Below are positions 1-34,313 of a stretch of 34,313 bases of DNA, piece by piece; position 1 is the stretch's first letter; each line of letters starts with the position of its first letter. The translations under genes were made by a program, and so were the position numbers. The notes beneath the pieces are model-generated. The model was not told where the DNA came from, made no database searches, and saw only the letters and a program-made list of their open reading frames with translations. Origin of the DNA: an uncultured Bacteroidia bacterium (GTDB lineage: Bacteria; Bacteroidota; Bacteroidia; Bacteroidales; Prolixibacteraceae); NCBI GenBank assembly GCA_903834845.1, contig CAILKW010000259.1:1-34313 (forward strand). Reading direction: 5' to 3'.

Positions 1-816
1 AGCACAGTTCAGACAAACAGAAATCTGAAAAGAGGTATTATGTGGGGTAGTATTGGTTTAGGACAAACCATTGTTGAAAAATTTGAGGCAGCTAAACTTG
101 CAGGTTTTGAAGGCGTGGAAGTAATGAGCCACCTTGACAGAAATGAAGTTTTAAAAGCTCGCGATAAAACAGGACTAATTATTCCAAGTGTTTGTAATGC
201 TTTGCATTGGAAATTTCTTTTATCAGATCCGGATCCAAAAGTGCGCGAAGAGGGTGTTGCTGCTTTAAAGGTAAGCCTCGAAGATGCCAAAGCATATAAT
301 GCTGATACGGTTCTTCTTGTTCCTGGTCGTGTGAGTGAAACGATTTGTTATGACGATTGCTGGAAAAGAACTGTTGAAGAGATTAAAAAAGCAATTCCTC
401 TTGCTGAACAACTGAATGTGAAAATTGCTATTGAAAATGTATGGAATAGTTTTCTACTCAGTCCTGTGGAGGCAGCCTATTATGTCGATCAGTTTCAAAG
501 TAAGATAATTGGCTTCTATTTTGACTGTGGGAACATTTTGGTTTACGGTTGGCCGGAACAATGGATAAAAATACTTGGACCACGCATTGCAAAGGTTCAT
601 ATTAAAGAGTTTAGTCGCAAAATCGCCGATAAACAGGGTAAAGGTGCAGGGTTTGGAGTGAAATTGTTGGAAGGCGATGTGAACTGGCCGATTGTTATGA
701 AAGCCCTGGATGATGCGGGGTACAATAACTGGACAACAATCGAGCAACCTGGTGGCAGCAGCCCTGAAGGGATGAAAGATTTGAACGATAGACTGATAAA
801 AATACACAATAGCTAA
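1..816 (+). CDS. Sugar phosphate isomerase/epimerase (xylose-isomerase-like TIM barrel), 5' end outside window
   Basis: This is a metal-dependent TIM-barrel protein of the AP-endonuclease-2 / hydroxypyruvate-isomerase-like family. Visible family blocks are the opening strand RGIMWGSIGLG, the IAIENVWN segment with a probable metal-binding Glu, FDCGNIL with a probable metal Asp, KVHIKEF with a probable metal His, and a late TIEQPGG segment with the last Glu. The frame is open to base 1 (STVQTNRNLKRGI precedes the first Met at base 40). That Met lies inside the first beta strand, so the true start, often with a Tat or Sec signal in Bacteroidota homologues, is very probably left of the window. 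It faces a DUF1080 gene across a shared terminator. Related proteins are found with keto-sugar or inositol catabolism genes, but the substrate cannot be read from sequence. Confidence 0.85.
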   Translation, partial: STVQTNRNLKRGIMWGSIGLGQTIVEKFEAAKLAGFEGVEVMSHLDRNEVLKARDKTGLIIPSVCNALHWKFLLSDPDPKVREEGVAALKVSLEDAKAYNADTVLLVPGRVSETICYDDCWKRTVEEIKKAIPLAEQLNVKIAIENVWNSFLLSPVEAAYYVDQFQSKIIGFYFDCGNILVYGWPEQWIKILGPRIAKVHIKEFSRKIADKQGKGAGFGVKLLEGDVNWPIVMKALDDAGYNNWTTIEQPGGSSPEGMKDLNDRLIKIHNS

Positions 817-820
817 TATC

Positions 821-851
821 AAAAAAAAGCCCGGTGGTACCGGGCTTCTTT
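821..851. terminator. Bidirectional intrinsic terminator
   Basis: A perfect 8-bp stem AGCCCGGT/ACCGGGCT (828-835 and 839-846) with loop GGT is flanked by eight A on the left and TTCTTTT on the right. It can therefore terminate both the isomerase (+) and the DUF1080 gene (-), which converge here. Confidence 0.9.
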
Positions 852-869
852 TAACACTTTATTTGTTTA

Positions 870-1634
870 TTAAAGTCTTCTAATCCAGATATTTCTGTAG
901 CTAACCGGGTTGCCATGATCCTGAAGGATCAGTGAACCGGGTCCGTGTATTTTGTATTTTGGGATTCCAATGTATTCAGTAGGGCCTAAAAGCTGAACAT
1001 TATTAAGTACAAGTACGCCGTTCTGAAGCACAGTAGCTCGTGCAGGAGAAAATAACGTGCTGTCTGCCTTAAATCTTGGAGCAGTCCAGATGATATCGTA
1101 AGTCTGCCATTCACCTGGTTTTTTGCAAACATTCACCAATGGAGCATATTGTTTGTAAAACGATCCGGCCTGACCATTACGATAAGTGCGGTTTTCGTAG
1201 TTGTCGAGCACCTGCAATTCGTATCTTTCTTGCATAAAGATTCCGGAGTTTCCACGACCCTGACTTTTACTTTCGGGATTCACCTCTGCAGGTGTGCGCC
1301 ATTCGATGTGTAACTGATAATCTTCAAATTCCATTTTCGATTTAATAACTCCTGTTCCTTTAACAACCGTCATGCAATTATCGGCAACACTCCAGCCTGG
1401 AGCCTCACCTTTGCCATTTGCCCAGTTCTGCACCAACGATTCGCTGGTGCCGTCAAAAAGTACTACTGCATCCGACGGAGCGTTCAAATTACTCTCTCCG
1501 GGAGTTACTACCGCGACTTCTGGATCCCAGAATTCGGTCATTTCTGGTTTCATCTTAGCATTTTCCGGGTTTTGATTTTGTGCAAAAGCAGTTAGAGCTC
1601 CAAAGACACACATTCCTAAAAGAATCTTTTTCAT
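870..1634 (-). CDS. Secreted DUF1080 (3-keto-disaccharide hydrolase family) protein
   Basis: The 254-residue protein has a clear Sec signal (MKKILLGMCVFGALTAFA, cleaved about residue 18). A single DUF1080 jelly-roll domain follows from about residue 55, opening with the typical VVLFDGTS block. Other family marks are GRGNSGIFMQERYELQVLDN, a GEWQTYDIIW strand and a C-terminal PVSYRNIWIRRL strand. The family includes secreted or periplasmic lyases/hydrolases of 3-keto-glycosides and lectin-like domains; the exact activity here is unknown. It lies 72 bases downstream of the phosphohexomutase gene on the same strand and converges on the sugar isomerase gene. A role in extracytoplasmic glycoside breakdown is inferred. 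Confidence 0.85.
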   Translation of the reverse strand: MKKILLGMCVFGALTAFAQNQNPENAKMKPEMTEFWDPEVAVVTPGESNLNAPSDAVVLFDGTSESLVQNWANGKGEAPGWSVADNCMTVVKGTGVIKSKMEFEDYQLHIEWRTPAEVNPESKSQGRGNSGIFMQERYELQVLDNYENRTYRNGQAGSFYKQYAPLVNVCKKPGEWQTYDIIWTAPRFKADSTLFSPARATVLQNGVLVLNNVQLLGPTEYIGIPKYKIHGPGSLILQDHGNPVSYRNIWIRRL

Positions 1635-1706
1635 TTTTCTGATTTTTGTTTTTCTAAATAATTGAAATATAAATAGTGGAATAATACATTTGTTATCAAC
1701 TGATTA

Positions 1707-3452
1707 TTATAACCCAAGATCAATCATAACCTGTTCAATTTTCAGATTTGTTTTGGCTTCTACTGCATCATATTGGTCGCGAGTCGGAAGTAAATCTGTC
1801 ACTTCGATGTAAAATTTAATCTTAGGTTCTGTTCCTGAAGGGCGGACAGATACTTTTGATCCATCAAGTGTAAAAAACTGTAAAACATTGGAAGTAATTT
1901 TTTGATTAATACGTTTTTCCTCTCCGGAAATTAAGTTTTTCTCAGTCAATGTTTCATAGTCTTTGATTACTGATAATTCAGAACCTGCTAATTGTTTGGG
2001 GGGATTGTTTCGGAAATTAACCATCATTTGTTCTATTTCTTCGGCACCCGTCTTTCCTTTGCGAACTACATACTTCATTTTTTCTTTCGAGAATCCATAG
2101 GTAAGATAGATATCCTGAAGCAATTGGAATAATGTACGTCCGTTATCTTTTGCCCAGGCAGCAATTTCAGCCATTAAAGCACATGAACTTACAGCATCTT
2201 TGTCTCTTACGAAATCTGCGGGCATAAATCCAAAGCTCTCTTCACCTCCTCCTATGTACTCTTTAATACCCTCGTTTTCGCGTATTACTTCAGCAATATA
2301 CTTGAACCCTGTAAAACAATCGTAGTATTCAACACCATTCTCAAGTGCAATTTTGGCAGCCAATTCTGTGGTAACTATAGTTTTCACGATATACTCCAGC
2401 CCGTTTAATAGACCGAGTTGTTTACGTTTTGTAATAATGTAGTAGAGAAAAATTAGAACTGTTTGATTTCCGTTCACAAGAATAAATTCTCCTTTGTCAT
2501 TTTTTATCGCTATTCCCAATCTGTCGGCATCGGGATCGGAGGCCATCACAATGTCCGCATCTACCTCAACTGCTTTTTCAATAGCGAGTTTCAAAGCAGC
2601 AGGTTCTTCGGGGTTTGGAGAAATAACAGTTGGAAAATCACCACTAACAATATCCTGTTCAGGAACATGTATGACATTGATAAAACCCATTTTGGACAAT
2701 GCCATAGGAATTAGTTTTACTCCTGTTCCATGAATTGGTGTATATACAATTTTAAGATCTTTTTGACGCTGAATTACTTCAGGTGACAGTGAGACAGATA
2801 CCACTTTCTGTAGAAATTTTTCGTCAGTTTCAGCCCCAAGTATTGTAATATTTTCCTTTGGTCCATTGAAATTTATATCGTCAACTTTTACCTTCAAAAC
2901 TTCATTAATGATATTAAAATCGTGTGGTTCAACAATCTGAGAGCCATCATCCCAGTATGCTTTGTATCCGTTGTATTCCTTTGGGTTATGAGAGGCAGTG
3001 ATAATAATACCGCTCTGTAAACCTAATTCCCTGATCACAAAGGAAAGCTCCGGGGTAGGTCGCAAATCCTCGAAGAGATAAACTTTCATGTCATTTGCTG
3101 AAAATATTCCGGCAGCAGTCTCAGCAAAAAGGCGACTGTTATTTCTGCAATCATATCCAATAGCTACGCCAATTCCATTCAAACTTGCAAAAGCGATTCT
3201 CAGGTAATTGCAAAGACCTTGAGTAGCAGCACCTACTGTATAAATATTCATACGGTTGGTCCCTACACCCATTATTCCTCTCAAACCGCCGGTACCGAAC
3301 TCCAAATCACGGTAAAACGCATCAATTAACTCTGTACTATCTTCATTATTAATTAGTCGATAAACATCTTCCTTCGTGTTATCGTCGTAGTTGCCTGAAA
3401 GCCATTCATTGGCTTTGAGTAAAACAATAGATGGTATCTCAGTAGATTTCAT
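1707..3452 (-). CDS. Phospho-sugar mutase (phosphoglucomutase/phosphomannomutase, alpha-D-phosphohexomutase family)
   Basis: This is a cytoplasmic enzyme that interconverts hexose 1- and 6-phosphates. All four family loops are present: TASHNPKEYNGYK with the phospho-serine at residue 154, the Mg-binding DPDADRLG loop, the sugar-specificity loop GGGEESFGF, and the phosphate-binding RPSGTEPKIKFY near the C-terminus. At 581 residues it is the long PgcA-like form usual in Bacteroidota and Firmicutes rather than the 450-residue GlmM form. The start at 3452 is supported by a -7 box at 3513-3520. Glucose versus mannose preference cannot be told from sequence. Confidence 0.93.
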   Translation of the reverse strand: MKSTEIPSIVLLKANEWLSGNYDDNTKEDVYRLINNEDSTELIDAFYRDLEFGTGGLRGIMGVGTNRMNIYTVGAATQGLCNYLRIAFASLNGIGVAIGYDCRNNSRLFAETAAGIFSANDMKVYLFEDLRPTPELSFVIRELGLQSGIIITASHNPKEYNGYKAYWDDGSQIVEPHDFNIINEVLKVKVDDINFNGPKENITILGAETDEKFLQKVVSVSLSPEVIQRQKDLKIVYTPIHGTGVKLIPMALSKMGFINVIHVPEQDIVSGDFPTVISPNPEEPAALKLAIEKAVEVDADIVMASDPDADRLGIAIKNDKGEFILVNGNQTVLIFLYYIITKRKQLGLLNGLEYIVKTIVTTELAAKIALENGVEYYDCFTGFKYIAEVIRENEGIKEYIGGGEESFGFMPADFVRDKDAVSSCALMAEIAAWAKDNGRTLFQLLQDIYLTYGFSKEKMKYVVRKGKTGAEEIEQMMVNFRNNPPKQLAGSELSVIKDYETLTEKNLISGEEKRINQKITSNVLQFFTLDGSKVSVRPSGTEPKIKFYIEVTDLLPTRDQYDAVEAKTNLKIEQVMIDLGL

Positions 3453-3512
3453 ACATTTATGAGTTTTATTCGTTCTTAATCTGTTTCAAATTGAATTCAA
3501 AAAATAATCATT

Positions 3513-3520
3513 CAAATATA
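3513..3520 (-). promoter_or_regulatory. Bacteroidota -7 box for the phosphohexomutase gene
   Basis: The minus strand reads TATATTTG here, an exact TAnnTTTG match, about 60 bases before the start codon at 3452. No good -33 TTTG is visible at the usual distance, so this is a moderate call. Confidence 0.45.
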
Positions 3521-3591
3521 AGTCTGTTTTTTGGAAATAAGGTATTAGTAAATAAGTTTACGGTAAATTAATCTAAAAAAACAAATAATCA

Positions 3592-3622
3592 TTTGATATT
3601 AAAGGTTTAAATCCTACTTTTG
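3592..3622 (+). promoter_or_regulatory. rpsA promoter (TTTG-19-TAnnTTTG)
   Basis: A -33 TTTG (3592-3595) and an exact -7 TACTTTTG (3615-3622) are separated by 19 bases, matching the sigma-ABfr consensus of Bacteroidota. Transcription would start near 3629, leaving a leader of about 40 bases before rpsA. Confidence 0.75.
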
Positions 3623-3671
3623 CGGCACGAAATAAATAATGTCTAATTTATTAATTTAATGAACATTTGGA

Positions 3672-5552
3672 ATGAGTGAAATTAACGAAGGTCTTGAAAT
3701 TAATGAGGTTGCGGAACCAGTTGCAGAAGAGAAGATAGCCGTAGCCCATGTTGTAAGGGTACTAAAGGAGACATCAGCGAAAGCTGAAGATGATTTTGAT
3801 TGGGATGCTTTCGAGGGAACTAAGTCGGGAAGTAGTAATGCCAGTAAAAAAGAGATGGCAGACATGTATGACAATACACTTTCGATCCTACAGGAGAAAG
3901 AGGTTGTTGATGGACGTGTAATATCAATGAACAAGCGTGAAGTAGTTGTTGATATTGGATATAAATCAGATGGTATTGTGTCAGTAAACGAGTTCAGGTA
4001 TAATCCGGCACTGAAAATCGGTGACAAAGTGGAGGTTTATGTCGAAACCCTTGAGGATAAAAAAGGACAGTTAACCCTTTCACACAAAAAAGCGCGTGCA
4101 ATGCGTAGCTGGGATCGTGTAAATGCAGCACTTGAAAGTGATGAAATCATTACCGGATTCATCAAATGTCGCACCAAAGGCGGTATGATTGTGGATGTAT
4201 TTGGAATTGAAGCTTTCCTGCCGGGATCGCAGATTGATGTTAAGCCAATCCGTGATTATGATATTTATGTGAATAAAACAATGGAGTTTAAAGTGGTTAA
4301 AATTAACCATGAATTCCGAAATGTTGTTGTTTCTCACAAAGCACTTATTGAAGCAGAATTGGAACAACAGAAAAAGGACATTATTTCTAAATTAGAAAAA
4401 GGTCAGGTTCTTGAAGGAACTGTTAAAAATATCACTTCGTATGGAGTATTTATTGACCTTGGAGGAGTTGATGGATTAATCCACATCACTGATTTGAGCT
4501 GGGGTCGTGTTGCTCATCCTAACGAAATCGTACAACTTGATCAGAAGATCAATGTTGTCATTCTTGACTTCGATGACGATAAAAAGCGTATTGCTCTTGG
4601 TCTTAAACAATTATCTTCTCATCCTTGGGATAACCTTAGCGCAGAGCTTAAAGTTGGCGACGTAGTGAAAGGTAAAGTTGTAGTAATGGCTGATTATGGC
4701 GCATTTATTGAAATTGCTCCTGGAGTCGAGGGACTTATACACGTTTCGGAAATGAGCTGGTCACAACATCTTCGTTCTGCTCAGGATTTCCTAAAAGTAA
4801 GCGATGAAGTTGAAGCAACTATTCTAACGCTTGATCGCGACGAACGCAAGATGTCGTTGGGTATTAAGCAAATGAAAAATGATCCATGGGATAAAATCGA
4901 AGCTAAATATGCCATAGGATCTAATCATATTGCCCGTGTTCGTAATTTTACCAATTTTGGTGTTTTTGTCGAAATTGAAGAGGGTGTTGACGGTTTGATC
5001 CATATAAGCGACCTTAGCTGGACCAAAAAAATCAAACATCCATCGGAATTTACCTCTATTGGTGCTGAAGTTGACGTACAAGTTCTCGATATTGACAAAG
5101 AAAACCGTCGCCTTAGCCTCGGACACAAACAGCTCGAAGAGAATCCGTGGGATGTTTTTGAAACTATCTTTACTGTTGATTCAGTTCACGAAGGTACTGT
5201 AATTGACCTTTTTGACAAAGGTGCAGTTATTTCATTACCTTATGGCGTAGAAGGATTTGCAACTCCGCGGCATCTGGTGAAAGAGGATGGTTCAAATGTT
5301 AATATGGACGAAAAGCTTGAATTTAAAGTTATTGAATTTTCAAAATCTGCAAAGAGAATTATTCTTTCACATTCAAGAGTTTATGAGGATGCCAAAAAAT
5401 CTGAGGAAACAGCAAAGAAAAAAGCTACTGCGAAGCAGACACAGAAAGGCATGAAAACTTTAAAAGAAACTGTTGAAAAGACTACACTTGGGGATATCAG
5501 CGAATTAGCTGCTTTAAGAACCCAAATGGAAGAGAAAGAAAAAAGAGACTAG
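3672..5552 (+). CDS. rpsA: 30S ribosomal protein S1
   Basis: This 626-residue RNA-binding protein helps mRNAs dock on the 30S subunit. After an acidic N-terminal extension of about 70 residues it has six S1 (OB-fold) repeats at roughly 72-140, 155-222, 240-308, 325-394, 411-480 and 497-560. The middle repeats carry the classic GVFIDLGGVDGLIHITDLSW-type strand pair. The Lys/Glu-rich tail is low complexity. It is preceded by a strong promoter and has no Shine-Dalgarno, as expected in this phylum, where S1 is thought to matter greatly for initiation. A STAS gene follows after 37 bases, probably in the same transcript, and a terminator ends the pair. Confidence 0.96.
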   Translation: MSEINEGLEINEVAEPVAEEKIAVAHVVRVLKETSAKAEDDFDWDAFEGTKSGSSNASKKEMADMYDNTLSILQEKEVVDGRVISMNKREVVVDIGYKSDGIVSVNEFRYNPALKIGDKVEVYVETLEDKKGQLTLSHKKARAMRSWDRVNAALESDEIITGFIKCRTKGGMIVDVFGIEAFLPGSQIDVKPIRDYDIYVNKTMEFKVVKINHEFRNVVVSHKALIEAELEQQKKDIISKLEKGQVLEGTVKNITSYGVFIDLGGVDGLIHITDLSWGRVAHPNEIVQLDQKINVVILDFDDDKKRIALGLKQLSSHPWDNLSAELKVGDVVKGKVVVMADYGAFIEIAPGVEGLIHVSEMSWSQHLRSAQDFLKVSDEVEATILTLDRDERKMSLGIKQMKNDPWDKIEAKYAIGSNHIARVRNFTNFGVFVEIEEGVDGLIHISDLSWTKKIKHPSEFTSIGAEVDVQVLDIDKENRRLSLGHKQLEENPWDVFETIFTVDSVHEGTVIDLFDKGAVISLPYGVEGFATPRHLVKEDGSNVNMDEKLEFKVIEFSKSAKRIILSHSRVYEDAKKSEETAKKKATAKQTQKGMKTLKETVEKTTLGDISELAALRTQMEEKEKRD

Positions 5553-5589
5553 TAGGTAGTTCTTTACTGTATATTTTAAACTGCTTTCT

Positions 5590-5946
5590 ATGAATTTCAT
5601 CATTCGAAAAGAAGAGAATTATTCCTACATAAAAGTAGTTAAAGATCGTCTTGATAGCTATATATCGCCTGAGTTAAAAGCAGAGTTAGTGATGCTTTCA
5701 GGTATAAGAATATGTAATATTATTCTTGACCTTTCAGATTGTATAAATTGCGATTCCTCCGGGTTAAGTGCAATGCTTTTCGGAAATCGACTTTGCGACG
5801 ATAGTGAAGGAACTTTTATCATTTGTAATCTTTCGGTTAATGTGGAAAAAGTTATTATGATGGCAATGCTTGATACCGTCTTTTTAATAACATCAGGCCT
5901 TGAGGAGGCTCAAAGATTACTTATAAAAAAATTAGAATTGCAATAG
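5590..5946 (+). CDS. STAS-domain protein (anti-sigma factor antagonist-like)
   Basis: This 118-residue protein is a single STAS domain of the SpoIIAA/RsbV type. The conserved loop NCDSSGLSAML (residues 53-63) holds the serine pair S56/S57, one of which would be the phosphorylation site. No sensor domain, kinase or sigma factor is encoded nearby, so it is an orphan. The first strands (MNFIIRKEENYSYIKV) and the LDSYISPELK helix match the family. It follows rpsA by 37 bases and precedes a terminator, so it is likely co-transcribed with rpsA. Its partner, presumably an RsbW-like kinase or anti-sigma factor elsewhere, cannot be named. Confidence 0.85.
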   Translation: MNFIIRKEENYSYIKVVKDRLDSYISPELKAELVMLSGIRICNIILDLSDCINCDSSGLSAMLFGNRLCDDSEGTFIICNLSVNVEKVIMMAMLDTVFLITSGLEEAQRLLIKKLELQ

Positions 5947-5952
5947 TAATAG

Positions 5953-5982
5953 AAACCCGGTACTTCAGCCGGGTTTTCTTTT
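5953..5982 (+). terminator. Intrinsic terminator of rpsA-STAS
   Basis: Stem AAACCCGG (5953-5960) pairs with CCGGGTTT (5969-5976) around the loop TACTTCAG, followed by a T-rich run (TCTTTT). Confidence 0.85.
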
Positions 5983-6030
5983 GCGATTATAAAATTTGTA
6001 TTTTTACATACAATTCAATTAACTCAAGTT

Positions 6031-6951
6031 ATGATCCCATTTTATGTAACTATTTTAGGGAGTAGTTCGGCGCTTCCTACTTTGGCAAGGTTTCCAACAG
6101 CGCAGGTTGTGAATCTTAATGAAAGGTTTTATCTCATTGATTGCGGTGAAGGTACACAAATACAATTGCGAAAATTCGGTATTAAGGCTGGAAAGATCAA
6201 TCATATATTTATTTCTCATCTGCATGGAGATCATATTTTTGGACTGCCTGGTTTAATATCCTCGATGGCTCTCGGAGGTAAAAAGGGTGAACTTCATATA
6301 TATTCACATTCCGAGTTAAAAATGATGATGGAACAACTGATGAAATACATGATAGATTTTACCGATTTTAAGGTTGTTTATCACCCGTTAAATTTTCACA
6401 GTCAGGCTGTTGTTTACGAAGATTCAAAGATTACTGTTGATTCTTTTCCGCTTAAACACCGTATTCCTTGTTGCGGATTTCTTTTCAGAGAAAAATCGAA
6501 TGCACTTCATCTTCGAGGAGATATAGTTGATTATTTAAACATTTCAATCAAAGACAGAGTTGCAATAAAAAATGGGGCAGATTATCATTCCCCGGAAGGT
6601 AAAATTATTCCTAATCAGAAACTTACGTTTCCTTCGGAACCAGCTCGATCGTATGCATTCTGTACTGATACCTTGGTGCGTAAACAGATCATACCCATTG
6701 TTAAAAATGTAGGTTTACTTTACCATGAAGCAACGTTTTCAAACGATATGAACGCTCTTGCATTAAAAACCTACCATACTACAGCAGAGCAGGCCGCTCA
6801 GCTTGCAAGCGAAGCAGGTGTCACAAAACTCATTATTGGTCATTTTTCCAGTCGGTATAAAAATATAAATCCACTTGTAGATGAAGCCAGAAGGGTCTTC
6901 CCGAATACTTTTCCTGCTAATGATGGAGATAGATTTGAAATTGTGAGTTAA
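6031..6951 (+). CDS. rnz: Ribonuclease Z (tRNA 3'-processing endonuclease)
   Basis: This zinc metallo-beta-lactamase-fold nuclease removes 3' trailers from tRNA precursors. The 306 residues match the usual bacterial short form. Motifs seen are LGSSSALPT at the N-terminus, DCGEGTQIQLRK, the metal signature HLHGDH (H63-x-H65-x-D67-H68), KHRIPCCGF, the downstream metal ligand region FCTDT, and the final histidine motif IIGHFSSRY. It lies beyond a terminator, so it should have its own promoter, but no exact TAnnTTTG box is visible. It converges with the helicase gene. The tRNA-Asp in this window encodes no 3' CCA, which agrees with a need for this enzyme. Confidence 0.95.
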   Translation: MIPFYVTILGSSSALPTLARFPTAQVVNLNERFYLIDCGEGTQIQLRKFGIKAGKINHIFISHLHGDHIFGLPGLISSMALGGKKGELHIYSHSELKMMMEQLMKYMIDFTDFKVVYHPLNFHSQAVVYEDSKITVDSFPLKHRIPCCGFLFREKSNALHLRGDIVDYLNISIKDRVAIKNGADYHSPEGKIIPNQKLTFPSEPARSYAFCTDTLVRKQIIPIVKNVGLLYHEATFSNDMNALALKTYHTTAEQAAQLASEAGVTKLIIGHFSSRYKNINPLVDEARRVFPNTFPANDGDRFEIVS

Positions 6952-7010
6952 TTTTGTATCTGATTCTATTAATAAGGTGATATATTGTTGAATATTAAAC
7001 AGATATAATT

Positions 7011-8444
7011 TTATTCAAGTTGATCCTCACCGAAAAATTCTTTATTGAAATTGACCAGATAAAGCCGATCGGTTGGTCGTGTAAATGCTGTATAAACCCA
7101 TCTGAGATACTCCCTGTCTATCATCTCCTCGGTTAAATATCCATGATCAATAAAGACTGCCTTCCATTGACCTCCCTGTGATTTATGGCAAGTGAGTGCG
7201 TAAGAAAATTTCACTTGTAAAGCATTGAAATATTCATTTTCACGGATTTTTTCCCATAATTTTTTTTTGTTATGGATTTCGGGATAGTCTTGCGAAATTT
7301 CCTCATAAAGTTTTTTAAGATCAGTCTGTGTCAGCGAGGGTGTCTCAATTGTTAATGTATCAAGAATGATTTTGCAATCAATTTCAACAGCTTTATAATC
7401 AATTAGTTTTAAAGTAACATTCACAAAATGGAAACCGTATTTTTCTTCGTACTTACGTATCCTGACTACTTCTGCAATATCGCCATTGGCTACGAAATCA
7501 AGTTCTTCTGACATTTTAGCCCAGTGGTAATTGTTTTTAACAATCATGACTAAATCACCTGTTGAAATCTGTTCTTCTCGGTAAAGAACTGATCTGCGGA
7601 TGCCTTCATTGAATTTGTTGGCTCTTTTATTGGAGCGGGTTACCACGATAGTTTCATCTATCCCGAATTTATGGTAACAATTAGATATTTCTTCGATTAG
7701 ATCGGCACCCCCAATTCGTCTAATATCGTTGTAACCAAAAGTTTTAATTTTCCAGTAGCCTTCGGGTTGTTCCTCTAAGAGCAAATTTCTAATCGTTGTT
7801 GCGTTTTCAAGAATACCTGATTTTAAAGCCTGCCTGACAACTTGTGTCAACTCGCATTTAGTAACATTTAGATTATAATGTTTCAATTCTTCTTCGTCAA
7901 GCGCAGGACTCTGATTAAAACCTACAGGAGGAAGCTGGGCGGTATCGCCGGCAATTATTAAACGGCAATTTTCGCCTGACATCACGTATTCAATAACATC
8001 CGAGAGTAGATAACCGGAACCAAAAATATTTTGTGCCTGAGGAATATTCGATATCATTGAAGCTTCATCAATGATAAAAATTGTGTTAGTATGCAAATTT
8101 CTGTCAAGAGCAAATTTTCCGCTTCCATCGGGCGATGATTGTTGGCGATATATTTTTTTGTGTATTGTTAATGATGGTTTTCCGGCATACCGCGACAAAA
8201 CTTTTGAGGCTCGTCCTGTCGGTGCAAGCAATACTGTTTTCATTTTTAGTGTTTCAAGTACTCTTACAAGGGCACTAAGGACTGTAGTTTTTCCTGTTCC
8301 GGCATAACCTTTCAATAAAAACACAATATTTGATTCGTTAATTGTGATAAATTTAGAGATTTTGACGGCCATTTCTAACTGACATTCAGTTGGTTCGAAT
8401 TTTATCTCTTCGATTATCAAGTTGGAAATGTATTTTTCAAGCAT
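7011..8444 (-). CDS. RecD-like superfamily 1 DNA helicase (AAA family ATPase)
   Basis: This is a probable 5'-3' DNA helicase of the RecD/Pif1-like group. Walker A is GYAGTGKTT and Walker B is FIIDEASM, followed by the DTAQLPPVG motif III, a VVRQ segment, TRSNKRAN, and the C-terminal SF1 motifs SYALTCHKSQGGQW and YTAFTRPTDRLYLV. I chose ATG at 8444 (MLEKYISNLI, 477 residues) over the in-frame Met 30 bases upstream, because homologues open with such a short helix before the FEPT-Q motif; 8474 remains possible. It has no RecB/RecC neighbours, so it is a stand-alone helicase rather than part of a RecBCD complex. It is divergent from the pilin-like gene. Confidence 0.88.
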   Translation of the reverse strand: MLEKYISNLIIEEIKFEPTECQLEMAVKISKFITINESNIVFLLKGYAGTGKTTVLSALVRVLETLKMKTVLLAPTGRASKVLSRYAGKPSLTIHKKIYRQQSSPDGSGKFALDRNLHTNTIFIIDEASMISNIPQAQNIFGSGYLLSDVIEYVMSGENCRLIIAGDTAQLPPVGFNQSPALDEEELKHYNLNVTKCELTQVVRQALKSGILENATTIRNLLLEEQPEGYWKIKTFGYNDIRRIGGADLIEEISNCYHKFGIDETIVVTRSNKRANKFNEGIRRSVLYREEQISTGDLVMIVKNNYHWAKMSEELDFVANGDIAEVVRIRKYEEKYGFHFVNVTLKLIDYKAVEIDCKIILDTLTIETPSLTQTDLKKLYEEISQDYPEIHNKKKLWEKIRENEYFNALQVKFSYALTCHKSQGGQWKAVFIDHGYLTEEMIDREYLRWVYTAFTRPTDRLYLVNFNKEFFGEDQLE

Positions 8445-8490
8445 GAGAGAATAATTTACTTTAAACTTCAGCAAAGGTTTGTTTTTTTTT

Positions 8491-8498
8491 TAAATTTG
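8491..8498 (+). promoter_or_regulatory. -7 box of the pilin-like/DUF3822/rsmD operon
   Basis: TAAATTTG is an exact TAnnTTTG match, about 40 bases before the ATG at 8537. A TTTG lies only 9 bases upstream, too close to be a normal -33, so only the -7 half is convincing. Confidence 0.5.
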
Positions 8499-8536
8499 CA
8501 GCCATCGGAACCTATTCATTACAAATAAATATTAAG

Positions 8537-9184
8537 ATGAAAATTATAAAATATGGTGTTCAAAGTTTATTAATAGTTGTAAGTATTTATTTGGCTTTCC
8601 AAATTTATGCTACAATTCTCAATCCTATTGATTTTAAAACCCAAAAAGATCTTCGTTATTCAGCCACAATTGAAAGTTTGAAAAACATCCGTAAGGCGCA
8701 GATTGCATATAAAGATGTGTATGGAAGATTTACTACTGATTGGGATTCATTAACGGTTTTTGTAAAAAAAGGAACATTGCCTCTGGTAAAGAAAATAGGT
8801 TCTCTTAGTGATGAACAATTGGAAGCGGGTATGACTGAGAAAGAAGCAATAAAGAAGGGATTTATAATTAGGGATACCGTTAAAGTAGCTGTTCTGGACT
8901 CTCTTTTTGGAACGGCCTACAATATTGACCGAATGCGTTTTATACCATACACCAATAATGAAGTTTTTTTTCTCGGAACTAATTTTATAACTACAGGATC
9001 CGGAGTACAAGTAGCCGTTTTTGAGGCAAGAGCACATAATAATCAAATACTTAGTGAACTTATGATAAAGTTTAAACAAGAGATTATTAACTTGAATGAG
9101 AAAAGACGTATGGATAGTAAGTACCCCGGTTTGAAAGTGGGATCGCTTTCCGAAACGAATAATAGTGCCGGCAACTGGGAATAA
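8537..9184 (+). CDS. Uncharacterised membrane-anchored protein, pilin-like N-terminus
   Basis: I do not recognise a named family. The 215-residue protein has one N-terminal membrane helix (about residues 7-28) followed by an amphipathic, charged helix (SATIESLKNIRKAQIAYKDV). The segment IRKAQIAYKDVYGRFTTDWD resembles the Q-x-x-Y-x-x-x-x-GxY/F pattern of type IV pilin and pseudopilin spines, although no prepilin peptidase site precedes the helix. The rest is a soluble domain on the outer face. It sits 12 bases before a DUF3822 gene and is probably the first gene of a three-gene operon with rsmD. The pilin likeness is my reading and could be superficial. Confidence 0.7.
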   Translation: MKIIKYGVQSLLIVVSIYLAFQIYATILNPIDFKTQKDLRYSATIESLKNIRKAQIAYKDVYGRFTTDWDSLTVFVKKGTLPLVKKIGSLSDEQLEAGMTEKEAIKKGFIIRDTVKVAVLDSLFGTAYNIDRMRFIPYTNNEVFFLGTNFITTGSGVQVAVFEARAHNNQILSELMIKFKQEIINLNEKRRMDSKYPGLKVGSLSETNNSAGNWE

Positions 9185-9196
9185 TGCTGATAACAA

Positions 9197-10048
9197 ATGC
9201 GTGATATATGTTTTATAGACAAAACTTTCGACAGTAAGCAAACACATTTATATCATTTATCCATTCGGATTGGTCTGGATGGTTTTTGCTTTTCTGTTCT
9301 TGATATTCCAAAAGCAAAATACATAGTACTTAAAATACATCATTTTTTTCTTAAACGGGAGAGGCTGTTGTTAAAGTATGTACGTGACGTAATTGATTCC
9401 GATGATATTTTTTCCTGTGATTTTAAAAGTGTTGATATTGTGTATGCTACAAGGAAGTTCACACTTGTTCCTCAGGCTTTTTATGGTAGGGGATCTCTGG
9501 AGAAATTCCTATGGTTTAATAATGCTCAGGAAAAAGGTCTTATTGTCGAAAAGAATCTTTTCTCAAAGTCAGAATGTTGGTGTTTTTTCGGGATTCCACA
9601 AAACCTTAATGAATTTTTACTGTCAAAGTTTCCTAAAGGTCTTTTAAGGCATAGTCTTTTTCCGTTAATCGAAGGAAATATCAAACGAAATCGTTCAAAC
9701 CAGGGAAGAGAGCAGGTTCATCTTAATTTTTACCGCCAAAATTTTGAAATAGTTGTTTTAAACGGTTCAAAACTTATACATTGTAATATGTTTAATTATG
9801 CTACTGATCGTGATGTATTATTCCATGTCCTTTATGCTTTTGAACAATTAAAACTTTCGCCTGATAGTACAGAGTTGATTTTGTATGGACAGATGCCACA
9901 GGTTTCGCCTGTTTATCATTTGTTTAAGAAATATGTAAAGCTTACAGCTTTTGCCAAGCTTGATAACACGTTTCAATATAGTTATACCTTTAGTCAGCTA
10001 CCGGAGCATTATTATTTTTCACTGTTCAGCCTTTATAAATGCGAATAA
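9197..10048 (+). CDS. DUF3822 family protein
   Basis: This 283-residue soluble protein shows the pattern of the Bacteroidota-specific DUF3822 family: an opening strand pair with LYHLSIRIGLDGFCFSVLD and a central LNFYRQNFEIVVLNGSKLIHCNMF repeat of the same kind, as expected for two similar subdomains. From memory, a Bacteroides member solved by structural genomics has an actin-like ATPase fold; no ATP-binding motif is obvious to me here. It overlaps the start of rsmD by 10 bases, an arrangement I know from other Bacteroidota, and follows the pilin-like gene by 12 bases, so all three are probably translated from one message. Function unknown. Confidence 0.8.
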   Translation: MRDICFIDKTFDSKQTHLYHLSIRIGLDGFCFSVLDIPKAKYIVLKIHHFFLKRERLLLKYVRDVIDSDDIFSCDFKSVDIVYATRKFTLVPQAFYGRGSLEKFLWFNNAQEKGLIVEKNLFSKSECWCFFGIPQNLNEFLLSKFPKGLLRHSLFPLIEGNIKRNRSNQGREQVHLNFYRQNFEIVVLNGSKLIHCNMFNYATDRDVLFHVLYAFEQLKLSPDSTELILYGQMPQVSPVYHLFKKYVKLTAFAKLDNTFQYSYTFSQLPEHYYFSLFSLYKCE

Positions 10049-10578
10049 TCGGAGGAATATTTAAAAGCCGAATTTTTAAACCGAGAAAGGACTTCACAGC
10101 AAGGCCAACTACGGATTTTGCGCGTGAAAACCTTTTCAATATCCTTGCAAACAGGTACAATTTCGACAACAAAAGTGTTCTTGATTTATTTGGCGGAACA
10201 GGGAGTATCTCTTTTGAATTTGTTTCCCGAGGCTGCCTAAGTACCACTGTTGTTGAACTTGACCGAGCTAATTACAAATTTATTTGTTCAGTAATAGAGA
10301 AACTTGGCGTTATGAGTTCTGTTAAAGTTATTAATAGCGATGTATTTAGGTTTATCGGAAAAACGAGCGAACAATATAATATCATCTTTGCAGATCCTCC
10401 ATACGAGTTAAAGCGTTTGGCTGAGATTCCTGATTTAATTTTAAAAAGCAACCTTCTTTGTGAGGAGGGTTTGCTTATTCTTGAGCACGGAAAAGCTAAT
10501 GATTTTTCCTTACATCCTTGTTTTTGTGAATTGCGAACCTATGGAAGTGTTCATTTTTCCTTTTTTGAACAAAAATAA
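10039..10578 (+). CDS. rsmD: 16S rRNA (guanine966-N2)-methyltransferase RsmD
   Basis: This SAM-dependent enzyme methylates G966 of 16S rRNA on the assembled 30S subunit. In 179 residues it has the family opening RIIGG, the RPTTDFARENLFNIL segment, SAM motif I DLFGGTGSI (residues 49-57) and the catalytic IIFADPPYE (N6/N2-type DPPY) near residue 117. The length is typical. The ATG lies inside the end of the DUF3822 gene, so translation is probably coupled. Confidence 0.93.
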   Translation: MRIIGGIFKSRIFKPRKDFTARPTTDFARENLFNILANRYNFDNKSVLDLFGGTGSISFEFVSRGCLSTTVVELDRANYKFICSVIEKLGVMSSVKVINSDVFRFIGKTSEQYNIIFADPPYELKRLAEIPDLILKSNLLCEEGLLILEHGKANDFSLHPCFCELRTYGSVHFSFFEQK

Positions 10579-10660
10579 GCTGTAAATGCTTTTTAATTAT
10601 TTTCTTACAAAAAATTATTTGAAACCGGATCAATTTTTCTTCAATTTATTGTTGATACAC

Positions 10661-10689
10661 TTGCGGTATCGAAAAATGAAGTATATTTG
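10661..10689 (+). promoter_or_regulatory. tRNA-Asp promoter
   Basis: A -33 CTTG/TTG (10661-10663) and an exact -7 TATATTTG (10682-10689) are spaced by 18 bases. Transcription would begin about 10696, roughly 58 bases before the tRNA. Confidence 0.7.
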
Positions 10690-10753
10690 CAGTGCCTAAG
10701 AAAAAGGCGTTATAGCATAAAGGTTCTTTTTTTTTTCTGAAAGATACAAAAAC

Positions 10754-10827
10754 GGTTTGGTAGTTCAGTTGGTTAGAATACATGCCTGTCACGCATGGGG
10801 TCGCGGGTTCGAGTCCCGTCCAGACCG
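10754..10827 (+). tRNA. tRNA-Asp (anticodon GTC)
   Basis: The acceptor stem GGTTTGG (10754-10760) pairs with CCAGACC (10820-10826), with discriminator G at 10827. The anticodon stem is CATGC/GCATG (10781-10785, 10793-10797) around the loop CTGTCAC, with anticodon GTC at 10788-10790. The T arm GCGGGTTCGAGTCCCGT is intact. The 3' CCA is not encoded (CAA follows), so it must be added after processing. The length of 74 without CCA is normal for tRNA-Asp. Confidence 0.97.
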
Positions 10828-10829
10828 CA

Positions 10830-10865
10830 AAAAGCTTCGGAAGAATTTCCGAGGCTTTTGTTTTT
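10830..10865 (+). terminator. Intrinsic terminator of tRNA-Asp
   Basis: A 13-bp stem with one G-U pair, AAAAGCTTCGGAA (10830-10842) with TTCCGAGGCTTTT (10847-10859), has a GAAT loop and is followed by GTTTTT. It begins only two bases after the tRNA discriminator base. Confidence 0.9.
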
Positions 10866-10898
10866 AATGATAAAAATGTTTTTGGAATATCGAAATAT

Positions 10899-10906
10899 TA
10901 TATTTG
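10899..10906 (+). promoter_or_regulatory. -7 box of the LytTR gene
   Basis: TATATTTG is an exact -7 match about 95 bases before the chosen start. The nearest TTTG is only 14 bases upstream, shorter than usual, so confidence is modest. Confidence 0.4.
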
Positions 10907-11000
10907 ATATTGGATCATGTTACGGATACTGCTTACAGGATTCAAATTCAACAATTCCAATATGTTTTTTGTTACTTTTAAGAATCTATATTACAGGACT

Positions 11001-11882
11001 ATGTTTGAAAATATTAATCAGCCTTATCCGTTTAATAACAATTTTAAGCATAACGTAAAAACCATTGGATTGGTAGCTATGGGTTTCGTGTTGCTTGTGC
11101 TTTATATTCAGCCTTTTGGTATAAATTTTTTAAAGTCGGAACATGATGGATATTTTGTCTTAGGAGCCGGTATATTGAGTGCCGGGACTTTTTTGGCAAA
11201 TTCCCTTTTACTTCCTGGTTTTATGCCAAAGGTATTTGATTCTTCTCTATGGACAATCCGGAAAGAAATACTTTGGAATATTTGGCTTTTCAGTAATTTG
11301 TTTGCAATTTTTTCATTTGTAGGCGGGGTTTTCCACCAGTTTGAATTATCAAATCTTCCTGTATTTAGAACAGGAGCTTTGGCTTTGCTACCCCTTGTTC
11401 TTTATAATTTAATTAGTTACAACCATTCTTTGAAACAAAAGATGGTGAATGTTCTTGAAAATAGCCGTAAACATTGGTTTGGCGAGGAGAAACTGGAAAA
11501 GATTGAAAGTGTGATAAGACAGAATATTCATCTTGTAGCTGAAAATGGGAAAGACATGTTTTTGGCAAAATTGGAAGATGTTCTGGTTTTTCACTCATCA
11601 GGGAATTATGTTGAAATTTTCTGGCTTGATAATCAAATTAAGAAGATGAAGTTATTCCGACAAACATTTTCTTTTGTAGAGGAATACATGCTGGATAAAG
11701 CTGAGTTTAAAAAATGTCATCGTTGCTGGATTGTTAATATTGAAAAAATTGATACTTTATCCGGAAATTCAAAAGGATATTTTGTCGAAATAAATAAACT
11801 CGGTTTTAAAATACCAATCTCACGAAATTATATTTCTGCGTTCCGGCATTTGATGTCGCAAAAAAATAGAAAATCTTTTTGA
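11001..11882 (+). CDS. LytTR-family transcriptional regulator with N-terminal membrane domain
   Basis: This 293-residue DNA-binding regulator has four predicted membrane helices in the N-terminal half (for example TIGLVAMGFVLLVLYIQPFG and a later ALALLPLVLYNLI). A linker helix and a C-terminal LytTR domain of about 100 residues follow, with ENGKDMFLAKLEDVLVFHSS, the FKKCHRCWIVN block and FKIPISRNY. It has no receiver domain and no histidine kinase neighbour, so it may sense a membrane signal directly. I chose ATG at 11001 (MFENINQPYPFN), since homologues open with a similar NxPYP motif; the frame also has an ATG at 10962 and is open back to 10917. Its targets are unknown. Confidence 0.85.
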   Translation: MFENINQPYPFNNNFKHNVKTIGLVAMGFVLLVLYIQPFGINFLKSEHDGYFVLGAGILSAGTFLANSLLLPGFMPKVFDSSLWTIRKEILWNIWLFSNLFAIFSFVGGVFHQFELSNLPVFRTGALALLPLVLYNLISYNHSLKQKMVNVLENSRKHWFGEEKLEKIESVIRQNIHLVAENGKDMFLAKLEDVLVFHSSGNYVEIFWLDNQIKKMKLFRQTFSFVEEYMLDKAEFKKCHRCWIVNIEKIDTLSGNSKGYFVEINKLGFKIPISRNYISAFRHLMSQKNRKSF

Positions 11883-12098
11883 GGAAATTTACCAAAGATA
11901 CCTAAGCTATTCGTCCCTAAGTTATTTGCATTTCATACCACCTTGCTCCATTTGTAACGATTTTTCGCGTAATATACCATTTTTAGTAATTGAAAAATGT
12001 TTGTCATTATCATTGTACCGAGTTTTTTCAGATAGTCTTAAAATCTGTCAAGTTTGTGCATAAAATTTATTTTTTTTTTAATTTAATGATAGTGTAAA
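11883..12098. other. Intergenic stretch of 216 bases
   Basis: Nothing convincing is seen: no open frame of note, no exact TAnnTTTG box on the plus strand and no strong hairpin. A run of ten T lies shortly before the next ATG. It presumably holds the end of the LytTR transcript and the promoter of the flavoenzyme gene. Confidence 0.6.
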
Positions 12099-13190
12099 AT
12101 GAAAGGTTTGAACATTGGAGGTCTAAAAATTAGCTTACCTATTATTCAAGGTGGTATGGGAGTTGGGATTTCTTTATCAGGGCTCGCCTCTGCTGTTGCA
12201 AATGAAGGTGGAGTAGGGGTTATTTCCCCAGCCGGAATTGGTTTTTTATACAAAAAACATTCGCTGGATTACTTGGAAAACTGTATTTTTGGTCTTACTG
12301 AAGAGATTAGGAAAACTCGGGAAAAATCTAAAGGAATTATTGGAATAAATATAATGGTGGCTCTGTCGAATTATGTCGATTTAGTGAAAACGTCAATAAA
12401 AGAAGGAGTTGATATTATCTTTTCAGGAGCAGGTTTACCGCTTGATCTGCCAAAATATCTGACAAAAGATTCTAAGACACGTTTGGTACCAATTGTTTCA
12501 TCTGCGCGAGGTGCCGCTTTGATTTGCAGCAAATGGAAAACAAATTACAATTATCTGCCTGATGCAATCGTTGTCGAAGGTCCAAAAGCAGGAGGTCATC
12601 TAGGCTTCAAAGTTGAACAAATTGAAGATGAAAACTTTTCCCTTGAAAAAATCATTCCTGAAGTAATAGCTGTTGCAAATGAGATTGGTGATAAAAACGG
12701 ATGTACGATTCCTGTAATTGCTGCTGGAGGGATTTATACCGGTGAAGATATTGATAAATTTTTAGAGATGGGAGCGGCAGGTGTACAAATGGGAACCAGA
12801 TTTGTAACTACGGTGGAATGTGATGCTTCCGACAAATTTAAACAAGCCTACCTTAAAGCTGGAGTGAACGACGTAAGAATTATAAAAAGCCCTGTTGGAA
12901 TGCCTGGACGAGCTATTTCGAGTGAATTTCTTGATCAGGTTGAGGCAGGGACTAAGCAACCCAAGAATTGCCCTGTTAATTGTATAAGAACTTGTGATAT
13001 CAATACAGCACCATATTGCATTATTGCCTGTTTATCGGCTGCCTTAAAGGGGAATTTCAAAAATGGTTATGCCTTCGCAGGCAGTAATGTGTGGCGTAAT
13101 GATAAGATTGTAACAGTCAAAGAATTATTTTCAACATTAGTCCAGGAGCTTAATGAATATAGGAATAGAATAAAGCTTTCAATAACCTAA
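12099..13190 (+). CDS. Nitronate monooxygenase / FabK-like FMN-dependent oxidoreductase
   Basis: This 363-residue FMN-binding TIM-barrel protein belongs to the 2-nitropropane dioxygenase family. It shows IQGGMGVGISLSGLASAVA at the N-terminus, the VVEGPKAGGHLGF block with the family histidine, and the phosphate-gripping IPVIAAGGIYTGEDIDKF and GAAGVQMGTRFV segments. The C-terminal part has a cysteine cluster (NCPVNCIRTCD, then APYCIIAC), seen in an anaerobe-type subgroup of the family as I recall. The substrate is uncertain: nitronate detoxification and enoyl-ACP reduction (FabK) are both known for relatives. It stands alone between the LytTR and protease genes. Confidence 0.85.
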   Translation: MKGLNIGGLKISLPIIQGGMGVGISLSGLASAVANEGGVGVISPAGIGFLYKKHSLDYLENCIFGLTEEIRKTREKSKGIIGINIMVALSNYVDLVKTSIKEGVDIIFSGAGLPLDLPKYLTKDSKTRLVPIVSSARGAALICSKWKTNYNYLPDAIVVEGPKAGGHLGFKVEQIEDENFSLEKIIPEVIAVANEIGDKNGCTIPVIAAGGIYTGEDIDKFLEMGAAGVQMGTRFVTTVECDASDKFKQAYLKAGVNDVRIIKSPVGMPGRAISSEFLDQVEAGTKQPKNCPVNCIRTCDINTAPYCIIACLSAALKGNFKNGYAFAGSNVWRNDKIVTVKELFSTLVQELNEYRNRIKLSIT

Positions 13191-13333
13191 GGGGGAAAAT
13201 ATGGATAATAATTCTGTGAAAATTGACTATAAAAGATGTTCGTCTTTTGTCAGGTAGGGTGGCTTCCTCAGTTACCCGAAAATTATTATATAATTGTTTT
13301 TGTCGGTGAGAAGAATGTTTGATTATTTTAAAA
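13191..13333. other. Intergenic stretch before the S41 protease promoter
   Basis: It contains only a 17-codon open frame starting at 13201 that has no support as a gene. No strong terminator is seen after the flavoenzyme gene. Confidence 0.5.
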
Positions 13334-13363
13334 TTTGATTTGCCGTAATTCTTTTTAATTTTG
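13334..13363 (+). promoter_or_regulatory. S41 protease promoter (TTTG-18-TAnnTTTG)
   Basis: TTTG (13334-13337) and an exact TAATTTTG (13356-13363) are spaced by 18 bases, about 35 bases before the start codon. Confidence 0.65.
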
Positions 13364-13397
13364 AGGATTATTTTAGTGCGAATAAAACATTGTGAAT

Positions 13398-15008
13398 ATG
13401 AGCTATTTTAACACCGCAAAAAGGATTTTATTCCTTGAATTAGTTTTGTTGACTTCTTGTAATTTGATAACTTTTGGGCAAGATATTCAGGGACAGGCAA
13501 TAAAATTTGGACGGGTTTTAAATCTGATTGAAAGTTTTTATGTTGATACTGCTAATGTTAGTAAACTAACTGAAAATGCTATTACAGAGATGCTTTCAAC
13601 TCTCGATCCCCATTCAATATATATTTCAAAAGATGAAGTTGCTGAAATGAATCAACCGCTTGAAGGAAATTTTGAAGGTATTGGTATTTCTTTTAATGTT
13701 TTTAAGGACACACTAATGGTTATGACTACGATCCCAGGAGGCCCTTCAGAGCGTGTTGGACTTAGACCTGGAGACCGGATTGTAAAAGTTGATAATAAAA
13801 ACATCGTTAATATTGGTCTCAAAACTGCTGATGTATTTAAATTGTTACGAGGTAATAAAGGTACAGTTGTAAACCTTTCTATATTGCGAAAAGGGGAATC
13901 ATCATTGCTCGATTTTACCATTATTCGTGATAAAATACCTATTTTAAGCCTTGATGCAGCTTTTTTGCTAAATAAAGAAACTGCCTACATTAAACTCAAT
14001 AAATTTGCCGCTACCACTATGGATGAATACAAAGCGGCAATGACAACTTTAAGTACTACTGCAAAGGTAAAGAATCTTATTTTAGATTTACGTGGTAATG
14101 GAGGCGGGTTTCTTGGTGCAGCCTATGAACTAGCCAATCAGTTTCTTGAAGAGCGAAAACTGATTGTTTATACTGAAGGTACTCATAGCCCACGGAAAGA
14201 CTATTATTCAACAACGAGAGGAGATTTTATTCAGGGTAATCTGATTATTTTAATTGACGAGGGTTCTGCTTCAGCTTCTGAAATTGTTTCAGGGGCTATT
14301 CAAGATTGGGATAGGGGTGTTATTATTGGGAGGCGTTCTTATGGGAAAGGATTGGTACAACAGCCCTTTCTACTTAACGATGGTTCTATGATACGACTTA
14401 CAACAGCCCATTATTACACTCCTGCCGGTCGGAATATTCAGAAGCCATACAAGAACGATATCAAAAACTATAAAAATGAGTATTTGAAACGTTTCGAAAA
14501 TGGGGAGATGTTTAGTAAGGACAGTATTTCCTTTCCTGATTCACTAATGATTCAAACACTTGGTACAAAACGGAAAGTTTATGGTGGTGGAGGTATTATG
14601 CCGGACATTTTTATACCAATGGACACCTCTATGTATTACAAATATTTCAATAATCTTGTTCGTAAAAACGTGTTGTTCCCATTTGTGGTAGGCTTCATAG
14701 ATAAAACCAGAGACCAACTGAAAACCAAGTACAAAACTATTGATAGCTTCAAAAATGATTTTCATGTTACTGATGCTACGTTTGATGATTTGATTAAAGC
14801 TGGGGAAAAGGAAGGAATTAATAAAGACGAGGAGAGTTTGAAGATATCAGGAGTTATTATTGAACGACAAATCAAAGCACTTTTAGCGAGAGATTTATAT
14901 GATACTGGAGATTATTATAAAATTATGATTGAAGAAGATAAAGAAGTTAAAAAAGCGTTGGAGATTCTTTCTGATCAAAAAGGTTTTAATCACTACTTAA
15001 ATAAATGA
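13398..15008 (+). CDS. S41 family C-terminal processing peptidase (Ctp/Prc-like)
   Basis: This exported serine protease trims C-termini of envelope proteins. An N-terminal signal (RILFLELVLLTSC, ending near FGQ) is followed by an LDPHSIYISKDE segment. A PDZ domain follows (about residues 90-165, with PSERVGLRPGDRIVKVDN), then the S41 catalytic domain with LDLRGNGGG, the nucleophile motif DEGSASASE and the Lys-base motif SYGKGLVQQ. A C-terminal extension of about 120 residues lies after the catalytic domain, as in Bacteroidota homologues of about 540 residues. ATG at 13398 is preferred; a GTG two codons upstream (13392) is possible. The Cys in the signal region lacks a good lipobox context. 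Confidence 0.93.
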   Translation: MSYFNTAKRILFLELVLLTSCNLITFGQDIQGQAIKFGRVLNLIESFYVDTANVSKLTENAITEMLSTLDPHSIYISKDEVAEMNQPLEGNFEGIGISFNVFKDTLMVMTTIPGGPSERVGLRPGDRIVKVDNKNIVNIGLKTADVFKLLRGNKGTVVNLSILRKGESSLLDFTIIRDKIPILSLDAAFLLNKETAYIKLNKFAATTMDEYKAAMTTLSTTAKVKNLILDLRGNGGGFLGAAYELANQFLEERKLIVYTEGTHSPRKDYYSTTRGDFIQGNLIILIDEGSASASEIVSGAIQDWDRGVIIGRRSYGKGLVQQPFLLNDGSMIRLTTAHYYTPAGRNIQKPYKNDIKNYKNEYLKRFENGEMFSKDSISFPDSLMIQTLGTKRKVYGGGGIMPDIFIPMDTSMYYKYFNNLVRKNVLFPFVVGFIDKTRDQLKTKYKTIDSFKNDFHVTDATFDDLIKAGEKEGINKDEESLKISGVIIERQIKALLARDLYDTGDYYKIMIEEDKEVKKALEILSDQKGFNHYLNK

Positions 15009-15054
15009 AAATATTTGTCATTACATAAAGTTTGTTTCCTTGCGTTGGTAGTTT

Positions 15055-15672
15055 ATGAACTATTTTCTTGATTGGGCAATTACTAACAAGGTTGAATTAA
15101 TTGCAACTTTTTCCGGATTGGTTTATGTTTTTCTGTCCATTCGTCAAAGTTTGAATACTTGGATTGCAGGATTCGTCACGTCATTTCTTTATTGTCAGGT
15201 ATTCTATGCGGCCAAATTTTATGCCGGAATGTGCCTTCAGGGTTATTATTTGATTATCAGTGTATATGGTTGGTGGAGCTGGAATAGAGTTGTAAAAAAC
15301 CACTCAGCAGGTGATAAACTTCGCATAAGTTATACAACTAACAGTATGTGGGTGAACCTCATAATTTTGAGTTTTTTTCTGACACTGTTAATATATTATT
15401 TATTGAGCCATTATACTGATTCCCCGGTACCATTTTGGGATGCTTTCACCTCCTCTCTTAGTATTATCGCCACATGGATGCTTGCTCAAAAAAAAATAGA
15501 GCATTGGTTAATCTGGATTTGTGTTGATTTGATTTGTGTTGGTTTGTACCTAAATAGGAGTCTTTATCCAACGGTATTCCTCTTTCTGTTATACACTATC
15601 CTGGCCTTTGTCGGTTATTTTGAATGGAGAAGGGAGTTTGAAATAAAACAATATGAAAAAAAATTCAATTAA
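15055..15672 (+). CDS. pnuC: PnuC-family nicotinamide riboside transporter
   Basis: This 205-residue integral membrane protein has about seven helices, with the PnuC hallmarks SIRQSLNTWIAGFVTSFLY, FYAGMCLQGYYL and the aromatic substrate-site motif YGWWSWNR. PnuC proteins carry nicotinamide riboside by facilitated diffusion; a kinase on the inside traps it. The next gene is that kinase and overlaps by 20 bases, which supports nicotinamide riboside rather than thiamine (PnuT) as substrate. No riboswitch is visible in the short upstream gap. Confidence 0.9.
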   Translation: MNYFLDWAITNKVELIATFSGLVYVFLSIRQSLNTWIAGFVTSFLYCQVFYAAKFYAGMCLQGYYLIISVYGWWSWNRVVKNHSAGDKLRISYTTNSMWVNLIILSFFLTLLIYYLLSHYTDSPVPFWDAFTSSLSIIATWMLAQKKIEHWLIWICVDLICVGLYLNRSLYPTVFLFLLYTILAFVGYFEWRREFEIKQYEKKFN

Positions 15673-16201
15673 ACGAATCGTTGTTACAGGGCCGGAATCG
15701 ACAGGGAAAACAGCTCTTGCTCACGTGCTGTCTCAAAAATTAGATGGTATCTGGATACCAGAGTATGCAAGATACTACATTGAAAATCTACATAGATCTT
15801 ACAATTATGATGATGTTGTTCGGATTGCACGGCATCAGATCCAACAAGAGGCCGAGATTGCAACGATTACTGGAAATAGTGTGATTGTATTTGATACATG
15901 GTTAATTATTACTAAAGTATGGTTCGATTTGGTTTTCGGAACATGTCCAATTTGGGTTATTGATCATATTCGATCAACGAAGATTGATCTTTTTTTGGTT
16001 TGTGATACTGATCTACCCTGGATTGCAGATCCTGTAAGAGAAAATGGAGGTGAAAAACGAAAACATCTATTTGAATTGTATTGTAGTGAGATCGAATCTT
16101 TTAATTTTAATTTTGAAATAGTTAGCGGTTTTGGTGATGAGAGAACTGAAAACGCCATGAATGCACTTCGGAATCACGGTTTGCAACTATATTCAGAATA
16201 G
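15653..16201 (+). CDS. NadR-type nicotinamide riboside kinase (AAA ATPase)
   Basis: This 182-residue P-loop protein matches the C-terminal ribosylnicotinamide kinase domain of NadR, without the NMN adenylyltransferase or DNA-binding domains. It has VVTGPESTGKT (Walker A, residues 13-20), PEYARYYIENL, a VFDTW strand where the kinase has its catalytic/Walker B Asp, and DLPWIADPVRENGG near the ribose-binding lid. It would phosphorylate nicotinamide riboside to NMN as the riboside enters through PnuC. The start overlaps pnuC by 20 bases, so translation is probably coupled. NMN adenylylation must be done elsewhere. Confidence 0.87.
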   Translation: MKKNSIKRIVVTGPESTGKTALAHVLSQKLDGIWIPEYARYYIENLHRSYNYDDVVRIARHQIQQEAEIATITGNSVIVFDTWLIITKVWFDLVFGTCPIWVIDHIRSTKIDLFLVCDTDLPWIADPVRENGGEKRKHLFELYCSEIESFNFNFEIVSGFGDERTENAMNALRNHGLQLYSE

Positions 16202-16263
16202 ATTGTTACTATGTTTTAATTGTGTTTTAAAATAATTCATTATAATTCTCAATATTTAAATAT

Positions 16264-17199
16264 ATGAAGATAGCAGACAGCATAATAGATCTGGTTGGGC
16301 GTACTCCAATGGTAAGGTTAAACAGGTTAACGGAAGGTATTGACTGTGAGATTATCGTGAAACTGGAATCTCAAAATCCAGGAGGTTCGGTAAAGGACAG
16401 GTTGGGTTATGCTTTGATTGATGCAGCAGAAAAGAGCGGGTTGATTGATAAGGAAACTGTAATTATTGAACCTACAAGCGGTAATACTGGTATTGGGCTT
16501 GCTTTTGTTTGTGCAGCGAAAGGATATAAACTTAAAATTGTAATGCCTGACTCGGTAAGTATTGAAAGACGTATGATTGTTCAAGCTTATGGAGGCGAGG
16601 TTATACTCACAGCTGGCAAGGATGGGATGAAGGGTGCAATAGCAAAAGCAGAGGAAATTCATCAAAATACTCCCGGGAGTTTCATGCCAATGCAGTTCTC
16701 AAATCCTTCTAATCCCGAAATGCACCGCATAACAACTGCGATTGAAATTTGGGATGATACTGATGGGAAAGTGGACATATTTGTTGCAGGTTCGGGAACA
16801 GGAGGTACTATTACCGGAGTATCTGAGGTGATCAAATCGAAAAAACAGTCTCTCTATTCTGTAGTTGTTGAACCTGAGGATTCACCGGTTTTATCTGGAG
16901 GTAATCCGGGAGCTCATAAAATACAAGGTATCGGACCGGGTTTTATTCCTAAAATATTAAATACATCATCTTATGATGAAATTTATAAAGTATCTGCTTC
17001 AGATTCGTTTGAAACTGCTCGGAAATTGGCACGTTTAGAGGGGATATTCTGTGGTATTTCTTCTGGAGGGAATGTTTATGCTGCCATGCAAATCGCTAAA
17101 CGGCCTGAAAATAAGGGCAAAATGATTGTGACAATTATTTGTGATACTGGTGAGCGATACTTAAGCACTCCGCTTTTTGCGTATGATAATGAAAAATAA
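16264..17199 (+). CDS. cysK: Cysteine synthase A (O-acetylserine sulfhydrylase)
   Basis: This PLP enzyme makes cysteine from O-acetylserine and sulfide. In 311 residues it has LVGRTPMVRLN, the PLP lysine in NPGGSVKDR (K44), the substrate loop EPTSGNTGIG, the phosphate-binding GSGTGGTITG and the C-terminal SSGGNVYAA block. The length and motifs point to CysK rather than cystathionine beta-synthase. Its stop codon overlaps the start of cysE, the enzyme that makes its substrate and binds it in the cysteine synthase complex. Confidence 0.95.
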   Translation: MKIADSIIDLVGRTPMVRLNRLTEGIDCEIIVKLESQNPGGSVKDRLGYALIDAAEKSGLIDKETVIIEPTSGNTGIGLAFVCAAKGYKLKIVMPDSVSIERRMIVQAYGGEVILTAGKDGMKGAIAKAEEIHQNTPGSFMPMQFSNPSNPEMHRITTAIEIWDDTDGKVDIFVAGSGTGGTITGVSEVIKSKKQSLYSVVVEPEDSPVLSGGNPGAHKIQGIGPGFIPKILNTSSYDEIYKVSASDSFETARKLARLEGIFCGISSGGNVYAAMQIAKRPENKGKMIVTIICDTGERYLSTPLFAYDNEK

Positions 17200-18124
17200 G
17201 GAACAGGAGCAACTTGTAGTTTGTACCGATTCTGCCGTCAGATCTTTGGTTGATGACAGGTACTTTGATATTTTGTGTCACCGGCATCGAGCGGGTGAGT
17301 CAATGCCATCCACAGAAAAGTTAAAATTAATTGTAGAAAAAGTCCGACAAATTGTCTTTCCCGGCTATTTTGGTGAGATTAATTTAAAATCCGAAACCCT
17401 TCCTTACTATATGGGTGTTCTTGTGGACGAAGTTTATCAACTGATAGCTGAGCAGATCTTTTCAGGATTATGTTTTGTTTGTATTAATGAATCAGATCGC
17501 GACCTTGTCGGAAAAAGAGTAAAAGCAGAAATCATTGCCTCAGAATTTGTGAACGGACTTGCAGAATTGAGGCGAATGTTGCTTACCGATGTAAATGCCA
17601 CTTATCTTGGTGATCCTGCTGCCAATAGTTTGGGGGAAGTAATTTTCTGCTATCCTGCCATTCGAGCAATTTCAGGTTACCGTATTGCACATAGCCTTTA
17701 TACTTTAGGAGTGCCGCTCATTCCTCGAATCATCACTGAGATGGCTCACTCCGAAACAGGGATTGATATTAACCCCGAAGCTATTATAGGTGAATTTTTT
17801 ACTATTGATCATGGTACAGGAGTAGTAATCGGGTCAACCAGCATCATTGGGAAAAATGTTAAACTTTTTCAGGGGGTGACCCTTGGAGCAAAAAGTTTTC
17901 CGCTCGATGATAATGGAAATCCTGTAAAAGGGATAGCAAGACATCCCATTGTTGAAGATAATGTGATAATTTACTCTAATGCAACTATTCTTGGACGCAT
18001 AACAATTGGACACGATTCAGTGATTGGCGGGAACATTTGGGTTACAAATGATTTACCGCCTAACTCAAGAGTTGTACAGAATAGGAATAGAAATGCTGAT
18101 TTTTTTAATGGAGGAGGAATCTAA
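17189..18124 (+). CDS. cysE: Serine O-acetyltransferase
   Basis: This enzyme acetylates serine with acetyl-CoA, the first step of cysteine synthesis. The 311-residue protein has an N-terminal helical half and a C-terminal left-handed beta helix of hexapeptide repeats with GEFFTIDHGTGVVIG (catalytic Asp-His) and KLFQGVTLGAKSFP. It is the longer plant/Bacteroidota-type EpsC form. The ends of cysK and this gene overlap. I chose ATG at 17189 (MKNKEQEQL); ATG at 17183 is equally possible. The C-terminus ends in GGGI: a terminal Ile is the residue by which CysE inserts into the CysK active site, so complex formation is likely. Confidence 0.94.
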   Translation: MKNKEQEQLVVCTDSAVRSLVDDRYFDILCHRHRAGESMPSTEKLKLIVEKVRQIVFPGYFGEINLKSETLPYYMGVLVDEVYQLIAEQIFSGLCFVCINESDRDLVGKRVKAEIIASEFVNGLAELRRMLLTDVNATYLGDPAANSLGEVIFCYPAIRAISGYRIAHSLYTLGVPLIPRIITEMAHSETGIDINPEAIIGEFFTIDHGTGVVIGSTSIIGKNVKLFQGVTLGAKSFPLDDNGNPVKGIARHPIVEDNVIIYSNATILGRITIGHDSVIGGNIWVTNDLPPNSRVVQNRNRNADFFNGGGI

Positions 18125-18151
18125 AAAATTATTTTAATCCGCAGAAAGAAC

Positions 18152-18159
18152 TACTTTTG
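18152..18159 (+). promoter_or_regulatory. -7 box of the THUMP methyltransferase gene
   Basis: TACTTTTG is an exact match about 90 bases before the start at 18249. No TTTG is seen at the normal -33 distance. Confidence 0.4.
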
Positions 18160-18248
18160 CCATTGCATGTGAAAAAGTTTTATTTGTTTTATTTGCTTTT
18201 CGGCACATACAAAATTTGGTATTTTCAATTAAATAAAAGTTAGTTTCT

Positions 18249-19412
18249 GTGATTAAGTTCAAAATAGTTGCCAAAACATTCGCCGGCCTTGAAAACGTTT
18301 TGGCTGACGAGATCCGGGCTTTAGGTGCCGAATCAGTTTCTATCGAAAGACGTGCAGTATCGTTCTCTGGTAATCAGGAATTGTTGTATAAAGCTAATTT
18401 TCAGCTTCGTACAGCATTAAAAATCCTCAAACCTATTGCTGAATTTGAGGTGACTAAACGTGATGAACTCTATGATCGTGCAAAAAAAATCCCATGGACA
18501 AAGTATCTCGCACTTGGTAAGACCTTTGCAGTAGATAGCACAGTTCAGTCTGAATTATTTGTTAATACCATGTACGCATCCTTGAAGGTAAAAGATGCTA
18601 TTGCAGATCACTTTCGCGAAGCCACAGGAAAGCGTCCTTCAGTCAATCCCGATGATCCTGATATTCGCATAAATGTTTATCTGATGGAAAATCGTTGCAT
18701 CATATCCCTTGATAGTTCCGGCGAGTCACTTCATAAACGTGGTTATAGGATTGGACAGGGTGATGCTCCTATAAATGAAGTTCTTGCTGCTGGAATGATC
18801 TTGATAACCGGCTGGCATGGCGAAAAAGATTTTTTTGATCCTATGTGTGGGTCAGGAACATTGCTAATCGAAGCCGCAATGATTGCAAAAGGAATACCTC
18901 CCGGAATGTACAGAAAATCTTTTGGTTTTGAGCAATGGCCTGATTTTGATGAAAAATTGTTTGCTGATATTTATAACGGTGACCATGAGAAGGAGTTTAA
19001 TGGTAAAATTGTAGGATCAGATATTTCAGTAAAAGATATTTCAATTGCAAGAGCAAATATTAAGAATGCAAGTCTAACTAAAGTTATAGAGCTTCAGGTT
19101 CAAGATTTTACAAAACTTGAACCCCCCTTTCAAAATGGGATAATTGTAACAAATCCACCCTACGGCGAAAGAATGAAATCGCAGTCAATAGGTGAATTAT
19201 ACAATCTGATGGGTAATACCCTGAAAAACAAATTTGCTGGTTTCAAAGCATGGATTATTTCAAGCTCATCAGAAGGTTTTATGAACATAGGTTTAAAACC
19301 GGCTAAAAAAATTGATATTTTTAACGGTCCACTTCCGTGTAGTTTCAGGTGCTATGAATTATTTGAAGGTTCACACAAACAGTCTGTTATGATTAAAAAG
19401 AGAATCCAGTAA
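18249..19412 (+). CDS. THUMP-domain RNA methyltransferase (RlmL/Trm-like, m2G type)
   Basis: This 387-residue SAM-dependent RNA N2-guanine methyltransferase has an N-terminal ferredoxin-like part (VAKTFAGLENVLADEI) and a THUMP domain to about residue 160. The methyltransferase domain follows, with the FFDPMCGSGTLLIEAAMIA SAM motif and the catalytic IIVTNPPYGERM (NPPY). The length matches the N-terminal half of E. coli RlmL (m2G2445 of 23S rRNA) without the RlmK half. Translation starts at GTG 18249 (MIKFKIVAKTF); no in-frame ATG lies upstream in a sensible place. Confidence 0.9.
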   Translation: MIKFKIVAKTFAGLENVLADEIRALGAESVSIERRAVSFSGNQELLYKANFQLRTALKILKPIAEFEVTKRDELYDRAKKIPWTKYLALGKTFAVDSTVQSELFVNTMYASLKVKDAIADHFREATGKRPSVNPDDPDIRINVYLMENRCIISLDSSGESLHKRGYRIGQGDAPINEVLAAGMILITGWHGEKDFFDPMCGSGTLLIEAAMIAKGIPPGMYRKSFGFEQWPDFDEKLFADIYNGDHEKEFNGKIVGSDISVKDISIARANIKNASLTKVIELQVQDFTKLEPPFQNGIIVTNPPYGERMKSQSIGELYNLMGNTLKNKFAGFKAWIISSSSEGFMNIGLKPAKKIDIFNGPLPCSFRCYELFEGSHKQSVMIKKRIQ

Positions 19413-19497
19413 TACTTTTTTTAATGTTTAAATAGTTATTCGTGTAATCCAATTTTCGGCATTTAATGTATTTATTTCCTGTTCTTCCGATTCCTTA

Positions 19498-21510
19498 TTA
19501 TTGATAAAGTATTTCCTGTGGTTTACCGCCTAAAAAATCCTCAAATCTGGCTTTAGGCTGTCCGAATGCATTGGTAATGAATTGATTATTGTCTGATCCG
19601 AATGGAATCCAGCTTAATCTGACCTCAAGTACATTAAATATCAATGATTCGTTATGTACCCGAATTCCAAATCCAATCCCTCCATAGAATTTGTCTTTGA
19701 GTATTGTTTGTAAATTGTTTGATAAAAAAGCCGCATCTGCAAAAAAGTAGTGCGCAATCCTGAAGCCTGATTTATTCCATGCCCAGAACCTAACGGATTC
19801 GATATTTATTTTTAACCGATTAGTACCTTTTGTGTCAAGAGAAAAAAAATCACGGATACCGTATCTCCGGTTTATAACTAAATATTCTTCACTGTAGCGA
19901 TTGATACCACTCAATAGCTCCATATTAAAGAAAAAACGGTAGGGATGATGATTAAGGTAAAAATAATTGCTAAAGTAGTTGGTGTTCAATAAAATAATTC
20001 CCTGCTCTACTTGAGATTTACTCAAAAATCCCCCCAAACCAATCTGCCATTTAAAGTAGGAGCCCCCTTTAAGAATATTAGCCTTTGAATAGCGCAGATG
20101 AAAATACGGACGGGTTCGATTTTCTGAAATATCCAATCCCAGAGCCAGTTCGGCAAATCGGCCATAAGGAATATCCTCTGTAATGCCATATCCGTATATC
20201 CGGTTATTTTTAAACAGATAGCGTTTGCTTATTCCTACTGATCCAAGTATGAAATCGTGATTTCTGAATATGGTGTTCGTGGATTCGGCAAAAGGGTTGT
20301 AGCCGAAGTTTTGATGTAAATAGCGACTGGCAACAATTATGTTTCCAATTGGTGAATATAAATTGTTGTTTTTTAACTGTTGTCCATACCAAATATCTGA
20401 GTAAAAATAGGAGGAAGCAGTATCCAGTCGGGTGTAGGAATAGGGCGTCTGATAAAAATCGGAAAAAACACTTTCAAGTGAAACAGCACCTGCCCAGTCA
20501 ATTTTGGATGCGATAAATTTTTTGTCAAGAAAAGCATTCCATCCATTTTTTCTGTATGTATCTGTATATCTCAAGCCTGCTCTAATAAACTTTCCTCCCA
20601 AATCACTAATTTCGTAGTTGAAAGTTCCTCCCCATTTTTGTTTTTCTGTTTTTTGAAATTCAAGGCCTGCTGATAACTGATGACCAATTCCAAACATATT
20701 TTGATTTGCAACTTGTACATCGAAAGAATTTGAACTCAGACTACCGCTTAAACCATATTCAAATATTTCTTTTATAATCACTAAAACATCAACATAGCCG
20801 GCTTGAGTGGCTGAATTAGAAACCGTAATAGCAACATCTTGAATATATGGCAGATCACGAATTATTTTCTCGTTTTCAGCGAATAATTGAGGATTAACGG
20901 TTTCACCCGGATTAAAAAGCAATTGCATTCGAAGTTTTTGTTCTATTGTTTTAATGTGAATTGCATTTCCGGTCTTTTCGATCCACCCCGAAGCTTTTTT
21001 AAGCGTGTCATGTAATGTTGGTCCAAATACACCAAGTTGAAGAATACGTATTTTACCAATTCTTTTACCTGAATACGGTTCATAGTAAAGTGTACTGTTT
21101 ACTACCATGAGGTCTTTGGCTGATGTATTATTTTTGATTATCAATGAAAACAAATTCCTTGTAATGAAATTGTTTGTAGATTTGCTTCTTAAAGATGATA
21201 GACTGTTTTTATTAAAAGAGGCTGTGGTTTTGTCGTTCGATTTACGTATTGTATCAGAATTTTTTTTCGCTGGTTTTAGTAATATATTACGTGCTTCAAG
21301 ATATTCGTTAGCAGTTTGAATTTGTTGTTTTAAACTGTCTTTTGATAATAACTGTCCTTTTGACTTAATATGAAGATCTGAAACACGAAGACAAGAATTT
21401 AATAAGCACACCGAGAGGCCTGCTTTGGGGACAGAAGCACGAGATAATTGACAGGTAACCAAAACGCTGGTTGTGGCAAATAAAACATATATAAATATCA
21501 AGATTCTCAA
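19498..21510 (-). CDS. Omp85/BamA-TamA-like outer membrane protein
   Basis: This 670-residue predicted outer-membrane barrel protein starts with a signal (RILIFIYVLFATTSVLV). A low-complexity Ser/Asn/Lys stretch (about 60-130) follows, then one or two POTRA-like regions (about 155-240: GKIRILQLGVFGP, then YIQDVAITVSN and YVDVLVIIKE). The C-terminal 420 residues alternate polar and aromatic/hydrophobic residues as a beta barrel does. They include a late GGIGFGIRVHNE segment like the Omp85 G-x-G-x-R region, followed by the VRLSWIPFG strand. It is not BamA itself, being shorter and with fewer POTRAs. It could be TamA-like or a surface-antigen relative; substrate unknown. Confidence 0.75.
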   Translation of the reverse strand: MRILIFIYVLFATTSVLVTCQLSRASVPKAGLSVCLLNSCLRVSDLHIKSKGQLLSKDSLKQQIQTANEYLEARNILLKPAKKNSDTIRKSNDKTTASFNKNSLSSLRSKSTNNFITRNLFSLIIKNNTSAKDLMVVNSTLYYEPYSGKRIGKIRILQLGVFGPTLHDTLKKASGWIEKTGNAIHIKTIEQKLRMQLLFNPGETVNPQLFAENEKIIRDLPYIQDVAITVSNSATQAGYVDVLVIIKEIFEYGLSGSLSSNSFDVQVANQNMFGIGHQLSAGLEFQKTEKQKWGGTFNYEISDLGGKFIRAGLRYTDTYRKNGWNAFLDKKFIASKIDWAGAVSLESVFSDFYQTPYSYTRLDTASSYFYSDIWYGQQLKNNNLYSPIGNIIVASRYLHQNFGYNPFAESTNTIFRNHDFILGSVGISKRYLFKNNRIYGYGITEDIPYGRFAELALGLDISENRTRPYFHLRYSKANILKGGSYFKWQIGLGGFLSKSQVEQGIILLNTNYFSNYFYLNHHPYRFFFNMELLSGINRYSEEYLVINRRYGIRDFFSLDTKGTNRLKINIESVRFWAWNKSGFRIAHYFFADAAFLSNNLQTILKDKFYGGIGFGIRVHNESLIFNVLEVRLSWIPFGSDNNQFITNAFGQPKARFEDFLGGKPQEILYQ

Positions 21511-21560
21511 AACCTTGTGTGTTTTCAGTTGATGAAAAATAATTTTATGAAATTACGTTA

Positions 21561-21568
21561 CAAAGTTA
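21561..21568 (-). promoter_or_regulatory. -7 box of the Omp85-like gene
   Basis: The minus strand reads TAACTTTG, an exact TAnnTTTG match about 50 bases before the start codon at 21510. A -33 element is not evident. Confidence 0.45.
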
Positions 21569-21634
21569 AAATATAATAGAAAAATTCGGAACTTTAGTAT
21601 TAATTTGGCCAGTAATATAAATATACACCAAACA

Positions 21635-22321
21635 ATGAGAATTCCTGAAGCTTTTATCTTTGATATGGATGGAGTTTTGGTTGATAGCGAACCAATCCAT
21701 TACGAAATTGAGAAAATTCTTTTTCAAAAATTGGGAATTAATGTATCCGAAGCTTTACACCACACTTATTTGGGTACGTCAAATGATTTTATGTATTCGG
21801 ATCTTAAAAAAAGATTTAACCTTACAGAATCTGTTAGTGACCTTTTAATGATTGATGAGTTATTTAGATATGAATATTTTAACAATCTTGAGGCAATTTC
21901 TATAAATGAAGGTGTGATTAGTTTGTTAAAAGAGATAAAAAAGTCTGGATATAAACTGGCTGTAGCAACTTCTTCGTCACCGGCAATAGCAAATATTTTA
22001 TTGAACAGGTGTGAAGTATTTTCCTATTTTGACGCAATTGTTACTACAAATGAGGCAGGAAAAAGTAAGCCAGCCCCTGATGTTTATATACTTGCTGCTC
22101 AAATAATAGGTGTTAAACCTTCTGGTTGTATTGTTTTCGAGGATTCACCGAACGGACTTAAAGCGGCAAAAGAGGCAGAGATGTATTGTGTTGCAATTCA
22201 ATCGAATAGCGGGTTTGTTAAAGAGCTTTTGAACGCTGATATTTTGATTCGTAACTTCAAGGAGATCACTTTCGCAGAATTGATCGAAAAATTCTCTATT
22301 AGTAATAAATTTCTCAAGTGA
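21635..22321 (+). CDS. HAD-superfamily phosphatase (beta-phosphoglucomutase/GPH-like)
   Basis: This 228-residue cytoplasmic HAD hydrolase has an alpha-helical C1 cap. Motif I is FDMDGVLVDSEP with nucleophile and acid/base Asp, motif II is VATSSSP, motif III is the Lys in KSKPAPDVY, and motif IV is FEDSPNGLKAA. Members act on small phosphosugars (phosphoglycolate, 2-deoxyglucose-6-P, beta-glucose-1-P); the cap residues do not decide the substrate. ATG at 21635 (MRIPEAFIFDMDG) fits the family start; the open frame extends further only through a TTG. It converges with cutC across a hairpin at 22333-22356. Confidence 0.88.
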   Translation: MRIPEAFIFDMDGVLVDSEPIHYEIEKILFQKLGINVSEALHHTYLGTSNDFMYSDLKKRFNLTESVSDLLMIDELFRYEYFNNLEAISINEGVISLLKEIKKSGYKLAVATSSSPAIANILLNRCEVFSYFDAIVTTNEAGKSKPAPDVYILAAQIIGVKPSGCIVFEDSPNGLKAAKEAEMYCVAIQSNSGFVKELLNADILIRNFKEITFAELIEKFSISNKFLK

Positions 22322-22332
22322 GTTATGCTTAT

Positions 22333-22356
22333 TGGATGTCATTTTGCCGACATCCA
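22333..22356. terminator. Perfect hairpin between convergent genes, possible terminator
   Basis: An 8-bp perfect stem TGGATGTC/GACATCCA (22333-22340, 22349-22356) has loop ATTTTGCC. There is no proper T-run on either side, so intrinsic termination is doubtful. Its GGATGTC core recurs in the hairpin at 32748-32782. Confidence 0.4.
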
Positions 22357-22384
22357 GAAATGGAATTTAATCTTGGAAAGGAGC

Positions 22385-23005
22385 TCAAAATTTTACTAAT
22401 CTTCTTCCATGCAACTCTACTGATGGAAAAAGTTTTTGGATGTCCTCATAATTCTCCCACGTAACTTTTCCGGCAACAATAATTTTCACTTGGTCACCTG
22501 CAATTTTAATCATTTTTTGAAGGGTTTCATTTCCTTCAATTGCTGTCGGTTTTCCGCCGGACGTAAGAATCCGATCAATTCCAATATTTTTGATCTGAGC
22601 AACAGAAAGTAAAATATTGGCAGATGAATCAATTGCTTTATGAAAAGTGACCTTCATGGGTCTTGCCAAATATACAAGCTCTGTAGTTCTTTCAACGTCA
22701 ACGGTATTATCATGTTTAAGAAGCCCAAAAACAACTCCGTTTGCTCCAAGCTCATGACAAATTTTAATGTCGTGGCGCATGATTTCAAACTCATCTTCTG
22801 TATAAAAAAAATCACCTCCGCGGGGGCGAATCATAACCATTACCGGAACCAGCAATTTATTAATAACTTGTTTGATTGTACCATAGGAAGGAGTAGTGCC
22901 GCCAAAATACAAATTTTCGCAAAGTTCAATTCGTGTTGCACCAGCAGCTACTGCTGATATAGACTCTTGAAATGATTCAACGCACACCTCTTTTACCAGA
23001 TTCAT
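22385..23005 (-). CDS. cutC: CutC family protein
   Basis: This 206-residue TIM-barrel protein of the CutC family shows KEVCVESFQESISAVAAGA, the RIELCENL block, GGTTPSYGTI, the conserved MIRPRGGDF, GVVFGLL, VTFHKAID and ILTSGG. The family was linked to copper handling in E. coli, but that role is disputed and the reaction is unknown. It is shorter than E. coli CutC (about 248 residues), ending at ELHGRRLVKF, where longer members continue for some 30 residues. A clean stop codon and an intact frame suggest a natural short form rather than a frameshift. Confidence 0.88.
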   Translation of the reverse strand: MNLVKEVCVESFQESISAVAAGATRIELCENLYFGGTTPSYGTIKQVINKLLVPVMVMIRPRGGDFFYTEDEFEIMRHDIKICHELGANGVVFGLLKHDNTVDVERTTELVYLARPMKVTFHKAIDSSANILLSVAQIKNIGIDRILTSGGKPTAIEGNETLQKMIKIAGDQVKIIVAGKVTWENYEDIQKLFPSVELHGRRLVKF

Positions 23006-23175
23006 TGTTTATTTATTTTGTTGTAAAAGTAATAGCAACTTTACGGTTTAACAAAAGAACAAGTAATAATTGTAAAAAAAACTACTGATATTTTTTCAAA
23101 ACCTTTATTATTTACTGTAACTCAATATCTAAAGATGATGATTTTGTTATGCGATTTTAAGTAACGGTTTTTATT

Positions 23176-23183
23176 TACTTTTG
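23176..23183 (+). promoter_or_regulatory. -7 box of the Dabb gene
   Basis: TACTTTTG is an exact -7 match 24 bases before ATG 23208. The nearest upstream TTTG is about 29 bases away, longer than the usual spacing. Confidence 0.5.
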
Positions 23184-23207
23184 CAGGGTTACAAATATTT
23201 ACTACCA

Positions 23208-23633
23208 ATGGAGAGAAGAAAGTTTTTTACTCGTTTAGGAAAAGGTACTTTAGTTACTTGTGGAGCAGTGCCGTTAATAGCCACTGCTTCTGAAAAATCT
23301 GAAAACAAAAACACCAATAATGGCTTGGTAAATGGTGAAATACAACACATGGTTATATTTGATCTTAAGCATGATAAAGGATCTGCATTAGCGGAAAGAT
23401 TCTTGAAAGATGGCAAACAGATTTTAAGTAAGATATCTGTTGTTCAGGATTTTCAGGTTTTTAATCAGGTGAGCTTAAAAAACGATTATTCCTATGGATT
23501 TTCAATGGTTTTTGCTGATCAGATGTCCTATACTACCTATAATAATCATCCCGATCATGTATCATTTGTCGAAAACCACTGGAAAAAAGAAGTAGTAAGG
23601 TTTTTAGAAATAGATTTTAAAAAGTCTTTCTGA
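23208..23633 (+). CDS. Dabb (stress-responsive alpha/beta barrel) domain protein with Tat-like signal
   Basis: This 141-residue protein begins with a twin-arginine-like leader (MERRKFFTRLGKGTLV, then a hydrophobic CGAVPLIATA). A Dabb domain follows from about residue 45: IQHMVIFDLKHD, a helix, VVQDFQVFNQVS, the DYSYGFSMVFADQ strand, the HPDHVSFVENHW helix and a final VVRFLEIDF strand. ATG at 23208 is chosen because the extra upstream codons begin with TTG and overlap the promoter box. Dabb proteins are small dimeric ferredoxin-like folds, some of them cyclases; the function here is unknown. A PafA-like gene follows after 38 bases, probably in one operon. Confidence 0.83.
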   Translation: MERRKFFTRLGKGTLVTCGAVPLIATASEKSENKNTNNGLVNGEIQHMVIFDLKHDKGSALAERFLKDGKQILSKISVVQDFQVFNQVSLKNDYSYGFSMVFADQMSYTTYNNHPDHVSFVENHWKKEVVRFLEIDFKKSF

Positions 23634-23671
23634 AAATCACAGTTTTATTTTTTTAGACAAAATATTCAAGT

Positions 23672-25312
23672 ATGTTCAAATTTTTTTTGATTACGTTCAT
23701 AGGATGGTGCATGCCGTTATGGATTATTGCACAAGGTCATACAACCATTTCAGCAAACATTCCACGTATGGTAGTAGGCATTGTAATCGAGGATTTTAAT
23801 CCGGATTACATTGATCGTTACTGGGATAAGTTTGGTAACGGCGGTTTTCAAAGACTTTATTCGAAAGGGTATATTTGCGCTAATCATCACTATGATAATT
23901 TATTACAGCGTCCTTCAGTGAACATGGCAACACTTTCGACAGGAACTACTCCTTCGCGGCATGGAATTGTAAATGACATTTGGATTGATCGTCTGAAAAA
24001 AAAGGAGGTTAATTCAATTAATGATGATTTTTATACAACTTCTGGCTCTGATTCAAAAGAAGGAAGTCGTTCGGCATTGAAACTGATGACCCCAACTTTG
24101 GGTGACCAGTTAAAGCTGGTTACAAAGGGAAAATCAAAGGTATTTAGTATTGCATTGAATGATATTTCGGCTGTTTTTGCTGCTGGTCATGCTGCAGATG
24201 GTGCTTATTGGTTCGATAAGACTACCGGTAAAATGATTTCGAGCTCATATTATGTCAAAAATTTCCCAAAATGGGCTTTGGATTACAATGGTTTAAAAAT
24301 GGCGGATTCCTATTTTGGGATGAATTGGATTCTGTTTAAAGAGCCTATTTCTTACACCGAAAGTATTGAAGACGCATATCTGAAAGAAACAGGATATTTT
24401 GGAAAATACAGCTCTTTCCCCTACGATATGAATAAATTGAAAAGAGAATCAGGTGGTAGTTATAAAATTTTGAAAACCACTCCCTGGGGAAACACAATAA
24501 TAAAAGATTTTACTATTCAGATGATACCCAAAGAACAGTTCGGTTACGATCTTATTCCCGATCTTCTCACGGTAGTATTCTCATCTATGGATTATGAAAG
24601 ATATTCATTTGGATCCTTTTCCGTAGAAATGCAGGATACTTACCTCCGGTTGGATAAGGATATCGCCGAGTTGCTGAAATACCTTGAAAACGGTTATGGG
24701 ACGGATAATATTCTGGTTTATCTCACCGGTTTAACAAGTATTTCATATCCGGCTGATTATCTGAAAGAAAAGTATCGTCTGACTGCCGGTATTTTCAATC
24801 CGGAAAGTGCTGTATCTTTGCTCAAATCGTATTTGAATATTAAATATGGCGAAGCAAATTGGATAGAACTATATACCAATCAACAGATTTACCTTAATCA
24901 CGACCAGATTGAAAAGAAAAAAATAAATCTTCAGGAAATTCAGACAACGGTAGCCTCTTTCTTAAACCAGTTCGAGGGAATAGCTTATGCAAAGGCAGCA
25001 CTTGAAATTGAGGCTGATAATTTTCCGGGAGGAACGCTTGAGCCATTTCAGAATAATTATAACATTAAACGATCTGGTGACGTGCTTATTAAGTATGAAG
25101 ATGGATGGCAGCCCAAAGACAAATTCAATCCTGTTGACTACACAGATAATAGTCAGATTCCTTTAGTTTGGTACGGCAACGGAATTACCAAAGGAACTAC
25201 TCTCCGAAGGACAAACGCTACCGATATTGTTCCTACAGTAGCAGCTTTTCTGGGAATTGCACCTGCTTCATGTGTTACAGGAAAGGTTATTGAAGAGCTC
25301 ATAAAACGTTAA
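23672..25312 (+). CDS. PafA-family alkaline phosphatase homologue, predicted catalytically inactive
   Basis: This 546-residue exported protein has a signal at about residues 1-20 and the fold landmarks of the PafA phosphatases: FGNGGFQRLYSKG, STGTTPSRHGIV, TPTLGDQLKL, AGHAADGAYWFD, DTYLRLDKDIAELLKYLE and IPLVWYGNGI. Aligned by eye with PafA from memory, nearly every active-site position is changed. The first metal Asp is Glu40, nucleophile Thr79 is Pro81 (followed by Ser82), Asn100 is Asp102, Lys162 and Arg164 are Asn163 and Ile165, His309 is Tyr311, the Asp352-His353 pair is Leu354-Thr355, and His486 is Gln495. Only Asp305 (Asp307 here) remains. The frame is intact, so it looks like a maintained pseudoenzyme with a binding or structural role. 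Confidence 0.85.
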   Translation: MFKFFLITFIGWCMPLWIIAQGHTTISANIPRMVVGIVIEDFNPDYIDRYWDKFGNGGFQRLYSKGYICANHHYDNLLQRPSVNMATLSTGTTPSRHGIVNDIWIDRLKKKEVNSINDDFYTTSGSDSKEGSRSALKLMTPTLGDQLKLVTKGKSKVFSIALNDISAVFAAGHAADGAYWFDKTTGKMISSSYYVKNFPKWALDYNGLKMADSYFGMNWILFKEPISYTESIEDAYLKETGYFGKYSSFPYDMNKLKRESGGSYKILKTTPWGNTIIKDFTIQMIPKEQFGYDLIPDLLTVVFSSMDYERYSFGSFSVEMQDTYLRLDKDIAELLKYLENGYGTDNILVYLTGLTSISYPADYLKEKYRLTAGIFNPESAVSLLKSYLNIKYGEANWIELYTNQQIYLNHDQIEKKKINLQEIQTTVASFLNQFEGIAYAKAALEIEADNFPGGTLEPFQNNYNIKRSGDVLIKYEDGWQPKDKFNPVDYTDNSQIPLVWYGNGITKGTTLRRTNATDIVPTVAAFLGIAPASCVTGKVIEELIKR

Positions 25313-25356
25313 CTGAGGTGATCAATTGATGCTGGCAATTTTTGTTTATCTGATAC

Positions 25357-25911
25357 TCAAAATGAAATAAAGCGATAGTCATTGTATGAAACAATTTTAT
25401 CTAGTGGTTTGCGGATTTTTGTACGTGTCTTTTGATCCGTATATCCTAACGTGATAATGAGTTGTACCCGTTTTGACGATGGTACATTGAGTATCTTTTT
25501 TACTTTGATTTCATCAAACCAGCCAATCATACAACTTCCAAGCCCCTCATTAGCTGCGGCCAGACAAATATGTTCCGCAAGAATACCGATATCAATCAAT
25601 GGAAAATGTTTCCGTTTTACCCAACTTCCAAAACTTGAGGTGAGATTTGCCGCTTCTTCAACAATTACCAGATGCAATGGTGCCAGTTTTGTAAAGTGAT
25701 TCATTCCCAGTACTTTTTCGGATGTGGCATCGGCAATCTTGTTTTTTAATTCCAGATTATCAACAACTATGATATGCCATGGCTGAGCATTGCAAGCCGA
25801 AGGAGACATTCTCGCACACTCCAAAATTCGAACGAGTTTATCGTTTTCTAAAGATCTGTCAATATAACTCCTGTTGCTTTGACGAGCTAATACTAATGAG
25901 TTAAAATCCAT
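25357..25911 (-). CDS. Nitroreductase-family FMN oxidoreductase
   Basis: This 184-residue protein has the FMN-binding opening ARQSNRSYIDR, the MSPSACNAQPWHIIVVD block, DIGILAEHICLAAANEGLGSCMIGWF and a C-terminal VQLIITLGYTD region. The length fits the short, dimeric nitroreductase subfamily. Substrates in the family range from nitro compounds to quinones and flavins, and cannot be assigned here. Its start lies 19 bases from the inner edge of the repeat array upstream, so its leader or promoter includes the repeats. Confidence 0.9.
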   Translation of the reverse strand: MDFNSLVLARQSNRSYIDRSLENDKLVRILECARMSPSACNAQPWHIIVVDNLELKNKIADATSEKVLGMNHFTKLAPLHLVIVEEAANLTSSFGSWVKRKHFPLIDIGILAEHICLAAANEGLGSCMIGWFDEIKVKKILNVPSSKRVQLIITLGYTDQKTRTKIRKPLDKIVSYNDYRFISF

Positions 25912-25930
25912 AAGTATTTGTTTTATACAA

Positions 25931-26046
25931 CCATTGGAGTGGTCTTTTGACCCTCGAAGTAGTTTATTACGGGTCTTTTGACCCTCGAAGTGGTATTATC
26001 CCCAAGTGGTAATTAAGAGGTCTTTTAACCCTCGAAGTGGTTTATT
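25931..26046. repeat. Hairpin-containing direct-repeat cluster
   Basis: Three near-identical 28-base units lie at 25941-25968, 25972-25999 and 26019-26046. Each opens with GGTCTTTTGACC (a GGTC/GACC stem with a TTTT loop; copy 3 has A for the G after the loop) followed by CTCGAAGTGGT and a TTTATT-like end. Partial copies without the hairpin half lie at about 25931-25943 (TTGGAGTGGT) and 26000-26015 (CCCCAAGTGGTAATTA). Copies 1 and 2 start 31 bases apart, and copies 2 and 3 start 47 apart. The cluster fills the gap between the stop of the aldolase-CBS gene and the nitroreductase start. Confidence 0.85.
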
Positions 26047-26048
26047 CT

Positions 26049-27074
26049 TTAATTAATTAAATCAAGTTTGACCATGTCTTGTATATCAAGCATTCCGATA
26101 GGAAGGCCGTTTTCAGTTACAATGATATTATCCACTTGATTTGCATTAAAAATATCTGCCGCTTTTTGTAAGACTTCATCACCTTCAATCGAAATTGGGT
26201 TCGCTGTCATACACTCTCCAACAGATGCTGTGTGGATATGTTCTCCAAGATTACGCATCTGACGGCGCAAATCTCCATCGGTAAAAATACCGGCAAGCTT
26301 ACCATCTTTAGTAACAACTGAAACTGCTCCCATTCCCGAGTCAGTCATTTTCAGAAGCGCGTCAAGCACCTTGCAATCCATATCAACTATAGGGTTAGCT
26401 TCCGAAATGACTCTCTTTACTTTGATTGTCATTAGTCGGGTGTGTTGAAAAAACTGGTCAGTACCCAACTTTGTGAGATGGTTATCTGCAAGTTTTTTCA
26501 TTATACTCCATGGAAGGGTAATATTATGTGCCCCAAGTGTAAGAGCATCCTTTATATGTTCAGGATACCTAACTGATGAAAACATAACTTTGCAATTGTA
26601 TTTGTATTCTTTGATTACATCTACAATTTGTTTAACTAAACCAAGCGCGTCGTGACCCTGATCCTGCATTCTGCCAACCAGAACACAAACATAGTTTGCC
26701 CCTGCTGTTAATGCCATATAAGCTTGCTGGATATTATATACAAGGTGTAAATTGATTAAAAAACCTTCATCATGTAGCTTTTTACAAGCTTTCACTCCTT
26801 CGAAATTGACAGGTATCTTGAAAACCGTTTTTTTCTTGTCGAGGCCAAGGTTGAGCAAACGATGAGCTTCGGCTACAATTTGCTCGGAAGTTTCACCTAA
26901 TGCCTCAATCATCAGCACAGGAACCATTTTAGACAATTTAACGATTGCACCATCAATATCAGTTATACCGTTTTTGTGCATAAATGTAGGTGTTGTTGTA
27001 ACACCATCAATGATCCCCAGTTTCAGGGCTTCTTCAATTTCAGCAAGATTAGCGGAGTCAAGAAAAAATTCCAT
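26049..27074 (-). CDS. Transaldolase/fructose-6-phosphate-aldolase domain fused to a KdsD-like CBS pair
   Basis: Residues 1-215 align with E. coli FsaA. Asp6, the Schiff-base lysine (K86 in TVFKIPVNFEG, FsaA K85) and the phosphate-binding Arg135 and Ser167 (R134, S166) are kept. Asn28 is Thr28, Thr109 is His110, Tyr131 is Leu132, and Gln59 is Glu57, the residue type used by true transaldolases at that place. Residues 226-341 form two CBS motifs with GIFTDGDLRR, the hallmark of arabinose-5-phosphate isomerase KdsD. The gene is the last of an operon with kdsA-, kdnB- and kdnA-like genes, 20 bases after kdsA. I infer an enzyme supplying A5P or a related phosphosugar to the KdsA-like synthase, with CBS-mediated control. 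It is not the ordinary pentose-phosphate transaldolase. Confidence 0.88.
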   Translation of the reverse strand: MEFFLDSANLAEIEEALKLGIIDGVTTTPTFMHKNGITDIDGAIVKLSKMVPVLMIEALGETSEQIVAEAHRLLNLGLDKKKTVFKIPVNFEGVKACKKLHDEGFLINLHLVYNIQQAYMALTAGANYVCVLVGRMQDQGHDALGLVKQIVDVIKEYKYNCKVMFSSVRYPEHIKDALTLGAHNITLPWSIMKKLADNHLTKLGTDQFFQHTRLMTIKVKRVISEANPIVDMDCKVLDALLKMTDSGMGAVSVVTKDGKLAGIFTDGDLRRQMRNLGEHIHTASVGECMTANPISIEGDEVLQKAADIFNANQVDNIIVTENGLPIGMLDIQDMVKLDLIN

Positions 27075-27094
27075 ATCAATTTATAGTTTAAATT

Positions 27095-27925
27095 TTAAGA
27101 TCTGTATTTTACTTCAACATTATGAATGTTGATCAATGGTTTCAGAAATTCAGCGACATCCGCAATACACATTTGACTTGCTGCATCACACAAAGCACGT
27201 GAAGGATCGGGATGTACCTCAATAAACAATCCGTCAATTCCCGCTGCGACTCCGGCACGCGCCAAAGTTGGAATGAATTCGCGTGATCCACCTGCGGGAT
27301 CTGAACTCGGAATCCCATATTTACGGATAGAGTGTGTCACATCAAAAACTACCGGATATCCGGTGGCTCGCAAATGGTAAAAACTTCGCGGATCAACAAC
27401 TAAGTCGTTGTAACCAAATGTATAACCTCTTTCTGTGACAAGAATATTGGTATTTCCGGCTTGTTCTGCTTTTTTAACTGGTTTAATCATGTTCTCAGGT
27501 GCCAGAAACTGTCCGTGTTTAAGATTAATCACTTTACCTGTTTTTGCGGCTTCGACAACAAGAGTGGTTTGCATCACAAGGTAGGCAGGAATCTGAATGA
27601 CATCAACAACAGCTGCCGTGGCAGCTATCTGATCCGGATAATGAATGTCGGTAAGGATGGGAACTTTGAATTGTTCTTTAATTTTATGAAGCATGGAAAG
27701 CCCTTTTTCCATCCCTGGTCCTGAATAAAAATCGGCAGAACTACGGTTATCTTTTTGAAACGAAGATTTGAAAATTAAAGGAAGATCGAGTTCCTGAGAT
27801 AAACGAACAAGAAATTCGGCAGTATCCATCATTGTTTTCTCATCTTCAACAACACATGGACCCGCTATAAGAAACAGTTTATCAGCTCCACATTCAACAT
27901 TCCCTACTTTAATTATATTCTTCAT
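27095..27925 (-). CDS. kdsA: 3-deoxy-8-phosphooctulonate synthase (KdsA-like), divergent
   Basis: KdsA condenses PEP with arabinose 5-phosphate to Kdo-8-phosphate. The 276-residue barrel is of the metal-dependent class: Cys24 (AGPCVVED), His198, Glu236 and Asp247 match the metal ligands. By E. coli numbering recalled from memory, the PEP contacts K55, Q113, K138 and R168 and the A5P-phosphate contacts R63-S64 are kept (K53, Q111, K136, R166, R61-S62). Other normally conserved residues differ: R120 is Met118, D59 is Gln57, K139 is His137, and the CDGPS loop is CDAAS. This points to a working but specialised paralogue. It lies 10 bases after kdnB and 20 before the aldolase-CBS gene. Confidence 0.85.
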   Translation of the reverse strand: MKNIIKVGNVECGADKLFLIAGPCVVEDEKTMMDTAEFLVRLSQELDLPLIFKSSFQKDNRSSADFYSGPGMEKGLSMLHKIKEQFKVPILTDIHYPDQIAATAAVVDVIQIPAYLVMQTTLVVEAAKTGKVINLKHGQFLAPENMIKPVKKAEQAGNTNILVTERGYTFGYNDLVVDPRSFYHLRATGYPVVFDVTHSIRKYGIPSSDPAGGSREFIPTLARAGVAAGIDGLFIEVHPDPSRALCDAASQMCIADVAEFLKPLINIHNVEVKYRS

Positions 27926-27935
27926 TTCGAGTATT

Positions 27936-29012
27936 TTACATTTTCATTAGCAAACCACGAAGTTTATCCCGAGTAATAATTTTTTCCCATTCGGGACCAC
28001 AAACATGTTGCCACATGAAAACAAGAGTAAGAGTTACATCTATCATTTTATCAATTTCTTCAGGTGAACAGTTGGCTGTAACTCCCTGAGGAATAGCAAT
28101 ATTATTTACTCTCATCATTTCTTTGAACTCCTTAACTCCTTCGGGGTAGAATTCCTCAAGTTGATTGAAAACTACACAGTTGCCAACACCATGATGTATT
28201 CCTGTAACAGTTGCCAAACCATAGGAAATAGCATGGCACGCACCAACTTCCGAATAAGTTAAGGAAAGACCGCCCAGATATGACGCAATCATCAGTTTTT
28301 CCTCGTTTACAGGAGAGCGGCTATCGTTACTTAAGTAAATATCCCTGCAAAGACGAAGAGACTCAGCTCCAAGCGCGTCTCCCATAACTGTCTTACGGAA
28401 ACCATTTGCAGCTTCGATATTATGTATATAACAATCCATTGCAGTATAGAACCGTTGTGGTTCAGGAACAGAAGTAATCAACTCAGGATCAATCACTAAT
28501 TGATCAGCAGGGGTAAAGTTACCTTTAATTCCCAGTTTTTTCACTGGCCCTGTTAATACTGTTGTCATCGAAACTTCTGCACCTGTACCTGAAATTGTAG
28601 GAATCACGGTGCAATGTACCCCTTTGTTTTTGATCAGGTCGAGTCCTTGATATAGTGATGATGAACCTTCGTTTGTAAACATCAGACGGATTGCCTTAGC
28701 ATAGTCCATGACACTGCCACCCCCAATACCAACTACCGAAACAGGAAGATTGGCACTAAGACTTTTGACTTCCGCAACAATGGCATCCACTGTTTTCGTT
28801 TTGGGTTCCTCGGTAATATCAATAATTTTCAGAATATCATGAGGATGAACAGGAATCCGCTTCATGAAATCTTTACCTTCAAAATATTCATCAACAAGAA
28901 AAAGGACATAAGAATCCTTTTCAATACGTAATTCACCGAGTACGTCATCTAATTGGTCAAAGCTGTTTCGACCATAAAGAATCCTTCCAATTGCCTTTAA
29001 ATTTCTGAACAT
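27936..29012 (-). CDS. kdnB: KdnB-like 3-deoxy-D-manno-octulosonate 8-oxidase (iron-type alcohol dehydrogenase)
   Basis: This 358-residue group III metal-dependent alcohol dehydrogenase has the nucleotide-binding GIGGGSVMDYAKA (96-107) and the ISGTGAEVSMT loop (140-150). Its metal ligands are visible as Asp193 and His197 (MDCYIHN), His260 (GACHAISYG) and His273/His274 (IHHGVGN). Iron-type dehydrogenases act on many alcohols, but the KdnA-like aminotransferase 7 bases upstream and the KdsA-like gene 10 bases downstream point strongly to KdnB, which oxidises C8 of Kdo so that the partner can aminate it. Placement as KdnB rests on context plus general likeness; no specific KdnB signature is known to me. 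Confidence 0.8.
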   Translation of the reverse strand: MFRNLKAIGRILYGRNSFDQLDDVLGELRIEKDSYVLFLVDEYFEGKDFMKRIPVHPHDILKIIDITEEPKTKTVDAIVAEVKSLSANLPVSVVGIGGGSVMDYAKAIRLMFTNEGSSSLYQGLDLIKNKGVHCTVIPTISGTGAEVSMTTVLTGPVKKLGIKGNFTPADQLVIDPELITSVPEPQRFYTAMDCYIHNIEAANGFRKTVMGDALGAESLRLCRDIYLSNDSRSPVNEEKLMIASYLGGLSLTYSEVGACHAISYGLATVTGIHHGVGNCVVFNQLEEFYPEGVKEFKEMMRVNNIAIPQGVTANCSPEEIDKMIDVTLTLVFMWQHVCGPEWEKIITRDKLRGLLMKM

Positions 29013-29019
29013 ATTCTAT

Positions 29020-30213
29020 TTATTTAAGTGCGTTTTTAAGTGCTGATCTTATTTTTTCAGTAAGTATATTCAACTCTTCTTCACTCCAGGTTACCATAAT
29101 TTGGGTCATCATCAACTTTTGCATAATTGCATCCGAATGAGGCACTTCCATGTTTCGATAGTCAGGAATATTATTCATCTTCATCACAGGAAGATTGTAA
29201 ATAGATTTCATTTCTTTCAAATGTCCCCATTGCCGATGAAAATGGAAATTATTTCGATACCAATATGAAGCACTTACCCCTTCTTTCTGAAATTGATCAA
29301 AAACTTTAACTGCTTTTTCGGAATCGGGTAAGAAGAAGGAAAGAAATGTGGCCGAATCTCCATCTTCGTCAGGAACAAACCTAAAGCGGATTTCGGGGAA
29401 TTCCAGCAAAACCTTTTTAAGTGCTTTCTGATGCAACCTTTGCTTTTCAATCATATATGGCAACTTACGAAGCTGTGCCAAAACTACAGCTGCTCCGAGT
29501 TCGGAACCACGGAAGTTGTATCCCAAAATCGGGTGTTGTTCAGCTCCGCGAGCATTTCCAATATGGTCGTGACCATGATCGGAATATTTATGTGCCTTTT
29601 CGTATAATTCGTCATCGTTTGTTGCTACTGCTCCTCCTTCACCGGCAGTGATAATTTTGTAAAAGTCGAAAGAAAAGGCAGACATTTGTCCAAAATTACC
29701 AAGCATCTTCCCTTTGTAACTTCCACCTAAAGCGGGAGCAGCATCTTCAATCAAAATAAGGTTGTGTTTCTTGCACACCGAAAGTATTTCGTCCATTCTG
29801 CCCATAGAGCCGAAAACCTGTATCAACAGAACAGCTTTGGTTCGTGACGTAATTGCTTTTTCTATTCCTTCAGGACTGAGGCATAAAGTTTCATCAATTT
29901 CAGCAAATACAGGGATAGCTCCTGCCATTAGAACAGCTTCAATGGGGGCAATAAATGTATAAGGAGGAACAATAACCTCATCTCCATAACCTATTCCGCA
30001 ACATGCAAGTGATAAAGAATCTGCAGCTGTTCCGCTTGCGCAAAAATGGGAGTGTTTTGCCCCAAGATAATCACTGAATTCTTGTTCGAAGGTCTTAGCT
30101 TTCCAAACTCCATTACGTTGGGAATCATGATTATAACGAAACAAAATTCCTGTTTCGAGCACATCCAAAACTTCTTTTCGTTCTTCATATCCGAAAAGTT
30201 CAGTACCTGCCAT
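29020..30213 (-). CDS. kdnA: KdnA-like 8-amino-3,8-dideoxy-manno-octulosonate aminotransferase (DegT/AHBA family)
   Basis: This PLP-dependent sugar aminotransferase of 397 residues has DEVIVPPYTFIAPIEA, IEDAAPALGGSYKG (PLP-ring Asp157), the PLP lysine K186 in SFDFYKIITAGEGGA, and a YSDHGHDHIG segment. The opening ELFGYEERKEVLDVLETG and the HDHIGNARGAEQHP stretch match what I recall of Shewanella KdnA rather than the WecE/PseC types. It would transfer an amino group from glutamate to the 8-oxo group made by KdnB, giving Kdo8N. It is the first gene of the operon; a terminator-like hairpin for the transporter gene lies upstream at 30250-30290. Confidence 0.83.
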   Translation of the reverse strand: MAGTELFGYEERKEVLDVLETGILFRYNHDSQRNGVWKAKTFEQEFSDYLGAKHSHFCASGTAADSLSLACCGIGYGDEVIVPPYTFIAPIEAVLMAGAIPVFAEIDETLCLSPEGIEKAITSRTKAVLLIQVFGSMGRMDEILSVCKKHNLILIEDAAPALGGSYKGKMLGNFGQMSAFSFDFYKIITAGEGGAVATNDDELYEKAHKYSDHGHDHIGNARGAEQHPILGYNFRGSELGAAVVLAQLRKLPYMIEKQRLHQKALKKVLLEFPEIRFRFVPDEDGDSATFLSFFLPDSEKAVKVFDQFQKEGVSASYWYRNNFHFHRQWGHLKEMKSIYNLPVMKMNNIPDYRNMEVPHSDAIMQKLMMTQIMVTWSEEELNILTEKIRSALKNALK

Positions 30214-30249
30214 ATTAAATCTATTAATATACTTAAAATCAACTATTTA

Positions 30250-30290
30250 ATAAAAATTGAGAATTTACTCTAAAATCTGAGTAAACTCTC
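30250..30290 (-). terminator. Terminator of the EamA gene, upstream of kdnA
   Basis: On the minus strand a 12-bp stem with one mismatch, GAGAGTTTACTC / GAGTAAATTCTC (plus-strand 30279-30290 and 30259-30270), has an 8-base loop and is followed by AATTTTTATT. This separates the transporter from the ulosonate operon, so kdnA should have its own promoter in 30214-30250. Confidence 0.65.
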
Positions 30291-30303
30291 AGCCTGACGA
30301 TTT

Positions 30304-30322
30304 CATATCATCCTTTGATATG
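30304..30322. repeat. Short perfect inverted repeat upstream of kdnA
   Basis: CATATCA (30304-30310) and TGATATG (30316-30322) form a perfect 7-bp palindrome around TCCTT. It lies between the EamA stop and the terminator, about 100 bases before kdnA. It could be an operator or part of the transcript's 3' end; nothing in it decides. Confidence 0.4.
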
Positions 30323-30376
30323 GTTTTCTTCAGTTTCTTTAAAATCTGTAAAATTACATTTATTTTGAGAATAATT

Positions 30377-31276
30377 TCAAAGAAAAAATATAGTCATTCC
30401 TGCAACAGCAAGAAATGCTCCTACAATCTCTTTCCAATTAAGACTTTCGTGAAATAACATCACTGATGGTATTAAAATAAATACCGGAACTGTTGCGATT
30501 AGTGTTGAGGCTATACCTACTGACGTGTGTTGAAAGGCAAGGAGACTTAGTGATACTCCAAGAAACGGTCCGAAAAAGGAACCTATCAAAAGAGGAGTCA
30601 TGGCTTTTTTGTTTTTTAGTGAAAAAGCAATTGATCGCCATTCTCCGGCAAACGAAATAATGACAATAAAACCAATTATTCCTGTGATTGCTCTAATCTG
30701 GGAAGATGCAAAAGGATCGTAATTTCCCATTCCCAATTTTGAAAAAACAGCACCAACTCCTTGACCAACAGCACCACCTAATGCAAGCAGCAAACCTTTT
30801 AAGGGATAATTCAACCTTGATTTATTTGTTTCAGATTCCGGGTGTTTTAAAATAACAATGGCAATGCCTGATAATACTAACAACATTCCCACTCCGTTTA
30901 GCCAGGTAAGTCTTTCATGAAGAATTACCGTTCCAGCCAAAGTAGCAACGGGTGGGGCAAGAGACATTATGAGCATGGATAATTTAGCCGATTGGTATGA
31001 ATATGATTTGAATAGGCAATAATCGCCAGCAACAAAACCAATTAATCCGGATATTGATAACCATTTCCATGCTTCAGGCGAAGCATCAGAAGGCGTCCAG
31101 TACCCGCGCATAATTTTTGACCATACCATAAACATCCCCATTGCAAAAACTAACCGTGTGATATTGACAGCGAGAGAGCCAGCCCTACGTGTTGCTAACG
31201 AAAAAGTTAAAGCTGAAGCAGTCCAGCATATTGCAGTAAGTACTCCTGCTATTTCACCTAAATGACCTATTTGCAT
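30377..31276 (-). CDS. EamA/DMT-superfamily transporter
   Basis: This 299-residue inner-membrane protein has ten predicted helices in two EamA repeats: the first from GEIAGVLTAICWTASALTF, the second from LKGLLLALGGAVGQGVGAV. Family landmarks are LAPPVATLAGTVILHERLTW, with the usual Glu at the end of helix 4, and the matching second-repeat segment TVPVFILIPSVMLFHESLNW. Start ATG 31276 (MQIGHLGEIAG) is chosen because it lies just after a -7 box at 31296-31303 and puts the first helix near the N-terminus; the longer frame to 31318 would overlap the promoter. Substrates of this family are metabolites or nucleotide precursors and are unknown here. Confidence 0.85.
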   Translation of the reverse strand: MQIGHLGEIAGVLTAICWTASALTFSLATRRAGSLAVNITRLVFAMGMFMVWSKIMRGYWTPSDASPEAWKWLSISGLIGFVAGDYCLFKSYSYQSAKLSMLIMSLAPPVATLAGTVILHERLTWLNGVGMLLVLSGIAIVILKHPESETNKSRLNYPLKGLLLALGGAVGQGVGAVFSKLGMGNYDPFASSQIRAITGIIGFIVIISFAGEWRSIAFSLKNKKAMTPLLIGSFFGPFLGVSLSLLAFQHTSVGIASTLIATVPVFILIPSVMLFHESLNWKEIVGAFLAVAGMTIFFL

Positions 31277-31295
31277 GCAGTTTGTAAATTGGCTG

Positions 31296-31303
31296 CAAAA
31301 GTA
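31296..31303 (-). promoter_or_regulatory. -7 box of the EamA gene
   Basis: The minus strand reads TACTTTTG, an exact match, 20 bases before ATG 31276. The only TTTG upstream is 12 bases away, which is short. Confidence 0.5.
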
Positions 31304-31365
31304 ATGATACCAATTCAAATATTTTCACCGAGGAAAGAATTGTTAAGAGTTCAATTTTGCCCGAA

Positions 31366-31716
31366 TCAAGATTTTCTTTCATTAAGACTATTGATTCCCA
31401 GTATCCCGTTAATCAACGATACCAATAGACTGAATATTATCGCAGTAAACAATCCGGAAACAGAAAAACCACTTATAAAATGATTGGCAATCAATACGAT
31501 AATGCCGTTAATTACAAGTAGGAAAAGACCCAAAGTAATTATTGTGACTGGTAAGGTCAGAATAATCAGAATAGGTTTAACGATTGAATTGAGAAGAGCG
31601 AGAATTACGGCCACTACAAAAGCGGTATAAACAGAAGAAACCACAACTCCTGGCAGGATATATCCTACAACCATAATTGATATGGTGCTAATAATGATGC
31701 GGGTAAGCAAATTCAT
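31366..31716 (-). CDS. Small four-helix membrane protein (phage holin family 4-TMS, PF04020-like)
   Basis: This 116-residue protein is almost entirely hydrophobic with four helices. It carries the family pattern VVGYILPGVVV near the N-terminus, ALLNSIVKPILIILTLPVTIITLGLF in the middle (quoted as neighbouring blocks: LLNSIVKP and LTLPVTIITLGLF), and LINGILG near the C-terminus. Despite the family name it is a common chromosomal protein of unknown role and does not indicate a prophage. It lies 89 bases upstream of the EamA start on the same strand. Confidence 0.8.
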   Translation of the reverse strand: MNLLTRIIISTISIMVVGYILPGVVVSSVYTAFVVAVILALLNSIVKPILIILTLPVTIITLGLFLLVINGIIVLIANHFISGFSVSGLFTAIIFSLLVSLINGILGINSLNERKS

Positions 31717-31902
31717 TTTAATATGGGGTTAAATGTTGAAAACTTCAAAAATAGAAATATTTCATGATGGTTTCAAACTATTTTTTAGTTTTTTTGACCT
31801 ATTAAAGAGATAATAAAACAGATATCGAAACTCTCGGATATAAATTGTATTTATATAGAAAAAAATCCCATTTTTGGAGATTCTTAATTAATCCATGTTT
31901 TT
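31717..31902. other. Divergent intergenic region before nagB
   Basis: These 186 bases are very AT-rich. CATTTTTG at 31869-31876 is one mismatch from TAnnTTTG, with TTG at 31845-31847 some 21 bases before it; this may be the nagB promoter. No exact box is present for either gene. Confidence 0.35.
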
Positions 31903-32736
31903 ATGAGACTTATTATTCAGTCAGAGGCAGTTAACGTTGCAAAATGGTCTGCTTTTTATATCGCTCGCAGGATAAATGAATCAGTTTCTGCCTCGGCCAG
32001 ACCTTTTGTTCTTGGACTTCCAACAGGTAGCACTCCACTTGGTACTTATAACGAATTGATAAAGCTTTACCGTGAAGGAAAAGTTTCCTTTAAAAATGTA
32101 ATCACTTTTAATATGGACGAATATGTGGGATTACCTAAAAACCATCCACAGAGTTATCACAGCTTTATGTGGGATAATTTTTTTAGCCACATTGATATCC
32201 TTCCCGAAAATGTAAATATCCTTGACGGAAATGCCAAAAGTTTAAAAGATGAATGTGCTGATTATGAGGCGAAAATAAAAGCTGTCGAAGGTATTGATTT
32301 GTTTATGGGAGGAATTGGAGCCGATGGTCATATAGCTTTTAATGAACCTGGTTCCAGCCTCTCATCGCGTACAAGAGACAAAGCCTTGAATCAGGACACT
32401 ATTTTTGTTAATAGTCGTTTCTTTGACAATGATGTGTCGCAGGTTCCGAAATATGCACTTACAGTTGGTGTTGGAACAATAATGGATGCACGTGAGGTGC
32501 TGATTTTGGTTACAGGTCACAATAAATCGAGGGCATTGCACAAAGCAATTGAAGGCGGTGTAAATCATATCTGGACAATCTCTGCTCTTCAACTTCACCC
32601 CTGCGGAATTATTGTTTGTGATGAAGCCTCAACAGTAGATTTAAAAGTTGGTACATACCGCTATTTTAAAGATATTGAAAAAGAATATTTAGATTCTGAA
32701 TTTTTGTGGAATAGTGATAAATACCTCGGATGGTAA
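31903..32736 (+). CDS. nagB: Glucosamine-6-phosphate deaminase
   Basis: This cytoplasmic enzyme converts glucosamine 6-phosphate to fructose 6-phosphate and ammonia, linking amino-sugar breakdown to glycolysis. In 277 residues it has [13 protein letters not shown] (phosphate loop), the catalytic [10 protein letters not shown] with the base Asp, the [10 protein letters not shown] segment and the [17 protein letters not shown] signature with the active His. The length is close to that of the E. coli enzyme (266). No nagA or transport gene adjoins it in the window. It converges with the mutarotase gene. Confidence 0.95.
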
Positions 32737-32747
32737 AATACTTACAT

Positions 32748-32782
32748 CTGACAAACGGCAGCTGGTTGCTGTCGGATGTCAG
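32748..32782. terminator. Two-step hairpin between nagB and the mutarotase gene
   Basis: The outer stem CTGACA/TGTCAG (32748-32753, 32777-32782) and inner stem GGCAGC/GCTGTC with one G-U pair (32757-32762, 32768-32773) are separated by AAC/GGA and closed by the loop TGGTT. T-runs are weak on both sides, so it is a plausible but not typical terminator for convergent genes. Confidence 0.45.
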
Positions 32783-32841
32783 TTGACTGATAATTTTATT
32801 GGCAAATAAAAAAGATTGTTTATCTCAATTAGCTGGTCACA

Positions 32842-33993
32842 TTATTTGACCGAAAACTTGTATATTGTTGTTGAATTATAGGTCTCACCAGGACGAAGTA
32901 CTGTTGAAGGGAAATTGGGATGATTTGGCGAATCAGGAACATGCTGAGTCTCAAAGCAAAAACCGGTTCTTTTGGTATAAGCAACTCCGGTTTTACCAAT
33001 CTGACTACCATTCAACGAGTTCCCTGTGAAAAACTGTATAGAAGGCTCAGTAGTATATACCTCCATAAAGCGTCCGCTCTGTGGTTCGTAGGCACTTGCA
33101 GCAAAAGAAAGGTCTCCTTTAGCTTCTTTATTCAATATCCAGGCGTGGTCGTAACCGCCACCATATTTTAACTGGTCATAATCAGCATCAATATCTTTGC
33201 TGACAAGACGCGGTGTTTTGAAATCCATTGGTGTGCCTGAAATATTGCGATAATTTCCTGTTGGTATCATTTCATTATTAGCCACTTCAGCAATGCTATC
33301 TGCATTAACCACAACTTCCATTCCTGTTATTTCACCTTTTCCTTCCCCTTTTAGGTTAAAATAGGCGTGGTTGGTAACATTCAAAACTGTCGGTTTATCA
33401 GTGGTAGCTTTATAGTTTATGACGAGTTCGTTATTATCTGTCAATCTAAAAGTAACATTGAAATCAAGTGTTCCGGGAAATCCGTTTTCACCGTCAGGGC
33501 TTACGTAATGCAATTCAACCGCTTTCCCTTCTGGAGTTTCAATCTCTTTGGCATCAAATATCTTCGAATAGAATCCGTCAGGACCACTGTGAAGGCAGTT
33601 CGGACCGTTATTTACCGGAAGATTATAGGTTAAACTATCGAGAATAAACGAAGCCTTTGCTATACGGTTGGCGAAACGACCCACAGTGGCACCAAAACTT
33701 TTCGATCCTTTAAGATATTCATCAATAGTATTAAATCCCAAAATAATATCTGCCTGATTACCATTACGGTCAGGAAGCCAGATGTTAACAATCTTTCCCC
33801 CGTAGTTTGTCAGATTCACTTTAATTCCATTGCTGTTTTCCAAACTGAAAAGGGTTATTTTTTTCCCTCCGATCTCTTTTTGGAAAAGCCTTTTTTGTTT
33901 GTCGTTATTGTTCATGTTGGAACATGAAGTTGATGAAAATAAAATACTGGCACAAAATATTCCCGCTAATAATAGCTTTATTAATCTGTTCAT
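32842..33993 (-). CDS. galM: Aldose 1-epimerase (mutarotase), predicted lipoprotein
   Basis: This enzyme interconverts alpha and beta anomers of aldoses. The 383-residue protein begins with a lipoprotein signal (MNRLIKLLLAGIFCASILF, lipobox STSC with Cys at about residue 24), so it is exported and lipid-anchored rather than cytoplasmic. GalM blocks are LTNYGGKIVNIWLPDRNG, GATVGRFANRI, NGPNCLHSGPDGF, VTNHAYFNL (catalytic His), YDHAWIL and TTEPSIQFFTGN. ATG 33993 is preferred to the upstream in-frame ATG at 34017, because it gives a standard lipoprotein leader. It follows araD by 26 bases on the same strand, so it likely serves L-arabinose or related pentose use. Confidence 0.92.
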   Translation of the reverse strand: MNRLIKLLLAGIFCASILFSSTSCSNMNNNDKQKRLFQKEIGGKKITLFSLENSNGIKVNLTNYGGKIVNIWLPDRNGNQADIILGFNTIDEYLKGSKSFGATVGRFANRIAKASFILDSLTYNLPVNNGPNCLHSGPDGFYSKIFDAKEIETPEGKAVELHYVSPDGENGFPGTLDFNVTFRLTDNNELVINYKATTDKPTVLNVTNHAYFNLKGEGKGEITGMEVVVNADSIAEVANNEMIPTGNYRNISGTPMDFKTPRLVSKDIDADYDQLKYGGGYDHAWILNKEAKGDLSFAASAYEPQSGRFMEVYTTEPSIQFFTGNSLNGSQIGKTGVAYTKRTGFCFETQHVPDSPNHPNFPSTVLRPGETYNSTTIYKFSVK

Positions 33994-34019
33994 TATTATT
34001 AAGATATAGATTTTCATAT

Positions 34020-34313
34020 TTATTTAAAAAAGTGGTGGTCGAGAAATTCTTTCTCAACGGGATTCACATTATTCAATGCAAGAGTACGGTATGCCATCCT
34101 TGCAACTTTTTCAATAACAACGGTATGGTCGAAAGCACTGCTAACATCTTTGCCCCAGCAGAAAGGACCGTGGCCATAAACAAGTACGCCGGGAATTCGC
34201 ATTGGATCAAGGTCTCTTTGCAAAAAAGTATTGACAATCATATTACCTGTTTCCAGCTCAAGATCTTTTTCTACCTGCTCAATGCTAAGCGCGGGAGTGC
34301 ATGGTATTTCACC
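34020..34313 (-). CDS. araD: L-ribulose-5-phosphate 4-epimerase, N-terminal part outside window
   Basis: The C-terminal 97 residues of a class II aldolase-fold epimerase are present; the frame runs off the right edge. Visible blocks are IPCTPALSIEQVEKDLELE, the PGVLVYGHGPFCWGKD region with a metal-binding His, and a C-terminal HHFFK tail as in E. coli AraD. It converts L-ribulose 5-phosphate to D-xylulose 5-phosphate, the last step of L-arabinose entry into the pentose phosphate pathway. araB or araA would be expected to the right. UlaF/SgbE (ascorbate pathway) homologues are similar and cannot be fully excluded from this part alone. Confidence 0.88.
   Translation of the reverse strand, partial: GEIPCTPALSIEQVEKDLELETGNMIVNTFLQRDLDPMRIPGVLVYGHGPFCWGKDVSSAFDHTVVIEKVARMAYRTLALNNVNPVEKEFLDHHFFK

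Follow-up and report, generated by a model that had tools for sequence, protein, structure and literature searches.

A transaldolase-type barrel fused to a KdsD-type CBS pair beside kdsA, a candidate substitute for KdsD in several Bacteroidota

The window, which is the whole stretch of 34,313 nucleotides analysed here from an uncultured Bacteroidia bacterium of the family Prolixibacteraceae, carries on its minus strand a cluster of genes in the order kdnA-kdnB-kdsA-fusion, with gaps of 7, 10, and 20 bases. At the head of this cluster is a kdnA-like aminotransferase gene (29020..30213; 397 aa), whose product has the Kdo8N transaminase 5k8b as its top match in the PDB (463.8 bits, with the next at 172.6). 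It is followed by a gene for a kdnB-like iron alcohol dehydrogenase (27936..29012; 358 aa), whose closest PDB entries are 3rf7 (385 bits), an iron alcohol dehydrogenase whose function is not given, and the Kdo 8-oxidase 5k8c (382.8 bits), the next named family reaching 78 bits. The kdsA gene (P0002; 27095..27925; 276 aa) falls in a clade that we term KdsA-II, and with 330.6 bits its product passes the TIGR01362 cut-off of 314. Last comes the fusion gene (P0001; 26049..27074), an intact open reading frame for 341 aa that is read from 27074 to 26049. A preliminary description of this DNA had placed the gene directly after a kdsA-like one and had its coordinates exactly right, though it left the minus strand unsaid. 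Between the 3' end of the fusion gene and a nitroreductase gene, we also noticed three near-copies (0-1 mismatches) of the 23-base GGTCTTTTGACCCTCGAAGTGGT at 25941-26041, a repeat for which 100 shuffles gave a mean of 0.00 matches.

The fusion protein begins with a TAL_FSA domain (PF00923) at residues 3-216 (26427..27068), as assigned by Pfam (E-value of 9.3e-38 and 130.6 bits with a gathering cut-off of 27), by alignment, and by Foldseek, and the codon of Lys86 was located by alignment at 26819-26817. From residue 220 onward, two stretches match the CBS family (PF00571; E-value of 1.5e-16), and the resulting KdsD-type pair occupies residues 220-336 (26067..26417), with the motif GIFTDGDLRR at residues 262-271. 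This two-domain make-up is far above chance, and the earlier reading of an aldolase head on a KdsD tail agrees both with Pfam and with the CBS tree described below. Against the FSA/TalC equivalog TIGR00875, the protein scores 163.8 bits, below the cut-off of 245.95, and against the KdsD/KpsF model TIGR00393 it scores 62.9 bits, below the cut-off of 203.7, with only the CBS part matched and no SIS domain. The AlphaFold2 model consists of a barrel followed by a CBS-like part (mean pLDDT of 86.6), and because its pTM is 0.57, the packing of the two domains is not trusted. A Foldseek search found the barrel to be closest to TalC-type transaldolases (1vpx; E-value of 1.8e-20), and E57, N108, and R169 are likewise of the TalC/transaldolase type rather than of the FSA type that had originally been proposed. 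In a tree of the transaldolase heads the fusions stand together (100/100), with their placement among the transaldolases flagged as a long branch. An assembly artefact joining two genes is ruled out by the 24 fusion loci and five family-level groups in which the arrangement was found; 22 of these loci show both halves, and the other two (L076 and L078) run off the end of a contig.

Against positions 153-259 of the NCBIfam kpsF/KdsD model, the CBS part gave 62.9 bits (E-value of 3.4e-17), and its top three matches in the PDB are the CBS pairs of arabinose-5-phosphate isomerases, namely 4o9k (65.5 bits), 3k2v, and 3fna. In a tree of 44 CBS pairs, 10 from fusions and 19 from KdsD proteins are set apart from 4 IMPDH and 11 other pairs by a branch with 100/98 support, so the tail does group with KdsD. 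Within this group, fusion and KdsD pairs are not cleanly split, and the pair of G445 and one KdsD sit loosely. Moreover, a profile built only from fusion CBS pairs gave 66-86 bits for KdsD and 38-64 bits for other CBS proteins. An origin of the tail from IMPDH or from a generic CBS protein is ruled out by this tree and these profile scores. As for the motif, GIFTDGDLRR had been put forward as characteristic of KdsD, and it is indeed present at residue 251 of E. coli KdsD, but the exact FTDGDLRR is rarer than that implied, being found in one of 19 KdsD proteins and in nine of ten fusions, and it is not typical of the Bacteroidota KdsD proteins compared. The pattern T[DS][GS]DLRR, on the other hand, is shared by 16/19 KdsD proteins and 10/10 fusions and occurs in 0/4 IMPDH and 0/11 other CBS proteins. 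By analogy, we would guess at CMP-Kdo feedback on the fusion's CBS pair; the ligand of 4o9k, which we take to be CMP-Kdo, was not counted as evidence.

For the active site, ten fusions representing all five groups were aligned with 21 proteins, consisting of FsaA, TalB, and 19 stand-alone relatives (two further stand-alone loci gave no usable ORF and stand outside the comparison). Here, D6, E57, K86, N108, R135, S167, and R169 are invariant in all ten fusions, and so are the replacements N28T, T109H, S/A129C, F/Y131L, D136Q, and A165S, none of which is seen in the 21 comparison proteins; N28, S/A129, T109, and F/Y131 are present in every one of the latter. In the numbering of the fusion, changed sites include Cys130 (S/A129), Gln137 (D136), and Ser166 (A165). 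The alignment thus bears out what the preliminary description had read as N28T, T109H, Y131L, K86, D6, R135, and S167, and adds S/A129C, D136Q, and A165S as invariant changes beyond these. Its Q59E, however, is no special change, Glu being the usual transaldolase residue (E96 in TalB and E in 16 of the 19 stand-alone relatives). In the excerpts of two published sources, Asp6 and Asn28 of FSA contact the donor, Asn28 and Ala129 serve the donor dihydroxyacetone (DHA), and Gln59-Thr109-Tyr131 hold the catalytic water (PMC13259622), while Ser176/Ala129 are tied to DHA preference and the acceptor phosphate is bound by two Arg and one Ser (PMC3962226). The fusions keep Glu57 and otherwise depart from the donor- and water-site set of DHA-transferring enzymes (N28, S/A129, E/Q59, T109, and F/Y131). 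Given these published roles and the kept catalytic and phosphate residues, the alignment therefore reads as one in which the lysine, the acid, and the phosphate site are retained and the pocket that takes up the CH2OH of the DHA donor has been remodelled. Such rebuilding would be expected if an aldose, with H instead of CH2OH at C1, forms the Schiff base. A route by way of octulose 8-phosphate fares poorly here and seems to us very improbable: E57, N108, and R169 are of the transaldolase type, and, according to the excerpt of PMC5854111, octulose 8-phosphates are formed by transaldolases, and octulose phosphate is formed in vitro by transketolase out of G6P and F6P. None of the ten fusions, however, retains the DHA-positioning N28 and S/A129 or two of the water-site residues, as these are assigned in the excerpts of PMC13259622 and PMC3962226.

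Named genomes were scanned with two N-terminal peptide patterns, which miss divergent fusions beginning MELYLDSA, and this gave 32 loci, made up of 24 fusions and 8 stand-alone transaldolases. These fusions come from MAGs labelled Bacteroidia, Bacteroidetes, Mariniphaga, Tangfeifania, and Prolixibacteraceae, and from two Prolixibacter species. The order kdnB-kdsA-fusion, with all three genes on the same strand, holds for all 24 loci; 23 of them also show kdnA, and in the remaining one the contig begins inside kdnB. Many of the contigs also belong to the genome sets used here and were not added to the counts. These sets comprise 61 genomes (the window genome and 60 relatives) and 21 further ones, 82 altogether. 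In the first set, 19 of the 61 genomes have the fusion, including partial cases in G011 (truncated where the contig ends), G015 (in two parts on separate contigs), and G001 (first 16 residues unmatched). An even sample of 395 genomes, all within the Bacteroidota and with at most five candidates scored per genome, gave six full-length fusions, which were that of the window and those of G206, G151, G352, and G250, from three other families of its class, and of G445, from outside the class. Five family-level groups of the phylum yielded full-length fusions, and completeness is 99-100% for the five fusion genomes that do not belong to the window's family.

Of these five genomes, all but G250 have the fusion directly next to kdsA, as does the window. 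In G151 the order is kdnA-kdnB-kdsA-fusion-HAD-kdsB, where a short additional ORF follows kdnB and 595 bases separate the fusion from the gene before it; it is kdsA-fusion-HAD in G206 and G352, and kdsB-kdsA-fusion in G445. The short ORF of G151 (L109:10899-11282; 127 aa), between kdnB and kdsA, looks PIN-toxin-like by its letters only. In G352, no KdnB match was found at an E-value of 1e-20, so kdnB is a common rather than an obligatory companion. The preliminary description had named two sequence findings that would speak against it, an absence of co-occurrence with kdsA or kdn genes and a CBS tail unrelated to KdsD, and neither came about. A role specific to Kdo8N is ruled out, for G352 has the fusion without a KdnB match, and both G093 and G309 have KdnB together with KdsD. 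Because of G352, gene content ties the fusion to the trunk of Kdo-type synthesis rather than to the Kdo8N/amination branch. KdsC-like HAD proteins of 223-238 aa are encoded in KdsA-II operons (L107:9563-10252, L108:9671-10342, L109:7667-8365, and L127:4011-4727), and their scores of 34-52 bits are far under the KdsC cut-off of 107. Since no KdsC above this cut-off was found in G352 and G151, the HAD protein is probably their Kdo8P phosphatase.

The formation of D-arabinose 5-phosphate (A5P) is the first step to Kdo, which most Gram-negative outer membranes require, and to our knowledge bacteria rely for it on the SIS isomerase KdsD and related enzymes. We scored as KdsD-grade any match that covers the SIS part of TIGR00393 with at least 158 bits, the lower end of the main KdsD group. 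Among the 82 genomes, such a match is present in one of the 24 with the fusion and in 51 of the 54 that have kdsA and no fusion; the corresponding Fisher p of 1.7e-15 treats genomes as independent and ignores relatedness, and the honest unit for this pattern is the five family-level groups. By set, KdsD-grade matches occur in 1/19 (G023) and 0/5 fusion genomes and in 36/39 and 15/15 kdsA-positive genomes without the fusion. The 16 controls of the second set were drawn from the same families or class and picked before KdsD was examined, and one of them, G101, has neither a kdsA above the cut-off nor KdsD. The kdsA-positive genomes with neither fusion nor KdsD are G032, G046, and G047 (91, 91, and 61% complete). 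G003 (68% complete) is without fusion, kdsA, kdnB, and KdsD, and G044 and G048 have no kdsA above the cut-off. The one fusion genome with KdsD is G023, taken to be Prolixibacter denitrificans, where the fusion and a single-SIS KdsD occur along with a canonical kdsA gene and a second one of the KdsA-II type, on spans L112, L113, and L114; its keeping KdsD and canonical KdsA beside fusion and KdsA-II could mean two different products. The preliminary description had proposed a Schiff-base aldolase in the place of KdsD, and comparative genomics lends this idea strong support, 23 of 24 fusion genomes being without KdsD. The fusion is real and recurrent, and the genomic evidence that it displaces KdsD is strong.

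A search for SIS proteins covered 16 genomes, with the matches then read or scanned with profiles; frames of GlmS length (except in G352), some of MurQ length, and the 277-280 aa frames of G004, G007, and G024 were assigned by length only. In the fusion genomes, these proteins are GlmS, MurQ, GmhA, an AgaS-type protein and a GlmS-like half (G012), a bifunctional phosphoglucose/phosphomannose isomerase (G206), and an RpiR regulator (G445). G010 and G012 encode a 350-aa GlmS-like double-SIS protein that scores about 39 bits to the SIS part of TIGR00393 and 134-136 bits to GlmS. No substitute A5P isomerase stands out among the SIS proteins, the one caveat being a long-form GmhA-like protein of 213-219 aa. 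It occurs in all five KdsD-less Prolixibacteraceae searched (G000, G004, G007, G012, and G024), shares 62-74% identity with the window genome's copy and 32-40% with the GmhA of other genomes, and was not found by the SIS search in G019, G023, and G028 of the same family. Because its five genomes have no other GmhA, it may be their heptose isomerase; alternatively, it could be an A5P isomerase of the Prolixibacteraceae lineage. The window genome's copy (G000:C6; L005:1414-2067; 217 aa) has 150 bits to the gmhA model, with a cut-off of 209, and adjoins a ROK-type kinase, as judged by its letters. G004 and G007 are genomes of 2.8-2.9 Mb from the window's genus.

These observations bear on the notion that the fusion serves as a housekeeping transaldolase under regulation, with A5P coming from another SIS enzyme, GmhA-like or GlmS; we regard this notion as improbable. 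The occurrence of the long form in 5/5 KdsD-less Prolixibacteraceae and 0/3 other members of the family searched would suit it, and a eukaryotic GFAT is described in the excerpt of PMC11301363 as isomerising Ru5P to A5P and rescuing an E. coli mutant. However, the other four fusion lineages have GmhA of the ordinary kind, as do KdsD-containing genomes, and no GlmS SIS match was found at an E-value of 0.01 in G004 and G007, where the search turned up just the GmhA-like protein and a frame of 277 aa. Moreover, a plain transaldolase fits neither the invariant donor- and water-site losses nor the place beside kdsA.

The KdsA-II proteins of the fusion genomes are divergent, being 66-91% identical to the window protein, with the compared canonical KdsA at 40-51%, and in a tree of 29 sequences they group as one clade (support of 100/100; branch length of 1.34). 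In the alignment, KdsA-II has KDNRSS for KANRS/T and MQT/S for RQT, and also KH for KK or KR ahead of the GQF-like motif. As these positions presumably lie near the acceptor (A5P) site, the acceptor of KdsA-II may differ from A5P. From this comes the reading that the fusion makes another aldose or aldose phosphate, that KdsA-II turns it into a different 3-deoxy-ulosonate, and that KdsD has become dispensable with the replacement of Kdo itself. The separate long-branch clade, its changed A5P-site residues, the divergent KdsC-like HAD that accompanies KdsA-II in several operons, and the retention of both systems in P. denitrificans all fit such a reading, yet we hold it to be unlikely. The single-contig genome G309 has no fusion, and KdsA-II is its only kdsA match at an E-value of 1e-20; the operon reads kdnA-kdnB-kdsA-II-HAD-kdsB, which is the order of G151 minus the fusion between kdsA and HAD and minus the short ORF after kdnB, and an ordinary KdsD is encoded elsewhere in the genome. 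KdsA-II therefore probably takes the product of KdsD. In addition, KdnB relatives occur alike with canonical KdsA and KdsD (G093), with KdsA-II and KdsD (G309), and with KdsA-II and the fusion, and the three operon kdsB proteins scanned exceed the TIGR00466 cut-off. In the KdsA tree, the G309 protein is sister (91/86) to that of G250, a genome of the same family with the fusion and without KdsD, and the same KdsA thus seems to be fed by KdsD in the one and by the fusion in the other. This is our best argument for A5P as the likely product of the fusion.

From the genomic context and the residues, we infer with reasonable confidence that the fusion is a non-orthologous replacement of KdsD which makes A5P, its chemistry passing through a Lys86 Schiff base on an aldose. 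The transaldolase-fold head would supply A5P to KdsA-II. An aldopentose phosphate, its phosphate held by Arg135/Ser167/Arg169, would be bound at C1 by Lys86 as a Schiff base. Retro-aldol cleavage or deprotonation at C2 would then leave the enamine of glycolaldehyde on Lys86 and glyceraldehyde 3-phosphate in the site, and their rejoining with the opposite configuration at C2 would release A5P. The net result would be the epimerisation of ribose 5-phosphate (R5P) at C2 without free glycolaldehyde, and the KdsD-type CBS pair would probably exert feedback control of the same kind as in KdsD. Stated in full, namely that the fusion is an R5P-to-A5P 2-epimerase with a lysine-bound C1 Schiff base, that it displaced KdsD in several Bacteroidota, and that it shares its CBS control with KdsD, this proposal is a tentative one.

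In a close variant of the same explanation, the enamine would arise from free glycolaldehyde as donor and add directly to glyceraldehyde 3-phosphate as acceptor in one aldol addition, which we find possible and somewhat more doubtful. Free glycolaldehyde is a reactive minor metabolite, on which the whole outer membrane would then depend, and among the cluster genes examined, none was recognised as forming glycolaldehyde. Moreover, the affinity of FsaA for glycolaldehyde was judged too low for ethylene glycol flux in E. coli in the excerpt of PMC9947464. Yet FsaA and FsaB reportedly prefer glycolaldehyde as donor and yield A5P with GAP (excerpts of PMC6298115 and PMC9947464), and the replacement of Asn28 and Ala129, the DHA site in the excerpt of PMC13259622, in all ten fusions suits a donor that lacks the CH2OH of DHA. 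From the same excerpts (PMC9947464 and PMC6298115), TalB F178Y reportedly makes both A5P and R5P, which suggests by analogy that one transaldolase-type site may reach both C2 epimers, and the fusion is altered at the equivalent position (L132). For this reason, C2 epimerisation of R5P is rated slightly above the addition of free glycolaldehyde to glyceraldehyde 3-phosphate, with the octulose 8-phosphate route well below both. Isomerase chemistry of the lysine on Ru5P was set aside by reasoning only, as the imine nitrogen would end on the product.

Should the replacement hold true, A5P formation would have a second, unrelated catalytic solution with a sensor tail of the KdsD kind, and one sensor domain would be common to two catalytic scaffolds. 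It would also account for the fusion genomes that have kdsA but no kdsD, and synthetic pathways, for which FsaA or TalB F178Y serve at present, would gain a natural A5P-forming enzyme of the aldolase fold. In titles and the opening parts of abstracts among the records listed, with subscription papers outside this scope, neither a transaldolase-CBS fusion nor, apart from the engineered use of FsaA/TalB, a bacterial source of A5P without SIS came up, both being weak negatives.

Among known systems, the TalC/MipB-type transaldolases (1vpx from T. maritima, 3r8r from B. subtilis, and 3s0c from T. acidophilum) have the same fold as the fusion at 31-34% identity, and D6, E57, K86, N108, R135, S167, and R169 are common to the fusion and its stand-alone TalC-type relatives. 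The fusion differs from this type in its CBS tail and in having T28, H110, C130, L132, Q137, and S166 for N, T, S, F, D, and A. FsaA of E. coli belongs to the same superfamily and uses the same lysine, but it is a stand-alone protein with Q59, Y131, A129, and L107, where the CBS-tailed fusion has E, L, C, and N; A5P synthesis is not known as a physiological role of FsaA. KdnA and KdnB of Shewanella (5k8b and 5k8c), which serve 8-amino-Kdo, both have clear relatives in the window cluster, whereas the fusion is also found without a KdnB match (G352). Closest in genomic role, as a partner of kdsA, and in its CBS group is the KdsD/GutQ/KpsF family (SIS and CBS pair; TIGR00393). Here, however, the catalytic half is an SIS domain, while that of the fusion is a transaldolase barrel with a Schiff-base lysine, and the chemistry of the fusion must therefore differ from that of KdsD.
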